From positions 744,001-808,000 of the forward strand of contig NZ_AP024488.1 of the NCBI RefSeq assembly GCF_021654575.1: DNA of 64,000 nucleotides, written 5' to 3'. Numbering within the stretch: position 1 is the stretch's first letter; the number at the start of each line of letters is the position of its first letter. The stretch comes from Desulfoluna limicola. Lineage in GTDB: Bacteria; Desulfobacterota; Desulfobacteria; Desulfobacterales; Desulfolunaceae. The notes beneath the pieces are model-generated. The model searched no databases and had not been told where the DNA came from. It saw only the letters and a list, made by a program, of their open reading frames with translations. Below, one piece after another: positions 1 through 64,000 of the stretch. A program made the translations under genes and the position numbers.

Positions 1-138
1 AATCACAACATAGGCCCTTGTTGCGCAGATTGCATAACGCCACACGTCGTGCGAATGCGGACGTGAGTCGTTTTAATTTATGACAACCGATGCGCATTCG
101 CAATCCGCTTTCAAGGTGGCTCACCTTGCGGGGGGGGC
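1..138 (-). repeat. TIR12 hairpin element, copy 1 (minus orientation, cut by window edge)
   Basis: This copy lies at the 3' end of the EamA gene and may continue beyond the window. Bases 126-140 form the terminal hairpin AAGGTGGCTCACCTT, and a GCGAATGCG/CGCATTCGC inverted pair lies at about 50-100. The block at 29-60 (TTGCATAACGCC then CACGTCGTGCGAATGCGG) recurs inverted at 2408-2440, so it marks a subfamily. The expected 12-base end is degraded to a run of eight G at 130-137, which lies inside the last codons of the EamA gene. Confidence 0.75.
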
Positions 139-1032
139 AGTTCCGATGCGGTAGATGGCAAAGAGCATGACGGCGGCGCTGACCCATTGAACGGGCGAGA
201 GGACGTTTCCGTTGAAGACGTAGTCGAAGACGATGCTGGATATGGGGAAGAGGAGCTCGCAGATGGTGGCAATTCCGGCTGAAATGTGCCGCAGGCCGTA
301 GTAGTAGAGGAGAATGGCGCCGCTGCCCGTGGTAAGGCCGATGATGCAGAAGAAGAGCCAGTTGGTCTCGGTGGTGACGGCAATCTGGGAGAGGGCGCCG
401 GTGGAGAGGACAACCCCCAGCATGATCAGCGTGGTGAAGCCGTAGCGGAAAAAGAGGGCGGTCTGGAAGGGCAGTTCGCCCAGGATCTGTTTGCTGAAGA
501 CGGTGCCGCTGCCGAAGGAGAAGGCGGCCAGGAGTGCGAGGAGAGCCGCGGGCAGCATTTTACCGCTATGGGCAAGGGTCGGGGGGTGGAACTCAAAGGT
601 AAGGAAATACCCTCCGACGATGGCCACGACGCTCCAGAGAAGAAAGTGTTTGCTCAAGCGCTCTTTCAAGACAACCCGGGCCAGGAGAATGGCAAAGACG
701 GGCTGCAGTTTTTGCAGCAGGGCCACCACGGTGAGGTGCTTGAACTCCACGAGAAAGAGCGCTTTTACGATGGCCAGGGTGCCCAGGGCACCGCCGAAGA
801 GGGCCACGAGAAAGAGATAGGTGAGGTTGGCAGGCCGCATCCTTTTCAGCCAGGCGTATTCTTTGAACAGGATGGGCTGCATGACGGCAAAGGGCAGGGC
901 GTGGAGCATAAAGACCACATAGGCGACGTTCAGGTTGTAGAGGCGCGGGGTGAGTACCACCGCGTCAAATCCCCACATCATGGCCGCCATGGCGACAAAA
1001 TAGGCTCCGATTCTCTGACTCACTGCCGACAT
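121..1032 (-). CDS. EamA/DMT-family inner-membrane transporter
   Basis: A 303-residue polytopic membrane protein of the drug/metabolite transporter superfamily. About ten hydrophobic segments are visible, arranged as two EamA repeats. Repeat 1 ends near LLARVVLKERL (about residues 116-126), and repeat 2 carries AGIATICELLFPISSIVFDY and a final helix before the stop. Substrates of this family range from metabolites to amino acids, so none can be assigned. ATG is preceded by AGAGAGA. The C-terminal TAPPAR and the TGA come from the adjoining repeat element, and the PP codons lie in a run of eight C (coding strand), so a slip there would change the tail. It stands alone on the minus strand, 239 bases after the next gene. 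Confidence 0.9.
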   Translation of the reverse strand: MSAVSQRIGAYFVAMAAMMWGFDAVVLTPRLYNLNVAYVVFMLHALPFAVMQPILFKEYAWLKRMRPANLTYLFLVALFGGALGTLAIVKALFLVEFKHLTVVALLQKLQPVFAILLARVVLKERLSKHFLLWSVVAIVGGYFLTFEFHPPTLAHSGKMLPAALLALLAAFSFGSGTVFSKQILGELPFQTALFFRYGFTTLIMLGVVLSTGALSQIAVTTETNWLFFCIIGLTTGSGAILLYYYGLRHISAGIATICELLFPISSIVFDYVFNGNVLSPVQWVSAAVMLFAIYRIGTAPPAR

Positions 1033-1157
1033 CTTATCTCTCTTTCGTCTGTGTGGTACGAACGGGTTGTTTCACAGGTCATGGCGCTTATCGAGGAGCG
1101 CATGCCCTTCAATCCTTTGGCGAACTGAATCGCAGTGGTTGCCTGAAAAAGCCATGG

Positions 1158-1250
1158 GGACCCTTCACGGGCGGAGCCCGTCAGCCAATGGGATGAGCCT
1201 GAGGAACGACGGCTCAGAGCATTCGCAAACCTGGGGCACTGTGCCAAACA
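1158..1250 (-). repeat. TIR12 hairpin element, copy 2 (partial, minus orientation)
   Basis: Contains the module ACGGGC..GCCCGT (1158-1173) and the constant-loop hairpin GAGCC-TGAGGAACGAC-GGCTC near 1195-1216, then GCATTCGCAAACCTGGGGC. No 12-base terminal repeat is visible at either end. It lies just past the stop of the small minus-strand gene at 1272. Confidence 0.7.
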
Positions 1251-1271
1251 TGCTGGGGTCGGTCAAGGGTT

Positions 1272-1550
1272 TTACCGGGCTGAAGGGCTTGGGTTCCCTG
1301 CGCGTTGACGTTTTTTGGCCAGGGCTGCAAGGGCCATGGCGACCTGTTCCCTCCAGAGTCCGGCGGAGAGGTCCCATCGCTCCAGGGCTTCGGGGTCGGG
1401 GTCTCCCTGCATGGCGGATTTCAGGCGACGCAGGTCGCTGTGGTCGTACAGCCAGGAGGCATAGGAGCTGTCCCCAAGAAAGGTGGAAGGGGTGGCGTCG
1501 GGGTTTTCTTTCATCAGTTCAAGGAGATGGTCGTAGTCTCGGGCGTACAT
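1272..1550 (-). CDS. Uncharacterised small protein (92 aa)
   Basis: I do not recognise this family. The product is 92 residues, soluble and rich in acidic and aromatic residues in its first half (YARDYDHLLELMKENPD, then SSYASWLYDHSDLRRL), with a helical segment WREQVAMALAALAKKRQRAG near the end. ATG has GAGG seven bases upstream, and composition looks coding in contrast to the overlapping frames. No signal peptide, membrane segment or cysteine motif is seen. It sits between the EamA gene and the 176-residue protein, with repeat or repeat-like DNA on both sides, so it is probably a single-gene unit. Function unknown. Confidence 0.65.
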   Translation of the reverse strand: MYARDYDHLLELMKENPDATPSTFLGDSSYASWLYDHSDLRRLKSAMQGDPDPEALERWDLSAGLWREQVAMALAALAKKRQRAGNPSPSAR

Positions 1551-1756
1551 AATACCTCGGGTAAAAAGGCTAAAGGCGAATGGCTAAGGGCGAAAGGCTA
1601 TAGGGAAAAAACCTTGGTTCGTCGTTTTTGGTCTTGGTGTTTCGTTATGGCGTCGGTCCGCTCTGGCAGATAATAAACGGGCTCAAGCTTGATGGCACCG
1701 AATTCATTGAGCCACGAACGAAGAACCAGGCACCAAGAACGTTTTCCTTAAATTGT

Positions 1757-2287
1757 TTAATCTGTCTCGGCCACAATCTCCACCGAGCCGATGTACTCCT
1801 GCACGGCGGTGGCGGTGAGGTGGAAGAGGCGCGCGCCGTTAAGGGTGACAAAGGCGTCATCAGGGTTTCCGCAGAGGCGGGCGAACTCAGGGCCCACAGC
1901 CTGGACCGGCTCGCCGGAACCGGCGCTCTCCATGGCGGCAAGGTACGTGTTGAGGCGCTCTTTGAGAGTCTCGAAGTAGTCCACGTCCACCCCGGTGGTG
2001 AGGTTCAGGGTCTCGGAGATGTTCTTGGAAAATTCACGGATAATGAGCCAGAAGCTCTCCACCAGAACGTCCTTGCCGTCTTTACCGTCCATGTAGACGC
2101 TGATGGCCCAACCCGCGCTGATGATCTTGAGGAGCTGGAGCTCATACTCCACGGTCACCGGCTTGATGGCCTCGTCCTCGGGGAGGGTGGCCAGGAGCTG
2201 CTTGAGGTCCTCCCGGTCCACGGCAAAGGCTGCCAGGTTCTCGCACATGCTCTTAAGGGTCTCTTCCCGTTTTTCTGCTGTGGCCAT
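1757..2287 (-). CDS. Conserved-looking uncharacterised protein (176 aa)
   Basis: A 176-residue soluble, acidic protein that appears mostly helical, with no recognisable catalytic motif. The N-terminal half contains KSMCENLAAFAVDREDLKQL and an aromatic centre (SAGWAISVYMDG, SFWLIIREFSKN). The C-terminal half is amphipathic (DYFETLKERLNTYLAAMES). ATG follows AAGGAG at a good distance, which fixes the start. It is downstream of cmoB on the same strand but separated from it by a full-length TIR12 element, so cotranscription is possible but not shown. Function unknown. Confidence 0.8.
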   Translation of the reverse strand: MATAEKREETLKSMCENLAAFAVDREDLKQLLATLPEDEAIKPVTVEYELQLLKIISAGWAISVYMDGKDGKDVLVESFWLIIREFSKNISETLNLTTGVDVDYFETLKERLNTYLAAMESAGSGEPVQAVGPEFARLCGNPDDAFVTLNGARLFHLTATAVQEYIGSVEIVAETD

Positions 2288-2328
2288 GGGGGCTCCTTAA
2301 AATTAATTAAACAGTAACTGATCAGTAT

Positions 2329-2526
2329 GCCTCCGGCGGCGAGGTGGGGGCACCTCGAAACCCGGTGGCGAATGCGTCTCGGTTGTCGTTATTCGGTGTA
2401 CCTCGCGTCCGCATTCGCGCGACGTGCGGCGTTATGCAATATTTGTCCCAAGGGCATGAGCTGTGGGTGCTCTGACTGCCACAGTGGCAACCAGCTTTCG
2501 AGGTGGCTCACCTCGCCGCCGGAGGC
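2329..2526. repeat. TIR12 hairpin element, copy 3 (full length, both terminal repeats)
   Basis: 198 bp bounded by GCCTCCGGCGGC at 2329-2340 and GCCGCCGGAGGC at 2515-2526. Each end is followed internally by a hairpin: GAGGTG/CACCTC at 2341-2357 and GAGGTGGCTCACCTC near 2500-2514. The interior pairs GCGAATGCG with CGCATTCGC and carries the GCATAACGCC block (inverted, 2408-2440) shared with copy 1. It separates cmoB from the 176-residue gene. Confidence 0.9.
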
Positions 2527-2540
2527 ATGTATTTGTCTCT

Positions 2541-3512
2541 TTACCCCGCGTCGGCAAGCACCACGGCCCGTAAGGGGGCGGGGTAGCCTTCGATGGTTTT
2601 GGTGGGGTCATCGGGATCCAGGAACATCTCCAGGGATTCTGTGGTGACCCAGTCTGTTTTGCGCTGTTCGTCAAGGGTGGTGGGGGAGACGTCCACGCAG
2701 CGGATGTTGGTAAACCCGGCCCGGCCCAGCCAGTTGGCGAGGCAGGGGACCGTGGGGATGAAGAAGACGTTCCTCATCTTGGCGTAGCGATCCACAGGGA
2801 AGAGGGCGGTTTCCGACTCCCCGTCGATGATGAGGGTCTCCAGGACCAGCTCGCCGCCGGGGCGCATGCAGTCGTGGATCTCCTTCAGGGTATCGATGGG
2901 TGATTTGCGGTGGTAGATGACCCCCATGCAGAAGACCGTGTCAAAGTAGTCTTTAAACACGGGCATCTCTTCCATCTTGGCGGGGATGAAGTAGAGGCCG
3001 GGGATCTGAAGGTACCTCTGGAGGGCGAGGTACTGGAAGTAGAAGAGGATCTGGGGGTCGATGCCGAGGACCATCTCGGGTTGCGCTGCGGCCATGCGGA
3101 ACATGTAGTAGCCGGAGCTGGCGCCGATGTCCAGGACCTTGCGACCTTCAAGGGAGGCGATGTGGGGGGCGAGGCGATCCCACTTGATGTCGGAGTTCCA
3201 CTCGGTGTCGATGTCGATACCGAAGAGGCCGTAGGGGCCTTTGCGCCATGGCCTTAAGTCTTTCAGTCCCTTTAGAAGGGCCTCGATCTCGGCAGGGTCG
3301 TGGTCGGGCTGAGGAAGAACGCTGACCCGTCTGCCTTCGATGTCGATGTCGGCCCCGTGCAGGTCGGGAAGGCCGTTTACAAGCTCTCGAAATTTCTTTT
3401 CGTTTCCGAAGTCTCGGCCCACCAGGGCCAGCTTCTCTTCAATGAGGTCGGTAAGCTCTTCCCGCACAGGGGTTAGGCCCAGTCGCTTCAGGTCATGCAA
3501 CAGCGCGTCCAT
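2541..3512 (-). CDS. cmoB: tRNA U34 carboxymethyltransferase CmoB
   Basis: Transfers the carboxymethyl group of carboxy-SAM to 5-hydroxyuridine at position 34 of tRNA, giving cmo5U, which widens wobble decoding. The 323 residues match the usual family length. An N-terminal helical domain ends in the hallmark RPWRKGPYGLFG (about 87-98). The Rossmann fold begins with KVLDIGASSGYYMFRM (125-140), followed by GIDPQILFYFQYLALQRY and VFCMGVIYHRKSP near 195-207. It starts seven bases after the cmoA stop, so the two are cotranscribed as cmoA-cmoB. A TIR12 element begins 14 bases past the stop. Confidence 0.97.
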   Translation of the reverse strand: MDALLHDLKRLGLTPVREELTDLIEEKLALVGRDFGNEKKFRELVNGLPDLHGADIDIEGRRVSVLPQPDHDPAEIEALLKGLKDLRPWRKGPYGLFGIDIDTEWNSDIKWDRLAPHIASLEGRKVLDIGASSGYYMFRMAAAQPEMVLGIDPQILFYFQYLALQRYLQIPGLYFIPAKMEEMPVFKDYFDTVFCMGVIYHRKSPIDTLKEIHDCMRPGGELVLETLIIDGESETALFPVDRYAKMRNVFFIPTVPCLANWLGRAGFTNIRCVDVSPTTLDEQRKTDWVTTESLEMFLDPDDPTKTIEGYPAPLRAVVLADAG

Positions 3513-3519
3513 CGGTCGT

Positions 3520-4254
3520 TTAATCCTCGTCTTTCATGCAGATGAAGCTGGTGAAGTTGAACCACTTCTGCCAGATGTCCACCTTGGTAAAGCCGGCGGC
3601 GTTGAAGCGCGCCGTATGGGTCTCGACGGTCTCGGGAACGAGCACGTTTTCAAGGGCGTCCCGCTTTTGGCTGATCTCCAGGTTGGAGTATCCGTTTTCC
3701 CCTTTGAAGCGGTAGTAGAACTCCTGCTGAAGATCCGAGAGGAGCTCTTCTTCATGGACCACCTTTTCGGTGATGAGAAGAATGCCGCCGGGGACCAGGG
3801 CCTCGTGGATGCGGGCGATGAGGGCATTTCGCTCGGCCATGGGGAGAAACTGCAGGGTGAGGTTCAGGACCACCACCGACGCGGGTTCCATGGCAAGGTC
3901 CTGGATGTTGGCCTGTATCAGCTCGATCTGTTCGCCGGCCGGGTGGTTGTCGAGAAGCCCCTGGTAGATCTCCAGCATGGGAGATGAGTTGTCCACGGCC
4001 ACCATGCGAAGGGGGCGTTTGCCCATCTCGGTTAACAGGCGCATGCCAAAATTGCCGTTGGAGCAGCCGAGGTCGATGACCGCCGTGCCCTCCTTATAAA
4101 AACGGGCGGCAAGCTGGGCCTGGCGCTTGACCGTCTCCCGGTAGAGGGGGACGGAACGGTGAATCATATCGTTAAAAACCCCAGCCACATTTTCGTTGAA
4201 TTCAAAGGGCGGCACGGAGGGCAGTTTTTTTGAGTAAATTGTATCCTGGCTCAT
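3520..4254 (-). CDS. cmoA: Carboxy-S-adenosyl-L-methionine synthase CmoA
   Basis: Converts S-adenosylmethionine and prephenate to carboxy-SAM, the donor used by CmoB. It is 244 residues, the normal size. The SAM-binding motif I is AVIDLGCSNGNFGMRLL (58-74), followed by VAVDNSSPMLEIY and the strand VVVLNLTLQFLP. The first part (DTIYSKK..FEFNENVAGVFNDMIHRSVPLYRE) is typical of CmoA. ATG at 4254 agrees with family starts although the Shine-Dalgarno is weak. First gene of a two-gene operon with cmoB. Confidence 0.97.
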   Translation of the reverse strand: MSQDTIYSKKLPSVPPFEFNENVAGVFNDMIHRSVPLYRETVKRQAQLAARFYKEGTAVIDLGCSNGNFGMRLLTEMGKRPLRMVAVDNSSPMLEIYQGLLDNHPAGEQIELIQANIQDLAMEPASVVVLNLTLQFLPMAERNALIARIHEALVPGGILLITEKVVHEEELLSDLQQEFYYRFKGENGYSNLEISQKRDALENVLVPETVETHTARFNAAGFTKVDIWQKWFNFTSFICMKDED

Positions 4255-4385
4255 GGGCTCGATTGGTCCTTTTGTAAAACCTGATCCTGCGGCGAGGGTA
4301 AAAGCATCATTAATGGTTGAAAAATAAGGGAAACCGATTCATTATAAAAAGCCGCAACAGCCATTTATGACCAATCGAAAGGCCG

Positions 4386-4655
4386 GTGTCAAGGGGATTT
4401 CGGGTTCGCAAATGCTCCGGGCCTTTGGCCCTCCACATCTGCTTACGGGCCGCGCCCGTGACTTTTGGAACGTCCAGCGGCAAGGGTGGCGAAGCCACGA
4501 TAGCTAAAAGCACCTTGAAAGCAGGTTGCGGATGGGCTTTGCCCCCTCGTCCCTCGGGTCAAATCACATTCGCCTTCCGTTGGATGTGAATCCGGAATGA
4601 TGTATTAAGACCGTTTGTCAAACCTTTCAAAGGTTTGTCCTCCGGCAGGGCTGTT
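4386..4655. repeat. TIR12-family modules, copy 4 (rearranged)
   Basis: The intergenic DNA between the divergent cmoA and thioesterase genes contains the family's modules without intact ends: TTCGCAAATGCTC (4405), ACGGGCCGCGCCCGT (4445), CACCTTGAAAGCAGGTTGCGGATG (two pieces, 4512-4535), the loop module CCCTCGTCCCTCGGG (about 4543-4557), and the module with CAAACCTTTCAAAGGTTTG then TCCGGCAGGGC (4619-4650). It looks like a decayed or recombined element. Nothing else is recognised in 4255-4706. Confidence 0.65.
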
Positions 4656-4706
4656 TGTTTTTCTCTGTGGATTGTCAATCATACTGAATCGAAACCGGGA
4701 GAGAGT

Positions 4707-5129
4707 ATGCGTATCTGGCATCAAGCTGTGACACTTTCGGAGGTAAAACCCGTTGTGGAGGTGGAGATGCTTCACCACCTGGGGATTGAAATCGTGGCCA
4801 TCGGAGATGACTGGCTCAAAGGCCGGATGCCGGTGGATGAGCGCACCAAGCAGCCGGCGGGCCTCCTGCACGGCGGGGCCACCTGCGTACTCGGGGAATC
4901 CCTGGCAAGCATCGCCTCCGCCCTCTGCGTGGATCTTGCCACCCACACAGCAGTGGGAACTGAAATCAGCGCCAGCCATATCCGAAGCGCCAAAGGTGGC
5001 TTCGTCTACGGCACCTGCCGCCCCTTTCACATAGGCAGGCGCAATCACGTCTGGGACGTGCGGATTTGCGACGACATGGATCGATTGATCTCTGTGGTGC
5101 GCATGACGGCGGCTATTCTTGCGTATTAA
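4707..5129 (+). CDS. PaaI/YbgC-like hotdog-fold acyl-CoA thioesterase
   Basis: A 140-residue single hotdog domain of the PaaI/MenI type, which hydrolyses acyl-CoA thioesters, commonly aromatic or hydroxynaphthoyl ones. Visible motifs are RMPVDERTKQPAGLLHGGAT (40-59) with the HGG loop on the central helix, the likely catalytic acid E64 in VLGESLAS, then GTEISASHIRSAKGG and the closing strand WDVRICDDMDRLISVVRMT. ATG at 4707 is chosen because GGGAGAG lies just before it. A start farther upstream at 4635 would add residues unlike the family. Resemblance to DHNA-CoA hydrolases suggests menaquinone synthesis, but no men genes are nearby. Confidence 0.88.
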   Translation: MRIWHQAVTLSEVKPVVEVEMLHHLGIEIVAIGDDWLKGRMPVDERTKQPAGLLHGGATCVLGESLASIASALCVDLATHTAVGTEISASHIRSAKGGFVYGTCRPFHIGRRNHVWDVRICDDMDRLISVVRMTAAILAY

Positions 5130-5148
5130 TAAAGGGCGGAAAAAGCAT

Positions 5149-5310
5149 GCCTCCGGCGGCCAGGGGCTGAGCCCCTGGACCCCGGGTTCGCCAATGCTCT
5201 CAGCCCTCGTTCCTCGGGCTGATCACATTCGCTGACGGGCTGCGCCCGTGACAACGGCTGAGGTGGCCTTACCTCCTTCGTGCAGCCCGAAGGGGGCTTC
5301 GTGGTATATT
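5149..5310 (+). repeat. TIR12 hairpin element, copy 5 (left end intact)
   Basis: Begins GCCTCCGGCGGC at 5149, 19 bases after the thioesterase stop. Modules in order are CAGGGGCTGAGCCCCTG (5161-5178), CAATGCT with CAGCCC-TCGTTCCTC-GGGCTG (about 5194-5222) nested in GCCAATG/CATTCGC, ACGGGCTGCGCCCGT (5235-5249), and a final CCTTCGTGCAGCCCGAAGG module (5275-5300). No right 12-mer is seen. This is the clearest example of the full module order. Confidence 0.9.
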
Positions 5311-5385
5311 CCACATACATTGCACGATAAACGTCGCTTGAAATCCATTAGAAATATATTGACACACTTGGGCTTTCAGGTAACC

Positions 5386-5505
5386 AGCCTTTAGCCTTTA
5401 GCCTTTAGCCTTTAGCCTTTAGCCTTTAGCCTTTAGCCTTTAGCCTTTAGCCTTTAGCCTTTAGCCTTTAGCCTTTAGCCTTTAGCCTTTAGCCTTTAGC
5501 CTTTA
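5386..5505 (+). repeat. 17-copy heptanucleotide tandem repeat (AGCCTTT)n
   Basis: About 120 bp of uninterrupted 7-base repeat, unit AGCCTTT, roughly 17 perfect copies, ending 11 bases before the acylphosphatase start codon and just before its GGAGG. Perfect short tandem repeats of this length are prone to slipped-strand change. Because the unit is not a multiple of three and lies outside the coding region, copy-number change would move promoter or 5' leader spacing rather than the reading frame. Degenerate reverse-complement relatives (GGCTAAAGGCGAATGGCTAA) are seen near 1569-1600. Confidence 0.97.
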
Positions 5506-5516
5506 TCGGAGGACCC

Positions 5517-5798
5517 ATGGTTCGAATGAAGCGTGTAAGATTACGGATCAGCGGTGTGGTGCAGGGCGTGGCGTTTCGCTATTACACGGTGGCGGAAGCC
5601 AAGCGCCTCGGGGTGACCGGTTGGGTGCGGAACGTACCTGACGGCACCGTGGAAGCCCTGGCCGAAGGGGAACTCTCTGCTGTGGATGAGTTTACACAGT
5701 GGTGCCACTCAGGCCCCCGCATGGCGCGGGTTGATGGGGTGAAGGTGACGGTGGAAGAGTACGGCAATGGGTTTGAGGGGTTTGATGTGGTGGGTTAG
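5517..5798 (+). CDS. acyP: Acylphosphatase
   Basis: Hydrolyses acyl phosphates such as acetyl or carbamoyl phosphate in the cytoplasm. The 93-residue protein is a complete single-domain enzyme. Signature 1 is GVVQGVAFRYYT (13-24) with catalytic Arg21, and signature 2 is GWVRNVPDGTVEALAEG with catalytic Asn39. ATG at 5517 follows GGAGG by five bases, and an internal ATG at 5526 is a poorer choice. The long heptamer repeat directly upstream is part of its leader or promoter region and could tune its expression. Confidence 0.96.
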   Translation: MVRMKRVRLRISGVVQGVAFRYYTVAEAKRLGVTGWVRNVPDGTVEALAEGELSAVDEFTQWCHSGPRMARVDGVKVTVEEYGNGFEGFDVVG

Positions 5799-6079
5799 TG
5801 AATCGTGATTCGTGAATGGTAAATAGTGGGTGGTGAGTGAGCTTGGCAACGTAGTCTCATCCCGCTTTCAAGGAGGTTTTTTGCGCCTCTTGCCTGCCTG
5901 AGTTGTTCCTGTGAAAATCAATCGTTACGAATGTTGTCTCTCTGTGTGGGTTCCCACGCATGGCTCCCCGGTCTATAGGCCGTACAATGGGTGACGTGTT
6001 TTATTACGATAAAGCACCACAGCTTGCTTCCACTTTTCCTCCAGCCGGGGAAGACGGCATATAAAATTGTCGTTGGAAA

Positions 6080-6168
6080 TTCCACGGGTGCAGCCCGTCA
6101 GGGAATGTGATGTACCCGAGGAACGAGGGTTCGGAGCATTCGCGAACCTGGGGCTCAGCCCCTGGTGT
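6080..6168 (-). repeat. TIR12-family modules, copy 6 (partial, minus orientation)
   Basis: Holds CACGGGTGCAGCCCGT (6085-6100), the loop module ACCC-GAGGAACGA-GGGT (about 6114-6131), GCATTCGCGAACC and the end hairpin GGGGCTCAGCCCC (6150-6163). No 12-mer ends remain. In the rest of 5799-6301 I see no gene; 5800-5840 has short GTGAATSGT-like direct repeats. Confidence 0.7.
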
Positions 6169-6301
6169 TTTGGGATATCTGTTGAGTCTGCTGCCGGGGC
6201 TGGTATAGTTGCGTCCGAAATAGACCGTGCCTTTGCCTTGGTAGGCTGAGCCCTGCTCCGCTGCCGCGGCCATCAACCCCTTTACTTGAGAAACGAGCCC
6301 C

Positions 6302-7543
6302 ATGTCATTTTCTTCCCTTGGACTCTTTGCCCCCTTGTGTCGTGCCATCGATGATGAGGGGTATTCCGCTCCTTTTCCCATTCAGGCCGAGGCGATCCCT
6401 GCTGTTCTTGCCGGCAGGGATGTCATGGCCGCAGCGCAAACCGGAACTGGCAAGACCGCCAGCTATACGTTGCCGATGTTGCAGTGCCTTTCCACCGGTC
6501 CCATGGTGAGGGCGAACCACATCCGCGGCCTGGTGCTGACGCCGACCCGTGAGTTGGCCGTGCAGGTGTCCGTGGATGTTGCCAAGTATGGCAGGCACCT
6601 TTCGCTTACCTCAGGTGTTGTCTACGGTGGGGTGAAGATCAATCCGCAGATGATGAAATTGCGCAGGGGGGCCGATGTGCTGGTGGCGACACCGGGGCGG
6701 TTGCTCGACCTGTTTAATAAAAATGCGGTGAAGTTCTCTCAGGTGGAGTTTTTGGTTCTTGATGAAGCGGACCGGATGCTCGACATGGGGTTTATCAAGG
6801 ACATTCAAAAGATCATGGCGCTGCTCCCGAAAAGACGGCAAAACCTGCTTTTTTCGGCCACCTTCTCGGAAGAAATTCGCGCTCTCGCCGTGACTTTTCT
6901 GGAAAATCCGGTGCAGATAGAGACGAACCCTCAAAATTCCGCTGCGGACAGCGTGAGGCAGTGGGCCTATGAGGTGGACAAGGGCAAGAAGGGGGAACTT
7001 CTCAGCCATTTGGTTCGGTCCAACGAATGGGAACAGGTGCTTGTCTTTACCCGCACCAAAAAGGGCGCCGATCGCCTGGTCCGGAGTTTGGGTGACGACG
7101 GGGTCTCTGCTGCGGCTATCCACGGAGACAAAAGCCAGGGGCAGCGGAACCGGGCTCTGGCGGATTTTAAAGCGAGCAAGGTCCGGGTTCTGGTTGCCAC
7201 GGATGTTGCCGCACGCGGCCTTGATATCAGTGAGCTGCCCCACGTGATCAACTTTGACCTGCCCAAGGTGGCTGAGAATTACATTCACCGCATCGGTCGC
7301 ACCGGCCGTGCCGGCTTGCAAGGGGAGGGGATCTCCCTGGTCAGCGCCGATGAGGTTCAACTGTTGGCTGCCATCGAGGGGTTGATCCGCCTGACTCTGC
7401 CACGTGAGGTTGACCCCAATTTTGTTCCGGCCTTTAAGGTTCCCCTGACCCGCCAGGTGAAGCCGAAAAAGCCTAAGAAACCCAAGAAACCCAAGGGGGA
7501 ACGGGGGCAAAAACCAAAAAACAAGCCTCCGGCGGCAAGGTGA
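6302..7543 (+). CDS. DEAD-box ATP-dependent RNA helicase, RhlE type
   Basis: An RNA helicase of the RhlE group, used in RNA decay or ribosome assembly and often cold-induced. Motifs in order are Q motif ([12 protein letters not shown], 24-35), AQTGTGKT (45-52), PTRELAVQ (81-88), TPGRLLD (130-136), DEAD (154-157), SAT (185-187), the ARGLDI region (304-309) and HRIGRTGR (329-336). The 30-residue tail is very basic ([15 protein letters not shown]), probably for RNA binding. The last residues KPPAAR and the TGA are encoded by the left end of a TIR12 element, so the native terminus may have been replaced. A paralogue lies at 29220. Confidence 0.95.
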
Positions 7544-7670
7544 GCCACCTTGAAAGCTGGTTGTGAATGCTCTCGGCGTTCGCATTTTTACTTAATGGAT
7601 GCGTCCGTGATAAACGGATTGATCACTTTTCTTTCTTCGCGCAGCCCGAAGGATGCTTCGTGATCTTCGT
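7525..7670 (+). repeat. TIR12 hairpin element, copy 7 (overlaps helicase 3' end)
   Basis: GCCTCCGGCGGC at 7525-7536 is read in frame as the final codons of the helicase. Then comes AAGGTGAGCCACCTT (7537-7551), TTGAAAGCTGGTTGTGAATGCTC, and a GCAGCCCGAAGGATGCTTCGTG module at about 7643-7664. The middle hairpin is degraded. The rest of the spacer up to 7958 shows no gene. Confidence 0.85.
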
Positions 7671-7958
7671 GGTGTGACCCTGACGTCAGTTCTTAAAGAG
7701 CCTTTTAATCTGTATTGTCTTCCCCGGCTGCTCGATAATCCGTTCCTGTTGGGCAGATGACATGGGCAGGGCCTCGATGCCCTTGGAATCTTGAGTGACC
7801 GGGGATCCATCTGTGCATCCCGACTCCGGCTGAGATTTCCTTTGAGGGGTGATGCACGCATCAAATTAGCTTTTTGACTTTTATCATAAATTATAGGGTG
7901 AAAGAGGGCCGGCATGGCTGGTCGTTCTTCTCACTTTTTAGGATTTGAATCGCGACCA

Positions 7959-7999
7959 TACAAAAACCGGGCTCTCCCTTAGGGGAGGCCCGGTTTTTG
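7959..7999 (-). terminator. Bidirectional Rho-independent terminator
   Basis: AAAAACCGGGCT..AGGCCCGGTTTTT forms a strong GC stem flanked by A and T runs on both sides. On the minus strand it lies downstream of hsp20 (past an intervening TIR12 copy) and is its likely terminator. It could also stop plus-strand transcription leaving the helicase. Confidence 0.85.
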
Positions 8000-8082
8000 G
8001 TTTCTGCGATTGATGTCCTTTGGATGGCGTCGAGCGTGGGGGGGACGCCGTTAATTACTTATTCAATGTTGGGTTTTCATCA

Positions 8083-8168
8083 GGGCGAATGTGATTTGAC
8101 CCGAGAAAGGAGGGGCAAAGCACATTCGCAACCTGGGCTCAGGGAGTCATGTCCTGGCCGCCGTAGGC
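8083..8168 (-). repeat. TIR12 hairpin element, copy 8 (partial, minus orientation)
   Basis: Right end GCCGCCGTAGGC (8157-8168, one mismatch from the consensus end) lies 16 bases past the hsp20 stop. Internal modules are GCGAATGTGATTTGACCCGAG, a loop variant, GCACATTCGC and CCTGGGCTCAGG. The orientation relative to hsp20 is the same as at other genes (the 12-mer end next to the stop). Confidence 0.75.
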
Positions 8169-8184
8169 AGTTTTTCCGCCTGTC

Positions 8185-8625
8185 TTAGTGGATACTGATC
8201 TCCTTGCCAGCGGGTTGGATGGCGTTGGGGATCGTGATGTGAAGGACGCCGTTTTTGAACTCCGCCTCAATGCTTTCCACATCGGTTTTAGGGGAAAGGC
8301 GGAAGGCGCGTTCGAAGCATCCGTAGAACCGCTCTGTACGGTAGACCGTCTTGTCTTCGCTGACCTCTTCTGCTTTTCGTTCGCCTTTCAGGGTGAGGAT
8401 GCCATCTTCCACGTTAATGGAGATATCACTCTTCTCGATGCCGGGAAGGTCGGCTTTGATAACCACCTTGCCCTCCTGCTCGTAGATATCCACCTCAGGG
8501 CTCCAGCTTCTTGCGGAGTTGGATATTGTGCGGTTCGAGTCGTTGAAAAACTCGTCGAACATACGGTTGATACGGCTGTTGATTGAGGGGGCGGTTGCAA
8601 AAGGGTTGAATCTTACAAGTTCCAT
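8185..8625 (-). CDS. Small heat shock protein, Hsp20/alpha-crystallin family
   Basis: An ATP-independent holdase chaperone that binds unfolding proteins in the cytoplasm. 146 residues: an N-terminal arm (MELVRFNPFATAPSINSRIN), the alpha-crystallin domain from about 41 to 134 (WSPEVDIYEQEGKVVIKADL, then the GVLHITIP motif at 126-133) and a short C-terminal tail. ATG at 8625 is preceded by GGAGG. An upstream in-frame start at 8685 would add 20 residues outside the family pattern. Single gene, divergent from the gene at 8887. Confidence 0.95.
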   Translation of the reverse strand: MELVRFNPFATAPSINSRINRMFDEFFNDSNRTISNSARSWSPEVDIYEQEGKVVIKADLPGIEKSDISINVEDGILTLKGERKAEEVSEDKTVYRTERFYGCFERAFRLSPKTDVESIEAEFKNGVLHITIPNAIQPAGKEISIH

Positions 8626-8886
8626 GGTGTGGCCTCCATATGGTTTGGTTTGTTGGGTACGGAAGGACGTCTCTTTGTGAGCCAAAGTCTCTCGCGGCTC
8701 GCTTTATTAAGGTTGATGCTTTTCCGTGGTATTGTTTCGTTCATTTGAAAATAAAATAGTCATGATCGTTATCATGTCAAATAAAAAATATGATATTTTT
8801 ATATCATTACCAATTTGGTATAAAAGATTTAGGTAATGAAAGTGACGAATGTGCGGATCTCTGGTATAGAATGCAGAGGAGGTCAT

Positions 8887-9480
8887 ATGACTAAAAAGAA
8901 CGATCTATTAAATATGGGTGATAACCCGGGCGGAGCATCCTTGCGCGATCTCATGGGCAAGCAGTCGGTGCGGGCCACCTTTCGCATCTCATCACGGGCC
9001 ATTGAATCCATGGCCGTGGTGGCCGAACACTTCGGCATCAAGCAGAAATCTCTCTTTGATCACCTGGTGGAGGATGTGGAGACCCTGAACTCCATTGCAG
9101 GGAAGTTGTCCGCCGATGCCATGAAAGAGGTCCAGCAGGTTCAGAAGACCTTTGTCATCAGCCGCCGGACCCTCGATGCATTGGAGGTTGCTTCAAGGCA
9201 GTTCGGTGCTCCGAGGGATGCCCTGGTGGAGTACTCTATCCAGAGGCTGGGGGAGCTCATCGATGGTGAGCGCAAGCGCCATGCCGTCAGGAAGGCTTTG
9301 TTGGATAGAGTGGAGGAGCGAAAGGAACGTTTTCACCAGACCTTTTCCGAGGCTGTGCAGGCACTCGGGGAGTCGGACCCCTTTGTGGAACGTCTGGCAC
9401 ACACTTGCAGGAGCCTGGAACACTCCGTCGAGGAACTCAAAGCCCTTGTGAAACGTGGTGAGGGGCTGGAAGGTCTATGA
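8887..9480 (+). CDS. Protein with two tandem ribbon-helix-helix-like units
   Basis: 197 residues, not assigned to a named family. Two aligned 40-residue units are visible at 28-67 (VRATFRISSRAIESMAVVAE..) and 85-124 (VQKTFVISRRTLDALEVASR..). They share 11 identical positions and many conservative ones. Each has a short strand TF-x-IS followed by two helices, the layout of ribbon-helix-helix DNA-binding proteins. The remaining 70 residues are charged helix, probably coiled coil. ATG at 8887 follows GAGGAGG. It overlaps the radical SAM gene by four bases (ATGA), so they are translationally coupled. A DNA- or RNA-binding role is an inference from the fold pattern only. Confidence 0.8.
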   Translation: MTKKNDLLNMGDNPGGASLRDLMGKQSVRATFRISSRAIESMAVVAEHFGIKQKSLFDHLVEDVETLNSIAGKLSADAMKEVQQVQKTFVISRRTLDALEVASRQFGAPRDALVEYSIQRLGELIDGERKRHAVRKALLDRVEERKERFHQTFSEAVQALGESDPFVERLAHTCRSLEHSVEELKALVKRGEGLEGL

Positions 9481-10556
9481 TCAATGCTTGCTGTGATAAA
9501 ACGCCGTCTGGTGTGAATCCCTTTATTATGGGGTATGAGGGCTTTCGAAAAGAGATGGTGACGCGTCTTGGCCTGGACCGGTACGCATCGGCAGAGCTAT
9601 ACACCATGGCCGTTCGCAACGGTTCGCTGGACACCTCAGCCCTGACGCGCCTTCCGGATCGGGTAGGGATTGGCGACGCCATCGTGGAATCCCTCGTCTT
9701 TCCCGAGCCTGAACTGGTCACTGTCAAAGAGGCCGAAGGCGTGGTGAAATTCACCATCCGTCTCCACGACGGCCATGAGGTGGAGTCCGTGGTGCTTCCC
9801 ATGATGAGTCATTACACCTTGTGTGTCTCATCCCAGGTGGGGTGCAAGCGGGGGTGCCTCTTCTGCACCACCGCAAAGATGGGGTTTGTCCGGGACCTCA
9901 CCGCGGAAGAGATTGTGATGCAGCTCTACGCGGCTCGCCACAAGCTGAACACCCCCATTCAGAATATCGTCTTCATGGGCATGGGGGAACCGCTGGACAA
10001 CTTTGACGCCGTGGCCGAAGCGATTGCCATCATAAGCGATCAGCGGGGCTTTGATATTGCCTTGAGACGCATTACCGTCTCCACCGTGGGCAGCGCGACT
10101 GGCATCGAAAAACTGGCGGCATCCGATATCTCCGCCGTGAACCTTGCCGTGTCCATCAACGGGGCCACAGATGACGTTCGGTCCCACCTGATGCCGGTGA
10201 ACAGGAAAACTCCCCTGAAGAGGCTGGTGGAGATTCTTTCCCGCTACCCCTTTGCCCGAAAGGGAGCCCTCTTTGCCGAGTACATTGTCATCGAAGGGGT
10301 AAACGATCGCCTCGAAGACGCCCAGGCCCTGGTGGAGACTCTGTCTCCCCTTTCGGTGCGCTACAATCTTATCGGCTTCAACGCCGGCCCCGATGCCCCC
10401 TTTCCCTCCACTTGCCAGGAAGCCGTGGAGCGCTTTCGAGACATGTTAATCGCCAAAGGCGCCTACGTACGTATCCGCGCCTCAAAAGGCCGCGACCTTG
10501 TGGCCGGCTGCGGGCAACTGGGGAAGAAAAGCGTGCCTCCGGCGGCAAGGGGCTGA
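9477..10556 (+). CDS. RlmN/Cfr-family radical SAM RNA methyltransferase
   Basis: Members methylate an adenine (23S rRNA A2503 and, for RlmN, some tRNAs) by radical chemistry. The 4Fe-4S site is C123-KRG-C127-LF-C130, followed by NIVFMGMGEPLDNFDAV, RRITVSTVG, and the C-terminal reactive cysteine C345 in GCGQL. All residues needed for activity appear present. The N-terminal 90 residues are unlike the usual RlmN accessory domain, so it may be a divergent paralogue rather than the housekeeping RlmN. ATG overlaps the previous stop and has GGAAGG upstream. The last seven residues (VPPAARG) and the TGA are supplied by a TIR12 element. Confidence 0.88.
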   Translation: MINACCDKTPSGVNPFIMGYEGFRKEMVTRLGLDRYASAELYTMAVRNGSLDTSALTRLPDRVGIGDAIVESLVFPEPELVTVKEAEGVVKFTIRLHDGHEVESVVLPMMSHYTLCVSSQVGCKRGCLFCTTAKMGFVRDLTAEEIVMQLYAARHKLNTPIQNIVFMGMGEPLDNFDAVAEAIAIISDQRGFDIALRRITVSTVGSATGIEKLAASDISAVNLAVSINGATDDVRSHLMPVNRKTPLKRLVEILSRYPFARKGALFAEYIVIEGVNDRLEDAQALVETLSPLSVRYNLIGFNAGPDAPFPSTCQEAVERFRDMLIAKGAYVRIRASKGRDLVAGCGQLGKKSVPPAARG

Positions 10557-10836
10557 GCCCCTTGACCCCAGGTTTGCAAATGCTCCCAGCCTTCGTTCCT
10601 CGGACTGATCACATTTTCTGACGGGCTGCGCCCGGTGATTGTTCTATGGGGATTGTTTCGAGGCGGTCACATTCGCGCTGAACGTTGGACATGAAACGTA
10701 AAATGAAACCTGTCGGCGTGTCACCTGCAGCGTCGGCGTAACTTAAAATGAAGGCCGACACGGTTTGACCCGAGGTTCGAGGGGCAAAGCGTATCGGCAA
10801 TCAGCTTTCGAGGTGGCTCACCTCGCCGCCGGAGGC
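10535..10836. repeat. TIR12 hairpin element, copy 9 (full length, links rlmN-like gene and nfo)
   Basis: 302 bp from GCCTCCGGCGGC (10535-10546) to GCCGCCGGAGGC (10825-10836). Left hairpin AAGGGGCTGAGCCCCTT (10547-10563), loop module with TTCGTTCCTC (10591), ACGGGCTGCGCCCGGT (10621-10636), then on the right GAGGTGGCTCACCTC (10810-10824). The left end encodes the tail and stop of the upstream protein, and the right end places GGAGG nine bases before the nfo ATG. The element fills the whole gap between the two genes. Confidence 0.92.
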
Positions 10837-10844
10837 ATATACAT

Positions 10845-11681
10845 ATGAAGCGAATTGGAGCGCACGTGAGTGCGGCGGGGGGCGTGGAGAACGCCCCTTT
10901 GAATGCTGCGGCCATAGGTGCCACGGCTTTTGCGGTGTTTACAAAGAATCAGCGGCAGTGGAAGGCGAAGCCTTTGACGGAAAAGAGCATTGCCGCTTTC
11001 AAGGCGAATTGCGAGGCGCATGGTTTTCTGCCGGAGCACATTTTGCCCCATGACAGCTACCTGATCAACCTCGGGCATCCGGAGGCGGAAGGCCTTGGAA
11101 AATCGAGGGATGCGTTTGTTGATGAGATGGCTCGGGTGCGGCAGCTTGGGCTGGGCAGGCTCAACTTCCACCCCGGGAGCCACCTGAAGAAGATTGATGA
11201 GGCGGGCTGTATCAAGCGCATCGCCGAGTCCATCAACCTGGCCCACAAAGAGGTGGAGGGTGTCTGTGCGGTGATCGAGAACACGGCGGGGCAGGGCACA
11301 AATATGGGGTATTGCTTTGAGCACCTGAGGGACATTATCGACCTGGTGGAGGACAAGAGCCGGGTGGGCGTGTGCCTTGATACCTGCCACGCGTTTACCT
11401 CCGGGTACGATTTGCGGACGGCGGAGGCGTGTGATGCCACTTTTGCCCGGTTCGAGGCGCTGGTGGGGTTTTCGTACCTTAAGGGGATGCACCTGAACGA
11501 CTCCAAGCCGGAGTTGGGTAAGCGGGTGGATCGGCATGCGTCCATAGGGCAGGGGCACCTGGGGCTTGATGCGTTCCGATACATCATGAACGATCCCAGG
11601 TTTGACGAAATTCCCATGGTTCTTGAGACACCGGATGACAGTATTTGGAAAGATGAGTTAGTACTCCTTCGGTCTCTTTGA
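10845..11681 (+). CDS. nfo: Endonuclease IV (AP endonuclease)
   Basis: Cleaves the phosphodiester 5' of abasic sites during base excision repair. 278 residues, close to the 285 of the E. coli enzyme. TIM-barrel zinc-site motifs are present: [10 protein letters not shown] near 104-113, [31 protein letters not shown], and [20 protein letters not shown] with IGQGHLG. ATG at 10845 is the family start ([17 protein letters not shown]). Its only visible Shine-Dalgarno, GGAGG at 10831-10835, belongs to the TIR12 right end. A strong terminator follows. Confidence 0.97.
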
Positions 11682-11723
11682 TAGAAAGTATTTTATAAAA
11701 TAAAAATACTCTTCATGGTAATT

Positions 11724-11764
11724 CAAAACCCTTTCAATTGAAAAAATTGAAAGGGTTTTTTGTT
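11724..11764 (+). terminator. Rho-independent terminator after nfo
   Basis: AAAACCCTTTCAATT, a loop of A residues, then AATTGAAAGGGTTTTTT: a perfect stem of about 15 bp with a T run. It lies about 45 bases past the nfo stop. The rest of 11765-12053 shows no gene. Confidence 0.92.
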
Positions 11765-12053
11765 TGGTACGGTGGAGTGACAATCAGGTGTGTTCATCAG
11801 GAGCGCTCAAGGTACTGGACAATGGAAACGCTTGAAGGGCAGGGTTTTCAGCTTTCTCTTGGCTTGTAGGTATATGCGTGTGGGGCGATGGAATCCTACA
11901 CGGCGTCGTGGAAGTGTTTCTTAATATTGGCCATTCGTCGATGGAAAATTTACCGGAAGTTAAAAAAAATCTGTACAGCCAGATTCCGTTTTAGTAATAT
12001 CCCTCTTTCGGTTAGGGTTGTTGTTCTGGAAGTAGAAGGAAAGAGGTAAGAAA

Positions 12054-12284
12054 ATGATGACGACAAAGTTGTGTTCCAAGTGTGGCGAGGAGAAGCCGGT
12101 AACAGACTATTATCGGCAGAAAGGTGGGAAAGACGGGTTGCGTGCGGCATGTAAGAAATGCTTCATCAAAGCCAACACCGAGTATCGGGCCAGAAGCAGT
12201 GACAAGCTTCGGATGGGTTCCAAAGAGTATTTCAGGAATCTAAAAAAGGTCAAAGCGACCTACGACTACGAGACAGTTCATTAA
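12054..12284 (+). CDS. Small zinc-ribbon-like protein (76 aa)
   Basis: A 76-residue basic protein with two CxxC knuckles, C8-SK-C11 and C34-KK-C37, in the pattern LCSKCGEEKPVTDYY..GLRAACKKC. Similar knuckles are common in small phage-borne and HNH-associated proteins. No nuclease motif is seen here, so only zinc binding is inferred. GAGG lies upstream of the ATG pair at 12054 and 12057, and either could be the start. It is isolated between the nfo terminator and a palindromic stretch, which fits a lone acquired gene, but there are no flanking mobile signatures. Confidence 0.7.
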   Translation: MMTTKLCSKCGEEKPVTDYYRQKGGKDGLRAACKKCFIKANTEYRARSSDKLRMGSKEYFRNLKKVKATYDYETVH

Positions 12285-12319
12285 TTTCGAGGCGATTTGA
12301 GCACAAGAAACAGCATAGC

Positions 12320-12358
12320 AGCCCATGGGAGTGCATGACGCAGGCAGTCCCATGGGCT
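12320..12358. other. Perfect 11-bp inverted repeat hairpin
   Basis: AGCCCATGGGA at 12320-12330 and TCCCATGGGCT at 12348-12358 with a 17-base loop. It lies 36 bases after the zinc-ribbon gene. It has no T run, so it is not a classic terminator. The surrounding stretch 12285-12846 holds no gene I can support; it contains a run of eleven C at 12452-12462. Confidence 0.6.
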
Positions 12359-12846
12359 TGCTGACAACAAAGGTTACCGGCGGCTTCGCAATCCGCTGAT
12401 ACGCCGCGGCAGATGGTCTTGCCCGGGGTCTTCATATCCTTCCTGATTTATCCCCCCCCCCCTCGGGGAATGACTCACTCTCCTCGCCGTATTCAAAAAC
12501 TTTATATTTCTTGCCTTTTATCTGACTTTCATCAGTGACCCGTGAAAGGGATGCATATTGGTGCCCGTAGTGATGTGGCATTGGGGAGCCTCTCTGGGTG
12601 GCATGGTGCCGGCCTTGAAAGGGAGTGGGGAGGAGTGTTTGCCATCCATGGCAAAACAGAAGGGGCTCTGCCTGATGACAGGGCCAGGCCTTTTTCTCTC
12701 TGGGGACATGGACGTGCTGGTCTCACCGCTGCACCGGGTTGACGGTCAGGTGGGTTCGAGATCAACGCATATCAGGGCGTGGGCGTAGCGTTTTACTTCA
12801 AGCCCTGATTAGCGCAGATATCGGAGCCATCAGCGTGCCCGCAGGG

Positions 12847-12911
12847 TGGGTTTTTGGGGCCAATGCGTTTGCTTTTAGGTCTTCCCCAACTTCTTTGGCC
12901 CCAAAAACCCA
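12847..12911. other. Perfect 16-bp inverted repeat downstream of the HAD/NrtR-like gene
   Basis: TGGGTTTTTGGGGCCA at 12847-12862 pairs exactly with TGGCCCCAAAAACCCA at 12896-12911, with a 33-base loop. It starts nine bases beyond the stop of the minus-strand gene ending at 12920, so it may act as a 3' stem-loop or terminator for the pncB operon. Confidence 0.7.
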
Positions 12912-12919
12912 TCAACCCC

Positions 12920-14035
12920 TTAGTAGACGTCGCGGGTGCCTTGATACGTGAGGAGCTCGGGGGGCCTTCCCGCCGTGGCTTTGACCTTTTTCTCTTTCAA
13001 GCTCTTGATGGTGTAATGGGCCCGGATCATCTTGCGGAAGTTGGCCGGGTCGATGGCCTTTTCAAGCACTGCTTCGTAGATGCACCGCAGCTCCGTCCAG
13101 GTGAAGCGGTCTTCCAGCAGGGCGAAGGCAATAGGGGTGTAGGAGATTTTCCCTTTGATCCGTTCGTTGAAATCGTTGAGCACTTCCCGGTGAAAGGGCG
13201 AAATGTGAGGTGTTTCGCCGTTCATAACCTCACGAAGAGAAAACCAGGCCCCCTTTTGATGGGCCATGGCCTTTTCCGGTACCAGGGCAAAGTAGCTGGT
13301 CACGAGGTGCCGGGCTTCACCGTAGGTTTTCAACTGCTCCATCCAGGTGTCTTGCAGCCCGGTCATGGTATCGAGGATCCGGACGGCACAGACTTCCAGG
13401 GCGCCGCCTTCCGATGGTGTAAAGGGCAGAAAGGGAAGGACACGGGCATCTGATTTACCCGGTTTTTCGGGGAGCAGGATGTTCAGTTCGCCCTGGGAAA
13501 AGGCGGCAATGACCATCTCCACCGAGACCGTGGGCAGGGGGCAGGTGGTTTTGGCGTTGTATATGGTGGGCTCACTGCTCGCCTTGGTGGCGCTCCACTC
13601 GCCGCCCTCCGAAAGGGGAGTGAGCTCCTCATCATGGGGAACCCCATCAATCAGCCGGGCATACGGGGTGGAGAAGTATTTGCCGTAGATGTCTGAGTTG
13701 TCGATGTGCAGGTCTATCTTGTTTCTTCGGCAGTACTCCCCCTTGGATCGGTTCCACAGGCGGTTGTCCATGTATGGGTTGCCATCGATGTAAGTGACCT
13801 CGGTGCCCTCTTTTTTGTGATAGGTGGTCATTGAAAAGAGGTGGGTCCAGGAGAGTCCCAACTGGTTTTTCAGGTAGTGTTCCAGGGATCGGGTGTGCTC
13901 GGTTCCTGTAATGATGTGCACTTCATGGCCCTGGCTTACCAGCTCTCGGCTCAGTTTGGAAAAAAAGTCGGGAAAGGTGTCGGCCACCCCATGAACATCA
14001 ATCCCCAGTCTGATGATTTCATCCTTACGTTTCAT
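12920..14035 (-). CDS. HAD-like domain fused to NrtR-like Nudix/winged-helix protein
   Basis: 371 residues with two parts. Residues 1-150 resemble a HAD-type phosphatase: DVHGVADTFPDFF at 13-25 sits where motif I would be, but the second Asp is His15, and VHIITGTEH follows at about 39-47. Residues 190-371 match the NrtR regulator layout: a Nudix-like core without a Nudix box (TWMEQLKTYGEARHL, then SYFALVPEKAM and GAWFSLREV) followed by the winged helix (SYTPIAFALLEDRFTWTELR, then AIDPANFRKM and GRPPELLTYQG). NrtR proteins control NAD genes in response to NAD metabolites. As third gene of pncB-pncA, it is probably the local NAD-salvage regulator, enzyme or both. The function of the fusion is inferred. 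Confidence 0.82.
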   Translation of the reverse strand: MKRKDEIIRLGIDVHGVADTFPDFFSKLSRELVSQGHEVHIITGTEHTRSLEHYLKNQLGLSWTHLFSMTTYHKKEGTEVTYIDGNPYMDNRLWNRSKGEYCRRNKIDLHIDNSDIYGKYFSTPYARLIDGVPHDEELTPLSEGGEWSATKASSEPTIYNAKTTCPLPTVSVEMVIAAFSQGELNILLPEKPGKSDARVLPFLPFTPSEGGALEVCAVRILDTMTGLQDTWMEQLKTYGEARHLVTSYFALVPEKAMAHQKGAWFSLREVMNGETPHISPFHREVLNDFNERIKGKISYTPIAFALLEDRFTWTELRCIYEAVLEKAIDPANFRKMIRAHYTIKSLKEKKVKATAGRPPELLTYQGTRDVY

Positions 14036-14053
14036 GCTCGTTTCTTGCTTTTC

Positions 14054-14827
14054 CTATGTGAGGTCTGTGGTGGTGGAAGCGGTTCGGACCCCGGCCTGGG
14101 ACATGTCCTTGAAAAAGGCGTCGGCCAGATCACGGAAGCCGGCAACAGGGCTCATGGCATCGGTGAGGAGGATGACCCGCTTCGCCATGGACGGCCTTGC
14201 CGTCACCATGTCCCGGATGCTGTCTGCCACGCAGTGGGATGAGGCTTCTCCGGCGACGTAGATTTCGTCAAAGCTGTCCAGGTCGTTCAACAGGGCCAGG
14301 TCGAACTGTGAAGCGGGGTCGCCTTCCCGCTTGACCTTGGGCTGAAAGATGGAGAAGTGCTCCGTGTACCGTGCGTTTCCCTTGGGAATGAACACGAGAT
14401 CGGTGTGGCGGTTGGCCCATCGGGTTAATATGGTGTCCAGGGGGTGGTACACAGCATGACCCCAGGTACCCATAAGGCAGTGGGGCGGCCAGATGACGTG
14501 AGTGCCGCAGGCCTCCATGTACTCCGTGCTCCACGCCTGGTCCTCGGGGTTTGCGGCGCGCCAGGTGCCGTCTGCAACCTCCTCGCAGGTAAGGGTGGTA
14601 AAGGGCTCCGGGGGGGTGCCCTCCTTGTTCACCCACCAGGCAGGGTGGGCGATGTGCATGCGGTTGTGGGAGTCTAAGGTCACCACGATGCGCTCAAAGG
14701 CGTCACCGTTAATTTCGACAAAATCGGTGAGGCGTTCCATGTCCCGGCTCGCCCCTTCAACAAACAACGTTCCTGCGGGGTCGCAGAATGAGTTTTGTGG
14801 GTCGACAATTAAAAGGGTACGTTTCAT
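14054..14827 (-). CDS. pncA: Nicotinamidase-like cysteine hydrolase
   Basis: Isochorismatase-superfamily enzyme, probably deamidating nicotinamide to nicotinate for NAD salvage. The catalytic triad is visible: D9 in VDPQNSF, K149 in FIPKGN and C199 in EASSHCV. The metal site D52, H54 and H61 is in LDSHNRMHIAH. 257 residues is slightly longer than typical PncA. It lies 18 bases upstream of the HAD/NrtR-like gene and 30 bases downstream of pncB, which supports the nicotinamidase assignment over other cysteine hydrolases. GGAG precedes the ATG. Confidence 0.9.
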   Translation of the reverse strand: MKRTLLIVDPQNSFCDPAGTLFVEGASRDMERLTDFVEINGDAFERIVVTLDSHNRMHIAHPAWWVNKEGTPPEPFTTLTCEEVADGTWRAANPEDQAWSTEYMEACGTHVIWPPHCLMGTWGHAVYHPLDTILTRWANRHTDLVFIPKGNARYTEHFSIFQPKVKREGDPASQFDLALLNDLDSFDEIYVAGEASSHCVADSIRDMVTARPSMAKRVILLTDAMSPVAGFRDLADAFFKDMSQAGVRTASTTTDLT

Positions 14828-14857
14828 GGCGTGTCTCCTCGTTTCGATGTTTTTGCC

Positions 14858-16105
14858 TTATCGCTTGCCAAAAACCCGCTTCATGTAATCAAGGTACTCC
14901 TGGTCGTCGCACATCTGCTTGCCGGGCGAGTCGGAGAGTTTTGCCACAGGGGTGCCCTGGCAGCGGGTCATTTTTATGACGATTTGAAGGGGCTCACCCA
15001 CCACGTCGTTGGTGAGGTTGGTGCCGATGCCAAAGTAGTTGATGAGGCGGCCCTCGAAGTGGCGTGCGATTTCAATGGCCCTGGGGAAACTGAGGCCATC
15101 GCTGAAGACCGCTACCTTGGAGGCGGCATTGATGCGCAGGCTCTCGTAATGGGCGATGAGTTTTTCACCCCACTCGATGGGGTCGCCGCTGTCGTGGCGG
15201 CAGCCATCAAAGAGCTTGGCGAAATACATGTCAAAATCTTTTAAAAAGGCATCGAAACCGGCCACATCGGAGAGGGCGATTCCGAGGTCGCCACGGTATT
15301 CCTGGGCCCAGTGTTCCAGGGCGAATTTTTGACTGTCGGCAAGTCTCGGGCCCAGGGCCTGGCAGGCCATGAGCCATTCGTGGGCCATGGTTCCCACGGG
15401 GGTGAGGTTGTATTTCCAGGCGTAGTAGACGTTGCTGGTGCCCATGAAGTTGTCGGGGAGGGCGCTTTTCAGCTCTTTGATGACGGTTTCTTGCCAGTCC
15501 CTTGAAAACCTGCGGCGCGTGCCGAAATCGGAAAACTTGAGTTGCAACCCCTTTTCGGTTTCCTCTTTGACCAGATCGATTTTGCTCCGGAGTCGTTTGA
15601 GCCCCTCTTCGAGGTCTGCCCCCGGGTGGTGGTGACGAAAGTAGACCTCGTTGATGATGGCTAGAACCGGTACCTCGTAAAGGATGGTGTGGAGCCAGGG
15701 CCCCTTGATCTTGAGGACATAGTCCTCGCCCTCCATTTCGGCGGTAATGAACTCGCGATTGAGACGGAAAAGGCGAAGGAATTCGATGAAGTCACGCTTG
15801 ATGAAGCGAAGCCCTTCAAGGAATTCAAGCTCGTCATTGGAGAATCGAAGGCGACAGATATGGTCGAGCTCTCGGTCCACGTCCTCAAGGACAGGGGCAA
15901 AGTCGATACCGAGATTCCGGCAGCGGAACTCATACTCCACCTCCGCCCATGGGAACTGATGAAGAACGCCCTGCATCATGGTGAGCTTGTACAGGTCGGT
16001 GTCCAGCAAAGATTGAATGATCGGGGTAGTCAACGGATGGATCTCCACTGTTGTGGCGCCGGAAAGGCGAAATCGTTTCAGGAAGGTGCCCCTGTCCGGG
16101 GTCAC
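14858..16105 (-). CDS. pncB: Nicotinate phosphoribosyltransferase
   Basis: Converts nicotinate, PRPP and ATP to nicotinate mononucleotide, the entry step of the Preiss-Handler pathway. Motifs: SLLDTDLYKLTMMQ (32-45), YEFRCRN, FGTRRRFSRDWQE (194-206), GTSNVYYAWK, and GTMAHEW with the phosphorylated His242, then INYFGIGTNLTND. 415 residues from a GTG start at 16105 with GGAG about 11 bases upstream. A GTG at 16048 would give 396 residues, nearer the E. coli form, so the start is uncertain. First gene of the salvage operon pncB-pncA-HAD/NrtR-like. Confidence 0.95.
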   Translation of the reverse strand: MTPDRGTFLKRFRLSGATTVEIHPLTTPIIQSLLDTDLYKLTMMQGVLHQFPWAEVEYEFRCRNLGIDFAPVLEDVDRELDHICRLRFSNDELEFLEGLRFIKRDFIEFLRLFRLNREFITAEMEGEDYVLKIKGPWLHTILYEVPVLAIINEVYFRHHHPGADLEEGLKRLRSKIDLVKEETEKGLQLKFSDFGTRRRFSRDWQETVIKELKSALPDNFMGTSNVYYAWKYNLTPVGTMAHEWLMACQALGPRLADSQKFALEHWAQEYRGDLGIALSDVAGFDAFLKDFDMYFAKLFDGCRHDSGDPIEWGEKLIAHYESLRINAASKVAVFSDGLSFPRAIEIARHFEGRLINYFGIGTNLTNDVVGEPLQIVIKMTRCQGTPVAKLSDSPGKQMCDDQEYLDYMKRVFGKR

Positions 16106-16538
16106 CAGAAATCGGTCTCCGCAGCGTGACCGCGGCGGAGGGTGAATGCATCAAGCCCTGATGGTCGCATTAAAGGCGCCTCAACCGGGGTTGATGGTCT
16201 TTGGGAATCATCCGAGCGTAGGCCAAAGGTATACCCACCACACCAAATGTCAAGTTGAATTTATGTCGTTTATACCAAAACTATAAACCAGGGGTGAGAC
16301 GATGGCAATCCCAACGGCTGGCGGTGGTCTCCGGGCACCTGGTTTTGCCTTCGATTTCGTCTTGTCATGGTAGAAAATCCGGGCTTCGGCAGTGGGGTTT
16401 ATCCGTCTATGATCATTTGTGGTGAGATCACTTTACTTCGGCCCGGGCCTGCTCAGGGGAGGTGCCTCTCAGTGCATCGTTTTTCATACTAAAGTGATGT
16501 TTTAAGCGTTATTAAAGGCCTCAATTTGAGTTCTATCC

Positions 16539-16622
16539 CTGTTTTCGAGGGCTTTTTATGAGGTCCGACCCCACCCTGGCCTGTTTTCGAGGGCTTTTAA
16601 TGAGGTCCGACCCCACCCTGGC
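16539..16622. repeat. Two tandem 42-bp direct repeats with GAGGTCCGACCCCACCC core
   Basis: CTGTTTTCGAGGGCTTTT..GAGGTCCGACCCCACCCTGGC occurs at 16539-16580 and again at 16581-16622, differing at one base, followed by a partial third piece CACCCCACCCTGGC (16623-16636). GAGGTCCGACCCC-type words resemble dispersed repeats linked in other genomes to REP-associated or IS200-like transposases; that link is recalled knowledge, and no transposase is present here. It is separate from the TIR12 family. No gene is seen in 16106-16538. Confidence 0.9.
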
Positions 16623-16675
16623 ACCCCACCCTGGCTCAAAAAGGGGGGAGGTAACTGTTCAGCTGCCAAAAAGCT

Positions 16676-16847
16676 GCCTCCGGCGGCAAGGTGTGCCACC
16701 TTGAAAGCAAGTAGCGAATGTGCTTTGCCCCTCGTTCCTCGGGCCAAATCACATCCGCCTTTCGTTGGGTGTAAAACCGGAATTATGTATTAAGACCTGT
16801 TTATCAAACTTTTCAAAAGTCTGGCCCCCGGCAGGGCCGCCGGAGGC
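16676..16847. repeat. TIR12 hairpin element, copy 10 (full length)
   Basis: 172 bp between GCCTCCGGCGGC (16676-16687) and GCCGCCGGAGGC (16836-16847). Hairpin AAGGTGTGCCACCTT (16688-16702), loop module GCCC-CTCGTTCCTC-GGGC (about 16727-16744), GTAAAACCGGAATTATGTATTAA, and the AACTTTTCAAAAGT then CCCGGCAGGGCC module shared with copies 4, 11, 19 and 20. It lies beyond the 3' end of the ADH gene (minus). Confidence 0.92.
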
Positions 16848-16931
16848 GTAAGCTGAATAGTTACGGGGAGAGTTATACCCCCCCCCTTGGGTTGCGTGCT
16901 GGCTTGAAATGATCAGAAATCAGTTCCGGAT

Positions 16932-18083
16932 TTAGAAACTGATCGCTGTTCCGTCGTAACACGCCTGGTAGATGGCTTTGATCTCGTCAAACGTTGGTTT
17001 TCTGGGGTTGAAAAGGGTGCAGGGATCCTTCAGGGCATTCTCTGTCAGAGTGTCCAATTTTGCGTTCCACTCTTTTTCATCAATGCCGTACTCTTTCAGT
17101 GAGCCTGCAACGCCTGTAGTTGCTCGCAGTTCTGATACGTCCTGGGCAAACTCTTCAGCGGTTGATTTGCCGGACAACGCAGCCAGGTCTTCATACTTAT
17201 CTGTGACCTTGGCGTTGAAGCGAATGACGTTGGGCATGAGGATCGCATTGCCGCAACCGTGGGGTACGCCGAAGGTGCCTCCGATCTGGTGCGACATGGA
17301 GTGGACAATACCCAGCCAGACATTGGTAAATGCCATGCCAGCCATGCAGGAGGCATCGTGCATGGCCTGGCGCGACTCCAGGTTGTTGGGCTCCTCAACG
17401 GCAGTGATGAGGTTCTTGAACACCAGGTCAATGGAACCTTTGGCCAGGGCGTCGTTGTAGCGGTCTGCGATATTTGAAACGTAAGCCTCCACACCATGGC
17501 TCAAGGCATCAAGGCCGGTGTTTGCGGTCACGTGCTTGGGCATGCTGGCGCAAAGCTCACCATCGATGATGGCCACATCAGGGGTCAGCTCGTGGGAAAC
17601 GATGGGGTACTTGGTCCCTTTCTTTCGGTCGGTGATAACAGAAAGACCGGTGATTTCAGTACCTGTACCGCTTGTGGAGGGGATGGCAACGAAGATGGCT
17701 TTGTTGCGCATTGTTTTTACTGCAAAGGGAGCCGCCAGCTCTTCAAGGGTGGATTCGGGGTACTCATAAAAAACCCACATGGCCTTGGCCGCATCAATGG
17801 CAGAACATCCACCCAAGCCGATAACAATGTCAGGCTGCTCCTGAGTGAAGAACTCAGCACCTTTCAAAACGGTTTCAATGGAGGGGTCTGCTTCTACGCC
17901 AGCAAAAACAGCGGATTTAATATTCGCTTCAGCTAAGAAGTTTTGAGCTTTTTCCAACACCCCGTTATTCTTAACGGAGTTGCCGCCAATAACAATAACA
18001 GCCTTGCTGCCTTTGACCTCTTTCAGGTTCTCAAGGGTGCCTAAGCCGTGGAAGATTTCTTTGGGGACGATAAATTTTGTCAT
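16932..18083 (-). CDS. Iron-containing alcohol dehydrogenase (group III)
   Basis: NAD(P)-dependent oxidoreductase interconverting alcohols and aldehydes in the cytoplasm, related to 1,3-propanediol and butanol dehydrogenases. 383 residues. The nucleotide-binding GLGGCSAIDAAKA is at 89-101, and SGTGTE follows at about 138-143. The iron ligands are D192, H196, H261 and H275 (LDALSHGVEAY, IVHSMSHQIGG, GVPHGCGNA). AAGGA precedes the ATG. The divergent HxlR regulator 341 bases away is the likely controller. The exact substrate cannot be read from the sequence. Confidence 0.94.
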   Translation of the reverse strand: MTKFIVPKEIFHGLGTLENLKEVKGSKAVIVIGGNSVKNNGVLEKAQNFLAEANIKSAVFAGVEADPSIETVLKGAEFFTQEQPDIVIGLGGCSAIDAAKAMWVFYEYPESTLEELAAPFAVKTMRNKAIFVAIPSTSGTGTEITGLSVITDRKKGTKYPIVSHELTPDVAIIDGELCASMPKHVTANTGLDALSHGVEAYVSNIADRYNDALAKGSIDLVFKNLITAVEEPNNLESRQAMHDASCMAGMAFTNVWLGIVHSMSHQIGGTFGVPHGCGNAILMPNVIRFNAKVTDKYEDLAALSGKSTAEEFAQDVSELRATTGVAGSLKEYGIDEKEWNAKLDTLTENALKDPCTLFNPRKPTFDEIKAIYQACYDGTAISF

Positions 18084-18200
18084 GATGTTCCTTCTTTATT
18101 ATGGGTGACACGTTAGTCTCAGTGTAAAGCCAGCGTGTTCCGATGATGCTTTCACTGGACGTTTTTTGTTCGGCGAGAGGCACTAAACCTTTTTCAGGAT

Positions 18201-18217
18201 TGCCTGTAAAGTAGGCA
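18201..18217. promoter_or_regulatory. Candidate operator in the ADH/HxlR divergent region
   Basis: TGCCTGTAAAGTAGGCA is an inverted repeat with 5-base arms (TGCCT/AGGCA) near the middle of the 344-base divergent intergenic region 18084-18427. Divergent HxlR regulators often control the neighbour, so this is a candidate site. No clear -35/-10 pair was identified. The rest of the region shows nothing else I can support. Confidence 0.3.
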
Positions 18218-18427
18218 CTTTTCCGTTGTTCAGTATGCTTTTGGTGACGTGGTTTCCAAAAGGGAACTATCTTCCGCTTTGGTTCAATTTCGTGTTATGG
18301 CAGGGGATCTTTGTGGTGGCGGGTTGCCGGGAAGGAGCCTTTCGGGCATTGTGGACGGGTGATCGACTCGTAAAAAAAATATGATAAGATAGATCTCAGA
18401 GCAGAAATAGAAGGTTGGAGGTGCATG

Positions 18428-18787
18428 ATGCCGGAAGACAGGACCCATAAAGTCAGTTGCAGTTCGTATGTCAATGAAGTGGAGATCGCCTTTGAGATCC
18501 TCGCGGGAAAGTGGATACCGCTTATCGTCTGGACCCTCTCGACAGAAGGCACCAAACGATTCGGAGAGCTCAGGAAACTCATGCCGTCGGCAACCCAGAA
18601 GATGCTGACCCAGCAACTGAGAGCCCTTGAAAAGCATGGGATCGTCCGCAGAAAGATATATCCGGAAGTTCCCCCGATTGTGGAGTATTCGCTGACTGAC
18701 ATCGGCGAGAAACTCGGCCCCATATTAAAGGACCTCAACGCATGGTCCACCGAGTACCTTGCAGACCGGGGTTCCGGCACGAAATAA
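18428..18787 (+). CDS. HxlR-family winged-helix transcriptional regulator
   Basis: 119-residue DNA-binding protein. The HxlR pattern is clear: FEILAGKWIPLIVWTLSTEG, KRFGELRKLMPSATQKMLTQ with the recognition helix, then LRALEKHGIVRRKIYPEVPP and VEYSLTDIGEKL of the wing. A cysteine at about residue 11 (KVSCSSY) is a possible redox or aldehyde sensor, as known for some HxlR proteins. Of two adjacent ATGs, 18428 is better spaced from GGAGG at 18417. It is divergent from the iron ADH and followed by a terminator, so it is a single-gene unit. Confidence 0.92.
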   Translation: MPEDRTHKVSCSSYVNEVEIAFEILAGKWIPLIVWTLSTEGTKRFGELRKLMPSATQKMLTQQLRALEKHGIVRRKIYPEVPPIVEYSLTDIGEKLGPILKDLNAWSTEYLADRGSGTK

Positions 18788-18872
18788 CCCTGGCACCTGC
18801 AGGTGCAGTGGGTCCACGCATTTTTAATGCGGCGCTCCTGCATGCCAAGAAATGTGCACTCATCTGAATAAA

Positions 18873-18913
18873 CAAAGCCCGTTCCCATACATCGTGGGGG
18901 AACGGGCTTTTTT
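18873..18913 (+). terminator. Rho-independent terminator after the HxlR gene
   Basis: AAAGCCCGTTCCC, an 11-base loop, then GGGAACGGGCTTTTTT: a 13-bp stem with a T run, about 86 bases past the stop. Confidence 0.9.
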
Positions 18914-18928
18914 GTCATCATTCAGTGT

Positions 18929-19120
18929 GCCTCCGGCGGCCCTGCCGGGGGCCAACCTTTTAAAAAGGTTGCCAAACAGGTCTTTAAAAAAAAATCTTGG
19001 GTCAATCTAAAACCTAAGGCACATGTGATTTGGCCTGAGGAACGAAGGGCAAAGCGCATTTGCAACCTGCTTTCAAGGTGTTTTGCCTAATGTGGCTTCG
19101 CCACCCCTGCCACCGGAGGC
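18929..19120. repeat. TIR12 hairpin element, copy 11 (full length)
   Basis: 192 bp from GCCTCCGGCGGC (18929-18940) to GCCACCGGAGGC (19109-19120, one mismatch). Contains CCTGCCGGGGGCC, AACCTTTTAAAAAGGTT (about 18955-18971), the loop module GCCT-GAGGAACGA-AGGGC (about 19033-19052) and a GCATTTGCAACCTGCTTTCAA (two words) arm. It starts 16 bases after a terminator and ends 66 bases from the stop of the ChaN-like gene (minus), so it lies between convergent genes. Confidence 0.9.
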
Positions 19121-19185
19121 TTTTTTTGGGCCACTTTAACCATAGAAGGCTTCCCTTTCATGTCCAGTCCTATAATAGAAGGCCG

Positions 19186-20142
19186 TCATTTCGTCTGAAC
19201 GGTGTATTCGCGAACCGGCAGGTTCGATTGGAAAGGTGGGAGGGGCTCTCCCATCTGGGGAGGCCGGATGGTGATGATGAGAACCGATGCGGAAGGGGCG
19301 TAGAGGGCCAGGTGCTCGGGGATTCCCAGGCCCCCTTCGCAGTGAAAGGCACCGGTGATGTGCATGACGAGGGTTTCAGGGCTTTTTTGCCGGGCCTCGG
19401 CGATGGACCAGGCCATGGTGGCGTCCCAGAGGGCCTGGGAATCGGGATTGATCCCGGAGGGTTTTTTGGCTGGAATTTCTCCGTGGGGACTTGGGTTTTC
19501 AGGCTTTTCGGAGTTTTTTTCTTTGAAGCGTTCTTCCAGGGCTTTGAGCTTGGCCCGGTAGACGGGTGAGGCCTCTTTATAGGGCAGGGGGGCGATCCAG
19601 CCCAACGCCTCGGGGCTGAGCCGCGTGAGGGCTTCTTTTCCTTCACGGGCAACAAGGTTCACGTATCGCCTTGGGGCATTGGCCGCAATGACCGGGGCTC
19701 CCTTCTCTTTGGCGAGGTTTATCATCTTTCGGTATGAACGGCTGTAGTTGCCCCAGGGACGTGATGCTGCCATGAAGTGGAGCTCGGTGATAAGCCCAGT
19801 AAGGTATTCGTCGGTGACAGGTTGCAGGTCCCGGGCCAGCATTTCTAACGAGAGGGCCACCAGGGGCGGTTTGCCCTTCGTCGTTCGACGCTCAATGAGA
19901 CCCTTGAGCAGTGCGTATTCAAGGTGGTGGGCCGACGGGTTGTCATGGGTTTCCCCCACCAGCACAACATCCGCCCGAAGCGCCTCTTCAAAGAGCGCTT
20001 CCTGGCTTACCTCAGAACCGTCGGGTCCGATGATGGTGTAACGCGGAGGCTCCATGGCCTGGGTGTCGAGGGTTTTGCATCCGGATGTGAAAAGAAGGGC
20101 GACCAGGGAAAGGAAGATGGCATGCATGGGATGGAGTGTCAT
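19186..20142 (-). CDS. ChaN-family lipoprotein (haem-binding uptake domain)
   Basis: 318-residue predicted lipoprotein: an N-terminal hydrophobic segment ending in the lipobox LLFTSGC (start chosen at the ATG at 20142, with GGAGG six bases upstream). The Cofac_haem_bdg/ChaN domain is marked by VVLVGETHDNPSAHHLEY near residue 60, LSLEMLARDLQ, GAPVIAANAPRRYVN and LVMHITGAFHCEGGLG near the end. ChaN of Campylobacter binds haem and assists iron uptake, but no haem transport genes are adjacent. An insertion rich in Lys, Pro and Glu lies around 205-230. The exact role is uncertain. Confidence 0.85.
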   Translation of the reverse strand: MTLHPMHAIFLSLVALLFTSGCKTLDTQAMEPPRYTIIGPDGSEVSQEALFEEALRADVVLVGETHDNPSAHHLEYALLKGLIERRTTKGKPPLVALSLEMLARDLQPVTDEYLTGLITELHFMAASRPWGNYSRSYRKMINLAKEKGAPVIAANAPRRYVNLVAREGKEALTRLSPEALGWIAPLPYKEASPVYRAKLKALEERFKEKNSEKPENPSPHGEIPAKKPSGINPDSQALWDATMAWSIAEARQKSPETLVMHITGAFHCEGGLGIPEHLALYAPSASVLIITIRPPQMGEPLPPFQSNLPVREYTVQTK

Positions 20143-20199
20143 GAGCACCTCCAGTTAATAAGGGGACGCTTTTCGAATCTGTTCAGCTAAAAAGAAACA

Positions 20200-20401
20200 G
20201 CCTCCGGCGGCGAGGTGGGCCACCTCGAAAGCGGGATTTGGTCACTTTTAAAGCAGGGGGGATAAGGGGCTACGACACCTCACCGGGGTGTCGTGACAAC
20301 GGGTTTAGAATCCCTGTAGCGAATGATCCGGGCCTGAGGAACGTAAGGCCCGGATCATTCATAATCAGGTTTCCAGGTGCCTCCACCTGGCCGCCGGAGG
20401 C
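20200..20401. repeat. TIR12 hairpin element, copy 12 (full length)
   Basis: 202 bp bounded by GCCTCCGGCGGC (20200-20211) and GCCGCCGGAGGC (20390-20401). Left hairpin GAGGTGGGCCACCTC (20212-20226), central 15-bp stem GAATGATCCGGGCCT..AGGCCCGGATCATTC with loop GAGGAACGTA (about 20322-20361), and right hairpin CCAGGTG..CACCTGG (20373-20390). An additional CACCCCGGTGTCGTG-type pair lies at 20277-20298. It fills the gap between fxsA (3') and the ChaN-like gene (5'). Confidence 0.92.
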
Positions 20402-20417
20402 ATATGCTTTCCAAGTT

Positions 20418-20813
20418 TTAATAATTCCTGTGGATACGGATGCTGCCGTTTGCGATGCGGCGATCAAAGGCTTCCCTGGCCCAGGCTTTGAGTCGATTCC
20501 TGGAGGCGGGGATCAAGAGGAGGATGCCCGCGCAGTCGGTGAGGAGGCCCGGTGTGACGAGAACGATGCCTGCGATGAGGATCATGAGGGCGTCGATGAG
20601 CTCTTCGGCCGGCATGATGCCCTGATCCATGCATTCCCTGATTTTGAGAACAGTTTGAAGGCCCTGGATCTTGGCAAGGGAAGCGCCCGCAATGCCGGTG
20701 CCGATGACCAGGGCAATGGCGGCAAAGGGGCCCATGGCCGAGCCCAGCTTGATGAGGAGCCAGAGCTCGATGACGGGAACCAAGGTGAACAGAAGAAAAA
20801 GGCGTAAAACCAT
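20418..20813 (-). CDS. fxsA: FxsA-family membrane protein
   Basis: A 131-residue inner-membrane protein. The pattern is typical: VLRLFLLFTLVPVIELWLLI first helix, then GTGIAGASLAKIQGLQTV, and LMILIAGIVLVTPGLLTDCA with the conserved PGLLTD followed by a last helix LLLIPASR. FxsA overproduction suppresses F exclusion of phage T7 in E. coli; its normal role is unknown. ATG at 20813 was chosen because the protein then begins with the membrane helix and has GGAG upstream. A start at 20837 adds eight residues. Lone gene flanked by TIR12 elements. Confidence 0.92.
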   Translation of the reverse strand: MVLRLFLLFTLVPVIELWLLIKLGSAMGPFAAIALVIGTGIAGASLAKIQGLQTVLKIRECMDQGIMPAEELIDALMILIAGIVLVTPGLLTDCAGILLLIPASRNRLKAWAREAFDRRIANGSIRIHRNY

Positions 20814-20932
20814 GGGGCAATTCTCCATTGAATGCATAAGAGTCGACCGCAGTTATGCGGTTTCACCACAAGATGTGACGGATTTGGTAAATGTCAAGCT
20901 CGGGGATGATTCAAAATAGCTTGCCTCCGGCG

Positions 20933-21085
20933 GCCAAGGGCTCAGCCCTTGGAACCCAGGTTCGCAAATGCTCCGAACCCTCGTGCCTCGGGTACGTCAC
21001 ATCTGCTGACGGGCTGCGCCCGTGAATAACCGAAGAGGTTATCCAAGCTCCTTCATGCAGCCCGAAGGGCACGTCATGCTCTTCA
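20933..21085 (+). repeat. TIR12 hairpin element, copy 13 (left end intact)
   Basis: GCCTCCGGCGGC at 20933-20944, hairpin CAAGGGCTCAGCCCTTG (20945-20962), loop module ACCC-TCGTGCCTC-GGGT (about 20977-20995), ACGGGCTGCGCCCGT (21009-21023), an AACCGAAGAGGTT stem and the GCAGCCCGAAGGGC module (21057-21070). No right 12-mer; copy 14 begins about 65 bases later, so the two could be one long composite. Confidence 0.88.
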
Positions 21086-21148
21086 TGGTTTTTTATAAAA
21101 GGTTGAATCATGACGTCAGCTGAATTCGGGTTGACTTTGGCCGGAATA

Positions 21149-21611
21149 ATTCCGGCGGCGAGGTGAGCCACCTCGAAAGCAAAATGCAATGGCGTTTGTT
21201 GCGGGCTATGCCAGTTATCGGAGCCGGAGAGTGATACGGTGTCGTATCTTTGATGGCGCTGACTCTCATCGAGGGGGGAGGGTTGTGGTGCGATTTGGGG
21301 TTTGCGCAGGGGCGGGCCAGACGGTTTGAAGAAAAACGCCCCCTTTCGCTTTCATGCCTCGGCATGAAAGCGAAAGGGGGCGTGTGAGGCAGTTACGGGC
21401 TATGGCTTTCGCCTTCCGAACGACGGATTTATTTCGATCAAAGTCAATCGTTGCAACTGAATCGGAGTCCCCATAACTCGTGCGCTTGCCACGCCGCATG
21501 ATGCATGTCCGTGTACACAACGCGAATGCGGACGTAATGTACGCTGCACTTCAACACCTTTGTCGCATTCGCCACAGGGTTTCAAGGTGCCCCCACCTTG
21601 CCGGCGGAGGC
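21149..21611. repeat. TIR12 hairpin element, copy 14 (long, divergent)
   Basis: Left end TTCCGGCGGC (truncated, 21150-21159) with GAGGTGAGCCACCTC; right end GCCGGCGGAGGC (21600-21611, one mismatch) with AAGGTGCCCCCACCTT. The interior carries a perfect 22-bp inverted pair around a CTCGGCAT-type centre (arms 21338-21359 and 21360-21381; GCCCCCTTTCGCTTTCATGC and its complement) and the GCGAATGCGGACGT word of the copy 1/3 subfamily at about 21523. The element abuts the stop of the dehydratase operon (21619). Confidence 0.75.
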
Positions 21612-21618
21612 ACGGTTT

Positions 21619-22980
21619 TTACTTTTTCGTGTTTCGCGGGTTCTTCTTGATGGATTTCAAAAAGCGGTCCACGCGGGTTTTGACGATGGGGAAGTCTTCG
21701 CCGCGGTCATCGATGCAGTCCCCGTCGATGGTGAGGATGGGGATGCCCGCTTTTTTGAACGTTTCGTTCTCCATGATGGACCCCCCGTGGAAGTGGCGGC
21801 ACGACTTGGGGTAGTAGGCGATGATGCCGTCGGTGTCGTCCGGGATTTCATCGATGGCGATGGTGGTGCGGGTGGTCACCGATGAGAAAGCCGGGTGAAG
21901 AGCGGTCCGGCGTGCGATGGCGCGGATGGGATCGGCAGGGTCCAGGGGCTCCCAATAGGCCCAGTTGACCTGGGAACCGGAGAGATCGATTCGCTCATCC
22001 AGGTAGGTCATCAGGGGGGTCTTGAAATAGGGCCTCAGGTGGAACCAGACGATGCGGGGCTCGGTGCCTTCGGACTTCGGCGCAATGCTTGCCTTGTACT
22101 CTTTGAAGCGGGACTTGTAGACATCCACAGCGCGTTCGGTGCCCCAGGTCTGCATGAGGTTGGCGGCGTAGTCGAGTTCGCGTACCCCTTTTTTGGCCGT
22201 GGTCCGTTCGTGGAGGGCCACGTCGTTGCCCTCATTGAGCCAGGTTCGCGCCTCATTGGTCCACTGGATGACCTGACGGAGTTTTTCGTCTGTAAGGGTG
22301 AGCCCCGTGTGCTCGGTGACGAAGGCGATCATCTCGTGGAGCTGCTGGTAGACGTACTCCACGCCCTCTTCCACACGCTTGAGATCCTTTTCCGTGCCAC
22401 GAACCGACATGTCGTAGAGGTCGTAGGGGATGTCCAGGATAAACTCGGGGCGCTTGTAGTGGTGCGAGGCCAGCTCGGCGTATTTTGCCGAGGGGTCGCA
22501 GAGGTGGGTGGAGGTGATGAGGATATCCGGCGTGGGGAAGATGTTTTCAATCACACCGCCTGCCACCGCCTTCATAAAGGAGCAGAGATCCCCTGAGAAG
22601 TTATGGGCCTCGGCCGTTTCAATGCGCTCTCTGGCCGATCCCGTCATGGCGAGCTGGGAGGCCACCATCTCCGTGGTAAAGGGGAGGAGACCCATGGCAT
22701 ACATGATCTCTGTTGGGACAAAGAGGCTTCGCCAGGCCACGTGGTGGTAGGCGAACTCCCCATCCGTGGTGAAGTTGTATGCGTTAAAAAACTGCTCGGT
22801 ATTGAGGTACCCGCGTTTGGCAGACGGAGAAAGATCCTCGAACGCCTTGGGAAAGGCCATCTTTACCGCGTCTTCGGGCTTGATCCCTTCCAGGCCGTTG
22901 ATGCGAAGCAGGTTTTCAACCTGGACCTTACGCTGCTCCGTGTTCTCTTTTATCATGTCCTCTTTATTTATCGGATTCAT
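21619..22980 (-). CDS. 2-hydroxyacyl-CoA dehydratase/benzoyl-CoA reductase family subunit (large)
   Basis: 453-residue member of the HgdA/HgdB/BcrB/BcrC family, whose subunits carry a 4Fe-4S cluster and perform difficult radical eliminations or reductions on acyl-CoAs. Candidate cluster or structural cysteines are in FSGDLCSFMK, TSTHLCDPSAKY and YPKSCRHFHGGS. The last motif, near GIIAYYPKSC, resembles the third conserved Cys region. The start overlaps the upstream subunit stop by four bases (ATGA). Last gene of an activase-subunit-subunit operon. The substrate (2-hydroxyglutaryl, lactyl, phenyllactyl or aromatic CoA) cannot be decided. Confidence 0.9.
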   Translation of the reverse strand: MNPINKEDMIKENTEQRKVQVENLLRINGLEGIKPEDAVKMAFPKAFEDLSPSAKRGYLNTEQFFNAYNFTTDGEFAYHHVAWRSLFVPTEIMYAMGLLPFTTEMVASQLAMTGSARERIETAEAHNFSGDLCSFMKAVAGGVIENIFPTPDILITSTHLCDPSAKYAELASHHYKRPEFILDIPYDLYDMSVRGTEKDLKRVEEGVEYVYQQLHEMIAFVTEHTGLTLTDEKLRQVIQWTNEARTWLNEGNDVALHERTTAKKGVRELDYAANLMQTWGTERAVDVYKSRFKEYKASIAPKSEGTEPRIVWFHLRPYFKTPLMTYLDERIDLSGSQVNWAYWEPLDPADPIRAIARRTALHPAFSSVTTRTTIAIDEIPDDTDGIIAYYPKSCRHFHGGSIMENETFKKAGIPILTIDGDCIDDRGEDFPIVKTRVDRFLKSIKKNPRNTKK

Positions 22981-24023
22981 TGATTTTTCTTTCTCCGCTT
23001 TTTGAGTCTCTTGATAAATGATTGAACTTCACGCTCGTTGATCTCGGAGCTGATGTCGCCTTCCAGAACCTTCATGGGCACGTCAAGGGGGATGTCATTT
23101 TTGAGAAGGGCCCATTGCATCTGCATGTTGGCGCAGAATTTCATGGAGTAGTAGAGAACCCCGTCCACCTTGTACTCTTTGACCATGGACTGAATGTCTT
23201 CGATGGCTTCCCGGGCCTTATCGCCGAGCATGCGGGGGCAGGGCGTTCCTTTAAGGTAGAGGGCGGCAAGCTCCTGATAGGGGTCTTCGTTGAACTCAGG
23301 CTCACCGGTAAAGGCGCGAAGCCCGGTGCACATGTGCTCCACAACGGAAAGACCGCCTGTGCCCTCAATGGTCTTGATCAGGGAGCCGTTGCCGGGACCG
23401 CCGATAACCATGATGCGTGGCGCGTCCTTGTCCCCGGTTTGTCCCTCCTTGCTTTTGATGAAGTTTTCAAGGTGAGTGTTGAACTCTTCCCTCGGCATCT
23501 CCCAGGATGTGGCGATGAGATCTTCAATCTCCCCGCCGGTGATGGCGGGGGCCTCTTCTTTTCGAAGGGCATCGATGGCGTTAAAAAGCTCGCGTGTCCT
23601 GTTGAAGGTTGCCATGGAGGCCCTTAAGGCGTCATCGGAGATGGGGCCGAAGTGCTCTTCGAGATCGTCCTTCATGTGCCTTAAGCCTCCGGCAAAAAAG
23701 GAGATGCTGGCGTCGGTGACGATTTTCGGGACGTCCAGGAGGTGGAGCATCTTGGGTTTGATCTCATCTTTCCTGTAGAGCCATCCGTCCGAGAGGCGTC
23801 TCATGCATTCGCAGGAGTGGGCGATGACCACGCCTGAAAGGGCATCATAGGCCCCTGTGAGGGCACCGCCCATGCAGGAGCGGACATAGGAGCAGATGGA
23901 GTCTCCCAGGACCACGTCTTCATGTTCGGCCCCGGAGTTTGACTTGATGCCCACGGGTAGGGCGCCTGCCGCATGGAATATCTCGATGGGCGTGTACGTG
24001 CAAAACCAGCCTAATTTTTCCAA
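22977..24023 (-). CDS. 2-hydroxyacyl-CoA dehydratase family subunit (small)
   Basis: 348 residues, partner of the next subunit. Family marks are LGWFCTYTPIEIFHAAGALP at the N terminus, GDSICSYVRSCMGGALTG, VIAHSCECMRRLSDGWLY and YYSMKFCANMQMQW near the end. A TTG start at 24023 is preferred because GGAGG lies eight bases upstream and the protein then begins at the usual place (MEKLGWFCTY). A TTG at 24038 is the alternative. Only four bases separate it from the activase stop. Like other subunits of this family it should bind one 4Fe-4S cluster through cysteines. Confidence 0.9.
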   Translation of the reverse strand: MEKLGWFCTYTPIEIFHAAGALPVGIKSNSGAEHEDVVLGDSICSYVRSCMGGALTGAYDALSGVVIAHSCECMRRLSDGWLYRKDEIKPKMLHLLDVPKIVTDASISFFAGGLRHMKDDLEEHFGPISDDALRASMATFNRTRELFNAIDALRKEEAPAITGGEIEDLIATSWEMPREEFNTHLENFIKSKEGQTGDKDAPRIMVIGGPGNGSLIKTIEGTGGLSVVEHMCTGLRAFTGEPEFNEDPYQELAALYLKGTPCPRMLGDKAREAIEDIQSMVKEYKVDGVLYYSMKFCANMQMQWALLKNDIPLDVPMKVLEGDISSEINEREVQSFIKRLKKRRKKNQ

Positions 24024-24027
24024 CGGG

Positions 24028-25479
24028 CTAACCTCCAACCTTTGTGGTCAATGTCTCTTCCGCACCGCCCTCGGGGGTATTCTCGTAGGCTTCGCAGGCG
24101 TATAGGGTCTGAACCACATCCTCGCCCCTGGACAGGTGCACCAGGTCGCAGAGCATGCCCTTGTTGCAGCCCAGCTCGTTGGCCCGGGTGCACTCGGTGA
24201 AATTTGAGGTGATCTGCTGAATGGTTTCAATTCCCCGGAATGTGCCCCTCTCTTCCACCTCGTCGCGGGCGAAGAGGGCCATGCCGATGGAGCCCATCAC
24301 CTTGTGGTGCATGGGTATGAAAAGTTCGACCCTTTCGCCCCGGGCTTCAAAGAGCAGGTCTTCCATGGACTTGATCACCCCGATGTTGGAGGCCACGCCG
24401 CCCTGGAATGCGATGGGGGTTTTGAGGTGCTTTTTGTTGATGCCCAGGGTGGAGTAGAAGTTCATGGCCAGCGATCGGTGGAGGCCGGCGATGATGTTCT
24501 CTTTGGTGTTGCCCTTGGCCTGCTCGGCGATGAGGTCGCGGCCAACAAAGACCGTGCACATGCTTGAGAAGCTGTAGGGCTTTTTGGCTTTCAGGCCCGT
24601 CTCCCCGAATTTTTCGATGGGAATTCCCAGGCGGTCGGCCTGGGCGTCGAGGAAGGAGCCGGTACCGGCGCCGCATTTTTTGTTCATGCCCGCTTCTTCG
24701 AGTTCGCCGTCTTCGATGTACATGACCTTGGAGTCCTGGCCACCGATATCGAAGATCACCTGGGTGTCGGGAAGGAGGTGCAGGGTCGCCTCGGCGTGGG
24801 CGTCCAGCTCCGTCTCGTAGACATCCGCTCCAAGCAGGGCGGCAGAAATTTCGTGGCCGCTGCCCGTAACGCCGGAGCCGAGGATGTCGATGTTGGCGGG
24901 GAGCTTTTGGGAAAGGCGGTTAAAGGCCTTTTTGATGTTGTTGATGATGTCCCCTTCGGTGAGGGTGTAGTCGGTTTCGAAGACCACGCCCGCTTCATCC
25001 ACGAAGGCGATATTGATGGAGATGGAGCCGGCATCCAGCCCGATGAACCCCTTGATGGTGTTTCCCCAGGAACCGGAAATCAGGGGGAAGGCAAGGACGC
25101 GGCTCTTGTCGCAGACATATTTGTACGCGGGTTTGGTCAGCCCCTTGATGAGGGTGTCGATTTGCTGGATGGGGGAGGGGGGGGTGAGGTCTGCTGCTTC
25201 GGTCTTGATCCACAGGTCAGAGACCGTGGTGCTGATTTCGACGCTGGAGCCGTCATCGCAGGTGAAGGAAGCGGACTCCACGTCATTGATGGATTGGGTC
25301 TTGGCCTCTTTTTTCAGCGTGTCGATGACCGGGGCCACGGATTCCCATGCGTCTTGTACGCGATCTTTTGCCTTTTGAAGAAACAGATAGGGGATTCGGT
25401 AAAAAATCTGCCCTGGTTTTGCCGGCATGTGGGCAAAACCTGCGCTCTTGTTTCCGGAGATTGCGCTATTGTTTTTCAT
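24028..25479 (-). CDS. Acyl-CoA dehydratase activase (BadF/HgdC-type ATPase) with long N-terminal extension
   Basis: ATP-driven one-electron donor (archerase) for the dehydratase encoded by the next two genes. The ASKHA core spans about 155-420: GFIGLDAGSISIN (phosphate 1), VIFDIGGQDSKVMYIEDG (phosphate 2) and AFQGGVASNIGV. The bridging cluster cysteines are in NKKCGAGTGSFLD and SSMCTVFVGRDLI. At 483 residues it is about 220 longer than classical HgdC: the first 150 residues are unrecognised, and a tail holds three more cysteines (CTRANELGCNKGMLC near 447-461) that might hold another metal site. ATG with AGAGAGA upstream. First gene of the operon. Confidence 0.9.
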   Translation of the reverse strand: MKNNSAISGNKSAGFAHMPAKPGQIFYRIPYLFLQKAKDRVQDAWESVAPVIDTLKKEAKTQSINDVESASFTCDDGSSVEISTTVSDLWIKTEAADLTPPSPIQQIDTLIKGLTKPAYKYVCDKSRVLAFPLISGSWGNTIKGFIGLDAGSISINIAFVDEAGVVFETDYTLTEGDIINNIKKAFNRLSQKLPANIDILGSGVTGSGHEISAALLGADVYETELDAHAEATLHLLPDTQVIFDIGGQDSKVMYIEDGELEEAGMNKKCGAGTGSFLDAQADRLGIPIEKFGETGLKAKKPYSFSSMCTVFVGRDLIAEQAKGNTKENIIAGLHRSLAMNFYSTLGINKKHLKTPIAFQGGVASNIGVIKSMEDLLFEARGERVELFIPMHHKVMGSIGMALFARDEVEERGTFRGIETIQQITSNFTECTRANELGCNKGMLCDLVHLSRGEDVVQTLYACEAYENTPEGGAEETLTTKVGG

Positions 25480-25499
25480 GCATTCTCTCTTTTGTATGA

Positions 25500-26400
25500 G
25501 GTTGAGGATGTTTATAAGTATGAATTAAGATAGTGTTTGGTAACGCTGTTCCATTTGTGGTCAATGAAAAAAAATGGTTTCCTTATTCAACCCCCTGTGG
25601 GGGGCCTGTACACCGTGCTCTTACCGTTCCATCGCCACTATCACCCTTGGAATCAGCACAAGGGCATTGATTTTACGGGGTACCCTTGAGTCTGACACGT
25701 CCATGGGCCAGTCGGAGTCGGCATTTGCGTTTCGTAAAGGACGGCGTACTTCTTTCCAAGTCGATCCATATCAAAAACAGGATAATTGTACGGTTGTTTT
25801 ATCAAATGATACGGGTAAAATCTTATAATATGGGGCTTTTGGCTATCCTGCATTCGGCCCGGCCTGGAGGAATTGTTATAAATATAATAATGATGAGTAA
25901 CATAAGATCCGTCTTTCGACAAGCATGGAATGGCATCGAATATATGAGGGGATGTTGTGTGGGGCGGGTGATTGCGTCGAAATATAAGTGTGTTATGGTG
26001 GGAAGACGGGCGGTCGCGGGGAGAGCCCAAGTACCTCTCAGGCCTAGGATTTCCGGGTATTATTGCTCGGAACACGTTCTGTGCTAAGAAAATGTATGTT
26101 CACATTCCAAGCGGGGCTCAAGGGGTGTATGATGAACAGCATGTGGCCAAAACTGAAATGATTTTTACATCCTGGAGGGAGCGTTTTATCTTTCCAGGGC
26201 TTGAGATCGCCGGCCAACTCCTGTAAAAGGGTCTCGCCAAATCAGACATCAGGGCTCGTCCCTCCAAATCATCATACAGAGACTGCCATGGGCCGCCTCC
26301 TCGTTCAGACGGATCCGCGTGCCGCTCAGGTCGGTTACACGCCCCCAGACTTCTCGAGAGCTGTACAATCTATTGTGCGTGAGCTCTTTATCCCCCTCAC
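25500..26400. other. Gene-free, more A+T-rich stretch upstream of the isocitrate dehydrogenase gene
   Basis: About 950 bases between the divergent activase and isocitrate dehydrogenase genes. The open frames here (for example 25686-26087) have no protein-like composition, no convincing Shine-Dalgarno and no recognised motif. No TIR12 element, terminator or tRNA was found. Decayed coding DNA or regulatory DNA are both possible. Confidence 0.5.
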
Positions 26401-26427
26401 ACAGGGTGTACAAAGAAAGGAATGATT

Positions 26428-27435
26428 ATGACAAAGCGAACAATCACCGTCATCCCCGGGGATGGAATCGGTCCCGATATTATCGACTCAGCCCTTAAGA
26501 TCCTCGACAAAGCGGGATGCGATTTTGAGTATGAGTTTGCAGAGGCAGGCCTCTCCGCTCTGGAAAAGCACGGCGAGCTTCTTCCCCAGCGTACCCTGGA
26601 TCTCATTGAAAAAAATGGGGTTACCCTTAAAGGGCCGCTGACGACCCCCATCGGCAAAGGTTTTACCTCTATCAATGTGACCCTGCGCAAGAAGTTCAAC
26701 CTCTACGCCAACCTGCGACCGGTGATCTCATTCAAGGGCACCAAGGCGCGTTACGAGAACATCGACATCATCACGGTTCGCGAGAACACCCAGGGGATGT
26801 ACTCCGGCCTCGGCCAGACGGTGTCTGAAGATGGCTGCACAGCCGAAGCCATGAGCCTGGTTACCCGCGAAGGGGCCGAGCGCATTGTCACCTTCGCCTA
26901 TGAACTGGCACGAAAAGAGAACAGGAAGAAGGTCACCATCGTCCACAAGGCCAACATCCTGAAGTCCACCTCGGGCCTCTTTCTGGATGTGGCCCGGGAG
27001 GTGAGCAAGAACTACCCTGACATCGAAACGGCAGAAATGATCGTGGATGCTACCTGCATGAAACTGGTTATGAACCCGGAAGAGTTTGACGTCATCGTCA
27101 CCACCAACCTCTTCGGGGACATCATCTCCGACCTCTGCGCTGGCCTGGTGGGCGGCCTCGGCATGGCCCCGGGCGCCAACATCGGTGACGACGCCGCCCT
27201 TTTTGAAGCCGTCCACGGAAGTGCCCCGGACATCGCGGGCAAGAACCTGGCCAACCCCACGTCCGTTATCCTGGCTTCCATCCAGATGCTGGAGTACCTC
27301 GGCATGCAGGACAAGGCTGAAGCCATTCGAAAGGCTGTTTCCGCCGTTATCGAAGAGGGCGACCGCACCACAAGCGACCTGGGCGGGACCCACGGCACCA
27401 CTGACTTTACCCAGGCGGTGATGGACAGGCTCTAA
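26428..27435 (+). CDS. Isocitrate/isopropylmalate dehydrogenase family, probably NAD-dependent isocitrate dehydrogenase
   Basis: 335-residue beta-decarboxylating dehydrogenase. Motifs: VIPGDGIGPDI at the N terminus, SINVTLRKKFNLYANLRP (about 88-105, substrate loop with the Ser-Asn pair typical of isocitrate enzymes), ENTQGMYSGLGQ, DATCMKLVMNPEEFDVIVTTNLFGDIISD (divided in the sequence at 212-240; Mg-binding Asp) and GSAPDIAGKNLANPTSVI. The short length and HGSAPD..N region match homologues of eukaryotic IDH3. ATG at 26428 is six bases from AAGGA; the ATG at 26422 is closer than usual. It probably feeds the TCA cycle. 3-isopropylmalate dehydrogenase is less likely because no leu genes are near. 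Confidence 0.85.
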   Translation: MTKRTITVIPGDGIGPDIIDSALKILDKAGCDFEYEFAEAGLSALEKHGELLPQRTLDLIEKNGVTLKGPLTTPIGKGFTSINVTLRKKFNLYANLRPVISFKGTKARYENIDIITVRENTQGMYSGLGQTVSEDGCTAEAMSLVTREGAERIVTFAYELARKENRKKVTIVHKANILKSTSGLFLDVAREVSKNYPDIETAEMIVDATCMKLVMNPEEFDVIVTTNLFGDIISDLCAGLVGGLGMAPGANIGDDAALFEAVHGSAPDIAGKNLANPTSVILASIQMLEYLGMQDKAEAIRKAVSAVIEEGDRTTSDLGGTHGTTDFTQAVMDRL

Positions 27436-27450
27436 GCGGGCCAAAAACCT

Positions 27451-27540
27451 GCCTCCGGCGGCCAGGGGGGAAGCCCCTGGACCCCAGGTTTTCGAACGTG
27501 ATCGATCTGAGGGACGAAGATCGATCACGTTCGCATTTTT
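27451..27540 (+). repeat. TIR12 hairpin element, copy 15, doubling as a terminator
   Basis: GCCTCCGGCGGC at 27451-27462, 15 bases after the dehydrogenase stop, then CAGGGGGGAAGCCCCTG and a very strong 16-bp stem: CGAACGTGATCGATCT (27493-27508), loop GAGGGACGA, AGATCGATCACGTTCG (27518-27533) followed by CATTTTTG. This is the most stable version of the constant-loop hairpin. A degraded right half may lie at 27690-27767 (GCGAATGCCCC, TTCAAGGTG, TTGGCCGGGGGC). Confidence 0.9.
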
Positions 27541-27807
27541 GTATCATGGCGTCGCCCGTGAACAACGATGCCTGTTCACAGGGCCATGAAGACATCTGAA
27601 GTCAACCCCGCCCCAAAGATCCATTCGGCCGTCATTAATTTGAAACCAATATGAGGTCACTCCCCCGAAACAAATTGCCTGATGTCACCCCCCACGCGAA
27701 TGCCCCGGCAGCGAAGGACGGCACCTATTCGCATAGGGTTTCAAGGTGTTCTTATCTTGGCCGGGGGCATGGCGTTTGTTTGGTTCGGGCCGTGGGTGGT
27801 GTGTTTT

Positions 27808-28302
27808 TTATTTTTCCATCCGTCGGGCCTTCCAGTATCTTTTTTTCCAGTAGCTCTCATCCAGGTCGGTGATGGTGACCCCCTTGTTGGTGGAGGCGTG
27901 GAGGAATGTGTTGTTGCCCATGTAGATGCCCACATGGCGTACCATGAGGCCCGTTTTGAAGAAAACGAGGTCGCCGATGCGAAGGTTGTTGCGCTTCACC
28001 GGCTGTCCGGCTTTTCCGAGGAGCTTGGTGCTTCGGGGGATGGTGATGCCGAGTTTGTCGCGGTAGGTGAGGTGGACAAAGCCGGAGCAGTCCACGCCGT
28101 TCTTGCTGTTCCCCCCCATTTTATAGCGCGTGCCTTTCCACTCGGCGTACTGGGCGTTGAGTGCTCCTTTGACGCGGGGTGTGTCGGAGAGGTTGACAGT
28201 GGTTGGGCGTTTGAGTTTGACGGTTCCTCTGTGCTTCACCGGGACCGTGGTGGCACACCCTGCGAGGCATAAGATGGTGAAACCGAGTAGCCATGTCTTC
28301 AC
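27808..28302 (-). CDS. NlpC/P60-family lipoprotein (Spr-like peptidoglycan endopeptidase)
   Basis: 164-residue lipoprotein, lipobox LCLAGC after a short hydrophobic segment. The NlpC/P60 papain-like domain occupies about 50-160: KGTRYKMGGNSKNGVDCSGF with the catalytic Cys, RHVGIYMGNN with the catalytic His and TFLHAST with the third residue. Such enzymes cleave the D-Glu-Dap bond or cross-links between stem peptides. The start is GTG at 28302 with GGAG seven bases upstream. Single gene. Confidence 0.94.
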   Translation of the reverse strand: MKTWLLGFTILCLAGCATTVPVKHRGTVKLKRPTTVNLSDTPRVKGALNAQYAEWKGTRYKMGGNSKNGVDCSGFVHLTYRDKLGITIPRSTKLLGKAGQPVKRNNLRIGDLVFFKTGLMVRHVGIYMGNNTFLHASTNKGVTITDLDESYWKKRYWKARRMEK

Positions 28303-28461
28303 GAGGGGCTCCTTTCAGGTGTGTGGGGGGGGAGGCTGACATATTGACCCAGGCTGTGTTTCAGAACCTCAGTGCCCTTTGGGATACCACAATCTGTCTC
28401 CGGCAGGAAGCGGCTGGTGGGGCAGGGGCAACGGTCTCCCGTCAGTCACCATTTCTGCCAT

Positions 28462-28842
28462 CTAAAGGCCCCGGGAATGGACGCCAATCTGATTGCCTTC
28501 AAGGTCGGTGAAGAAGGCCACAAATCCGTGTTCACCAATGCTCTTTTTGGGTTCGGTGACGTGGCCTCCTTTCTCCTCCACACGTTCAAGGGTCTCAGTG
28601 ATGTCCGGTGTCGAGATGTAGATCACGATGCCGTTGGGTGCGGGGATGTAGCAGTCCCCCATGACAAGTGCCCCGGCGGCCCCCACGGCCAGCTCGTTCA
28701 TGGGGAACCAGGCCATTTCGTTGTCGCCGAGGGTGTGGCGCTCCAGGGGCATGTCAAAGACATATTCATAAAAACCCTGGGCTCGGTCGATGTCCATGAC
28801 AGGGATTTCAAACCAACCAACGGGATTCACGCTGTTTGACAT
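28462..28842 (-). CDS. VOC (glyoxalase/bleomycin resistance/dioxygenase) superfamily protein
   Basis: 126 residues, one VOC domain made of two beta-alpha-beta-beta-beta modules: VGWFEIPVMDIDRAQGFYEY at the start, then AWFPMNELAVGAAGALVMG, IVIYISTPDITETLERVEEK and a final FTDLEGNQIGVHS. Metal ligands cannot be set with confidence; E13 in WFEI and H122 in GVHS are in plausible places. ATG at 28842 has GGAGG upstream. Members range from lyases to antibiotic-binding proteins, so no substrate is named. Confidence 0.88.
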   Translation of the reverse strand: MSNSVNPVGWFEIPVMDIDRAQGFYEYVFDMPLERHTLGDNEMAWFPMNELAVGAAGALVMGDCYIPAPNGIVIYISTPDITETLERVEEKGGHVTEPKKSIGEHGFVAFFTDLEGNQIGVHSRGL

Positions 28843-29219
28843 AATCGGCCTCCGTGGATTCTTTGGGCTATGGGTGGGGGGTGTTTTTGGCATCCACTCT
28901 GTGCAGACTCTGGAAGAATTTTGAAACGGTTCCCGTTCAGGCTACAAGGGGGGCTGTGAGTCGATGGGTTGCCACCCATTATACGTCATATTTATCATAC
29001 GTTCAAAGGTTTGGGTGGATCGGGTGTTGCTATTTTGACGATACACATGTAAGTGGATGTACCGAATCATAAAAAGGCAAATGGCTTAGGACGCAACGCG
29101 AAGGGCAAGAGCTCGTGGTTTTTCGTGTTTGGCGCCAGGCCATGGAACCGTTTCGCGGCTATGCCACCTTGTGGCCGGAGCCTGCTTTTTTAGTCCATGA
29201 TAAACCGTAAGGAAACCGA
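28843..29219. other. Gene-free spacer with a decayed TIR12 trace
   Basis: The 377 bases between the VOC gene and the second helicase hold no supported gene. GGAACCGTTTCGCGGC then GCCACCTTGTGGCCGGAGCC at about 29150-29186 looks like a worn right half of a TIR12 element (compare TTTCGAGGTGGCACACCTCGCC elsewhere). AAAAGGCAAATGGCTTAGG at 29073-29091 is distantly like the heptamer repeat. Confidence 0.45.
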
Positions 29220-30455
29220 ATGAAATTCGATCAGTATTATATATCCGACGACCTTAAGAAAAACCTGGCCCAGCTTGGGTTTAAACGGCCCACAGACATC
29301 CAGTTCAAGGCGATTCCCTCCATCCAGAAGGGGGAAGATGTTCTGGCCATCGCGCAGACGGGCACGGGAAAAACCGCAGCCTTTGCCATTCCCCTTATCG
29401 ACGGAATTCAGCGAAAAAAGAGCAGCAAGCGCTCGTACGGGATCCGTTGCATCGTTATGGTGCCCACACGGGAACTTGCAGCACAGATCGGGGAGGTGTT
29501 CGAGAAGCTCTCCCACCACACCAAGGTGAAAACCTTTGCCCTGTACGGAGGTGTGGAACAGGACGCTCAGATCAAAAAACTGCAGGACGGCATCGATGTT
29601 CTGGTGGCGACTCCGGGCCGTATGTTTGACCTCATCAGCCAGGGGTATATCCGGCTGGACCGCATCGACACCCTGGTTCTGGATGAGGCCGACCGGATGT
29701 TGGACCTCGGGTTCATCAAGGATATTCGGTATGTGAAGAAAAAGCTGACCCGAAAGCACCAGACCCTCTTTTTTTCTGCCACCATCAATGAAACAATCAA
29801 AAAACTGGCTTTTTCCCAGGTGAAGAGTTCTGCCATCCGCATCCAGCTCTCTCCGGAAGACCCGGTCTCCAAAAATGTTTCCCATGCGGTGATGTTTGTG
29901 GAAATGGATGATAAGCGCTTTTTTCTGGAGCGTTATGTACGGGAGAACCCCGAGAGCAAGATGGTGGTTTTCGTCCGAACCCGTGTGCGTGCGGAACGTG
30001 TTGCAAAGGCCATGGGGCGTGTTGGAATCGAGGCCCTTTCCATTCATGGTGAGAAGGACCAGAACGAACGGCTTGTTGCCATGAAATCCTTCAAGGAAGG
30101 GGCCTGTCGGATGCTGGTTGCCACCGACGTCAGTGCCCGGGGTATCGATATCCCGGACGTTACTGTGGTGATCAACTACGATTTGCCCGAGGTGGCGGAG
30201 AACTACGTCCACCGGGTGGGCCGTACCGGCCGGGGCACGAACAAAGGGGTGGCTCTGTCGTTCTGCAGCAAAGAGGAGAGGGAGCGTCTGGAAGAGATCC
30301 AGGGTTTTCTCGGCAAAGAGATCGAGGTGCTTCGCATCGGAAAGGGAGATTACACCCAGACCCTTCAGTTTACGAACGAGCTTACGGCCGAAGAGCTCAT
30401 CGCCGAGCAGGAGCTCTTTGAAAAGAGCCGCAAAAAAAAGAAGAGACGGAAGTAG
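29220..30455 (+). CDS. DEAD-box ATP-dependent RNA helicase, RhlE type (second paralogue)
   Basis: 411 residues with the full motif set: Q motif [79 protein letters not shown] and HRVGRTGRG. It ends in a basic KSRKKKKRRK tail that likely binds RNA. AAGGA precedes the ATG. It is a paralogue of the helicase at 6302, and neither has a distinguishing accessory domain. Single gene, possibly ended by the weak hairpin overlapping its stop. Confidence 0.95.
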   Translation: MKFDQYYISDDLKKNLAQLGFKRPTDIQFKAIPSIQKGEDVLAIAQTGTGKTAAFAIPLIDGIQRKKSSKRSYGIRCIVMVPTRELAAQIGEVFEKLSHHTKVKTFALYGGVEQDAQIKKLQDGIDVLVATPGRMFDLISQGYIRLDRIDTLVLDEADRMLDLGFIKDIRYVKKKLTRKHQTLFFSATINETIKKLAFSQVKSSAIRIQLSPEDPVSKNVSHAVMFVEMDDKRFFLERYVRENPESKMVVFVRTRVRAERVAKAMGRVGIEALSIHGEKDQNERLVAMKSFKEGACRMLVATDVSARGIDIPDVTVVINYDLPEVAENYVHRVGRTGRGTNKGVALSFCSKEERERLEEIQGFLGKEIEVLRIGKGDYTQTLQFTNELTAEELIAEQELFEKSRKKKKRRK

Positions 30456-30470
30456 GGTCTCCTCTTTTTA
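30432..30470 (+). terminator. Possible terminator overlapping the helicase stop
   Basis: AAAAGAAGAGAC, an interior of about eight bases containing the TAG stop, then GTCTCCTCTTTTT can pair imperfectly and ends in five T. It is weaker than the other terminators in the window. Confidence 0.45.
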
Positions 30471-30577
30471 ATGGATTTACCAAGTGCAGATGAAGAAACC
30501 GTAGAGATGTGACGATAAGAAAGAAAGGTGGATTGACGTCGCAGGACGGAGTCAGGTCTGAACGCCCCTTGACAGGG

Positions 30578-30617
30578 GATGATATTAACCCGGCGGTTAA
30601 ATGCATGGCAGTCGAGG
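30578..30617 (+). repeat. 40-bp dispersed repeat, copy A (TTAACCCGGCGGTTAA core)
   Basis: Matches 52999-53038 in inverted orientation at 36 of 40 positions. The core is a near palindrome, TTAACC-CGGC-GGTTAA. It lies in the leader region of the hybrid kinase gene and downstream of the helicase. Confidence 0.8.
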
Positions 30618-30729
30618 AGAGCAATCACCTCGATAATGCTGGCATCTCTTTCATCTGCTGTTTTACCTGTTCCGTTGACGGGTTAAGTCTTTGAGGGAAT
30701 CTCCGGGTACCTGGAGTGGGTGTTGCCAT

Positions 30730-33700
30730 ATGCGTGAGTGCTTTAAGAAAATTATAGCCCCTGTTTTTTCAGTGGTTCTGCTGTTGCTGGCCCATACTTC
30801 TGAGGTTTCCGCTGAGGCGCCTTCTCATGAGACCAGAAAAATCCTGTTTCTCAGCGCGTATCACCCCGGCTTTCCCACGTTCTTCACTCAGGTGGAGGGG
30901 ATTCGGTCTGTGCTCGATTCCCGGAATGTCCACCTCGATATTGAGTTCATGGACTCGAAACGATTCGATCCGGCGGAGACCCAAGGCCTTTTCCACAAAA
31001 CCCTCTCCTACAAACTTGCCCACCTTCCCGCCTATGACCTGGTGCTGGCCGGCGATGACAGCGCCTTGAACTATGTGCTGGCCCACCAGGAGGACCTGTT
31101 CAAGCATATTCCCATTGTCTTTTTCGGGGTGAACAACCGGAGGTTTGCCCTTTCACAGGACGAGAACCCCATGGTTACCGGTGTTGTGGAGTCTGCATCC
31201 CTTGGTGAGACGTTGACTCTGATTACCCGGTTGCAGCCGGATGTGCGGCGCATCGTCGCCATATCCGACGGCACCGTCAGCTCCCATGCGAGCCTGGATC
31301 GGTTTTATGCCGAGGCCCGGGAATTCAAGGCCATTCAATTTTCCAACCTCTCCCTGGAGACCCTGACGTTTGAGGATTTGGCACAGGCGCTGAAGACACT
31401 CGACAGCCGGGATGCGGTGCTGTTGCTTTCTGCCTTTGTGGACAGCACCGGGCGCCGGGTCTCATTCTCTGCCGCCCTCAACCTGGTGACGGACAACCTG
31501 ACGGCCCCATTGTATCACCTTTGGGATCATGGCATGGGGCAGGGTATCATCGGTGGCAAGCTTGTCAGCCATTTTGAACAGGGACGGATTGCAGCGGAGA
31601 TGGCCACACGGGTCCTGGGGGGCGCGCCGGTCAACACAATCCCTGTGGTTGCGGATAGCCCAAACCGGTTCATGGTGGACCCTGAGGCAATGAAGGCCAA
31701 AGGGATACCCTTTTCCCGGATTCCCGGTGGGGTGGAGCGCTTTCAGAAGGCGTCTCCGGAGGACGACAGGCATCGTGCCTTCACCCACGTGGCCATGGTG
31801 ACCCTTGGTGTGTTTTGTCTGTTTACCTGTGTCATGGCTGTCATTGCCTTTCACAGGCGGCGTGCCGATGAGCAGGTGGCACGAAGCGAGCAGCGGTTTC
31901 GCCAGTTGACCCGCCATATGGAAGAGGTTTTTTGTGTGGGCTCCATGGAGACCCACGAAATTCATGAGCTCAGCCCTGCCATAGAGACCATCCTTGGGCT
32001 CTCTTCCTCAAAATTGTGTCGCAAACCCCAGCTTCTGATGGAAGCCATCCATGATGAGGACCTCGAATCGTTTGTTGCCTATCTGGCCCGGATTCATTCA
32101 GGGCAGGAGAACATGGAGGCCATTGAGTTTCGGATGCGGGATATCAAAGGGCAGGTCCACTGGATTCGTTTCCGGGGGTTTGGTATTGAGGACTCCGACA
32201 GCCATGACCTGAAAATTGCCGGTATGGCTACGGACATCACGGATGCCAAGCATGAAGACACTGCCATGAAAGCCCTGGTGGAGACCCTGGCGGGGCGCGT
32301 GGAACAGGACTTTTTTGATGGGGCTGTGCGTCAGCTGTGTTCTTTCCTTGGCTGTGACATGGCGGTCATCAGTGAACTCAAGGAGGGCAGCACGGTTCAG
32401 ACCCTTGCCATGGTGCAGGATGGCCGCATGGTAGAGTCTATGAGCTATAACCTCGTGGGCACCCCCTGTTTTACAACACTGAATGAAGGGGTCTGCATCT
32501 ACCCTGAAAAGGTCCAGGACTATTTCCCGGGCAACAATATGCTTGCCCAGGTGGGGGCTCAAGGCTACCTGGGGTACCCCTTGCGTAACCGTGATGGAGA
32601 AATCATCGGGGTTATGTGTGCCCTCTCCAGGGAGCGGTTCGTCATTCCCAGGCGGACCCAGGAGGTGGTGGCCATATTGGCCAAGGGCATCGCCACTGAA
32701 ATGGAACGCCTTGAGAGTGAGCGTGAGAAAAAGGAGATGGAGATCAGCCTGATCCGCTCCCAGAAGATGCAGGCCATCGGTACCCTGGCCGGCGGTATCG
32801 CCCACGATTTTAACAATATCCTGTTTCCCATCATGGGCTATGTGCAGATGATGCAGGAGGATACGGCGCCTGAGAGCACGCATGGTGGGTATTTAAGTAA
32901 AATCAACGCAAGCTCCCTGCGGGCGAAAAAACTGGTGGATCAGATTCTGGCCTTCAGCCGCAAAGGCGATCAGGCCTTTGAACCCGTCTCGGTGCCCGCA
33001 GTGCTCACGGAGGTGATGGAACTGGTTCGGGCCAGCCTGCCCTCCACCATTGACCTGAAGGCGGATATTGCCGAAGACACCTTGCTGGTGATGGGGGACG
33101 CCACCCAGATTCATCAGGTTGTGATGAATCTCGTGACCAATGCCTACCATGCCATGGAGGGCCGCGGGGGAATTATCGGTGTGACGCTGGCGCTAAGAGG
33201 TGACACCGGACTTGGCGCAACGAAAGGCAAGGCCCCTTGGCTTACCTTGACCGTCAGGGACTCGGGGTGCGGTATTGAGCCGTCGGTGATGGAGTGTATT
33301 TTTGACCCTTACTTCACCACCAAACCCAAAGAGAAGGGGACCGGACTCGGCCTGGCGGTGGTTCATGGTATTGTTAAAAACCACGGCGGCGACATCAGTG
33401 TGGAGAGCACCCCCGGTATAGGGACCACCTTTACGGTGAACCTTCCCTGCCTGGAGAAAGCCCACAGCCAGGAAGAGACTTCACCGGAGATTCCCTTACC
33501 CGTTGGCCATGAGCACATTCTTGTGGTGGATGATGAAGAGGAGGTCAGCATGGTGGAGCAGATGATGCTGGAAAGGCTTGGTTACCGGGTGTCTGTGGCT
33601 GCAAGTGGGCAGGAAGCCTTGGACCTTTTTGCCGCAGACCCTTCATCGGTGAACCTGGTGCTTACCGATATGACCATGCCGAAGATGACCGGCATGCAGC

Positions 33701-33879
33701 TTGTGGCGAGGGTGCGTGATATGGGGCATACCGTGCCGGTTCTTCTTTGTACCGGATTAAAAGACATGGCTCAGGAACGGGCCGCTGAAGGCCTTGGAAT
33801 CCTGGGGATCGTGAAGAAACCGGTGAGCATGGGCGAATTGGCCACCCAGGTCCGAAAGGCCCTGGACAGCAGGGACTGA
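30730..33879 (+). CDS. Hybrid sensor histidine kinase with periplasmic ABC-type binding domain, PAS, GAF and receiver
   Basis: A 1049-residue inner-membrane sensor kinase. Order: N-terminal membrane/signal segment (about 8-27), periplasmic substrate-binding-like domain of the ABC_sub_bind type (30-350, starting KILFLSAYHPGFPTF), membrane helix (354-375), PAS (385-505), GAF (515-670), HisKA with phospho-acceptor His692 in GGIAHDFNNIL, HATPase (DSGCGIEP, GTGLGLAVVHG) and a C-terminal receiver with Asp980 in LTDMTMPKMTG. The ligand is unknown. No separate output regulator is adjacent. ATG at 30730 has only a weak Shine-Dalgarno (GGAG 13 bases away), and a TTG at 30691 would add 13 residues. It ends at a strong terminator. 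Confidence 0.93.
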   Translation: MRECFKKIIAPVFSVVLLLLAHTSEVSAEAPSHETRKILFLSAYHPGFPTFFTQVEGIRSVLDSRNVHLDIEFMDSKRFDPAETQGLFHKTLSYKLAHLPAYDLVLAGDDSALNYVLAHQEDLFKHIPIVFFGVNNRRFALSQDENPMVTGVVESASLGETLTLITRLQPDVRRIVAISDGTVSSHASLDRFYAEAREFKAIQFSNLSLETLTFEDLAQALKTLDSRDAVLLLSAFVDSTGRRVSFSAALNLVTDNLTAPLYHLWDHGMGQGIIGGKLVSHFEQGRIAAEMATRVLGGAPVNTIPVVADSPNRFMVDPEAMKAKGIPFSRIPGGVERFQKASPEDDRHRAFTHVAMVTLGVFCLFTCVMAVIAFHRRRADEQVARSEQRFRQLTRHMEEVFCVGSMETHEIHELSPAIETILGLSSSKLCRKPQLLMEAIHDEDLESFVAYLARIHSGQENMEAIEFRMRDIKGQVHWIRFRGFGIEDSDSHDLKIAGMATDITDAKHEDTAMKALVETLAGRVEQDFFDGAVRQLCSFLGCDMAVISELKEGSTVQTLAMVQDGRMVESMSYNLVGTPCFTTLNEGVCIYPEKVQDYFPGNNMLAQVGAQGYLGYPLRNRDGEIIGVMCALSRERFVIPRRTQEVVAILAKGIATEMERLESEREKKEMEISLIRSQKMQAIGTLAGGIAHDFNNILFPIMGYVQMMQEDTAPESTHGGYLSKINASSLRAKKLVDQILAFSRKGDQAFEPVSVPAVLTEVMELVRASLPSTIDLKADIAEDTLLVMGDATQIHQVVMNLVTNAYHAMEGRGGIIGVTLALRGDTGLGATKGKAPWLTLTVRDSGCGIEPSVMECIFDPYFTTKPKEKGTGLGLAVVHGIVKNHGGDISVESTPGIGTTFTVNLPCLEKAHSQEETSPEIPLPVGHEHILVVDDEEEVSMVEQMMLERLGYRVSVAASGQEALDLFAADPSSVNLVLTDMTMPKMTGMQLVARVRDMGHTVPVLLCTGLKDMAQERAAEGLGILGIVKKPVSMGELATQVRKALDSRD

Positions 33880-33908
33880 TTGCCCGGAGACAGTGGCGTT
33901 CCCCCCTT

Positions 33909-33955
33909 TTTGGCCCGGTCCATGCTGTTGACAGCAAGGTCCGGGTCTTTTTTTT
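33909..33955 (+). terminator. Rho-independent terminator after the hybrid kinase
   Basis: GGCCCGGTCCATGCTGT and ACAGCAAGGTCCGGGTC pair into a long stem with small internal loops, followed by eight or more T. From here to 34290 no gene is seen. Confidence 0.88.
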
Positions 33956-34290
33956 ATGGCGGGGGGAACAATCTGATTAAAGCAACGACATGTTATTTCT
34001 GGTAGGTACTGCGAAAAATGAAGGCATTTCAAACACACAACATGTACGTCACGGTTTCCTGCTCGATGTTCTGACCCTTCGGGCGAGGCGAGTGCACCCA
34101 ATTTCGCGTTATCAGAGCATTGAGGTAAACCACTGCACCTGCGGCTCTGATGTCTTGAATATGGATGCACTCAACTCGTGACATATCCGGGAACGTGGCT
34201 TCGTCACCCTCGACGCGGAGGCCTGTTTTGTGTGCTGAAGAGTTACCACGTAGGCAAGCATTCGCAGAAAACATCGGGACGCGTCTTGGG

Positions 34291-34755
34291 TCAGATGCCT
34301 GCCATGATTTCTCGAATGGTGTTCGAGACGTGGGTGTGGGTGACCTGTGCATCAGGGTAGATGGCATCAAAGTGCCCCTGGAGTTCTGCGGACAGTGAGG
34401 AGCGCAGCATGGGCGCGACACCGGCGATCTCCACGAGGGCGTCCAGGGACTCGCCGCCACCGGAGGCAATGTCCACGGCGAGGTGGTCCATGTTATCCGC
34501 CACAAAGATGTCAAAGTGACTGTTCTCAACCAGGTTTTGGGTGCCGCCGCACTCGAGGGTGCCGGTGGTCATACCGAACGTCTGATTGCCACTGATGCCA
34601 TTGAGGAAGGTGCCGAGAAGGTTCCAGGCAAGGCCCTGTTTTTCTCCGATCAGAACCTTACCTAACCCGCATCCGCAGTCCTGCGCTACTGTTGCGCTGT
34701 ATGAGGTGCCGGAAAGAATCAACAGAAACCCCAGTGCAATAATCCATTTTTTCAT
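34291..34755 (-). CDS. DUF3015 family secreted protein
   Basis: 154 residues with a clear signal peptide (MKKWIIALGFLLILSGTSYSA). The mature part follows the DUF3015 pattern: DCGCGLGKVLIGEKQG, then SGNQTFGMTTGTLECGG and NLVENSHFDIFVADNMDHLAVDIASGGG in separate stretches, with a helical end. Four cysteines in the exported part probably form disulfides or hold a ligand. ATG at 34755 with GGAGAG upstream. The family's function is unknown. Monocistronic. Confidence 0.9.
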   Translation of the reverse strand: MKKWIIALGFLLILSGTSYSATVAQDCGCGLGKVLIGEKQGLAWNLLGTFLNGISGNQTFGMTTGTLECGGTQNLVENSHFDIFVADNMDHLAVDIASGGGESLDALVEIAGVAPMLRSSLSAELQGHFDAIYPDAQVTHTHVSNTIREIMAGI

Positions 34756-34998
34756 GTGGTCTCTCCTAAAGATGGTGGGTAATTGGGTGCAAAAAGATGT
34801 GATGCGTTGTTGGCATCGCCAGAGAGGGGAAGGAATCGGGTGGTTGGTAAGGCTCTGCACCGAGGGGGGGAGTCTCTCTTTTTTTCTGTTGCCATATGGC
34901 ATGGGCGACACCGGCATCACAAGATGGTCGGGTGCAGCTGGGAATGACGCATGAGGCAGGCTGCGATATATGATGACAATGTATTAAATAAATGATCT

Positions 34999-35850
34999 TT
35001 ATTCAAGGCTTTCCTGCCCTTCGAGACACTTGCGAAGGTGGCGTGCGAGCTTGTTGCGATAGATGGCCTTGTGGGTGATGAGGGCGTCGGTGTGGTGCCC
35101 TCCTTCGACTGTCCAGAGGGCTTTCGGGGCTTCGGCGGCTTCGTACAGACGATATCCCTGCTCATAGGGGATGACCCGGTCGTGGGTGCCGTGGATGAGG
35201 AGCACCGGCGTGGGGGAAAGGGTGCCGATGACGGGACCGGGGCTGTGGCCGTTGGTGACGGCGATGAAGGAGAGGGGCCACTTAAGCCACCCGAGGACGG
35301 GGATGAGCCCTATTTTATCGCGGGCGATGGATCGGTAAGAGTAGAAGGCGCTGTCCACCACCACTCCTTTTAAGGGGACGTCCGGGGTGGCTGCGGCGGC
35401 AGCCACGGCGTTGGCCCCTCCCAGGCTTTGGCCCAACGCGATGAGACGGTCAGGGTTCACATCGCTTCGTGCGGCCACATACCGAAGGGCGGCCACGGAG
35501 TCTTCAAAGACACCATGGCGGCCGGGCCGCCCCTCGGAGTCTCCGTACCCGCGGTAGTCGAAGGTGAAGAGGTTGAAACCCGCCTCGGGAATCCAGTCGA
35601 CAAAACCGTAATGGTTGGAGATGTTGGCGGCGTTGCCGTGAAAGTGGATGATGGTACCCTCAGGGCTTTGCCCCGTCGCCGGAACAAACCAGCCCGAAAG
35701 GCGCGTGCCGTCAAGGCTTTCAAAGGTCACCTCCTCGTAGGGGATCGCCGGGGTTTGGTAAAGCCGGTCGTCGGGGTGGTAAAAAAGACCGTTGGCGCAG
35801 CCGGTGATGAAGAAAAGGAACAGGATGATGCAAGGGGTCCGTCGGTTCAT
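34999..35850 (-). CDS. Alpha/beta hydrolase lipoprotein (YfhR/ABHD13-like)
   Basis: 283-residue serine hydrolase, probably anchored as a lipoprotein (lipobox ITGC, Cys18). Triad: Ser142 in LGQSLGGANA, Asp in GTHDRVIPYE (about 219) and His in VEGGHHTD (about 248). The oxyanion motif HFHGNAANIS is at 69-78, and DYRGYGDSEG is at 98-107. This subfamily acts on unknown esters. The family's eukaryotic members are membrane-bound, in line with the lipoprotein anchor here. Single gene on the minus strand. Confidence 0.9.
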   Translation of the reverse strand: MNRRTPCIILFLFFITGCANGLFYHPDDRLYQTPAIPYEEVTFESLDGTRLSGWFVPATGQSPEGTIIHFHGNAANISNHYGFVDWIPEAGFNLFTFDYRGYGDSEGRPGRHGVFEDSVAALRYVAARSDVNPDRLIALGQSLGGANAVAAAAATPDVPLKGVVVDSAFYSYRSIARDKIGLIPVLGWLKWPLSFIAVTNGHSPGPVIGTLSPTPVLLIHGTHDRVIPYEQGYRLYEAAEAPKALWTVEGGHHTDALITHKAIYRNKLARHLRKCLEGQESLE

Positions 35851-35969
35851 GGCAGCTTCCAGTCAGTCAGGTTTTGCAAAAAAATGGTGGATTCGCCGTT
35901 TTTTAAGCGTTCCGTTATGGGTGAAGCAAATATATGACAGGCATTGTCGGTCGGTAACGACTCAGGCAG

Positions 35970-36086
35970 GCCTTCGGATGCGAGGTGGGGCGCCTCGAAA
36001 CCCTGTGGCGAAGGGTGCCGTTGCCGCCAACAGAGCATCCTGAGTCGCACCCCACTTTCAAGGTGGCACACCTTGCCGCCGGAGGC
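35970..36086. repeat. TIR12 hairpin element, copy 16 (short)
   Basis: 117 bp. Right end exact GCCGCCGGAGGC (36075-36086), 18 bases past the KptA-like stop on the minus strand. Left end GCCTTCGGATGC has three mismatches (35970-35981). Hairpins are GAGGTG..CGCCTC at 35982-35996 and AAGGTGGCACACCTT at 36060-36074, with arms TGGCGAAGGGTGC and GCACCC between them. Confidence 0.85.
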
Positions 36087-36104
36087 TTTTTTTCTGAACG
36101 CCAC

Positions 36105-36860
36105 CTAATCCACCTCGCTGAATCGCGTCTTATCCCGCCGAAATCGCTTCTTGTTCTCTTTCCAGCTCTCTTTGTCCTTTTTGCCATTCTTGCCTTTGGA
36201 GGGGGTGGTAGCCAGGTCGTCGGGATCGGGAAAGAAGCTCCCCGGTGTGGGAGGCTGAACGACTTTCGGTTTCTTTTTGCTTGTCTGCCGTTTGGGGTCG
36301 TCGGGTTTGGGCAGGGCAGGCCCGGAGAGGGCTCTGGCCGGCAGCTCGTGGGCCAGGTAGAGATGGTCGGCGGCTTTCTGGAAGACAATGCCGTAGTCTT
36401 CGGCCAGGGAGGTCTGGACGGTAAGGATCGCCGGGTTTCCATCGATGCGCTTTCCAAGGCGTTTTGCAAAACCTTTATCTGTTGTGAGGCGAAGCAGGGC
36501 GTCGTCAGGGGCGTCAAGGCCCCTGGCATGGGCTCTGGGCCAGGCCCTCTGGCGGATGGCGGTGTAGAGCTCACCCGGGACTTCCCCCACATACTCGGGA
36601 AGGGTGAGGCGGCTTCGGTCCACGGCGCGCACTTTTTTTTCTTCCATTTCAATGGGGCAGGGCGTGATGGTGAGAAGCACCTCTTTGATATGGCCCTCCC
36701 GGATGTGTCGCCACCCCTCTTCCTCGGTAACGGCCTTTAGGAACTCCTTGATTTTAACGTACCCCTCCCGGTCGGGGATAAGGCCGAACTCATACGGGTC
36801 CACGCCCAGGGTGTAGGTGAGCATTTTTGCGAAGGCTTTGGCAGCTTTGATCTGGCTCAT
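36105..36860 (-). CDS. Divergent KptA/Tpt1-like protein (RNA 2'-phosphotransferase fold)
   Basis: 251 residues. The first 185 follow the KptA layout: KAFAKMLTYTLGVDPYEFGL (8-27) parallels the LSxxLRHxPxxxGL opening, then DREGYVKIKEFLKAV, IKEVLLTITPCPIEMEEKKV and a C-terminal ADP-ribosyltransferase-like half (NPAILTVQTSLAEDYGIVFQ, DHLYLAHELPA). The catalytic Arg-His of LRH is replaced by Leu-Gly, and no HGT motif is seen, so activity is doubtful or altered. The last 65 residues are a Lys/Pro-rich tail. True KptA removes 2'-phosphate from RNA via an ADP-ribosyl intermediate. ATG at 36860 follows AGAGAG. Identification is by pattern only. Confidence 0.62.
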   Translation of the reverse strand: MSQIKAAKAFAKMLTYTLGVDPYEFGLIPDREGYVKIKEFLKAVTEEEGWRHIREGHIKEVLLTITPCPIEMEEKKVRAVDRSRLTLPEYVGEVPGELYTAIRQRAWPRAHARGLDAPDDALLRLTTDKGFAKRLGKRIDGNPAILTVQTSLAEDYGIVFQKAADHLYLAHELPARALSGPALPKPDDPKRQTSKKKPKVVQPPTPGSFFPDPDDLATTPSKGKNGKKDKESWKENKKRFRRDKTRFSEVD

Positions 36861-37081
36861 GATCTCTCTTTTCTTTTTCCCAATCTCTGACCGCACCACT
36901 TCTTAAAAATGGCTGTTGCATTTTAAGCCGTTGATGGTAAGTCAAGATAGTCTTGAAAGAAGCCTGAAGGAACCTTGGGCTTCCGGTATATAACCCCTGT
37001 TTGATACTTATTGATGGCTCCGAAAAAAATCAACACATCGATTTTGCCATCGCATCATAACACAAGGAGCTTCGAACGCGT

Positions 37082-38371
37082 ATGGGTACAAAATCAAAAG
37101 CGCTTTTTGACCGGGCACAGGCCGTGATCCCCGGTGGTGTGAACAGCCCGGTTAGGGCCTGCAAGTCTGTGGGATGTGACCCCCTTTTCATTGAACGTGC
37201 CAAAGGCGCCAACGTGTATGATGCCGACGGCAACGGATACCTTGACTATGTGGGATCCTGGGGTCCCATGATTCTGGGCCACGCCCCTGAGCGGGTGAAT
37301 GCCGTCTTGAGGGATGCCATTGAAAAAGGAACCAGCTTCGGCGCCCCCACCGAGCTGGAGATCGACCTGGCGGAGCTGGTGATCGATACCGTAAAATCCG
37401 TGGACGTGGTGCGCATGGTCAACTCCGGCACCGAGGCAACCATGAGCGCCATCCGCCTTGCCCGTGGCTTTACCGGTCGGGACATTGTGATCAAGTTCGA
37501 CGGCTGCTACCATGGCCATGCCGACTCCTTTCTCGTGGCGGCGGGCTCTGGGGTGGCGACCTTTAATATCGCAGGAAGCCCCGGCGTTCCTGACGACACC
37601 ATCAAGCACACCCTCTCCATCCCTTACAACGACATCGAGAAGGTGCGTGAGGTGATGACCAAGATGGGGGATAAAGTCGCGTGCATCATCGTGGAGCCCA
37701 TTGCCGGCAACATGGGCTTTATCAAGCCCAAGAACGACTTTCTTAAGGTGCTTCGGGAAGAGACCGAAAAGCATGGGGCGCTTCTTATTCTTGACGAGGT
37801 GATGACCGGTTTTCGCGTGGCCCTGGGCGGCGCCCAGGAACTGTTCGGTGTGACCCCGGACCTCACCACCATGGGCAAGGTCATCGGCGGGGGCCTTCCC
37901 GTGGGCGCCTACGGTGGTCGTGCCGATATCATGGCTCAAATCTCTCCCTGTGGACCTGTCTACCAGGCGGGCACCCTTTCCGGTAACCCCCTGGCCATGG
38001 CCGCGGGCATCGAGACCCTGAAAGCGATCCGCGAGCCCGGTTTTTACGAGGCCCTCACCGAAAAGACCACCCGTCTGGTCAACGGCCTTGCCGGTGCCGC
38101 CGGGAAAGCGGGCATCCCCCACACCGCCGATACCGCAGGTTCCATGTTCGGACTCTACTTTACGGGCATGGACGTGGCCAACTTCGAGGACGCCAAAACC
38201 TCCAACCTCGATCTCTTCAGCGCCTACTACCGACGCATGCTCGAAGAGGGGGTCTATCTCGCTCCCTCTCAGTTCGAGGCAGGCTTCGTCTCCGCCGCCC
38301 ATACCGATGAAGACATCGACGCCACCATCGCCGCCGCCACAAAGGTGCTGGCCGAATTAGCCAGGGGGTAA
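37082..38371 (+). CDS. hemL: Glutamate-1-semialdehyde 2,1-aminomutase
   Basis: PLP enzyme making 5-aminolevulinate from glutamate-1-semialdehyde in the C5 haem pathway. 429 residues, complete. Motifs: [18 protein letters not shown] at the N terminus, [17 protein letters not shown] (113-129), [26 protein letters not shown] and the PLP lysine K266 in [17 protein letters not shown]. Thr and Ser contacts are intact. The final LARG and the TAA come from the abutting TIR12-type element (GCCAGGGGGTAACCCCCTGG), so the stop codon lies in a hairpin. Apparently monocistronic. Confidence 0.97.
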
Positions 38372-38721
38372 CCCCCTGGACCCCAGGTTTGCGAATGCTC
38401 CCGCCCCTCGTTCCTCGGGTCGATCACATTCGCTGACGGGCTGTGCCCGTGGGACCATGTTCGTTGTTGCAGCCTTTGCAGGGGAATATTCCCTGCAAAG
38501 GCTGTGCGAAGGCGTAAACGGGTCGAAAGCTGATGGCGAATGCAATGTGTCCCTCGTTTCAGAGAGCACATTTCATTCGTGTTTGAGTGACCCCTCAGTA
38601 ACGAGATCTAACGATAGCCGTCTGATCAGACTGATCCGACGGATTCACAGCCCATGCCCCCTGTGTTACCCCTGCGCAACCGCAACCTGCTTTCGAGGTG
38701 GCACACCTCGCCGCCGGAGGC
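38356..38721. repeat. TIR12 hairpin element, copy 17 (overlaps hemL stop)
   Basis: Starts inside hemL with GCCAGGGGGTAACCCCCTGG (38360-38379; the left 12-mer is absent), followed by GCGAATGCTCCC, the loop module CCC-CTCGTTCCTC-GGG (about 38404-38419), CATTCGC, ACGGGCTGTGCCCGT (38436-38450), a separate long palindrome CCTTTGCAGGGAATATTCCCTGCAAAGG (as two 14-base arms at 38474-38501) and the right end GAGGTGGCACACCTC plus GCCGCCGGAGGC (38695-38721). It spans nearly all of the hemL-mpl gap. Confidence 0.88.
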
Positions 38722-38755
38722 AAAGGTTTTATAAAAGGCAAAAAAAGGAACTCGC

Positions 38756-40231
38756 GTGCAGCAGACACCTCCCCATTATCTTGATCCGTTGTTGAATGGT
38801 ATCCCGGAAGGGGTGCGTCGTGTCCACCTTATCGCTGTGTGTGGTACCGGCATGGGGGCCTTGGCCTTGATGTTGAAGGAAGCCGGCATGGAGGTGACCG
38901 GCTCCGATGCGGGAATTTACCCGCCCATGAGCGATTTGCTCAGAGATAGCGGTATCACGCTTTATGAGGGGTTTAAACCGGAGCATATCGGGGATGTGGA
39001 CCTTGTGGTGGTGGGCAACGCCGTGCGCAAGGAGAATCCCGAGGCAATGGCTGTGGGCGAGCGGCGGCTGTCTTACTGCTCGTTTCCCCAGGCGGTGGCC
39101 GGTTTTTTTGGCCGGGGCAAGCGCACGGTGGTGGTGTCCGGCACCCATGGAAAGACAACCACCTCCTCCATGATGGCCTGGGTGCTGGAGTATGCAGGGC
39201 TCAATCCCAGCTTTATGATCGGTGGGGTGCTGCATAATTTTTCCTCAAACTGCAAGGTGGGGGAAGGCGATTTTCTGGTGGTGGAAGGGGACGAATACGA
39301 CACGGCCTTTTTCGACAAGGGGCCCAAGTTTTTGCACTACGACCCCGAGGTGACGATTCTGACCAGTGTGGAGTTTGATCACGCCGATATTTTTCGGGAC
39401 CTTGCTCATGTGATGTCGGCCTTTTCTGCCTTCCTGGCAAGGCACCGGCCGGAGGCGGCGGTGGTGGCAGGGCCGGGGGCGAATGTGGCCCACGTCACAG
39501 CCAACGCCCCCTGTGATGTGTTACCTTACGGCTTTGCCGGTAAACCTCTCTGGCGCCCGGAAGTTCTGAATGACACAGCGCCGGAGACGACATTTCGCCT
39601 TTTTCACGGTGATGCGCTTTTCGGCGACTACTCCCTTCCCATGCCCGGGGGGCATAATGTGGAAAATGCCGTTTCCGTCATTGCTGCCTGTGATCGGCTT
39701 GGGTTGGATTCAAAGCTGGTGGCCGAGGCCCTTGCGTCATTCAAAGGGGTGAAGCGCCGGCAGGAGATTCGCGGGGAGGTGGACGGTGTGGTGGTGATGG
39801 ACGATTTTGCCCACCACCCAACAGCGGTGGCCAGCACCCTTGCGGCGGTCCGCTCCTTCTATAGAGATCACAGGCTGGTGGCCATTTTTGAGCCCCGGAC
39901 CAATTCGAGCATGCGCGATGTGTTTCAGGATGCCTATGCCCATGCGTTTGAAGCAGCAGACCTTATTTGTGTTCGAACGCCACCGCACCCGGAGAAGGTG
40001 CCCGAAGGGGAACGCTTTTCATCAGAGGCATTGGTGGCGGCCCTGAACGTCTCCGGGAAAGAGGCTCTCCTGTTTTCCGATGCCGATGCCATTGTCTCTT
40101 TTTTTGAGGACAATGCACGTTCCGGAGACCTTCTTATGGTGATGTCCAACGGTGGTTTTGAAGGCATTCATGGCAAGCTTCTTTCCATGCTGGAGGCAAA
40201 ACGTGAGACCGTGGAGTATCCCTCCACCTGA
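38756..40231 (+). CDS. mpl: UDP-N-acetylmuramate:L-Ala-gamma-D-Glu-meso-Dap ligase
   Basis: Mur-ligase that re-attaches recovered tripeptide to UDP-MurNAc for peptidoglycan recycling. 491 residues. Domain 1 has VHLIAVCGTGMGALALML (23-40), domain 2 the ATP loop SGTHGKTTTSS (128-138) with EGDEYDTAFFDKGPKFLHY and TSVEFDHADIFRD, and domain 3 MDDFAHHPTAVASTLAAVR and FEPRTNSSMRDVFQ. The EYDTAFFDKGPKF stretch distinguishes Mpl from MurC. GTG start with GGAA upstream. The operon with the cyclase gene downstream is separate: 217 bases and a promoter-like sequence intervene. Confidence 0.95.
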   Translation: MQQTPPHYLDPLLNGIPEGVRRVHLIAVCGTGMGALALMLKEAGMEVTGSDAGIYPPMSDLLRDSGITLYEGFKPEHIGDVDLVVVGNAVRKENPEAMAVGERRLSYCSFPQAVAGFFGRGKRTVVVSGTHGKTTTSSMMAWVLEYAGLNPSFMIGGVLHNFSSNCKVGEGDFLVVEGDEYDTAFFDKGPKFLHYDPEVTILTSVEFDHADIFRDLAHVMSAFSAFLARHRPEAAVVAGPGANVAHVTANAPCDVLPYGFAGKPLWRPEVLNDTAPETTFRLFHGDALFGDYSLPMPGGHNVENAVSVIAACDRLGLDSKLVAEALASFKGVKRRQEIRGEVDGVVVMDDFAHHPTAVASTLAAVRSFYRDHRLVAIFEPRTNSSMRDVFQDAYAHAFEAADLICVRTPPHPEKVPEGERFSSEALVAALNVSGKEALLFSDADAIVSFFEDNARSGDLLMVMSNGGFEGIHGKLLSMLEAKRETVEYPST

Positions 40232-40330
40232 TGACCTCCCATGCGGGGCCTGTGACTGCAGAATGGTCTCCTTTTCCTTATACTTTTGTTCTTTTACCCC
40301 TGTGCGGAGCGCGGACTCACCGGTTAAACC

Positions 40331-40360
40331 TTGCACCCCAAAGAGTTATCGTACTAATAT
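40331..40360 (+). promoter_or_regulatory. Candidate sigma70 promoter of the cyclase operon
   Basis: TTGCAC at 40331-40336, an 18-base spacer, and TAATAT at 40355-40360, about 88 bases before the cyclase ATG in A+T-rich DNA. Match to consensus is good at both boxes (one and two differences), but it is unproven. Confidence 0.5.
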
Positions 40361-40447
40361 CGAGTGATAATTAAATGACGGCCTCACGGCAGTAAACGAT
40401 GTTTTACATTTTATATCTAAATTCAGATGGACGACGGAGCCCACCAT

Positions 40448-42160
40448 ATGTTGAAGACCCTCCGCTCATGGGGCAAGATGGCTTGCGGTGTTTTTACCCG
40501 GCGCAATCGCGATGATATGATCATTGGCGAGGTGTTGATCACCCGCAACGTGGTCAGTCGCAAAGAGCTGGATACAGCCCTGGATGTTCAGAGAGACAAG
40601 TTGTTTCAGCGGGGCGTGGCCGTGCCTTTGGGCAAGGTGATCGTGGAGCTTGGGTACGCCACGGAAGACGATATCGTCCAGGCGGTCAACGAGCATTACC
40701 GCATCCATGTGACCTCCCTGTCCGACAACATCCGGGGCTTGATTCGCCGAATAGGCGACTCCTTGAACGAGGAGGTCCCCGCACCGCGGGTACCCATCTG
40801 GCTCCAGCTTTCCATCACCATGATCGTTGTGATGCTTCTCACCGTCGGGCTCTTGAGTTATGTAATTCTGGAACGCCAGAAGGAGAAGCTCTACAACCAC
40901 GCTGTAAAGCTCGGCATGGTGAGCCTCGGCTACTTTGGCAGCAACGCGAAAATCCCTCTCCTTGAAGACAATATCCTCTCTTTAAATGCCTTGATCAAAA
41001 ACGCCGAAGGGGTGGATGGTCACCTCTATGCCCTGATCGTGGACAACAATGAGGTCATCAAGGCTCATACCGACTCCTCGCAAATCGGAAAGACCATGGT
41101 GCGGTATCCGCCCACAGGGGCTGTGGAGTCACGCGGTGAGGTGACCTACTTTACCCACGACGGTGGAGGGGTGGGGCCGGTTCTGAACATGAGTGTACCC
41201 ATCATCTTCAAGGAGAAACGGCTGGGCGAGGTCCATGTGGGGCTCTCCATCGATTTTATTGACCAGCTCTTCCTTGATGAACGGAGTTTTCTTGTTATCA
41301 GTACGATGATCATCTGCTTTATCGGGCTGGTTGTGGCGGTGCTCTTCGGGCGGCGATTTTCCAAACCGATCTCGGGCCTTGTGTTGGCCACCCAGGAATT
41401 TGCCAAGGGAAATTACAGCCACCGGGTGGACAGCCGTCGAAATGATGAACTGGGCCGCCTGGCAACCGCCTTCAACCGCATGGGCAAGGAGTTGTTCAAA
41501 CAGTCCATGATGCGGGAGTCCTTCGGCAAGTATGTGGGATCCGATGTTCTGGAGCTCATCTTGCGAAACCCTGAGACCACCTGGCTCAAAGGGCGAAAGA
41601 ATCAGGCCACGGTTCTTTTTGCCGACATCCGGGGCTTTACGGCCTACACCGAGACGCGCCCTCCGGAGGTTCTGGTGGAGGAACTCAACCAATACTTTGA
41701 AATTGCCACCACCATTATCCTCAAGCACGGGGGGTACGTGGACAAATTTATAGGTGATGCGGTGCTGGCGGTTTTTGGTGTGCCCGTCAACTACGAAAAC
41801 CATATGGAACGCTGTATCCGGGCCGCTGTCGAGATGCAGAAAGCCTTCAAGCAGGCCGGTGAATCGGGGCGAAACCCACTTCTGGGCCGTGTGGGAATCA
41901 GCATCAAGAGCGGGGTTGTGGTGGCCGGCAGTATCGGTTCCCAGGCGAAAATGGAGTATACGGTAATCGGAGATACGGTGAATGTCGCGGCTTACATCAA
42001 CGCTCTTGCCGAGGGGGGCGAGATCGTGGTGGGGAGCAGCGTGATGGAACGCCATGGGGACATGCTTGAGGTGGAGTCCCTGGTTCCGCAAAAGATCAAG
42101 GGGCGCTCCGGCCTGGTGGAGGTTTACCGGGTGACAGGGCTTCGGGAATATGGAAAATAG
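40448..42160 (+). CDS. Membrane class III adenylate/guanylate cyclase with N-terminal MshEN-like domain and HAMP
   Basis: 570 residues. Order: MshEN/GspE-N-like module (25-88: IIGEVLITRNVVSRKELDTA, then PLGKVIVELGYATEDDIVQAV), membrane helix 117-141, extracytoplasmic sensor 145-280, membrane helix 281-301, HAMP 301-355 and a class III cyclase domain 385-565. Metal aspartates D393 (FADIRGFT) and D437 (FIGDAVLAVFG) and Asn512 (GDTVN) are present. The transition-state Arg usually four residues after that Asn is Tyr516, which may lower activity. The preceding IGDT context is typical of adenylate cyclases. ATG at 40448 follows GGAG. The stop overlaps nothing, but the next ORF begins four bases later, and four genes are tightly linked. 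Confidence 0.9.
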   Translation: MLKTLRSWGKMACGVFTRRNRDDMIIGEVLITRNVVSRKELDTALDVQRDKLFQRGVAVPLGKVIVELGYATEDDIVQAVNEHYRIHVTSLSDNIRGLIRRIGDSLNEEVPAPRVPIWLQLSITMIVVMLLTVGLLSYVILERQKEKLYNHAVKLGMVSLGYFGSNAKIPLLEDNILSLNALIKNAEGVDGHLYALIVDNNEVIKAHTDSSQIGKTMVRYPPTGAVESRGEVTYFTHDGGGVGPVLNMSVPIIFKEKRLGEVHVGLSIDFIDQLFLDERSFLVISTMIICFIGLVVAVLFGRRFSKPISGLVLATQEFAKGNYSHRVDSRRNDELGRLATAFNRMGKELFKQSMMRESFGKYVGSDVLELILRNPETTWLKGRKNQATVLFADIRGFTAYTETRPPEVLVEELNQYFEIATTIILKHGGYVDKFIGDAVLAVFGVPVNYENHMERCIRAAVEMQKAFKQAGESGRNPLLGRVGISIKSGVVVAGSIGSQAKMEYTVIGDTVNVAAYINALAEGGEIVVGSSVMERHGDMLEVESLVPQKIKGRSGLVEVYRVTGLREYGK

Positions 42161-42164
42161 GGCC

Positions 42165-43130
42165 ATGAAACAGCTTTTGCCAATTCTGCTGTGTGCGGCT
42201 CTTTTTTTCGGGGCATCCTGTGTGTCGCGTCCCTGGCATCGGACGGCCGGGGAGTATGTGGTGGTGCAGCCGGGGCCGACAGAGACCCTTGAGTCGGTGG
42301 CCGAGTCCTTCGGTGGAGGGGAAGCCGGCTTAAAGGCCATTGAAACCTTGAACCCCTCTGAGCTGACCCCGAGAAACACCCCTTTGCTTGTACCGGCAAA
42401 GCCCGCGTACGAGCTGGGGATCCGTTCAGATGGCTACCAGCTGGTCCCCGTTCTTACCTATCGGTGGATGGATGGGGGCGGTGACGGCCCCGATTCGGCT
42501 CGTGTGCAGGCTGATCTTCTGGCGTTAGAGACCGCCGGCTGTCATGTTCTCTCCCCCGACGATTTTCTTGCCTTTATCCGTATGGATCGGTCCATTCCGG
42601 AACGCTCTGTCCTGCTCGCCTTCGAGGTGCACCAAGCTCAAGAATTCAGGGCTCTGATTCCCCATATCTCACGCCCGGGTTTGACCGGGTTGCTTTTTGT
42701 GGCCCCGGATGTTGTGGGAACACAAGGGGCGCTTACCTGGGAAGAGGTCACACATCTTGCCAGTCAGGGGTTTGAACCTTCGCTGATTCCGACAACGGAG
42801 AAGGCGTTGTCCGCCCCTGCTGCCAAAGAGAGTCTGGTGGGGTATGCCCGGCGGGTGAAGGAGGCGATTACCTCTTCGCATGCCCTTCTGGCGGGGCACA
42901 CAAAGACGCCCCTGAGATTTGCCGCATATCCGGACAACCAGGGAAACAGTATCATGGCCTCGGTGCTGGCATCCCTTGGCATGAAAGGAATTTTCAGGCT
43001 GGGGGATGGGGGGAACCCATTCTTTTGTGACAATCTCAGTGTGGTGCGCATGGATGTGGGAGCTCGTGGGGCGGAGGTCCCCGTGACTCGATACCTTGAT
43101 ACCTTCAGGCGTGCGGAGCTGGCATGGTGA
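42165..43130 (+). CDS. Lipoprotein with LysM-like and polysaccharide-deacetylase-like regions
   Basis: 321 residues. Lipobox FFGASC near residues 15-20. A LysM-like unit follows (YVVVQPGPTETLESVAESFG, then AIETLNPSELTPRNTPLLVP). The second half (VPVLTYRWMDGGG, DDFLAFIRMDRSIPERSVLLAFE, SHALLAGHTKTPLRFAAYPD) resembles the NodB/polysaccharide deacetylase barrel, but the metal-binding Asp-Asp and His-x3-His signatures are not evident, so it may be a non-catalytic relative. It starts four bases after the cyclase stop. Probably an outer-membrane or periplasmic partner of the signalling operon. Function inferred weakly. Confidence 0.72.
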   Translation: MKQLLPILLCAALFFGASCVSRPWHRTAGEYVVVQPGPTETLESVAESFGGGEAGLKAIETLNPSELTPRNTPLLVPAKPAYELGIRSDGYQLVPVLTYRWMDGGGDGPDSARVQADLLALETAGCHVLSPDDFLAFIRMDRSIPERSVLLAFEVHQAQEFRALIPHISRPGLTGLLFVAPDVVGTQGALTWEEVTHLASQGFEPSLIPTTEKALSAPAAKESLVGYARRVKEAITSSHALLAGHTKTPLRFAAYPDNQGNSIMASVLASLGMKGIFRLGDGGNPFFCDNLSVVRMDVGARGAEVPVTRYLDTFRRAELAW

Positions 43131-44302
43131 GGCATAAGCAATATGTTGCGGTTTTGAGCTCACTTCTCATGTTTGGGGCTTGCCAGGGGGTGAGACTTCC
43201 CTCGGAACCGGTGCCCTTTCCCGACGCTCTGCAGACAAGGGCTCTGGCCTTAGAGGCGCGTGGTGATACCACTGCGGCCATAAGGTATTGGGAGGCAGCC
43301 TCTGCGGTGTCTGCCGAGAAAGTAACGGCCCTTCATGCCCTTCGGCGAGAGCGCATTGAGACGGAGCTGCTGGCCTCGGAAAAGGCCCTTGCCGAAGGAG
43401 ACGGGGGGCAGGCCATTACCCACCTTTTGAAGGTGCTGCGCATGGAGCCCTCCCATGCTGAAGCCAAGGAGCGGCTTCGAGGCACCCTTTCCCGCAGCCT
43501 GGTCATGCCCTATACCGTCTATGGTGGTGAGTCCGCTGACACCATTGCGGGGCGGGCGTACAAAAATGTGCGGCTGGCTCCCTTGATAGAGGTGCTTTAC
43601 GGTCGTGACGCCAAAAAGGGGCAGGTGTACTGGCTCCCCAGTGTGGAAGCATCTCTGGTTGCGGCCCAGTTCAGCTACACCAGGGCAATTTCCAGGGCAC
43701 GGAAGGATTACACGGCAGAATCCTGGGGCGATCTGCTGGCCGCGTCCGAGGAGATTCTCAGCTATGCCCCGGGTGATAAGGAGGCTCTGTTTTTAAAGAA
43801 CACAGCCGCTCACAACCTGGCTGAGGCGCTGTTTCAGGAGGGCGACTACCGGGAGGCTCTGGGCATGTATCGTCGGGTGGATGCCTATTTCAGAAATGAA
43901 AAGCCACGAATAGAGGAGATCCTTTCTATTCAAAAAAGCCTTCGGGACGAGGCCCGGGCACGCAAAAACGCCACGTTGCTGGAGGAAGCGATCCTCCTTG
44001 AGAAAAAGGGGGCCCTCGTGGCGGCTCGAAATGTGCTGAATACGGTGGATAAAGGGGTTCCCGGGCGCATTGACCTGGAACGGCGGCTCACCAGGAGAAT
44101 GAACAGGCTGGCCGAAGTGCACTATCGGGCCGGGGTCCAACTCTTCCTTGAAGAGAATCTGGTCGGGGCCATTGCCGAGTGGGAGAGAAGCCTTGAGTTG
44201 AACCCCGGGCATATCAAAGCCGGTGATGGGGTGGAGAATGCCATGCGACTGCTTGAAAAGGTGAAAGGCATTGAGCTGAAGAAGAGGGAGAAACAACCAT
44301 GA
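43124..44302 (+). CDS. TPR/LysM-like repeat lipoprotein
   Basis: 392 residues. Lipobox LLMFGAC (about 14-20) marks a lipoprotein. TPR-like helical pairs are at about 37-70 (RALALEARGDTTAAIRYWEA), 80-115 (LAEGDGGQAITHLLKVLRME), 225-260 (NLAEALFQEGDYREALGMYR) and near the end (LFLEENLVGAIAEWERSLEL). A LysM-like insertion (YTVYGGESADTIAGRAYKNV, then GQVYWLPS) lies around 127-170. It overlaps the previous gene by seven bases and the next by four, so all are co-translated. Likely a periplasmic scaffold or peptidoglycan-associated protein; the partner is unknown. Confidence 0.82.
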   Translation: MVRHKQYVAVLSSLLMFGACQGVRLPSEPVPFPDALQTRALALEARGDTTAAIRYWEAASAVSAEKVTALHALRRERIETELLASEKALAEGDGGQAITHLLKVLRMEPSHAEAKERLRGTLSRSLVMPYTVYGGESADTIAGRAYKNVRLAPLIEVLYGRDAKKGQVYWLPSVEASLVAAQFSYTRAISRARKDYTAESWGDLLAASEEILSYAPGDKEALFLKNTAAHNLAEALFQEGDYREALGMYRRVDAYFRNEKPRIEEILSIQKSLRDEARARKNATLLEEAILLEKKGALVAARNVLNTVDKGVPGRIDLERRLTRRMNRLAEVHYRAGVQLFLEENLVGAIAEWERSLELNPGHIKAGDGVENAMRLLEKVKGIELKKREKQP

Positions 44303-45219
44303 CATCGGATCTGGTCACCATGGAGTCCCATGAGGCCGTGCGCAAAGAGGTGCGCTCTCTCTTTCGGCTGGTCTGGCCTGGAGGCGAGCAATCCCTGCTG
44401 GATGAGGCCTGGGGAGATGTGGTGCGCCTCTACAATGGAGAGTGGCCGGGTTACCACCCCTGTGACACCCCGTACCATAATCTGAGTCACGTGATGACGG
44501 TTACACTGGCCATGGCGCGCCTTCTCCACGGGGCGGTGCTGGACGGGCACCGCGTACCGGAGAAAGACGGGCTCCTTTGTCTGATGGCGGCGCTCTTTCA
44601 TGACGCAGGGCTGATTCGGAAAATGGATGACCCTGAAATTCGAGGGGCTGAGCTCACGGTAGAGCATGTGGCGCGGGGCATGGCGATGATAGAAACCTAT
44701 CTCGGACAGCGGGGCTGGGGAGAGGAGGCCTGCAGCTTTGTGCGTTCATTGATTGCCTGTACCGAGCTTGCGGCCGACTCCTTTCTTATCCATTTTCAGA
44801 CCGACGACCAGAGATACCTTGGCGCGCTTTTGAAGGCTGCGGACCTTGCCGGACAGATGGCTGATATGCGTTACGGGGAAAAGATTCTACTCCTTGCTCA
44901 AGAGCTTCAGGACTCTGAAAAAGAGATGTTTATAGGGGAGAAAGCGCTTTTGGAAAACTCCCCGGCTTTTTGCAGGCAGATTTTAGAGGGCATGGTGGAC
45001 GGTTCCGGCAAGAGTGTGCTGGACCATTTTCAGTCTCATTTTCGAGTGTACCGGGGGATCGATCGGAACGTCTATACCGACCAGATTCGTTGGCAGATTT
45101 GCTTTCTGGAAGAGGTGATTACCAAAGGCGGTGACGGGTACCGGGAGGCCCTTCGAATCGGCCCTGTGAAAATGGGTTGTCCCCCCCATGATTTCGATGC
45201 TATATATCCAAAAGAGTAA
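44299..45219 (+). CDS. HD-domain phosphohydrolase resembling class I cyclic-nucleotide phosphodiesterase
   Basis: 306 residues, cytoplasmic. PYHNLSHVMTV (58-68, metal ligands H60 and H64) and ALFHDAGL (98-105, H101 D102) with a later Asp182 in KAADLAGQ form an HD metal site. The YHN-x2-H signature is the one used by class I 3',5'-cyclic nucleotide phosphodiesterases. The HD-x2-HPG continuation of that class is missing, so the substrate remains open. Overlap with the upstream TPR gene by four bases and linkage to a cyclase suggest it degrades the cyclase product, but this is inference. Confidence 0.82.
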   Translation: MTSDLVTMESHEAVRKEVRSLFRLVWPGGEQSLLDEAWGDVVRLYNGEWPGYHPCDTPYHNLSHVMTVTLAMARLLHGAVLDGHRVPEKDGLLCLMAALFHDAGLIRKMDDPEIRGAELTVEHVARGMAMIETYLGQRGWGEEACSFVRSLIACTELAADSFLIHFQTDDQRYLGALLKAADLAGQMADMRYGEKILLLAQELQDSEKEMFIGEKALLENSPAFCRQILEGMVDGSGKSVLDHFQSHFRVYRGIDRNVYTDQIRWQICFLEEVITKGGDGYREALRIGPVKMGCPPHDFDAIYPKE

Positions 45220-45342
45220 CCAGATCGTCTGAAAACAATCGTACGAATGATACCGTATCAGGCCCAGCGGCACTGCTGAGGACAGATCGTCCGATCCAAA
45301 TCATACACATAAACTGATCGGTGCAAAGGAGACAGGGACCCT

Positions 45343-45798
45343 ATGGAAGTACTGGCTTGGGATGATTCCTTCAAGATACAGATTCCACTGATTGACGAAC
45401 GCAATCAGCGCTTTATGGAGATTGCTGCGAAGCTCGAAGAGCTCAATGCCGTCAAACGAAAAAAAGAAGAGGATTTCGACAACATTGGCGAAGCCCTTGC
45501 CGATATCATGGAATTCGCCAGGATGCACTTCAATGAAGAAGAAAAAGTTCTGGTGGGCAAGCAGTACCCCGAACTGAACCAGCACAAGCGGGAACACAAG
45601 AAGTTCATCAAAAAAATAATGGCATTCCGTCGTCTTTTTTCCGAAGACCCCGGAAAAGTTGCCGACGAAGCCTTGAAGTACGTCAAATCTTGGCTTCCCT
45701 GGCATATCAAGGAGCTGGATGCCCGTTATGCCCCCTTTATTCGCGTGCAGAACTACCTGGCTGAGTGCCAGGCCATGGGGCGCCGCGGACGCAGCTGA
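45343..45798 (+). CDS. Bacteriohemerythrin-like protein lacking the first His ligand
   Basis: 151-residue four-helix hemerythrin fold: AWDDSFKIQIPLIDERNQRF, MHFNEEEKVL, NQHKREHKKF and WLPWHIKELDARY. Ligands H62, E66, H81, H85, H121 and D126 match the diiron site. The histidine normally in the DxQH motif is Asn21 (DERNQ). The protein may therefore bind iron differently or hold a modified site. Hemerythrins bind O2 or NO and aid O2 sensing or detoxification in anaerobes. It sits 123 bases after the cyclase operon and has its own terminator, so it is probably a separate unit. Confidence 0.88.
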   Translation: MEVLAWDDSFKIQIPLIDERNQRFMEIAAKLEELNAVKRKKEEDFDNIGEALADIMEFARMHFNEEEKVLVGKQYPELNQHKREHKKFIKKIMAFRRLFSEDPGKVADEALKYVKSWLPWHIKELDARYAPFIRVQNYLAECQAMGRRGRS

Positions 45799-45823
45799 TC
45801 CGGTCGGAGACCAAACGAAAAAA

Positions 45824-45863
45824 CAAATGGGGACCAGGCTTTAAGCCTGGTCCCCATTTTTTG
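45824..45863. terminator. Bidirectional Rho-independent terminator (hemerythrin and 158-aa gene)
   Basis: AAATGGGGACCAGGCTT and AAGCCTGGTCCCCATTTTTT form a near-perfect stem with a tiny loop, with A and T runs on opposite sides. It lies between the convergent hemerythrin gene and the minus-strand gene ending at 45890 and can serve both. Confidence 0.93.
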
Positions 45864-45889
45864 TGCGCTTGATTGGCAGGGCCGGTGGA

Positions 45890-46366
45890 TCAGGCCTCTG
45901 CGCTGTTCTCCGTGTCTTTGCCAATCACCAGCTCATTCAGGATTTCCGTGATGACCGGTGTGTCCTGTTCGATGGCGTAAAGGCGTTCCCGGTCGAAGAT
46001 GGTTTCGATGGTCGGCAGATCGAAGGTAAATTCGCTCTCTTTTCGAATGGCCTCAAAGAGAACGGAGAGAGCGTAGCAGGAGAGGTGTTCAAAAAAGAGG
46101 CCTTCGTCGACCTCTTCATCTGCCTCATCCGGCACATAGCTCTTCTGGGACTGGGTCAGTTCGGTGACGGATGTAAGAAGCATCATGGAGTTTTCATCCC
46201 CGAAGGGCTCTTCTTCTTCTCCACACTCCTCTTCCCGTACGGCGATGGCGAGAAATGCTTTTGCCGCAATAAAAAGGCGTTCAAGCCACTCTTCGTCAAG
46301 GTTGTGGGGCAATACCGCTTCCGCTCCCCGGGCAATGACTTCGTCCATAAATCGGTTGATGCTCAT
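45890..46366 (-). CDS. Uncharacterised acidic protein (158 aa)
   Basis: Not recognised. 158 residues, strongly acidic (EEECGEEEEPFGDE near 45-58 and DEADEEVDEG near 80-89), mostly helical, no signal peptide or membrane helix. Start region MSINRFMDEVIARGAEAVLP and the end TPVITEILNELVIGK look ordered. AGGAG is seven bases before the ATG at 46366, whereas the longer open frame to 46600 contains no good start. It converges on hemerythrin. Function unknown. Confidence 0.78.
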   Translation of the reverse strand: MSINRFMDEVIARGAEAVLPHNLDEEWLERLFIAAKAFLAIAVREEECGEEEEPFGDENSMMLLTSVTELTQSQKSYVPDEADEEVDEGLFFEHLSCYALSVLFEAIRKESEFTFDLPTIETIFDRERLYAIEQDTPVITEILNELVIGKDTENSAEA

Positions 46367-46593
46367 GTATGTCTCCTGTGGCAGGGGCAGGCCTGCGGGT
46401 TGAATCGGAAGCGAAGAGAGCTTCTGATGGTTCTGATGCCCGGCATTATGACACAATCCCCTGAAATGTGAAACCTGAGGGGTGAACAGGGGCGGGAATG
46501 TCTTTGGGGGACGTGTCTCAGCTTGCGTTGGGGGGCATGTGCGAAGAATGGGGATAGCGCGACATAGACCCGTGTTTGCCCCGGCAAACGGTC

Positions 46594-46636
46594 TTGACAT
46601 TGGTTTGTTGTGGCGTTAAGTTAAAGTTAACTTTAA
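46594..46636 (+). promoter_or_regulatory. Promoter and 16-bp perfect palindrome (probable MerR/LiuR-type operator)
   Basis: TTGACA at 46594-46599, a 17-base spacer and TAAGTT at 46617-46622 form a promoter. TTAAAGTTAACTTTAA at 46621-46636 is a perfect 16-base palindrome overlapping the -10 box and start, 12 bases before the MerR-family ATG. LiuR-type MerR regulators of branched-chain/acyl-CoA catabolism bind palindromes of similar length (TTTACGT..ACGTAAA type). This supports negative autoregulation. Confidence 0.65.
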
Positions 46637-46648
46637 ATAGAGGTAGAG

Positions 46649-47041
46649 ATGGCATCAGAGCAAAAGACATTGACCATATCAGAGCTGGCATCCAGCCTGG
46701 AACTCAGCCCTTCAACGATTCGTTACTACGAGGAAAAGGGCCTTATTTCTCCCACCCGTACACCGGGAAATCAGAGGGTTTATACGGCCAAAGACAGGGC
46801 GCGATTGAAATTGATCCTTCGCGGAAAACGTTTTGGTTGTTCTCTGGAGGAGATTGCGGAGATCATCGGCCTTGCGTCCACCGAAGTGAGCGAGGTGGGG
46901 CAGATCGAGAAAAGCCTGGCCTATGCCGAGCGAAAGATCGAAGAGGTACAGGAGCGCAAGTTGGAACTGGACCTGATGGAAAAAGACATCCGGGCCATGA
47001 AAGAGGCCCTGGAGCTGCGTTTGCAAGAGCTGAAGGAGTGA
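46649..47041 (+). CDS. MerR-family transcriptional regulator, LiuR-like
   Basis: 130 residues. Winged HTH at 9-78 (TISELASSLELSPSTIRYYE, then KGLISPTRTPGNQRVY, RLKLILRGKRFGCSLEEI), followed by a coiled-coil dimerisation helix (IEEVQERKLELDLMEKDI, ALELRLQELKE). There is no effector domain or cysteine, the arrangement of LiuR-like regulators of acyl-CoA degradation genes. GAGG precedes the ATG. An acyl-CoA dehydrogenase gene follows at 47325, which supports that role. A TIR12 element separates the two. Confidence 0.93.
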   Translation: MASEQKTLTISELASSLELSPSTIRYYEEKGLISPTRTPGNQRVYTAKDRARLKLILRGKRFGCSLEEIAEIIGLASTEVSEVGQIEKSLAYAERKIEEVQERKLELDLMEKDIRAMKEALELRLQELKE

Positions 47042-47053
47042 TGCACGGGGTAT

Positions 47054-47270
47054 GCCTCCGGCGGCCCTGCCGGGGCCAACCTTTTGAAACGTTGGACAAG
47101 CAGGTTTTGTTGGTTTTTCAGGCTTCTTCGGGCTGCACGAAGGCGATTAAAAAAAACTTGGCAGTTGTTTACGGGCGTAGCCCGTCAGCGAATGTGAACG
47201 ACCTGAGGAACGAAGGTCGGGAGCATTCGCGAGCCGGGTTCCAAGGGCTCTGCCCTTGGCCGCCGGAGGC
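47054..47270. repeat. TIR12 hairpin element, copy 18 (full length)
   Basis: 217 bp from GCCTCCGGCGGC (47054-47065) to GCCGCCGGAGGC (47259-47270). Modules: CCCTGCCGGGGCC, AACCTTTTGAAACGTT, the GGCTTCTTCGGGCTGCACGAAGG module (inverted, about 47119-47145), ACGGGCGTAGCCCGT (47173-47187), stem GCGAATG..CGACCT-GAGGAACGA-AGGTCG..CATTCGC (about 47190-47230) and CCAAGGGCTCTGCCCTTGG (47241-47259). It starts 12 bases past the MerR stop and ends 54 bases before the acyl-CoA dehydrogenase ATG. Confidence 0.93.
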
Positions 47271-47324
47271 GTTTTACTTGTTTTTTAGATACCGGTAATG
47301 AAGAAACCAACCAAAGGGGGATCG

Positions 47325-48569
47325 ATGTATGATTATCTGTTGAGTCCCGACGCACTGGCGTTAAGGGACGAGGTCCGTGAATTTGTCAAGTCGGTGCCGA
47401 GGCAGCTGCTTCTGGATATGGACAATGACAAGGTACAGTTTCCCAGGGAGTTTCTTCAGGAGGCGGGGCGCCGTAACCTCATGGGCTGCCGTTATCCCAA
47501 GGCGTGGGGCGGCCGGGGACTGGATTGGGTCTCCACGGCCATGGTGATGGAGGAGGTGGGCGTTCTCGGGTATATCATGGCCTGCACCTTTGGGGTGGGG
47601 GCGGAGCTGGTGTGCGATGCCATTATTCTCCACGGCACTGATGCCCAGAAGGAAAAATACGTCAAGCCCCTCCTAGCAGGGGAGATCTTTGCCGCTGAGT
47701 GCCTCACCGAACCCCGTGGCGGGTCTGACTTTTTTGGCACCAACACCACGGCAGAGGACAAGGGGGACCACTTTCTTATCAGCGGTCAGAAACGGTTCAT
47801 CGTGGGTGGGGAAGGGGCCGACTATTTTCTGGTCTACGCCCGCACCGATGAAGAGGCCAAGGCCCACAAGGCCCTTACCTGTTTTATTGTGGACCGTGGC
47901 CCGGGTGTGACGGTGGAGTATCTGTATGGCCTGATGGGGTGCCGGGGCGGTGGTGCCGCACGCATTGTTTTTGACAACGCCAAGGTACCGAAAGAGAACA
48001 TTGTGGGCCATCTCAACGGGGCTTTTGCCGTCTTTAACACCATGATGATACCCGAGCGCCTGGGAACCGCGGCCATGACCATCGGGGCAGCGCGCCCCGC
48101 CCTGGAGGTGGCCACCACCTACACCACAAAGCGCCGGGCGTTCGGCCAGACCATCAACCGGTACCAAGGCGTGAGCTTTCAGGTGGCCGAAGCCGCCATG
48201 CTTCTGGATGCCTGTCAGAGCATGATCTACACCACCTGCAGGGCCGTGGATGAAAAGATCGAGCCGGCCCGGATTCGTCGCCTGGTCTCCGAGTCCAAGA
48301 AGTTTGTCACCGAAGCGTGTCAGACCGTTGCAGAAAAGTCCATGCAGGTCATGGGGGGGATTGGCTATACCAACATCTACCCTGTGGAGAAAATAGTCCG
48401 GGACCTGAGGCTTGCCTCCATCTGGACGGGCACCAACGAGGTGATGTCCCTGATCATTGCCAGTGAGTGGTACGAAGAGCATACGGCCGCAAGGAAAGCC
48501 GGACTGACCCGGGATTGCGAAACCGACGCCGAAGAAGCCTTTGCCGCCGATGAAAAAATCTTTTCCTGA
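47325..48569 (+). CDS. Acyl-CoA dehydrogenase
   Basis: 414-residue flavoprotein introducing a 2,3-double bond into acyl-CoA, passing electrons to ETF. Family marks: AECLTEPRGGSDFFG (FAD/substrate), KRRAFGQTINRYQGVSFQVA (helix and FAD), KSMQVMGGIGYTNIYPVEKI and the terminal IWTGTNEVM. The Glu that is the catalytic base in short/medium-chain enzymes is replaced by Thr at the IWTGT position, as also happens in isovaleryl-type enzymes that keep the base in another helix. The upstream ATG (47298) would add nine residues; ATG at 47325 with AAAGGGGG is better. It follows the LiuR-like regulator. Confidence 0.92.
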   Translation: MYDYLLSPDALALRDEVREFVKSVPRQLLLDMDNDKVQFPREFLQEAGRRNLMGCRYPKAWGGRGLDWVSTAMVMEEVGVLGYIMACTFGVGAELVCDAIILHGTDAQKEKYVKPLLAGEIFAAECLTEPRGGSDFFGTNTTAEDKGDHFLISGQKRFIVGGEGADYFLVYARTDEEAKAHKALTCFIVDRGPGVTVEYLYGLMGCRGGGAARIVFDNAKVPKENIVGHLNGAFAVFNTMMIPERLGTAAMTIGAARPALEVATTYTTKRRAFGQTINRYQGVSFQVAEAAMLLDACQSMIYTTCRAVDEKIEPARIRRLVSESKKFVTEACQTVAEKSMQVMGGIGYTNIYPVEKIVRDLRLASIWTGTNEVMSLIIASEWYEEHTAARKAGLTRDCETDAEEAFAADEKIFS

Positions 48570-48592
48570 AGGTAACTGGTCAGCTCAATGTT

Positions 48593-48655
48593 ACCTCCGG
48601 CGTCCCTGTCGGGGGCCAAACTTTTGAACCGTCTGATAAACAGGTCTTGTTAAAT
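48593..48655 (+). repeat. TIR12 hairpin element, copy 19 (partial)
   Basis: ACCTCCGGCGTC (48593-48604, two mismatches) then CCTGTCGGGGGCC, AACTTTTGAACCGT and AAACAGGTCTT, the same left half as copies 11 and 18, 24 bases after the acyl-CoA dehydrogenase stop. No right end. Confidence 0.75.
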
Positions 48656-48718
48656 AGTTTGACAACTTCGCGGGCGTTTTTTTGAATAGCTGAATAGCGA
48701 CACGCTGAGGAGGTATGG

Positions 48719-49537
48719 ATGCCGCATTTTGTTCCACACGACGCAGCAGGCTCCGGAACCCCGGTGGTGCTTCTGCACGGATCCATGAACACCCGGCGCC
48801 AGTGGCGTCTTCTTTTTGATGACCTGAAATCAACCCACCGGCCTGTGGCTGTGGACCTGACCGGGTATGGCGAGGCGCCTTTCCCGGAAGATTCGGCTCA
48901 CCACTCCATGGACGTGGAAGCCCGTAGGATACATGATCTCGTCCATGGGCATTTGGGGGAGGAGGGGGCCTGCCACCTTGTGGGCCACTCCTACGGCGGG
49001 GCAGTGGCCCTTTGTTATGCGGTCCTTTACCCCTTTCACGTTAAGAGCCTCACTCTTTTTGAGCCCATGAGCAACCATCTGCTGGCGGAGGTGAACCACC
49101 CCCTTCAGCACGACGGAAAGCAGTTGATTGACGCCATCATCAGTCTCCACGGAAATGGCGACGGTGTCGGGGCCGCCCGAGAATTTTTTAACAACCTGAC
49201 GGGCAGTAACGCGTTTGATCTGCTTCCGGCCGGAGCCCAGGGGGCTCTGTCGGGAGGTGTTGGCAAAATGCTCCTGGATTATCGCACCACCGTGGAAACC
49301 TCCATGTCCCTTTCGGATTACCGACAGATTGATTGCCCTGTATGCCTGGCCACAGGACGTCAAAGCCCGGAGCTGACCACGACGATTTCCGGTATCCTTT
49401 GTGACAACCTGAAGCAGGTGACGTCTGTGGCGGTGCGGGGGGATCACATGGCGCCTGTATTCAACGCCACAGAGGTCAACGCCGTGGTAAAGGGTTTCCT
49501 GGCAGAACTGTCCGACGAGCCGATACCCGAATGCTGA
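48719..49537 (+). CDS. Alpha/beta-fold hydrolase
   Basis: 272 residues, cytoplasmic. Oxyanion HG in VVLLHGSMNTRRQW, nucleophile elbow VGHSYGGAVAL (about 95-105) and a final GDHMAPVFNATEVN with the catalytic His. The acid is not certain. Its sequence family includes carboxylesterases and MhpC/BphD-like hydrolases, so no substrate is claimed. GAGGAGG-like Shine-Dalgarno five bases before the ATG. It lies in the same orientation as the acyl-CoA dehydrogenase but after a TIR12 fragment and 149 bases, so cotranscription is uncertain. Confidence 0.88.
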   Translation: MPHFVPHDAAGSGTPVVLLHGSMNTRRQWRLLFDDLKSTHRPVAVDLTGYGEAPFPEDSAHHSMDVEARRIHDLVHGHLGEEGACHLVGHSYGGAVALCYAVLYPFHVKSLTLFEPMSNHLLAEVNHPLQHDGKQLIDAIISLHGNGDGVGAAREFFNNLTGSNAFDLLPAGAQGALSGGVGKMLLDYRTTVETSMSLSDYRQIDCPVCLATGRQSPELTTTISGILCDNLKQVTSVAVRGDHMAPVFNATEVNAVVKGFLAELSDEPIPEC

Positions 49538-49596
49538 TTCCTGATACTGCAACAGGCCTCCCCGTTCCTTTGCTCTGACGTTCCAACACGAATGCT

Positions 49597-49735
49597 GCCT
49601 CCGGCGGCAAGGTGTGCCCCCTTGAAAGCGGGTTGCGAATGCTCTGGTCCCATGTTCATAGGGATCTCCACATTCGTTAACGGGCTACGCCCGTGAGTCA
49701 CGGTATCTTATGGGGTTCGCCTTCCGAGGCTGTCG
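49597..49735 (+). repeat. TIR12 hairpin element, copy 20 (left end intact)
   Basis: GCCTCCGGCGGC (49597-49608), AAGGTGTGCCCCCTT (49609-49623), GCGAATGCTCTGGTCCCATG..CACATTCG with a divergent loop (TGTTCATAGG), ACGGGCTACGCCCGT (49680-49694) and a GCCTTCCGAGGC stem (about 49718-49730). It follows the hydrolase stop by 60 bases. 49538-49871 has no gene. Confidence 0.88.
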
Positions 49736-49871
49736 GAGCAGCCTGAAGCGCAGATGGTTTCTCTCGTGTGTGGCAGGGTTGTGTCTTTTGCGTGAATGAT
49801 GTTATTTGTTGTAAACGTTATGTTGTTTTGATGGAGAATATTGCTTGCAGACAATCACTAAGGAGAACGGG

Positions 49872-50768
49872 ATGAAAAGAGACGCAAGGACCGGAGCAGG
49901 GTGGGTTGGGGCGGCAAGTTTTCTGGCGGCCCTCTTCTTTTGTGCGGCAGGGCTGTATGCGGATGGAGGGGTTGAAGACCCTTTGAAGAATGCCAAACGC
50001 TCCCTTGAGGTGAGCCGGTCGCTTTCGGATTATACGGCCGTTCTTGTGAAGCAGGAGCGGTTTGGCCGGACGTTGGCGCCTGAAGAGCAGATCTTGATTA
50101 AATACGCCAATCCGGACCGCGTGTATATGTGTTGGATAGGAAAGGTGAACAAGGGGCAGGAGGCGCTTTATGTCAAAGGGCAGAATGAGGATCGGTTGAA
50201 AGCCCATAAAGGTGGGTTTATGGGGCTGGTCACGGTGAACGTTGACCCTCGGGGGAAAATGGCCATGGAAGGCCAGCACCACCCTATTTTTCATGCGGGG
50301 ATTGGGGCCACCACGGAACTGGTGCTTCGTGACCTTGAAAAGGGCCTGCAAAGCGGCGAGGTGGAGGTTTTTGACCGGGGAACCATGATTCTTGACGGGC
50401 GTGAGGTGGTGACGGTGGAGGCACTCTTTCCAGAGACGATGGGCGCGGTAACCCACACGGTAAAAAAGGACGAAACCCTTTGGGATATTGCGGCACTCTA
50501 CAACCAGGACATGTACGTGATTCTTCATGCCAACGATGGCGTGAAGGCGCCCAATGGGGTGAAGGGGGGGCAGGCTCTTCTGGTGCCGACTTATTACTGC
50601 AGGCGTTCGGTGAGTTATTTTGATGTCGAAACAGGGCTTCTGGTAAAAATTGAGAACTACGACTGGGATGACAATCTCTATGAGGTCTATCAATACAAGG
50701 ACCTTAAGCTGAATGTGGGCTTGAACGATGAGGATTTCAATCCGGAGAACAAGAATTATAAATTTTAA
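49872..50768 (+). CDS. DUF1571 secreted protein with an inserted LysM domain
   Basis: 298 residues with a signal peptide (LAALFFCAAGLYA). DUF1571-type beta structure: SLSDYTAVLVKQERFGRTLA (50-69), ILIKYANPDRVYMCWIGKVN, GQEALYVKGQNEDRL and, after an interruption, YFDVETGLLVKIENYDWDDN (249-268) and the end DEDFNPENKNYKF. The interruption (194-241: THTVKKDETLWDIAALYNQD, then GQALLVPTYY) is a LysM peptidoglycan-binding unit. The protein is probably a periplasmic wall-associated relative of lipid-carrier-like folds. ATG at 49872 follows AAGGAG. Function unknown. Confidence 0.88.
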   Translation: MKRDARTGAGWVGAASFLAALFFCAAGLYADGGVEDPLKNAKRSLEVSRSLSDYTAVLVKQERFGRTLAPEEQILIKYANPDRVYMCWIGKVNKGQEALYVKGQNEDRLKAHKGGFMGLVTVNVDPRGKMAMEGQHHPIFHAGIGATTELVLRDLEKGLQSGEVEVFDRGTMILDGREVVTVEALFPETMGAVTHTVKKDETLWDIAALYNQDMYVILHANDGVKAPNGVKGGQALLVPTYYCRRSVSYFDVETGLLVKIENYDWDDNLYEVYQYKDLKLNVGLNDEDFNPENKNYKF

Positions 50769-50769
50769 T

Positions 50770-51670
50770 TGATGGCGTTCTGGACGGTCACAAAAAGTGT
50801 CGTTAACCCCCCTCCGCTTGCCGTCCTTTTGTTGCCCATCCCCCCATGGGGCTGAGCCACAAAAGGGCAGGCATGACCGCTCGACGAGTGATTCAGGTGG
50901 CACAGAACTACCCGTCGCAGCATTGGGCATTACATTTGGCGCTGTTTCTTCAGCTCCTCAAACCTTTGTCCTTCTTTCCTCCCCCCATTTCCCCTTTGAT
51001 CCCTTGTCGTCATCCTTGCACAACTCTCCGGGTATTCCACGTGTCATTAGGGTATCGGGTGACACGTATTTTGGCAGTCCTTTGCTTCTCGTGATGACGG
51101 CGATAAGGAGGCTGGGGTCACCGGGCCTCGGGGTATGAATTCAGCCTGAATCAACACCTGGTGATATTCGGATCGATGGCGTGCGCCGGGGGTCCATGAA
51201 TCACCCCGCCATACCACCCGACAATCCTGCTTTTCCGCCCCCTCCCTTTCACTCCTTCGTGTTCTAACAACGGGCCTGCGGGACGGCGTTCAAACGCCGT
51301 TTTATCGTAGAGGTAAATGTGGTATGTTTGCACAATAAAGAACAATTCATTTTCTGCGGACCCAAACGTTCCGGCGACCGAGGTGAGGGCACCCTGAAAC
51401 CTTGTGGCGTATGGCTGAAGGCCCATATGGTGAACCTGTTTTCAGGGTGTTCGCGAGGAGGTTGAGGCCCTGCGACCGTTCCATAGAAGAGGGCTGTTTG
51501 TCACCGGATGTTTGTTTGCGGGTTGCCTTGGCGCAACGTGACGTTTTTTTTAGTGGGATTCTGTTGCAGGGGAGGCTGAATCAGGCCAGCGATAAGGGGG
51601 TGGCTCGATTCGCCGGGCAGTAGCAATGTGATTGGTTAGACCGGGGCTATGATGGCGCCGCGCAGGGGGG
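50770..51670. other. Gene-free region with a weak hairpin and a decayed TIR12 trace
   Basis: About 900 bases between the DUF1571/LysM gene and the HD-GYP gene. No open frame here looks coding. ACGGCGTTCAAACGCCGTTTT at 51283-51303 is a possible weak terminator. GAGGTGAGGGCACCCTGAAACCTTGTGGCG at 51380-51410 (two adjoining words) resembles the start of TIR12 copy 3 and is probably a worn relic, the last trace of the family before the window end. Confidence 0.5.
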
Positions 51671-51673
51671 ATT

Positions 51674-52906
51674 GTGCGTAACGAAACAGATATGCTGAAA
51701 AGCTTGTTGGAGCTTGTTGTCGAGCTTAATCAGGTCCATGACCTGGACATTTTGATGGAGAGAATCCTGGAGCGGGCACGACACTTTTCGGGTGCCGATG
51801 CGGGCTCCATTTATATTCGCGAAGGCGATCACCTGAAATTTTCCTACACACAGAACCGAACTCTGGAAAGCCGCCTGGCTCCGGGCCGAAAATTGGTCTA
51901 CACAACGTTCTCCATGCCTGTGGACGACACCAGCATTGCGGGGTATGTGGCCGAAAGCGGTGAGTTCCTGAACATTGCCGATGTGTATGAGTTGCCCGAT
52001 ACCCTGCCCTATCGGTTTAACAAGGAGATGGATAACCTCTCCGATTATCGGACCTCATCCATGCTGACCCTTCCCCTTATCACGCCCACAGACGGGAGCA
52101 TGGGGGTCCTTCAGGTGATCAACGCCCTGGACGGTGAGGGCAGGACGATTCCTTTCAGTGATGAAGATGAGCAGCTGATGTTTCATTTTGCCGCCCTGGC
52201 GGCAGTGGCACTGGCACGGGCCCAGATTACGCGGGCCGCCATCTTGCGTCTCGTAGAGGCCTCTGCGTTGAGGGACCCCAAGGAAACCGGCGCCCACGTC
52301 AACCGGGTGGCGGGGTACTCCATTACCCTTTACGAGCATTGGGCACGGCGCCATGGGGTTTCCGAAGGGGAGATCGCCACCAACCGCGATGTGTTTCGAA
52401 TGGCGGCCATGCTTCACGATGTGGGAAAGATCGCCATTTCGGACAATATCCTTAAAAAGCCAGGCAAGCTAGACCCTGATGAGTATGAACAGATGAAGAC
52501 GCATACCTTCATCGGGGCGAACCTGTTCCGCCCCTTCGACTCTGCTTACAACCGGGCCGCAGCGGAAGTGGCGCTTTGTCATCACGAGCGTTGGGACGGC
52601 AGGGGGTATCCGGGGCGTATGGATTTGATGAAGGGACTCCCCGTTGAGGCACAGGAACCTCGGTCCCCCAGCGGCGAGATGATTCCCATTTTCGGGCGAA
52701 TTGTGGCACTTGCAGACGTGTTTGATGCGCTCTCGTCCAAGCGGGCTTACAAGGATGAGTGGAAAGAGAAAGATGTGCTGGATTACATCCGCGAGGCGAG
52801 GGGCGGGCAGTTTGACCCGGAGCTTGTGGATATTTTCTTTGAGGTTCTTGACGAGCTGAGGAGAATCCAGGCCCTTTATTCCATTGCCGAGGAGAACAGG
52901 GCGTAA
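51674..52906 (+). CDS. GAF-domain HD-GYP cyclic-di-GMP phosphodiesterase-like protein
   Basis: 410 residues, cytoplasmic. GAF domain at about 20-190 (ADAGSIYIREGDHLKFSYTQ, SSMLTLPLITPTDGSMGVLQ) and HD-GYP domain at about 205-400: ETGAHVNRVAGYS, MLHDVGKIAISD, THTFIGANLF and HHERWDGRGYPG, GRIVALADVFDALSSKRAYK. The HD and GYP signatures are intact, so hydrolysis of cyclic di-GMP (or 3',3'-cGAMP) is expected, with the GAF domain sensing a small ligand. GTG at 51674 follows GGGGGG; the internal ATG at 51692 is an alternative. Unpaired with any diguanylate cyclase in this window. Confidence 0.92.
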   Translation: MRNETDMLKSLLELVVELNQVHDLDILMERILERARHFSGADAGSIYIREGDHLKFSYTQNRTLESRLAPGRKLVYTTFSMPVDDTSIAGYVAESGEFLNIADVYELPDTLPYRFNKEMDNLSDYRTSSMLTLPLITPTDGSMGVLQVINALDGEGRTIPFSDEDEQLMFHFAALAAVALARAQITRAAILRLVEASALRDPKETGAHVNRVAGYSITLYEHWARRHGVSEGEIATNRDVFRMAAMLHDVGKIAISDNILKKPGKLDPDEYEQMKTHTFIGANLFRPFDSAYNRAAAEVALCHHERWDGRGYPGRMDLMKGLPVEAQEPRSPSGEMIPIFGRIVALADVFDALSSKRAYKDEWKEKDVLDYIREARGGQFDPELVDIFFEVLDELRRIQALYSIAEENRA

Positions 52907-52998
52907 AGGGTGGGTGATTTCGTTGATATTAGCCCGGCAACTTCATACATGAATCACCGGGTGGTGGAGGTGACTGATTTTGAAAGGGGGATACCGCC

Positions 52999-53038
52999 CC
53001 TCGACAGTCACGCATTTAACCGCCGGGTTAATAACATC
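52999..53038 (-). repeat. 40-bp dispersed repeat, copy B (TTAACCCGGCGGTTAA core)
   Basis: The reverse complement matches 30578-30617 at 36 of 40 positions. It sits downstream of the HD-GYP gene. Both copies lie in non-coding DNA after a stop codon. Confidence 0.8.
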
Positions 53039-53087
53039 GGTTTTGAGCAACGCCGGGCAGGGAACACCTCTGTGCGCAATTGCCATA

Positions 53088-53118
53088 GAAAAACCCGGCA
53101 AAAGCCGGGTTTTTTTGG
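53088..53118 (+). terminator. Rho-independent terminator
   Basis: AAAAACCCGGC, loop AAAA, GCCGGGTTTTTTT. A compact strong hairpin between the HD-GYP gene and the convergent Rrf2 gene; it can act in both directions. Confidence 0.9.
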
Positions 53119-53198
53119 TTTCATGCGATGGGTCGGAAAGGTGTGGGTTGGGGGGGCTGGCGTGGTGTCTTTCCGAATGATGCGATGGAATCGGGGGC

Positions 53199-53660
53199 CT
53201 AATAATACTCTTCACGCTTGAAGTGAGAGGTGTCGCACGCGTCATTGAGGTTTCCGTTTGATGTCTCCAGCAGGCTGGCGATGGTGACGCTGTCGAGCAG
53301 TTCGTAGAGGTTGCGCGTGGCATCCACCCAGACGTGCCGGACGCGGCACTCGTCGGAGAGCTTGCATCCTTCAGGGTCTGTGACACACTCCACGAGATCC
53401 GTCTCCCCTTCAAATTTTCGAACGATTTCCCCAAAGGTAATGCCCTCGGGATCGGCCAAAAGCTTGTATCCCCCTTTGGGGCCTCGGAAGCTGGTTATGT
53501 ACCCGTCTTTTTTGAGGTCACGAATAATCTGTTCCAGGAATTTGACGGGAATGTCCTGAAGTCTCGAAATGACTCCTACCTGAATGGGATCGCCATCTTT
53601 ATGGCGGGCGAGTTCAAGGAGTACTCTGACGGCATATCTGCTTTTACTGGATAGTCTCAT
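53199..53660 (-). CDS. Rrf2-family Fe-S transcriptional regulator (IscR-like)
   Basis: 153 residues. Winged HTH at 1-75 (SSKSRYAVRVLLELARHKDG, GVISRLQDIPVKFLEQII, KKDGYITSFRGPKGGYKLL). The cluster cysteines C92, C99 and C105 (ECVTDPEGCKLSDECRVR) are in the IscR spacing plus one in the first gap, so an iron-sulfur or similar cofactor sensor is likely. The C-terminal helix (YELLDSVTIASLL) is the dimer helix. There are no isc/suf genes nearby. Monocistronic, converging with HD-GYP. The 315 bases from 53661 to 53975 show no gene. Confidence 0.92.
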   Translation of the reverse strand: MRLSSKSRYAVRVLLELARHKDGDPIQVGVISRLQDIPVKFLEQIIRDLKKDGYITSFRGPKGGYKLLADPEGITFGEIVRKFEGETDLVECVTDPEGCKLSDECRVRHVWVDATRNLYELLDSVTIASLLETSNGNLNDACDTSHFKREEYY

Positions 53661-53975
53661 ATCTTTTTTTATCCAAATATCATGAGAGTAAGTGCCACGC
53701 TATCGCCCCTGGTTTCTCAGCTCCCCGTGCATGGAGGGCATCCGTGACGTGGCTCAGGGTTAATCTGTAGGGGCCCCTTTTGCTCGCAGCTGTGGCGTGT
53801 TGAGCATAAGCAATCCCAATGAATGAACGTCTGAGGGGACTAAAAGACTATGTTGCCGGACGAAGTTCTGTCAATAAAAAGTTTGGATACGGGTTCTCTA
53901 TGGGGTGTTGGAGTACTTGGACTGAATGTTGAATGCTTTTTTCAGTTTGGGTGACGATATCGGTGAGAGGGACGA

Positions 53976-54551
53976 TCATGTGGCGGGTTTCTCTTTCTCA
54001 ATGGGGGCTGCCGCAGAGGGTGTGGGGGCATCCAGGGCACCCAGTTCTTCGGGTGATGGCAGGTCCTCCACGGTGTTGAGGCCGAACAACTCCAGGAAGT
54101 GACGTGTCGTGGCATAGATGAGGGGGCGTCCCGGTATCTCCTTGCGGCCCGCCACACGGATCAGCCTCATGTCCAGAAGGGATCGGATGATGCCTCCCGA
54201 GTCGACCCCCCTTAGGTATTCCACTTCGCTTCGGATCACCGGCTGCCGGTAGGCGATGACGGCAAGGGTCTCCAAGGCCGCCCGGGAGAGTTTCAGGGAG
54301 GGGGCCTGGTGAAGTTTTGCCGTCCATGGGGCAAGATGGGCCGGGGTGCGGAACTGGTAGCCTCCGGCGACTCGGACAAGGTGGATGCCGCCTTCCCGTG
54401 CCTCGTACTCCGAGACAAGCTCCTGAACGATGTCTCTGACCTTCTCTTTTTCCGTGTCAGAAACCAGGCGGCGCAGTTTTTCCACGGAAAGGGGGTGAGG
54501 GGAGGAGAAGAGAAGCCCTTCGATGATCTGTTTAAGGGTGGGAAGGGGCAT
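53976..54551 (-). CDS. scpB: Segregation and condensation protein B
   Basis: 191 residues, partner of ScpA and Smc in chromosome condensation. Two winged-helix units are visible: ILKQIIEGLLFSSPHPLSVE, VSEYEAREGGIHLVRVAGGY and LSRAALETLAVIAYRQPVIR, RVAGRKEIPGRPLIYATTRH. The signature AVIAYRQPV is intact. A Pro/Ala-rich tail ends it. It overlaps scpA by 20 bases, as commonly seen, so translation is coupled. Last gene of tRNA-NTase/trpS/scpA/scpB. Confidence 0.95.
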   Translation of the reverse strand: MPLPTLKQIIEGLLFSSPHPLSVEKLRRLVSDTEKEKVRDIVQELVSEYEAREGGIHLVRVAGGYQFRTPAHLAPWTAKLHQAPSLKLSRAALETLAVIAYRQPVIRSEVEYLRGVDSGGIIRSLLDMRLIRVAGRKEIPGRPLIYATTRHFLELFGLNTVEDLPSPEELGALDAPTPSAAAPIEKEKPAT

Positions 54552-55287
54552 GGGGGCTCATCTCCGGCATGGGTGAAAAGACGCGGATGATTCCGCTTTG
54601 TACATGCTGCATGATGCGGAGGCGTCCCTGCTTGGCCATCTCCAGGATGGCAAGAAAGGTGACCACCAGCTCCGGCTTGGATTCTCTGGGATGGAACAGG
54701 TCGGTAAAGAGGATGGAACCTTTCCGGGTGAGGCGCTCTGCGACAACCTCCATGCGATCACGGACGCTGAGCTTCTCCGTGGAGAAGTCGACGGTGTGGT
54801 CGCGGTAATGGCCGGCGATGAGGTCCTTGAAAGCGTTGACAAGGTCCATGAGGTCGGCCTCCATGAGTCGATCTTCCTTGGGTGTGTCGGGGGCGGCTTG
54901 GGGCGGATCCGGGTGTGTGAAGGTGGTGGTCCCCAGGACGTCCTGTTTCCCCAGCCACTCCGAGGCCCGTTTCATGCGCAGGTATTCCAGAAGGGGCCGG
55001 GCGATCTCCATGCGCGGGTCCTCTTCCTCCTCATCGCCCGAAGGGGGGAGAAGCATTCGGGACTTGATGTGGGTCAGGGTGGAGGCCATGAGGAGAAAGT
55101 CGCCGGCAAATTCGATGTCGAGAGCCTGGAGCACCTCGAGGTACGCCATGTACTGTTCCGTGATGATAGAGATGGGGATATCGAGGATATCCATGTCGTT
55201 TTTGATGACCAGGTGAACCAAGAGGTCCATGGGGCCTTCAAAAACATCGAGTTTCACGGCGTAATGGGCACCGAAGAGCGGGTCCAT
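54532..55287 (-). CDS. scpA: Segregation and condensation protein A
   Basis: 251-residue kleisin that links the Smc heads. The N-terminal helices LDVFEGPMDLLVHLVIKNDM and DILDIPISIITEQYMAYLEV, then LLMASTLTHIKSRMLLPP, form the ScpA start, and the C-terminal winged helix is SKPELVVTFLAILEMAKQGR near the end. 20 bases overlap with scpB and 22 bases separate it from trpS, so one operon. GGAG precedes the ATG. Confidence 0.95.
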   Translation of the reverse strand: MDPLFGAHYAVKLDVFEGPMDLLVHLVIKNDMDILDIPISIITEQYMAYLEVLQALDIEFAGDFLLMASTLTHIKSRMLLPPSGDEEEEDPRMEIARPLLEYLRMKRASEWLGKQDVLGTTTFTHPDPPQAAPDTPKEDRLMEADLMDLVNAFKDLIAGHYRDHTVDFSTEKLSVRDRMEVVAERLTRKGSILFTDLFHPRESKPELVVTFLAILEMAKQGRLRIMQHVQSGIIRVFSPMPEMSPHAPSHP

Positions 55288-55308
55288 GGCGACTTCTCCC
55301 TTGGCAGA

Positions 55309-56316
55309 TTACCCCAGCGGGGTAAAGCCCACGGCTTTTCGGAGCTCATCAAGAAAGGGCACACTGACCTCCCTGGCACGGTCCCGCCCCTTGATGAGTT
55401 CGGCTTCGATGGTTGCCGGATCGGCCATCAGCTCATCGTAGGTGGCTCGAAAAGGGGAGAGGGTTTCATTCAGGTACTCAAAGAGGAATTGCTTCATTTC
55501 ACCCCAGGCTATACCTGCCTCATAGCGTTTTTTCAGGTCGGCCACCTCATCGGCAGTGGCAAAGGCCCTGAAGATTTCAAAGAGCGTGCAGCCGTTGGTG
55601 TCCTTTGGCTCTCCCGGCTCCAGGGAGTTGGTTTTAATCTTCATGATGAGCTTGCGTAGTTTTTTCTCGGGGAGAAAAAGTGGGATGGTGTTGTTGTAGC
55701 TCTTGCTCATCTTGCGGCCGTCCAAGCCGGAGAGGACGGCGACGGAGTCATCCGTCAGCGCTTCGGGGAGCACAAAGTGTTCTCCGTAGTGGTGATTAAA
55801 ACGGGCGGCAATATCCCGGGCCATTTCGATGTGCTGAATCTGGTCTTTTCCCACGGGAATCTTGTGGGCTTTAAACATGAGGATGTCCGCAGCCATGAGG
55901 ATGGGGTAGCTGAAGAGGCCCATGGTGATCCCCTTGTCCGGGTCCTTGGCGTTGTTCTCTTCGTTCACCTGAACCTTTGCCTTGTACGAATGGGCCCGGT
56001 TCATAAGTCCTTTGGCTGTCATGCAAGTAAGGATCCAGGTAAGCTCGGGGATCTCCGGGATGTCGGACTGACGGTAAAACGTCGCGTTGTTGGTATCCAG
56101 TCCCGTGGCGAGCCAGGTGGCGGCCACCTCCATGCTGGACTGCCGGAGCTTGGCAGGGTCATGGGAGTTGATGATGGAGTGGTAATCCGCCAGAAAATAG
56201 AAGGAGCGGACATCGGTTCTCCGGCTTGCGTCGATGGCGGGCCGGATGGCTCCCACATAGTTGCCGAGGTGGGGGGTTCCGGAGGTTTGTATCCCTGTCA
56301 GTACGGTCTCTTTCAT
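55309..56316 (-). CDS. trpS: Tryptophanyl-tRNA synthetase
   Basis: 335-residue class I aminoacyl-tRNA synthetase. The HIGH-type motif is TSGTPHLGNYVGAIRP at the N terminus and the KMSKS motif is GRKMSKSYNNTIPLF. The Trp pocket region GKDQIQHIEMARDIAARFN is present. ATG at 56316 follows AAGGACG. The longer frame to 56382 adds 22 residues unlike the family. The protein is complete. It lies between the tRNA nucleotidyltransferase fusion and scpA, a common deltaproteobacterial arrangement. Confidence 0.97.
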   Translation of the reverse strand: MKETVLTGIQTSGTPHLGNYVGAIRPAIDASRRTDVRSFYFLADYHSIINSHDPAKLRQSSMEVAATWLATGLDTNNATFYRQSDIPEIPELTWILTCMTAKGLMNRAHSYKAKVQVNEENNAKDPDKGITMGLFSYPILMAADILMFKAHKIPVGKDQIQHIEMARDIAARFNHHYGEHFVLPEALTDDSVAVLSGLDGRKMSKSYNNTIPLFLPEKKLRKLIMKIKTNSLEPGEPKDTNGCTLFEIFRAFATADEVADLKKRYEAGIAWGEMKQFLFEYLNETLSPFRATYDELMADPATIEAELIKGRDRAREVSVPFLDELRKAVGFTPLG

Positions 56317-56530
56317 CACGTTCGTCCTTGGGGGCCTCGCTGGCGTGCGGAGGCCTTGATAGATCCAGTCAATTGGGTGCACCCCTTGTCAGGGGTGGTT
56401 TGCTGCGCCTTCGTATCCCACAGCCCGGGGCCGGAGATCGCAGGTGTGTTTGGCGGCTCCGTCAGGCATGGGCCTCTCTTCTATGCCGTAAAAAAGGAGA
56501 AAGATCAAACAGCAATCGGCCCGAGGGGGG

Positions 56531-59206
56531 TCATTCCTGAAGGTAGCGGGCGGCAAAGGCCAGCTCATCGTCTCTGTCGTCAAGTGTTCCATCGAGCTTT
56601 GCGGCGAGGGTCTCTTCCAAGATCCGGCTGTACAAGGGGCCGGGCTTCAGCCCCATCTCCTTTAAGTCCCGGCCCATGATGGAAAGGGAGATGTGTCGCA
56701 GCTGGCTCATGTAGTGCGATATGGCCTTTTTGATCTCTTCGTTGGCCGATACCGCCATGATGTAAAGAAGCAGTTCGGCCCTCAAGGGCGAGAGCTTTCG
56801 GTGCAGGTCGCTGTTTGTGGCCGGCAGGCTGTAGGTGAGCCATGTGTAGGCATTCCGGGCGTGGAACCTGTCGCCGGTGATGAGCTTCTTGTGTTTTGGG
56901 GCAAGCATGAGGCGTTTTGCCACCTCCTCGGAAATTTCCCGGTCGCACTGGCTCAGAAGGGTGAGGAAGTAGATGACCCAGCGTTCGATGGGCTCATCGG
57001 TGTACATGAGGTCATGCCACGCCAGAACTTTTTTTGCCTCGTCAAGCTGGTCAATGAGGTCGTTGTGTTTTTCAATACCGGGATGGATGATCTTCATGAG
57101 CCCAAGGTCAAAAATCCGGAGGATGGCCGGGATGGGGTTCTCCTCCTCTAAGATCTGGCGGAACTCGTTGAACACACGCAGGCCCCCCAGCTCGCGGAAT
57201 ACGTCAAGGTGGATGGCATTTTTGATCATCTCACGGGTCACTTTGCCGATGGTGAACCCAAACCGCTGTTCAAACTTGATGGCCCGGAAGACCCGGGTGG
57301 GGTCCTCCACGAAACTTAAGTTGTGAAGGATGCGAATCCGTTTTTCCTTGATATCCCGCTGGGCATTGAAAAAGTCGGTGAGGGTGCCGAACCCCTCGGG
57401 GGAAAGGCGGATGGCCAGGGTGTTGATGGTGAAGTCCCGGCGGTACAGGTCGAGTTTGATGGAGCTGGTCTCCACCTCGGGGAGGGCTGCTGGGGCGGTG
57501 TAGTACTCCATACGGGCGGTGGCGACATCCACCTTGAATCCGTCCGGGAAGATGATCACCGAGGTGCCGAATTTGGAGTAGGTGTTGATGCGGGCTCCCA
57601 TCATTTCGGCAAAGGCCTTGGCAAAGGTGATGCCCTCGCCTTCGATGACGATGTCCACATCATCGTTTTTTCGGCGCAGAAGCAGGTCTCGAACAAACCC
57701 GCCCACCACGTAGACACCGAACCCCATGGAGTCGGCCACTTCTCCGATTTTTTTCAGAAGGTCGAGGATCTCCTGGCTGAGCCGCTCCCTCATAAGGGAG
57801 ATGATGGGTTTCTGTTTCGGGTAGTGGGGCTCCAGGCTGACCTCGTCCCCAGCCGGACGGGCGTGTTCCTTGCTGTACACCAGCAGGTTGAGAAGATCGG
57901 TACGGGTCACCACCCCCACCAGGCGTCCCGTTTCAAGGATGGGCAGGAGCCGCTGCTTGTTGCCGATGATCTTGTCCACCAGGGTGTTGAAGTCGGTGTC
58001 CGGGTTGCCCACCGCCACGGTGGAGGACATAAATTCCTGAACAGGGTAGTTGCCTAAGTTGTGTGACAGGGCCCGTTCGATGACCTGGCGGGTGATGTAG
58101 CCCCGGAGTGTTTCGCTTTCATCGTGAAAATCTGTTACGACCAGGGCATTGATGTTGTAGCGCGTGAGAAGGCGCGATGCCTCGGAAAGGGGAAGGAGCG
58201 GGGCGATGGTGATGGCCGGAGAACTCATGAGGTGGCGTGCCGTCCGGATGGGTTTCACCAGGGAGGAGAGAAGGGCGCCGAGTTTCTCCTCCACCTGGGC
58301 CAGGGGCATGTTGCGGACCACGGTGGATGCCGCAAACGGGTGACCGCCACCCCCCAATTCGGTGAGGATGGCCCCGCAGTCGACCTCGGGCAGGCGGCTT
58401 CGGGCCACGACATGGATACGGTTCCCCATGCCGGCCAGAACGAAAAGAACCCCTAAGTTCTCCATGCGCATCATTTTCTGGACCAGGGTGGCGAGGTCTG
58501 GAATGTATTCTTCCAGGGACAAAGACACCAGGGTGACCTCCACCCCATTGATCATGCGGCGTTCGGAACGATGAAGCATGTCATTGATGAGGGAGACCTG
58601 GGCCGGGTCCAGCTCCTTAGCGATGAGGCTTGAGACAATGTCCAGGTTGGCCCCCATGGACACGAGGTAGGCTGTGGCCTGAAAATCTTCCGGTGTGGTG
58701 GAGGCATAGGTGAATGAGCCTGTGTCCTCGTAAATACCAAGGCAGATTATGGTGGCCTCTTCCTTGGACAGGGAAATCCCTTTTTCCTGAATGAGGGTGA
58801 CCAGGATGGTGGCGGTGGCCCCCACGGGGCGGATCACTTCAAGTTCGCCTGCAAGGTCACCCGCCTGGTCCGGGTGGTGGTCAAAGATATGTATTTCAGG
58901 GGCCTGGTCTTGGATTATGGGGGCCATTTCACCGAGCCGGGAGAGGTCCCGCGTGTCGACAAGCACCACACGGCTCACTTTTTTTTCAGTGATGTCGGAG
59001 ATCCGTTTCATGTTGAAAAGGTAGAGAAGGGAGCTGATGAAAAAGTTTTTCAGGTTTTTCTTTTCGCCGGCATTTGGGAGAACCACCACGGAGCCCGGGT
59101 AGAGTTTATGGGCGGCCAGGACCGACGAGATGCCGTCAAAATCGGCGTTTATGTGGGTGGTGATGACGGTCAGGCCGTCAGTGTTGGGTTCGTTGGTCTC
59201 TGGCAC
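56531..59206 (-). CDS. DHH-CBS-CBS-tRNA nucleotidyltransferase fusion (A-adding-type)
   Basis: 891 residues. Order: DHH phosphoesterase (THINADFDGISSVLAAHKLY at 16-35; IFDHHPDQAGDL about 108), DHHA1 (GCGAILTELGGGGHPFAAS type, about 280), two CBS domains (about 320-455), then a class II nucleotidyltransferase head (VYVVGGFVRDLLLRR; DDVDIVIEGEG with the metal Asp pair) and RNA-binding neck and body helices. Such fusions in deltaproteobacteria act as the A-adding half of split CCA enzymes, so a separate CC-adding enzyme is predicted elsewhere. GTG start with AAGGGAAG. The CBS pair suggests adenine-nucleotide sensing. First gene of the operon. Confidence 0.93.
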   Translation of the reverse strand: MPETNEPNTDGLTVITTHINADFDGISSVLAAHKLYPGSVVVLPNAGEKKNLKNFFISSLLYLFNMKRISDITEKKVSRVVLVDTRDLSRLGEMAPIIQDQAPEIHIFDHHPDQAGDLAGELEVIRPVGATATILVTLIQEKGISLSKEEATIICLGIYEDTGSFTYASTTPEDFQATAYLVSMGANLDIVSSLIAKELDPAQVSLINDMLHRSERRMINGVEVTLVSLSLEEYIPDLATLVQKMMRMENLGVLFVLAGMGNRIHVVARSRLPEVDCGAILTELGGGGHPFAASTVVRNMPLAQVEEKLGALLSSLVKPIRTARHLMSSPAITIAPLLPLSEASRLLTRYNINALVVTDFHDESETLRGYITRQVIERALSHNLGNYPVQEFMSSTVAVGNPDTDFNTLVDKIIGNKQRLLPILETGRLVGVVTRTDLLNLLVYSKEHARPAGDEVSLEPHYPKQKPIISLMRERLSQEILDLLKKIGEVADSMGFGVYVVGGFVRDLLLRRKNDDVDIVIEGEGITFAKAFAEMMGARINTYSKFGTSVIIFPDGFKVDVATARMEYYTAPAALPEVETSSIKLDLYRRDFTINTLAIRLSPEGFGTLTDFFNAQRDIKEKRIRILHNLSFVEDPTRVFRAIKFEQRFGFTIGKVTREMIKNAIHLDVFRELGGLRVFNEFRQILEEENPIPAILRIFDLGLMKIIHPGIEKHNDLIDQLDEAKKVLAWHDLMYTDEPIERWVIYFLTLLSQCDREISEEVAKRLMLAPKHKKLITGDRFHARNAYTWLTYSLPATNSDLHRKLSPLRAELLLYIMAVSANEEIKKAISHYMSQLRHISLSIMGRDLKEMGLKPGPLYSRILEETLAAKLDGTLDDRDDELAFAARYLQE

Positions 59207-59542
59207 GGTCTTCCCTTAATTTGGTAATGATACTTGTGGCGGGAGAAAAACTCCGGATACGGGGCACGGCAGTTGGCAGGTGTGTCATGCCACCGTGTCT
59301 TTTCCCCGCGGCTGCGTGAAAGGTCCCTTTAAAGGACCGCGTCTTTGGCGTATACTGTGAGCCTGTGACAGTGTGCCCCTTTCGAGGCGGATGTGTCGGT
59401 TGCCTTGAAAGGGCAAGAAAAATCTGTTTAGCTGCGCGGGGTCGTGACCCCCATGAGCAAGATATAACCAAGTGATCCCCAGAGGTCAAGGCCGCTGCCA
59501 TGCGGCCGTTGCCTTTGTCTATACCGTATTTAAGGACGTTCC

Positions 59543-60481
59543 ATGACTGAAGAACCCTATGCCTATCTTTTTGGCCCCGTACCATCCCGCCGCCTGGGCC
59601 TTTCCCTCGGGGTGGACCTGGTGCCATCGAAAACCTGTTCCCTTGATTGTGTGTATTGTGAAAGTGGTCCCACAACAAGGCTGACGGTGAAGCGCTCCTC
59701 CCTGGTACCGCCCGAGGCGGTGATGGCAGAGATTGACCGTTATTTCAAGTCCCACGAAGCCCCGGATGCCGTAACGTTCTCAGGGGCCGGCGAACCCACC
59801 CTGAACTCGGATATTGGCGTGATCGCAAGCTACATCAAAGAGCGCTGTCCGGGGGTTCGCCTGGTGCTTCTTACCAACAGCACCCTCTTTGACCGGGAGG
59901 ATGTGAGGCGCGATGCAGCCCGGATGGATCTGGTTATCGCTTCCTTTGATGCCGCCGACAAGGGGGTGTTCGGTACCCTCAACCGCCCGCACCCCTCCCT
60001 TGACCCGTCGGCAATGGCTGACGGCCTTGTGGCGTTTCGAAAGGCGTTTGACGGGGAGTTGTGGCTCGAGGTGTTTGTTGTGCCCGGTGTCAATGCCCAT
60101 GACGCCGAAGTGGGGCGTCTCGCAGAGGTGGTGAAACGCATCGGGCCGGATCGGGTTCAGGTCAACACCCTGGATCGCCCGGGTGCTGAGCCCTGGGTGA
60201 CTCCCGCAGACAAAGAGACCCTTGAAGCCGTCACGGTGGCCCTTGGGGCGGGTGAGGTGATCGGGGCGTATCGCAGCCGTGTGGAAACAAAAGGCGGCGA
60301 GGTGGATGTCTCCTCGCGGATTCTCGAGATGGTGAAGCGCCGCCCATGTACAGCCAGGGATCTTGAAGAAAGCCTCGGAATCGAGGGTGGCTTGATCGAA
60401 GAGGCCCTTGACGAACTGGTGGCAACGGGGTGCGTTCAGGGGGAACGCCTGGCGCGCGGACTTTTTTACAAGCCTTTGTAA
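59543..60481 (+). CDS. Radical SAM protein with C-terminal winged helix
   Basis: 312 residues. The 4Fe-4S motif C32-SLD-C36-VY-C39 follows GPVPSRRLGLSLGVDLVPSK, a stretch shared with a family annotated as Fe-S oxidoreductase/wybutosine-like. It continues with VTFSGAGEPTLNSDIGVIAS and MDLVIASFDAADKGVFGTLN. The last 70 residues (ILEMVKRRPCTARDLEESLG, IEEALDELVATGCVQGERLA) form a winged helix. The substrate is unknown. AAGGA precedes the ATG. Monocistronic; 59207-59542 upstream shows nothing else. Confidence 0.9.
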   Translation: MTEEPYAYLFGPVPSRRLGLSLGVDLVPSKTCSLDCVYCESGPTTRLTVKRSSLVPPEAVMAEIDRYFKSHEAPDAVTFSGAGEPTLNSDIGVIASYIKERCPGVRLVLLTNSTLFDREDVRRDAARMDLVIASFDAADKGVFGTLNRPHPSLDPSAMADGLVAFRKAFDGELWLEVFVVPGVNAHDAEVGRLAEVVKRIGPDRVQVNTLDRPGAEPWVTPADKETLEAVTVALGAGEVIGAYRSRVETKGGEVDVSSRILEMVKRRPCTARDLEESLGIEGGLIEEALDELVATGCVQGERLARGLFYKPL

Positions 60482-60485
60482 AGCG

Positions 60486-60546
60486 ACGATAAATTAAAAA
60501 TTCATTGAAAAAATGGGCGAAACCATTTAATGAATTCATTATCGTA
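60486..60546. other. Imperfect A+T-rich inverted repeat
   Basis: CGATAAATTAAAAATTCATT at 60487-60506 and AATGAATTCATTATCG at 60528-60543 can form a cruciform with a 20-base loop, directly after the radical SAM gene. There is no T run, so its role is unclear. 60547-60750 has no supported gene; the small frame at 60505-60735 was judged not coding. Confidence 0.45.
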
Positions 60547-60772
60547 ATTGGTTTGCCTGAATTGCTCTCTTCAGGGATCATGATTAGGATGGACAGGGAC
60601 TGTTCCCGTTGCCGCCGTTTAATTCCCCCCACCACCATCGGCACAGGGGTGTACACATGCGATGTGTCCTGTCTGGGCCGCTCAACCATAAGGCCCCTTC
60701 ACCGTTACGCAATGCCCGCAGCCGGGGCATTATGATGCCAACCCGCTCTCCAGTTTTCGTAGGAGGTTGACG

Positions 60773-61981
60773 ATGCCTGTTTATCTCTGGGAAGGGAAGA
60801 ACAGAAAGAACGAACCCCGTAAAGGGGAAATGGAAGCGCCCAGCGAAGAGGCGGTACGCTCGAACCTCTCACGCATGCGCATTGCGCCCACCAAGGTCAA
60901 AAAGAAGCCCAAGGATATCCTGGAGAACGTCGCCTTTCTGCAGCCCAAAGTACAGGAAAACGATGTCATTGTCTTTGCCCGGCAGTTTTCCACCATGATT
61001 GATGCGGGGCTCCCTATTATCCAATGTCTCGAGATCTTGCTGAACCAGCAGGAAAACCCAACCTTTAAGAAAGTGATCAAGGAGATCAAGGGGGATGTGG
61101 AAGGGGGGCAGACCTTTGCGGCCGCCCTGAAAAAACACCCGAAGCTCTTTGATGACCTCTTTGTCAACATGGTGGCGGCAGGGGAGGCCGGAGGTATCCT
61201 CGATATCATCTTGAGGCGCCTCTCCAACTACATGGAAAAGATGATGAAGCTCAAGCGCCAGGTGAAGGGCGCCATGACCTACCCCGTTGTCACCCTTGTC
61301 ATTGCCCTTGTGGTGGTGGCGGTGATCCTTGTCTTTGTTATCCCCACCTTTACCGAGATGTTTTCGAACTTCAATGCAGCACTTCCCCTGCCGACCCAGC
61401 TCGTCATCAACATGAGCGACTTTGTCCGGGGCAACATTCTCTACATCATCGGCGGGATCATTATCGCCGGGATCGCCTACAAGCAGTTCGGAAAGACAGT
61501 AAAAGGACGGAAGGTGCTCGACAGGACGTTTTTGAAGCTGCCGGTGTTCGGAATGTTGATCCGGAAGGTGGCGGTGTCCAAGTTTACGCGGACCATGGGG
61601 ACCATGCTGAACTCCGGGGTCGCCATCCTTGATGCCCTGGACATTGTGGCCAAGACCGCGGGCAATGTGGTGATCGAAGAGTCCATCTACGAAGTACGGG
61701 CCGGAATCTCCGAAGGCCGGACCATGGCCGACCCCCTTATTGAAAGCGGGATCTTCCCGTCCATGGTCTGCTCCATGATCGCGGTGGGGGAGTCCACGGG
61801 TGCCCTGGACACCATGCTTGAAAAGATTGCGGACTTCTACGACGACGAAGTGGATCAGGCCGTGGAGAACCTGACAGCCTTGATCGAACCTTTTATGCTG
61901 GTATTTTTAGGGACGGTCATCGGCGGGCTGGTTGTGTCAATGTACCTCCCCATCTTCAAACTGGCCAGTGTTGTGGGCTGA
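60773..61981 (+). CDS. pilC: Type IV pilus inner-membrane platform protein PilC
   Basis: 402 residues, GspF/PilC family, the inner-membrane partner of the pilus ATPases. Two T2SSF domains: about 70-195 (ARQFSTMIDAGLPIIQCLEI, VNMVAAGEAGGILDIILRRL) and 270-395 (FTRTMGTMLNSGVAILDALD, MVCSMIAVGESTGALDTMLE). Membrane helices are near 172-195, 220-240 and 375-398. ATG at 60773, seven bases after GGAGG. It overlaps pilS by one base (TGATG). No pilB or pilT is upstream, so it is separated from its usual partners. Confidence 0.95.
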   Translation: MPVYLWEGKNRKNEPRKGEMEAPSEEAVRSNLSRMRIAPTKVKKKPKDILENVAFLQPKVQENDVIVFARQFSTMIDAGLPIIQCLEILLNQQENPTFKKVIKEIKGDVEGGQTFAAALKKHPKLFDDLFVNMVAAGEAGGILDIILRRLSNYMEKMMKLKRQVKGAMTYPVVTLVIALVVVAVILVFVIPTFTEMFSNFNAALPLPTQLVINMSDFVRGNILYIIGGIIIAGIAYKQFGKTVKGRKVLDRTFLKLPVFGMLIRKVAVSKFTRTMGTMLNSGVAILDALDIVAKTAGNVVIEESIYEVRAGISEGRTMADPLIESGIFPSMVCSMIAVGESTGALDTMLEKIADFYDDEVDQAVENLTALIEPFMLVFLGTVIGGLVVSMYLPIFKLASVVG

Positions 61982-63384
61982 TGCCAAAGAAGGTTGAACG
62001 CGGCGCCGGTGGCAAGACCAACCCACCGGCAAGCCGGGGGCGTCGGGCTCGGATTGGGGCAGATCATGTGAGGAAACTCAGGTGGCTCATGCTCTGCCGG
62101 GCCCTGTTTGCTCTTCTGACCCTTTCGGCGGCCCTTGTGTATCGTGCCGGAGAAAATCTGTCGTTTTTTGTCGAGCCCCTCACCTCACTTTATGTGGTGG
62201 CGGGGTTTGTTTTTTTGGTGAACCTGTTGTACCTGGTGGTCTTCCGATGGTTTAAGTACGAGGAGGCCTTTGGGGGGGTTCAGATTTTCGGAGATATTCT
62301 CACTGTCTCCGCCATTGCCTACCTGACAGGACTTCTCTACAGTCCCTTTCTTTTTCTTTATCCCATTGTCATCATCTGCGGCACCATTATTCTGGGTCGG
62401 ACAGGCGGGTACTTTACCGCCGCCATTGCATGCATCACCTTTGGTCTCTTGGTTGACCTTCAGTTTTATGGGCTTTTGAGTCCTCCAGGATTCGAGGCGA
62501 CCCCCTTTGTCGAAGAGTTGACCTGGCAGAATGTGTTTTATCGGACATCTGTCCTGTTCCTGGCCTGTCTGGTCACCTCCCTTGTGAGTGGGTATATCGC
62601 GGATCAGGAGAGGCGTGCCAGGGCGGACCTGGCCGTGATGGAGGAGCAGGTCAAGCGGGTGGAAAAGCTGGCCATCATCGGAGAGATGGCCGCCGGCCTG
62701 GCCCATGAAATCAAAAACCCCCTGGCCTCCCTTTCCGGTTCCATTCAAATGCTTAAAGGGGAGAAAGGGTGGGAGCCCCACCATGAAAAGCTCATGGGCA
62801 TTGCTGTGCGTGAAGCCGCCCGACTTTCAGGGCTGGTGACGGAGTTTTTGCTCTTTGCCCGTCCCGGTGTGGGCAAGCCCGAGTCCGTCGACCTTTTGGG
62901 GGCCGTGGAGGAGACGGTTGCCTTGCTGGCTCAGGATCCCCGCAGGGGGCACCATGCCAGGGTTGAGGTTCATGTGGGGGAGGGGGTGACCGTGTGCATG
63001 GACTCAGGACACCTTCGGCAGGTACTGCTTAATCTCCTTATCAACGCCACGGAGGCCGTGGACGAGGGGGGGCTGGTTGTTTTTACGGGGTACGGGGATC
63101 GCAACAAAGGGGTGGTGCTTCGGGTGAAAGACGACGGGCCGGGCATTGAAAGTGAGGATGTGAAGCACATCTTTGATCCTTTTTTTACAACCAAAAAGGA
63201 TGGCACGGGCCTGGGGCTTTCCATTGTGCACAGGTTGCTTGAGGAGTGCGGCGGAGGAATTCGCGTAAGGAGCAGTCCCGGTGAGGGGGCGGAGTTTATT
63301 CTTTCTCTTCCCGCAGGCGGCAGGACGCCTGCAGCCTTGTCAACTTCCGGCCCGGTGTTGACAGGGGCAAATGAAATTGGTTAG
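61981..63384 (+). CDS. pilS: PilS-like sensor histidine kinase
   Basis: 467 residues. About six hydrophobic segments occupy 35-205, then HisKA with phospho-acceptor His242 (GEMAAGLAHEIKNPLASLSG) and HATPase (NLLINATEAVDEGG, KDDGPGIESEDV, KDGTGLGLSIVH). No PAS domain is obvious between them. A position directly after pilC, overlapping by one base, fits PilS, which controls pilin transcription with the sigma54 activator PilR. The pilR gene is not next door, since lysS follows. Confidence 0.9.
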   Translation: MPKKVERGAGGKTNPPASRGRRARIGADHVRKLRWLMLCRALFALLTLSAALVYRAGENLSFFVEPLTSLYVVAGFVFLVNLLYLVVFRWFKYEEAFGGVQIFGDILTVSAIAYLTGLLYSPFLFLYPIVIICGTIILGRTGGYFTAAIACITFGLLVDLQFYGLLSPPGFEATPFVEELTWQNVFYRTSVLFLACLVTSLVSGYIADQERRARADLAVMEEQVKRVEKLAIIGEMAAGLAHEIKNPLASLSGSIQMLKGEKGWEPHHEKLMGIAVREAARLSGLVTEFLLFARPGVGKPESVDLLGAVEETVALLAQDPRRGHHARVEVHVGEGVTVCMDSGHLRQVLLNLLINATEAVDEGGLVVFTGYGDRNKGVVLRVKDDGPGIESEDVKHIFDPFFTTKKDGTGLGLSIVHRLLEECGGGIRVRSSPGEGAEFILSLPAGGRTPAALSTSGPVLTGANEIG

Positions 63385-63662
63385 GTTAGGGGCATTTGGT
63401 CAAAATCAGGCCAGGAATGCCTTGGAGACCCCGCAAAACATGGGGGGCGCATTGTCCGGGAAATCGGTCGGCCCTTTGGTAAGTCGGTGTTGAATCATGG
63501 AATACTTGAAGCAGGGCTTCTGAACATATCAATTAAGATGCGACCGTAAGAAAAAAAGCTTTCAAAGGTTCTCCCTTGCTATGGAAAGGGCAACCTCGGC
63601 ATCGGGTATGCCGGGGAAGGACTGTTTTTTTACGGAGCCATCCATAAAGTGAGCAGCAGAGA

Positions 63663-64000
63663 ATGAGCAAAGAGAACGCACAGGACGTCGTCGAACAGAG
63701 AAAAGCGAAGAATGAAGAGTTGAGGGGGCGGGGGATTAACCTTTACCCCAATGACCTGCGGGTGACCCACACCGTCGCCGATCTCAAAGCATTCATCGAA
63801 GCCGAACCGGAGAACACAGGGCCCGAAGGGGCTGTCTTTACCGTGGCTGGCCGCATGATGGCTATCAACCGCATGGGCAAGTCTTCCTTTGTCCGCTTCA
63901 GGGACCGCAGCGGCCTCATGCAGGCCTTTGTTGCCAAGGATAAGGTTGGGGATGACGCCTATGAACTCTTTAAAAAAATGGACATCGGGGATTTTATCGG
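63663..64000 (+). CDS. lysS: Lysyl-tRNA synthetase, N-terminal part (cut by window edge)
   Basis: Starts ATG at 63663 and runs off the window after about 112 residues. The product begins MSKENAQDVVEQRKAKNEEL and includes the class II LysRS N-terminal pattern GINLYPNDLRVTHTVADLKA and the OB fold VAGRMMAINRMGKSSFVRFR, LMQAFVAKDKVGDDAY. The catalytic domain is outside. The 278 bases between pilS and lysS carry no other gene. Confidence 0.94.
   Translation, partial: MSKENAQDVVEQRKAKNEELRGRGINLYPNDLRVTHTVADLKAFIEAEPENTGPEGAVFTVAGRMMAINRMGKSSFVRFRDRSGLMQAFVAKDKVGDDAYELFKKMDIGDFI

Follow-up and report, generated by a model that had tools for sequence, protein, structure and literature searches.

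A conserved sensor cyclase-lipoprotein gene trio with a phosphodiesterase-like HD protein added in Desulfoluna

The window analyzed here, a stretch of 64,000 nucleotides from the marine sulfate reducer Desulfoluna limicola, contains four consecutive genes on the forward strand between positions 40448 and 45219. These encode a sensor cyclase of 570 amino acids (40448..42160), two lipoproteins (42165..43130 and 43124..44302), and an HD metalloprotein (44299..45219). All four open reading frames were verified as described in the initial annotation, and so were their spacings of +4, −7, and −4 bases; the overlaps suggest that the genes may be co-translated. An alternative in-frame ATG for the cyclase lies at 40427, 21 bases upstream, but 40448 is taken as the start because it has the better Shine-Dalgarno sequence and agrees with the starts of the orthologues. 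A further in-frame ATG for lipoprotein 1 is found at 42150. Promoter and terminator predictions inside the operon were near shuffle expectation and gave nothing informative. Within the genus Desulfoluna, dN/dS is 0.05-0.07 for the cyclase, the most constrained of the four genes, 0.19-0.30 for lipoprotein 1, 0.15-0.25 for lipoprotein 2, and 0.14-0.22 for the HD gene, so that all four are under purifying selection. The neighbors, considered as context only and assigned with the help of synteny, are also on the forward strand: upstream lies mpl (38756..40231), for the UDP-MurNAc:tripeptide ligase of peptidoglycan recycling (TIGR01081, 388.2 bits against a cut-off of 388.7), and downstream a bacteriohemerythrin gene (45343..45798; NF033749, 99.7 bits).

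In the cyclase, an MshEN-like domain (residues ~25-85) is followed by a transmembrane segment, a periplasmic single Cache 3 domain, a second transmembrane segment, HAMP, and the class III cyclase domain. The claim of a class III domain behind HAMP and a sensor is well founded, since PF00211 scores 93 bits against a cut-off of 21.9, and both HAMP (PF00672, 51 bits) and sCache_3_2 (PF17203, 42.5 bits) exceed their curated cut-offs. At an E-value of 1e-5 or lower, the cyclase domain moreover matches 52 PDB sequences. The further claim that this gene makes a cyclic nucleotide is less certain. Both metal-binding Asp residues, the adenine-specifying Lys and Asp, and the Asn of class III enzymes are kept; judging from the two adenine-specifying residues, the product is probably cAMP, and the genome itself holds 11 matches to cNMP-binding domains, i.e., possible receptors. 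Nevertheless, alignment with the CyaB, CyaB2, and OaPAC structures places a Tyr where class III cyclases have the transition-state Arg of VNxAxR (VNVAAYIN, 41981..42004, forward strand), and activity is consequently uncertain. This replacement had gone unmentioned in the initial annotation.

The same Tyr is found in four other Desulfoluna genomes, Lys takes its place in two sister genera, and His in a further Desulfoluna genome (G117) and one distant genome. The Arg is retained in nearly all trio cyclases outside the family and in the two other alignable cyclases of the D. limicola genome. Its loss throughout the family might mean that the Desulfoluna cyclase is dead or nearly so and acts as a nucleotide-binding switch or scaffold, leaving the HD protein as the sole active enzyme; the strong constraint on the cyclase would fit such a conserved non-catalytic role as well. 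We nonetheless regard this as rather unlikely: a site that died long ago would tend to lose the metal Asp pair, the adenine-specifying residues, and the Asn, and Gln, His, Tyr, or Cys has been described at the phosphate-binding Arg position of other cyclase-like proteins (PMC4886424). With CyaB/CyaB2-type cyclases that carry Cache-HAMP sensors, the window protein shares the catalytic fold, the kept residues, and the HAMP-linked membrane sensor; it differs from them in the Tyr, in its N-terminal MshEN-like domain, and in its fixed operon with two lipoproteins. An anti-phage Pycsar system was considered and rejected, as the generic cyclase domain alone matches PycC (75 bits) and the other three proteins match no defence model.

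The second gene encodes a lipoprotein with a LysM-like segment and, as the initial annotation overlooked, a degenerate polysaccharide deacetylase domain of the NodB/PgaB type. The window copy matches the PgaB model with 20.9 bits, and its relatives match PF01522 with 74-97 bits. At the four Asp-Asp and His-x3-His positions that provide the metal and catalytic residues, the window copy has E, V, I, and E, so that all four are lost. These residues are intact in many relatives, while most cyclase-linked copies have lost at least one. Lipoprotein 1 thus shares domain family and lipoprotein location with the PgaB/IcaB/NodB deacetylases (CE4), and many of its orthologues share the catalytic residues too, but it differs from them in its LysM-like N-terminus and, in the window, in its missing site. 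An AlphaFold model of this protein, built on an alignment of only three sequences, reached a pLDDT of 52 and was discarded. Lipoprotein 2 has a LysM-like segment between flanking TPR repeats. The repeats, also claimed before, were confirmed (PF07719, 46.8 bits, over the curated cut-off), whereas LysM falls below Pfam detection in both lipoproteins of the window and is detected in relatives, at 36 and 28 bits for those of lipoprotein 2.

The kinship of lipoprotein 1 with PgaB and NodB, the LysM segments, and the adjoining mpl of the Desulfolunaceae could also be read as signs of a wall or polysaccharide modification operon, with lipoproteins that handle a glycan by processing or threading it and a cyclase confined to regulating this local machinery. 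This appears improbable given the loss of deacetylase residues, and casual inspection noticed no glycosyltransferase or exporter gene recurring with the trio.

The order cyclase-lipoprotein 1-lipoprotein 2 recurs, with overlaps, in 26 other Desulfobacterales genomes from 20 genera and in six genomes outside Desulfobacterales. Hence, the proposed association between a Cache-HAMP cyclase and two envelope lipoproteins is conserved, but the four-gene order does not extend beyond Desulfoluna. The HD gene is present in all six Desulfoluna genomes, five of which have the four-gene order, and it occurs in this operon only in that genus. The conserved unit is therefore the first three genes, not four, and this trio is ancient. 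Upstream, mpl is found in all Desulfolunaceae examined and not elsewhere; downstream, bacteriohemerythrin directly follows the trio in sister genera, and the HD gene intervenes in Desulfoluna. No paper describing the trio was found in a literature search.

A natural experiment is provided by G117, which lacks both lipoproteins and still has the HD gene beside the cyclase. Its cyclase has lost the MshEN-like domain together with HAMP and shares 53-56% identity with its orthologues, which are themselves 81-96% identical to each other; its HemL, Mpl, and HD proteins show normal distances. We count this genome in favor of a lipoprotein-cyclase module.

In some relatives, the lipoprotein pair accompanies other outputs. 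For instance, it occurs at one locus (L150) with an sCache Ser/Thr kinase, itself carrying sCache_3_2, a PP2C phosphatase, and an FHA-cyclase, at another (L124) beside a HAMP-SpoIIE protein, and at two more (L125 and L196) in T6SS clusters with FHA. Consequently, the pair looks like a reusable envelope input. By functional analogy, it may be compared with the T6SS threonine-phosphorylation pathway (PpkA/PppA/Fha, TagQRST), where envelope lipoproteins feed a transmembrane kinase, PP2C, and FHA and in whose clusters related lipoproteins occur; the kinase, PP2C, FHA, and T6SS core are absent from the window operon. A T6SS link of the window itself was rejected, as the sheath gene VipB was not found in the genome. 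A broader and quite tentative reading is that a reusable periplasmic pair serves cyclic nucleotide, Ser/Thr phosphorylation, SpoIIE phosphatase, and T6SS outputs, and is here closed by a class I-type phosphodiesterase (PDE) that removes the cyclase product.

The fourth protein matches PF01966 with 24.8 bits against a cut-off of 22. The YHN-x2-H and HD metal site attributed to it is present, and H60, H64, H101, D102, and D182 are invariant in 33 homologues. Its AlphaFold model (pLDDT 86, pTM 0.89) has the all-helical PDE fold, and class I PDEs account for all of the best 50 among 565 PDB matches (E from 4.9e-4, probability 0.99-1.00, TM-scores 0.36-0.56). The H/H/HD/D ligands are also present, with D182 the probable counterpart of the downstream Asp. 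Together with the invariant residues, the modeled fold strengthens the predicted role as a cyclic-nucleotide PDE. An HD-GYP c-di-GMP phosphodiesterase was rejected, with no HD-GYP match in Pfam and none among the best 50 PDB matches. In common with PDE5, PDE9, PDE10, TbrPDEB1, and TcrPDEC1, the protein has YHNxxH, HD, and a downstream Asp at similar spacing. It differs from these enzymes in its low identity (12-18%) and in its motif, HDAGL, which lacks the second His of HDxxH; PF00233 scores remain under the cut-off of 24.8 (17.4 bits in the window, 21.7 in G117), and inspection of the C-terminal part of the alignment revealed no equivalent of the purine-binding Gln. Furthermore, it is bacterial, whereas class I PDEs have been described in eukaryotes (PMC8115329, PMC4320098). 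The closest named model is that of the Npun_R2479 family HD metalloproteins (NF045583; E 5e-13 in the window, 2e-17 to 2e-13 in relatives), for which no assigned function was found; the score of 49 bits, well short of the curated cut-off of 400, indicates a distant relative only.

HD homologues are widespread and mostly solitary: 3 of 77 loci have a cyclase no more than 7 kb away, compared with ~1.3 expected, which is not a significant enrichment. This weighs against the self-contained cAMP circuit that had been proposed, and a closed circuit is unproven. It is also what would be seen if the HD protein were a phosphohydrolase of another metabolite (a nucleotide, cyclic dinucleotide, or phosphoester) placed in the operon for co-expression only. 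YHNxxH with HD occurs in other HD phosphohydrolases too, and the missing His and Gln point the same way. This alternative is a serious one, although we hold it to be less than evenly probable: the best-matching PDB structures belong to class I PDEs and not to HD-GYP, Rel, or nucleotidase folds, G117 keeps the HD gene beside its cyclase despite having lost the lipoproteins, and two relatives (L248 and L264) adjoin other, unrelated cyclase families.

We conclude that the locus represents a genuine, conserved module linking the envelope to cyclic nucleotides, to which a PDE-like protein was added at the level of the genus. In the mechanism we propose, the two lipoproteins would sit at the peptidoglycan or outer membrane and act on the cyclase through its periplasmic Cache domain, changing cyclic nucleotide output, probably cAMP. 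In Desulfoluna, what was a deacetylase would now be a decayed subunit that binds glycan or acts as a scaffold, the cyclase would have been retuned by the change from Arg to Tyr and is probably slow, and the added class I PDE-like protein would probably hydrolyze the cyclase product. We infer the lipoprotein-Cache contact, the substrates, and the opposition of cyclase and HD protein, and we give the explanation as a whole about an even chance.

As far as we know, few of the signals acting on class III cyclases have been identified in sulfate reducers and other Desulfobacterota; here a conserved operon couples a sensor cyclase to two envelope lipoproteins, so that simple gene deletions could probe the input. 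Relatives carry this lipoprotein pair together with kinases and T6SS genes, and the decayed deacetylase site and lost cyclase Arg provide natural mutants of both proteins. The HD protein, in turn, belongs to a large family, most of it unstudied; should it hydrolyze cAMP, bacteria would possess a counterpart of the class I PDEs known from eukaryotes.

Finally, the N-terminal domain of the cyclase was missed in the initial annotation. It matches the N-domain of PilF in the PDB (E 7e-9) and the MshE-related model NF053729 with 31.9 bits, under the cut-off of 38. Like the MshEN domains of MshE, PilB, and PilF, it has two motif-like repeats with conserved Gly and several Leu, Val, and Ile residues, but the protein is not an ATPase. 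In the segment IIGEVLITRNVVSRKELDTALDVQ...PLGKVIVELGYATEDDIVQAVNEH (40517..40690, forward strand), comparison with the c-di-GMP receptor motif, two RLG...Q motifs with a five-residue spacer (PMC5013675), shows that both Arg are lost (R to I and R to P), that the second Gln is His, and that the spacer has 11 residues instead of 5. Fusions of MshEN with cyclases have already been listed (PMC5013675).

The four genes that the initial annotation had joined into an envelope-sensing cAMP circuit are borne out on the sequence, all on the forward strand and at the proposed spacing: a sensor cyclase (40448-42160), two lipoproteins (lipoprotein 1, 42165-43130; lipoprotein 2, 43124-44302) and an HD protein (44299-45219), in a genome that is a single contig of 6.26 Mb. 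Pfam confirms the sCache_3_2 sensor, HAMP and class III cyclase domains of the first product, the TPRs of lipoprotein 2, which also has a LysM-like segment mid-protein, and the HD domain of the fourth. Every part of the operon belongs to a known family. The expected conservation of gene order holds for the first three genes, but not for the HD gene outside Desulfoluna. The trio (cyclase, lipoprotein 1, lipoprotein 2), usually with overlaps, recurs in 26 genomes of the order besides the window, from 20 genus-level groups, and, beyond the order, in at least six genomes of the phylum sample (G190, G303, G276, G408, G403 and G251), a lower bound because three candidates were scored per genome. The HD gene follows the trio only in Desulfoluna, with the four-gene order in five of six genomes (in G118 it spans a contig break, both ends of which carry identical lipoprotein 2 sequence). 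There it is inserted between lipoprotein 2 and bacteriohemerythrin, which lies directly 3′ of the trio in the two sister genera, G017 and G082; neither of these has an HD homologue. The context of hemL, mpl (a peptidoglycan recycling ligase gene), trio, HD where present, and bacteriohemerythrin (37082-45798) is largely common to Desulfolunaceae.

One genome, G117, is a Desulfoluna judging by its other genes (88-89% identity to the four closest genomes for HemL, 76-80% for Mpl and 66-69% for HD). At its locus (L142, G117:C147, 4351-6872), both lipoproteins are absent and HD still adjoins the cyclase; across the whole genome, lipoprotein 1 gave no more than a weak 22% match, while the absence of lipoprotein 2 refers to the locus only. 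The fast-diverging G117 cyclase lacks MshEN and HAMP and is only 53-56% identical to orthologues whose mutual identity is 81-96%. From these losses and this divergence, constraint on the cyclase is tied to the lipoproteins, and HD stays with the cyclase.

From its neighbours at other loci, we read the lipoprotein pair as a putative input module. In L150, the pair adjoins a Ser/Thr kinase that has a sensor of the same Cache family, PP2C and an FHA-cyclase, as identified by domain search; in L134 and L151, the same assignment comes from a layout similar to that of L150. In L124, the pair adjoins HAMP-SpoIIE. Lipoprotein homologues also lie within T6SS-type clusters, one that encodes Hcp, TssF, TssG, ClpV and FHA (L125, G048:C249, 1362-11358) and one that has a VipB-like gene together with kinase, PP2C and FHA (L196, G089:C920, 3868-11984). 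In Desulfobacterota, T6SS regulation may therefore receive an input that senses the envelope. The T6SS sheath gene VipB was not found in the window's own genome; of the other five Desulfoluna genomes, four carry one or two copies. The trio with swapped outputs appears undescribed in the literature searched, which mostly excluded subscription journals. L150, L151, L134 and L203 share a divergent cluster, in which the pair (in L203, the deacetylase-fold member alone was seen) lies opposite genes for PP2C, an FHA-cyclase fusion and a putative Ser/Thr kinase with sCache; in the first three, the adenine-specifying Lys of the FHA-cyclase is Asp.

Lipoprotein 1 of the window matches nothing in Pfam up to an E of 1, but NCBIfam PgaB at 20.9 bits. 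Its orthologues clearly belong to the polysaccharide deacetylases (PF01522, 74-97 bits; PgaB at 118 bits in L121; LysM at 23.6 bits in one). In the window protein, the metal and catalytic positions D, D, H and H have become E, V, I and E. Deacetylase sites are intact in 11 cyclase-linked copies versus 24 where they are not (two fragment rows excluded), and in 8 of 8 copies linked to other outputs; these counts come from related sequences, so the events are not independent. Apparent fusions of the deacetylase and TPR/LysM lipoproteins into one protein in two genomes (L146, 6140-8143; L197, 233-3226) would support a physical partnership. In the most likely mechanism, the Cache-HAMP cyclase is set by the lipoproteins, which would sense glycan of the wall or envelope or dock to it, and in Desulfoluna the HD protein would probably hydrolyse the cyclase product. 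The data show the domains, gene order, selection and fold; we infer the contacts, the substrates and the mutual opposition of cyclase and HD protein.

The noted sensor, HAMP and cyclase stand, with the addition of a cytoplasmic N-terminal MshEN-like domain (NF053729, 31.9 bits, below the cut-off of 38) that matches the N-domain of PilF in the PDB (E 7e-9). The c-di-GMP motif consists of two copies of RLGxx(LVI)(LVI)xxG(LVI)(LVI)xxxxLxxxLxxQ separated by five residues (Wang et al., PMC5013675). In contrast, the window segment (IIGEVLITRNVVSRKELDTALDVQ, 11 residues, PLGKVIVELGYATEDDIVQAVNEH) lacks both Arg and the second Gln, and c-di-GMP binding is doubtful. The architecture is not new, since MshEN-cyclase fusions are already listed in PMC5013675. 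The catalytic domain retains the two metal Asp, the Lys and Asp that specify adenine, and Asn; its transition-state Arg is Tyr, in an alignment checked against solved cyclases. This Arg-to-Tyr change is the chief challenge to reading the product as cAMP. Each of the five Desulfoluna genomes that carry the whole operon has Tyr at this position, the two sister genera have Lys, and G117 and one distant genome have His. Nearly all other trio cyclases have Arg (at one distant locus, L183, the alignment breaks down over this position), as do the two other alignable cyclases of the window's own genome. With a dN/dS of 0.05-0.07, the gene is not decaying. Elsewhere among cyclase-like proteins, other residues, Tyr included, are noted at the position of a phosphate-binding Arg (PMC4886424).

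The phosphodiesterase-like character of the HD protein (Pfam HD, 24.8 bits; PDEase_I, 17.4 bits, below cut-off; distant to NF045583 Npun_R2479) is supported by predicted fold and catalytic residues. Its AlphaFold model, built from the window sequence and homologues from genome contigs, has a pLDDT of 86.3 and a pTM of 0.89, and each of the best 50 of 565 PDB matches is a cyclic-nucleotide PDE of class I (TM 0.36-0.56, E from 4.9e-4), with redundancy, as many entries are PDE10. Y59, H60, H64, H101, D102 and D182 are invariant across homologues, which share 29-40% identity and are widespread in Desulfobacterota, occurring also in Nitrospirota, Bacteriovoracaceae and other MAGs. In a profile search, trypanosomal PDEB1 and PDE9 rank top around YHNxxH...HD, not significantly (E 0.11 and up). 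Unlike class I PDEs, however, the protein lacks the second His of HDxxH, and no candidate for their purine-binding Gln was seen. A bacterial class I-like PDE within a cyclase operon also appears undescribed in the literature searched, again mostly without subscription journals. Homologues of the HD protein adjoin unrelated cyclases in L168 (5315-7942), L264 (5521-7891) and L248 (5003-7122): a divergent REC-cyclase in two genomes (74% mutual identity) and a co-directional cyclase in the third.
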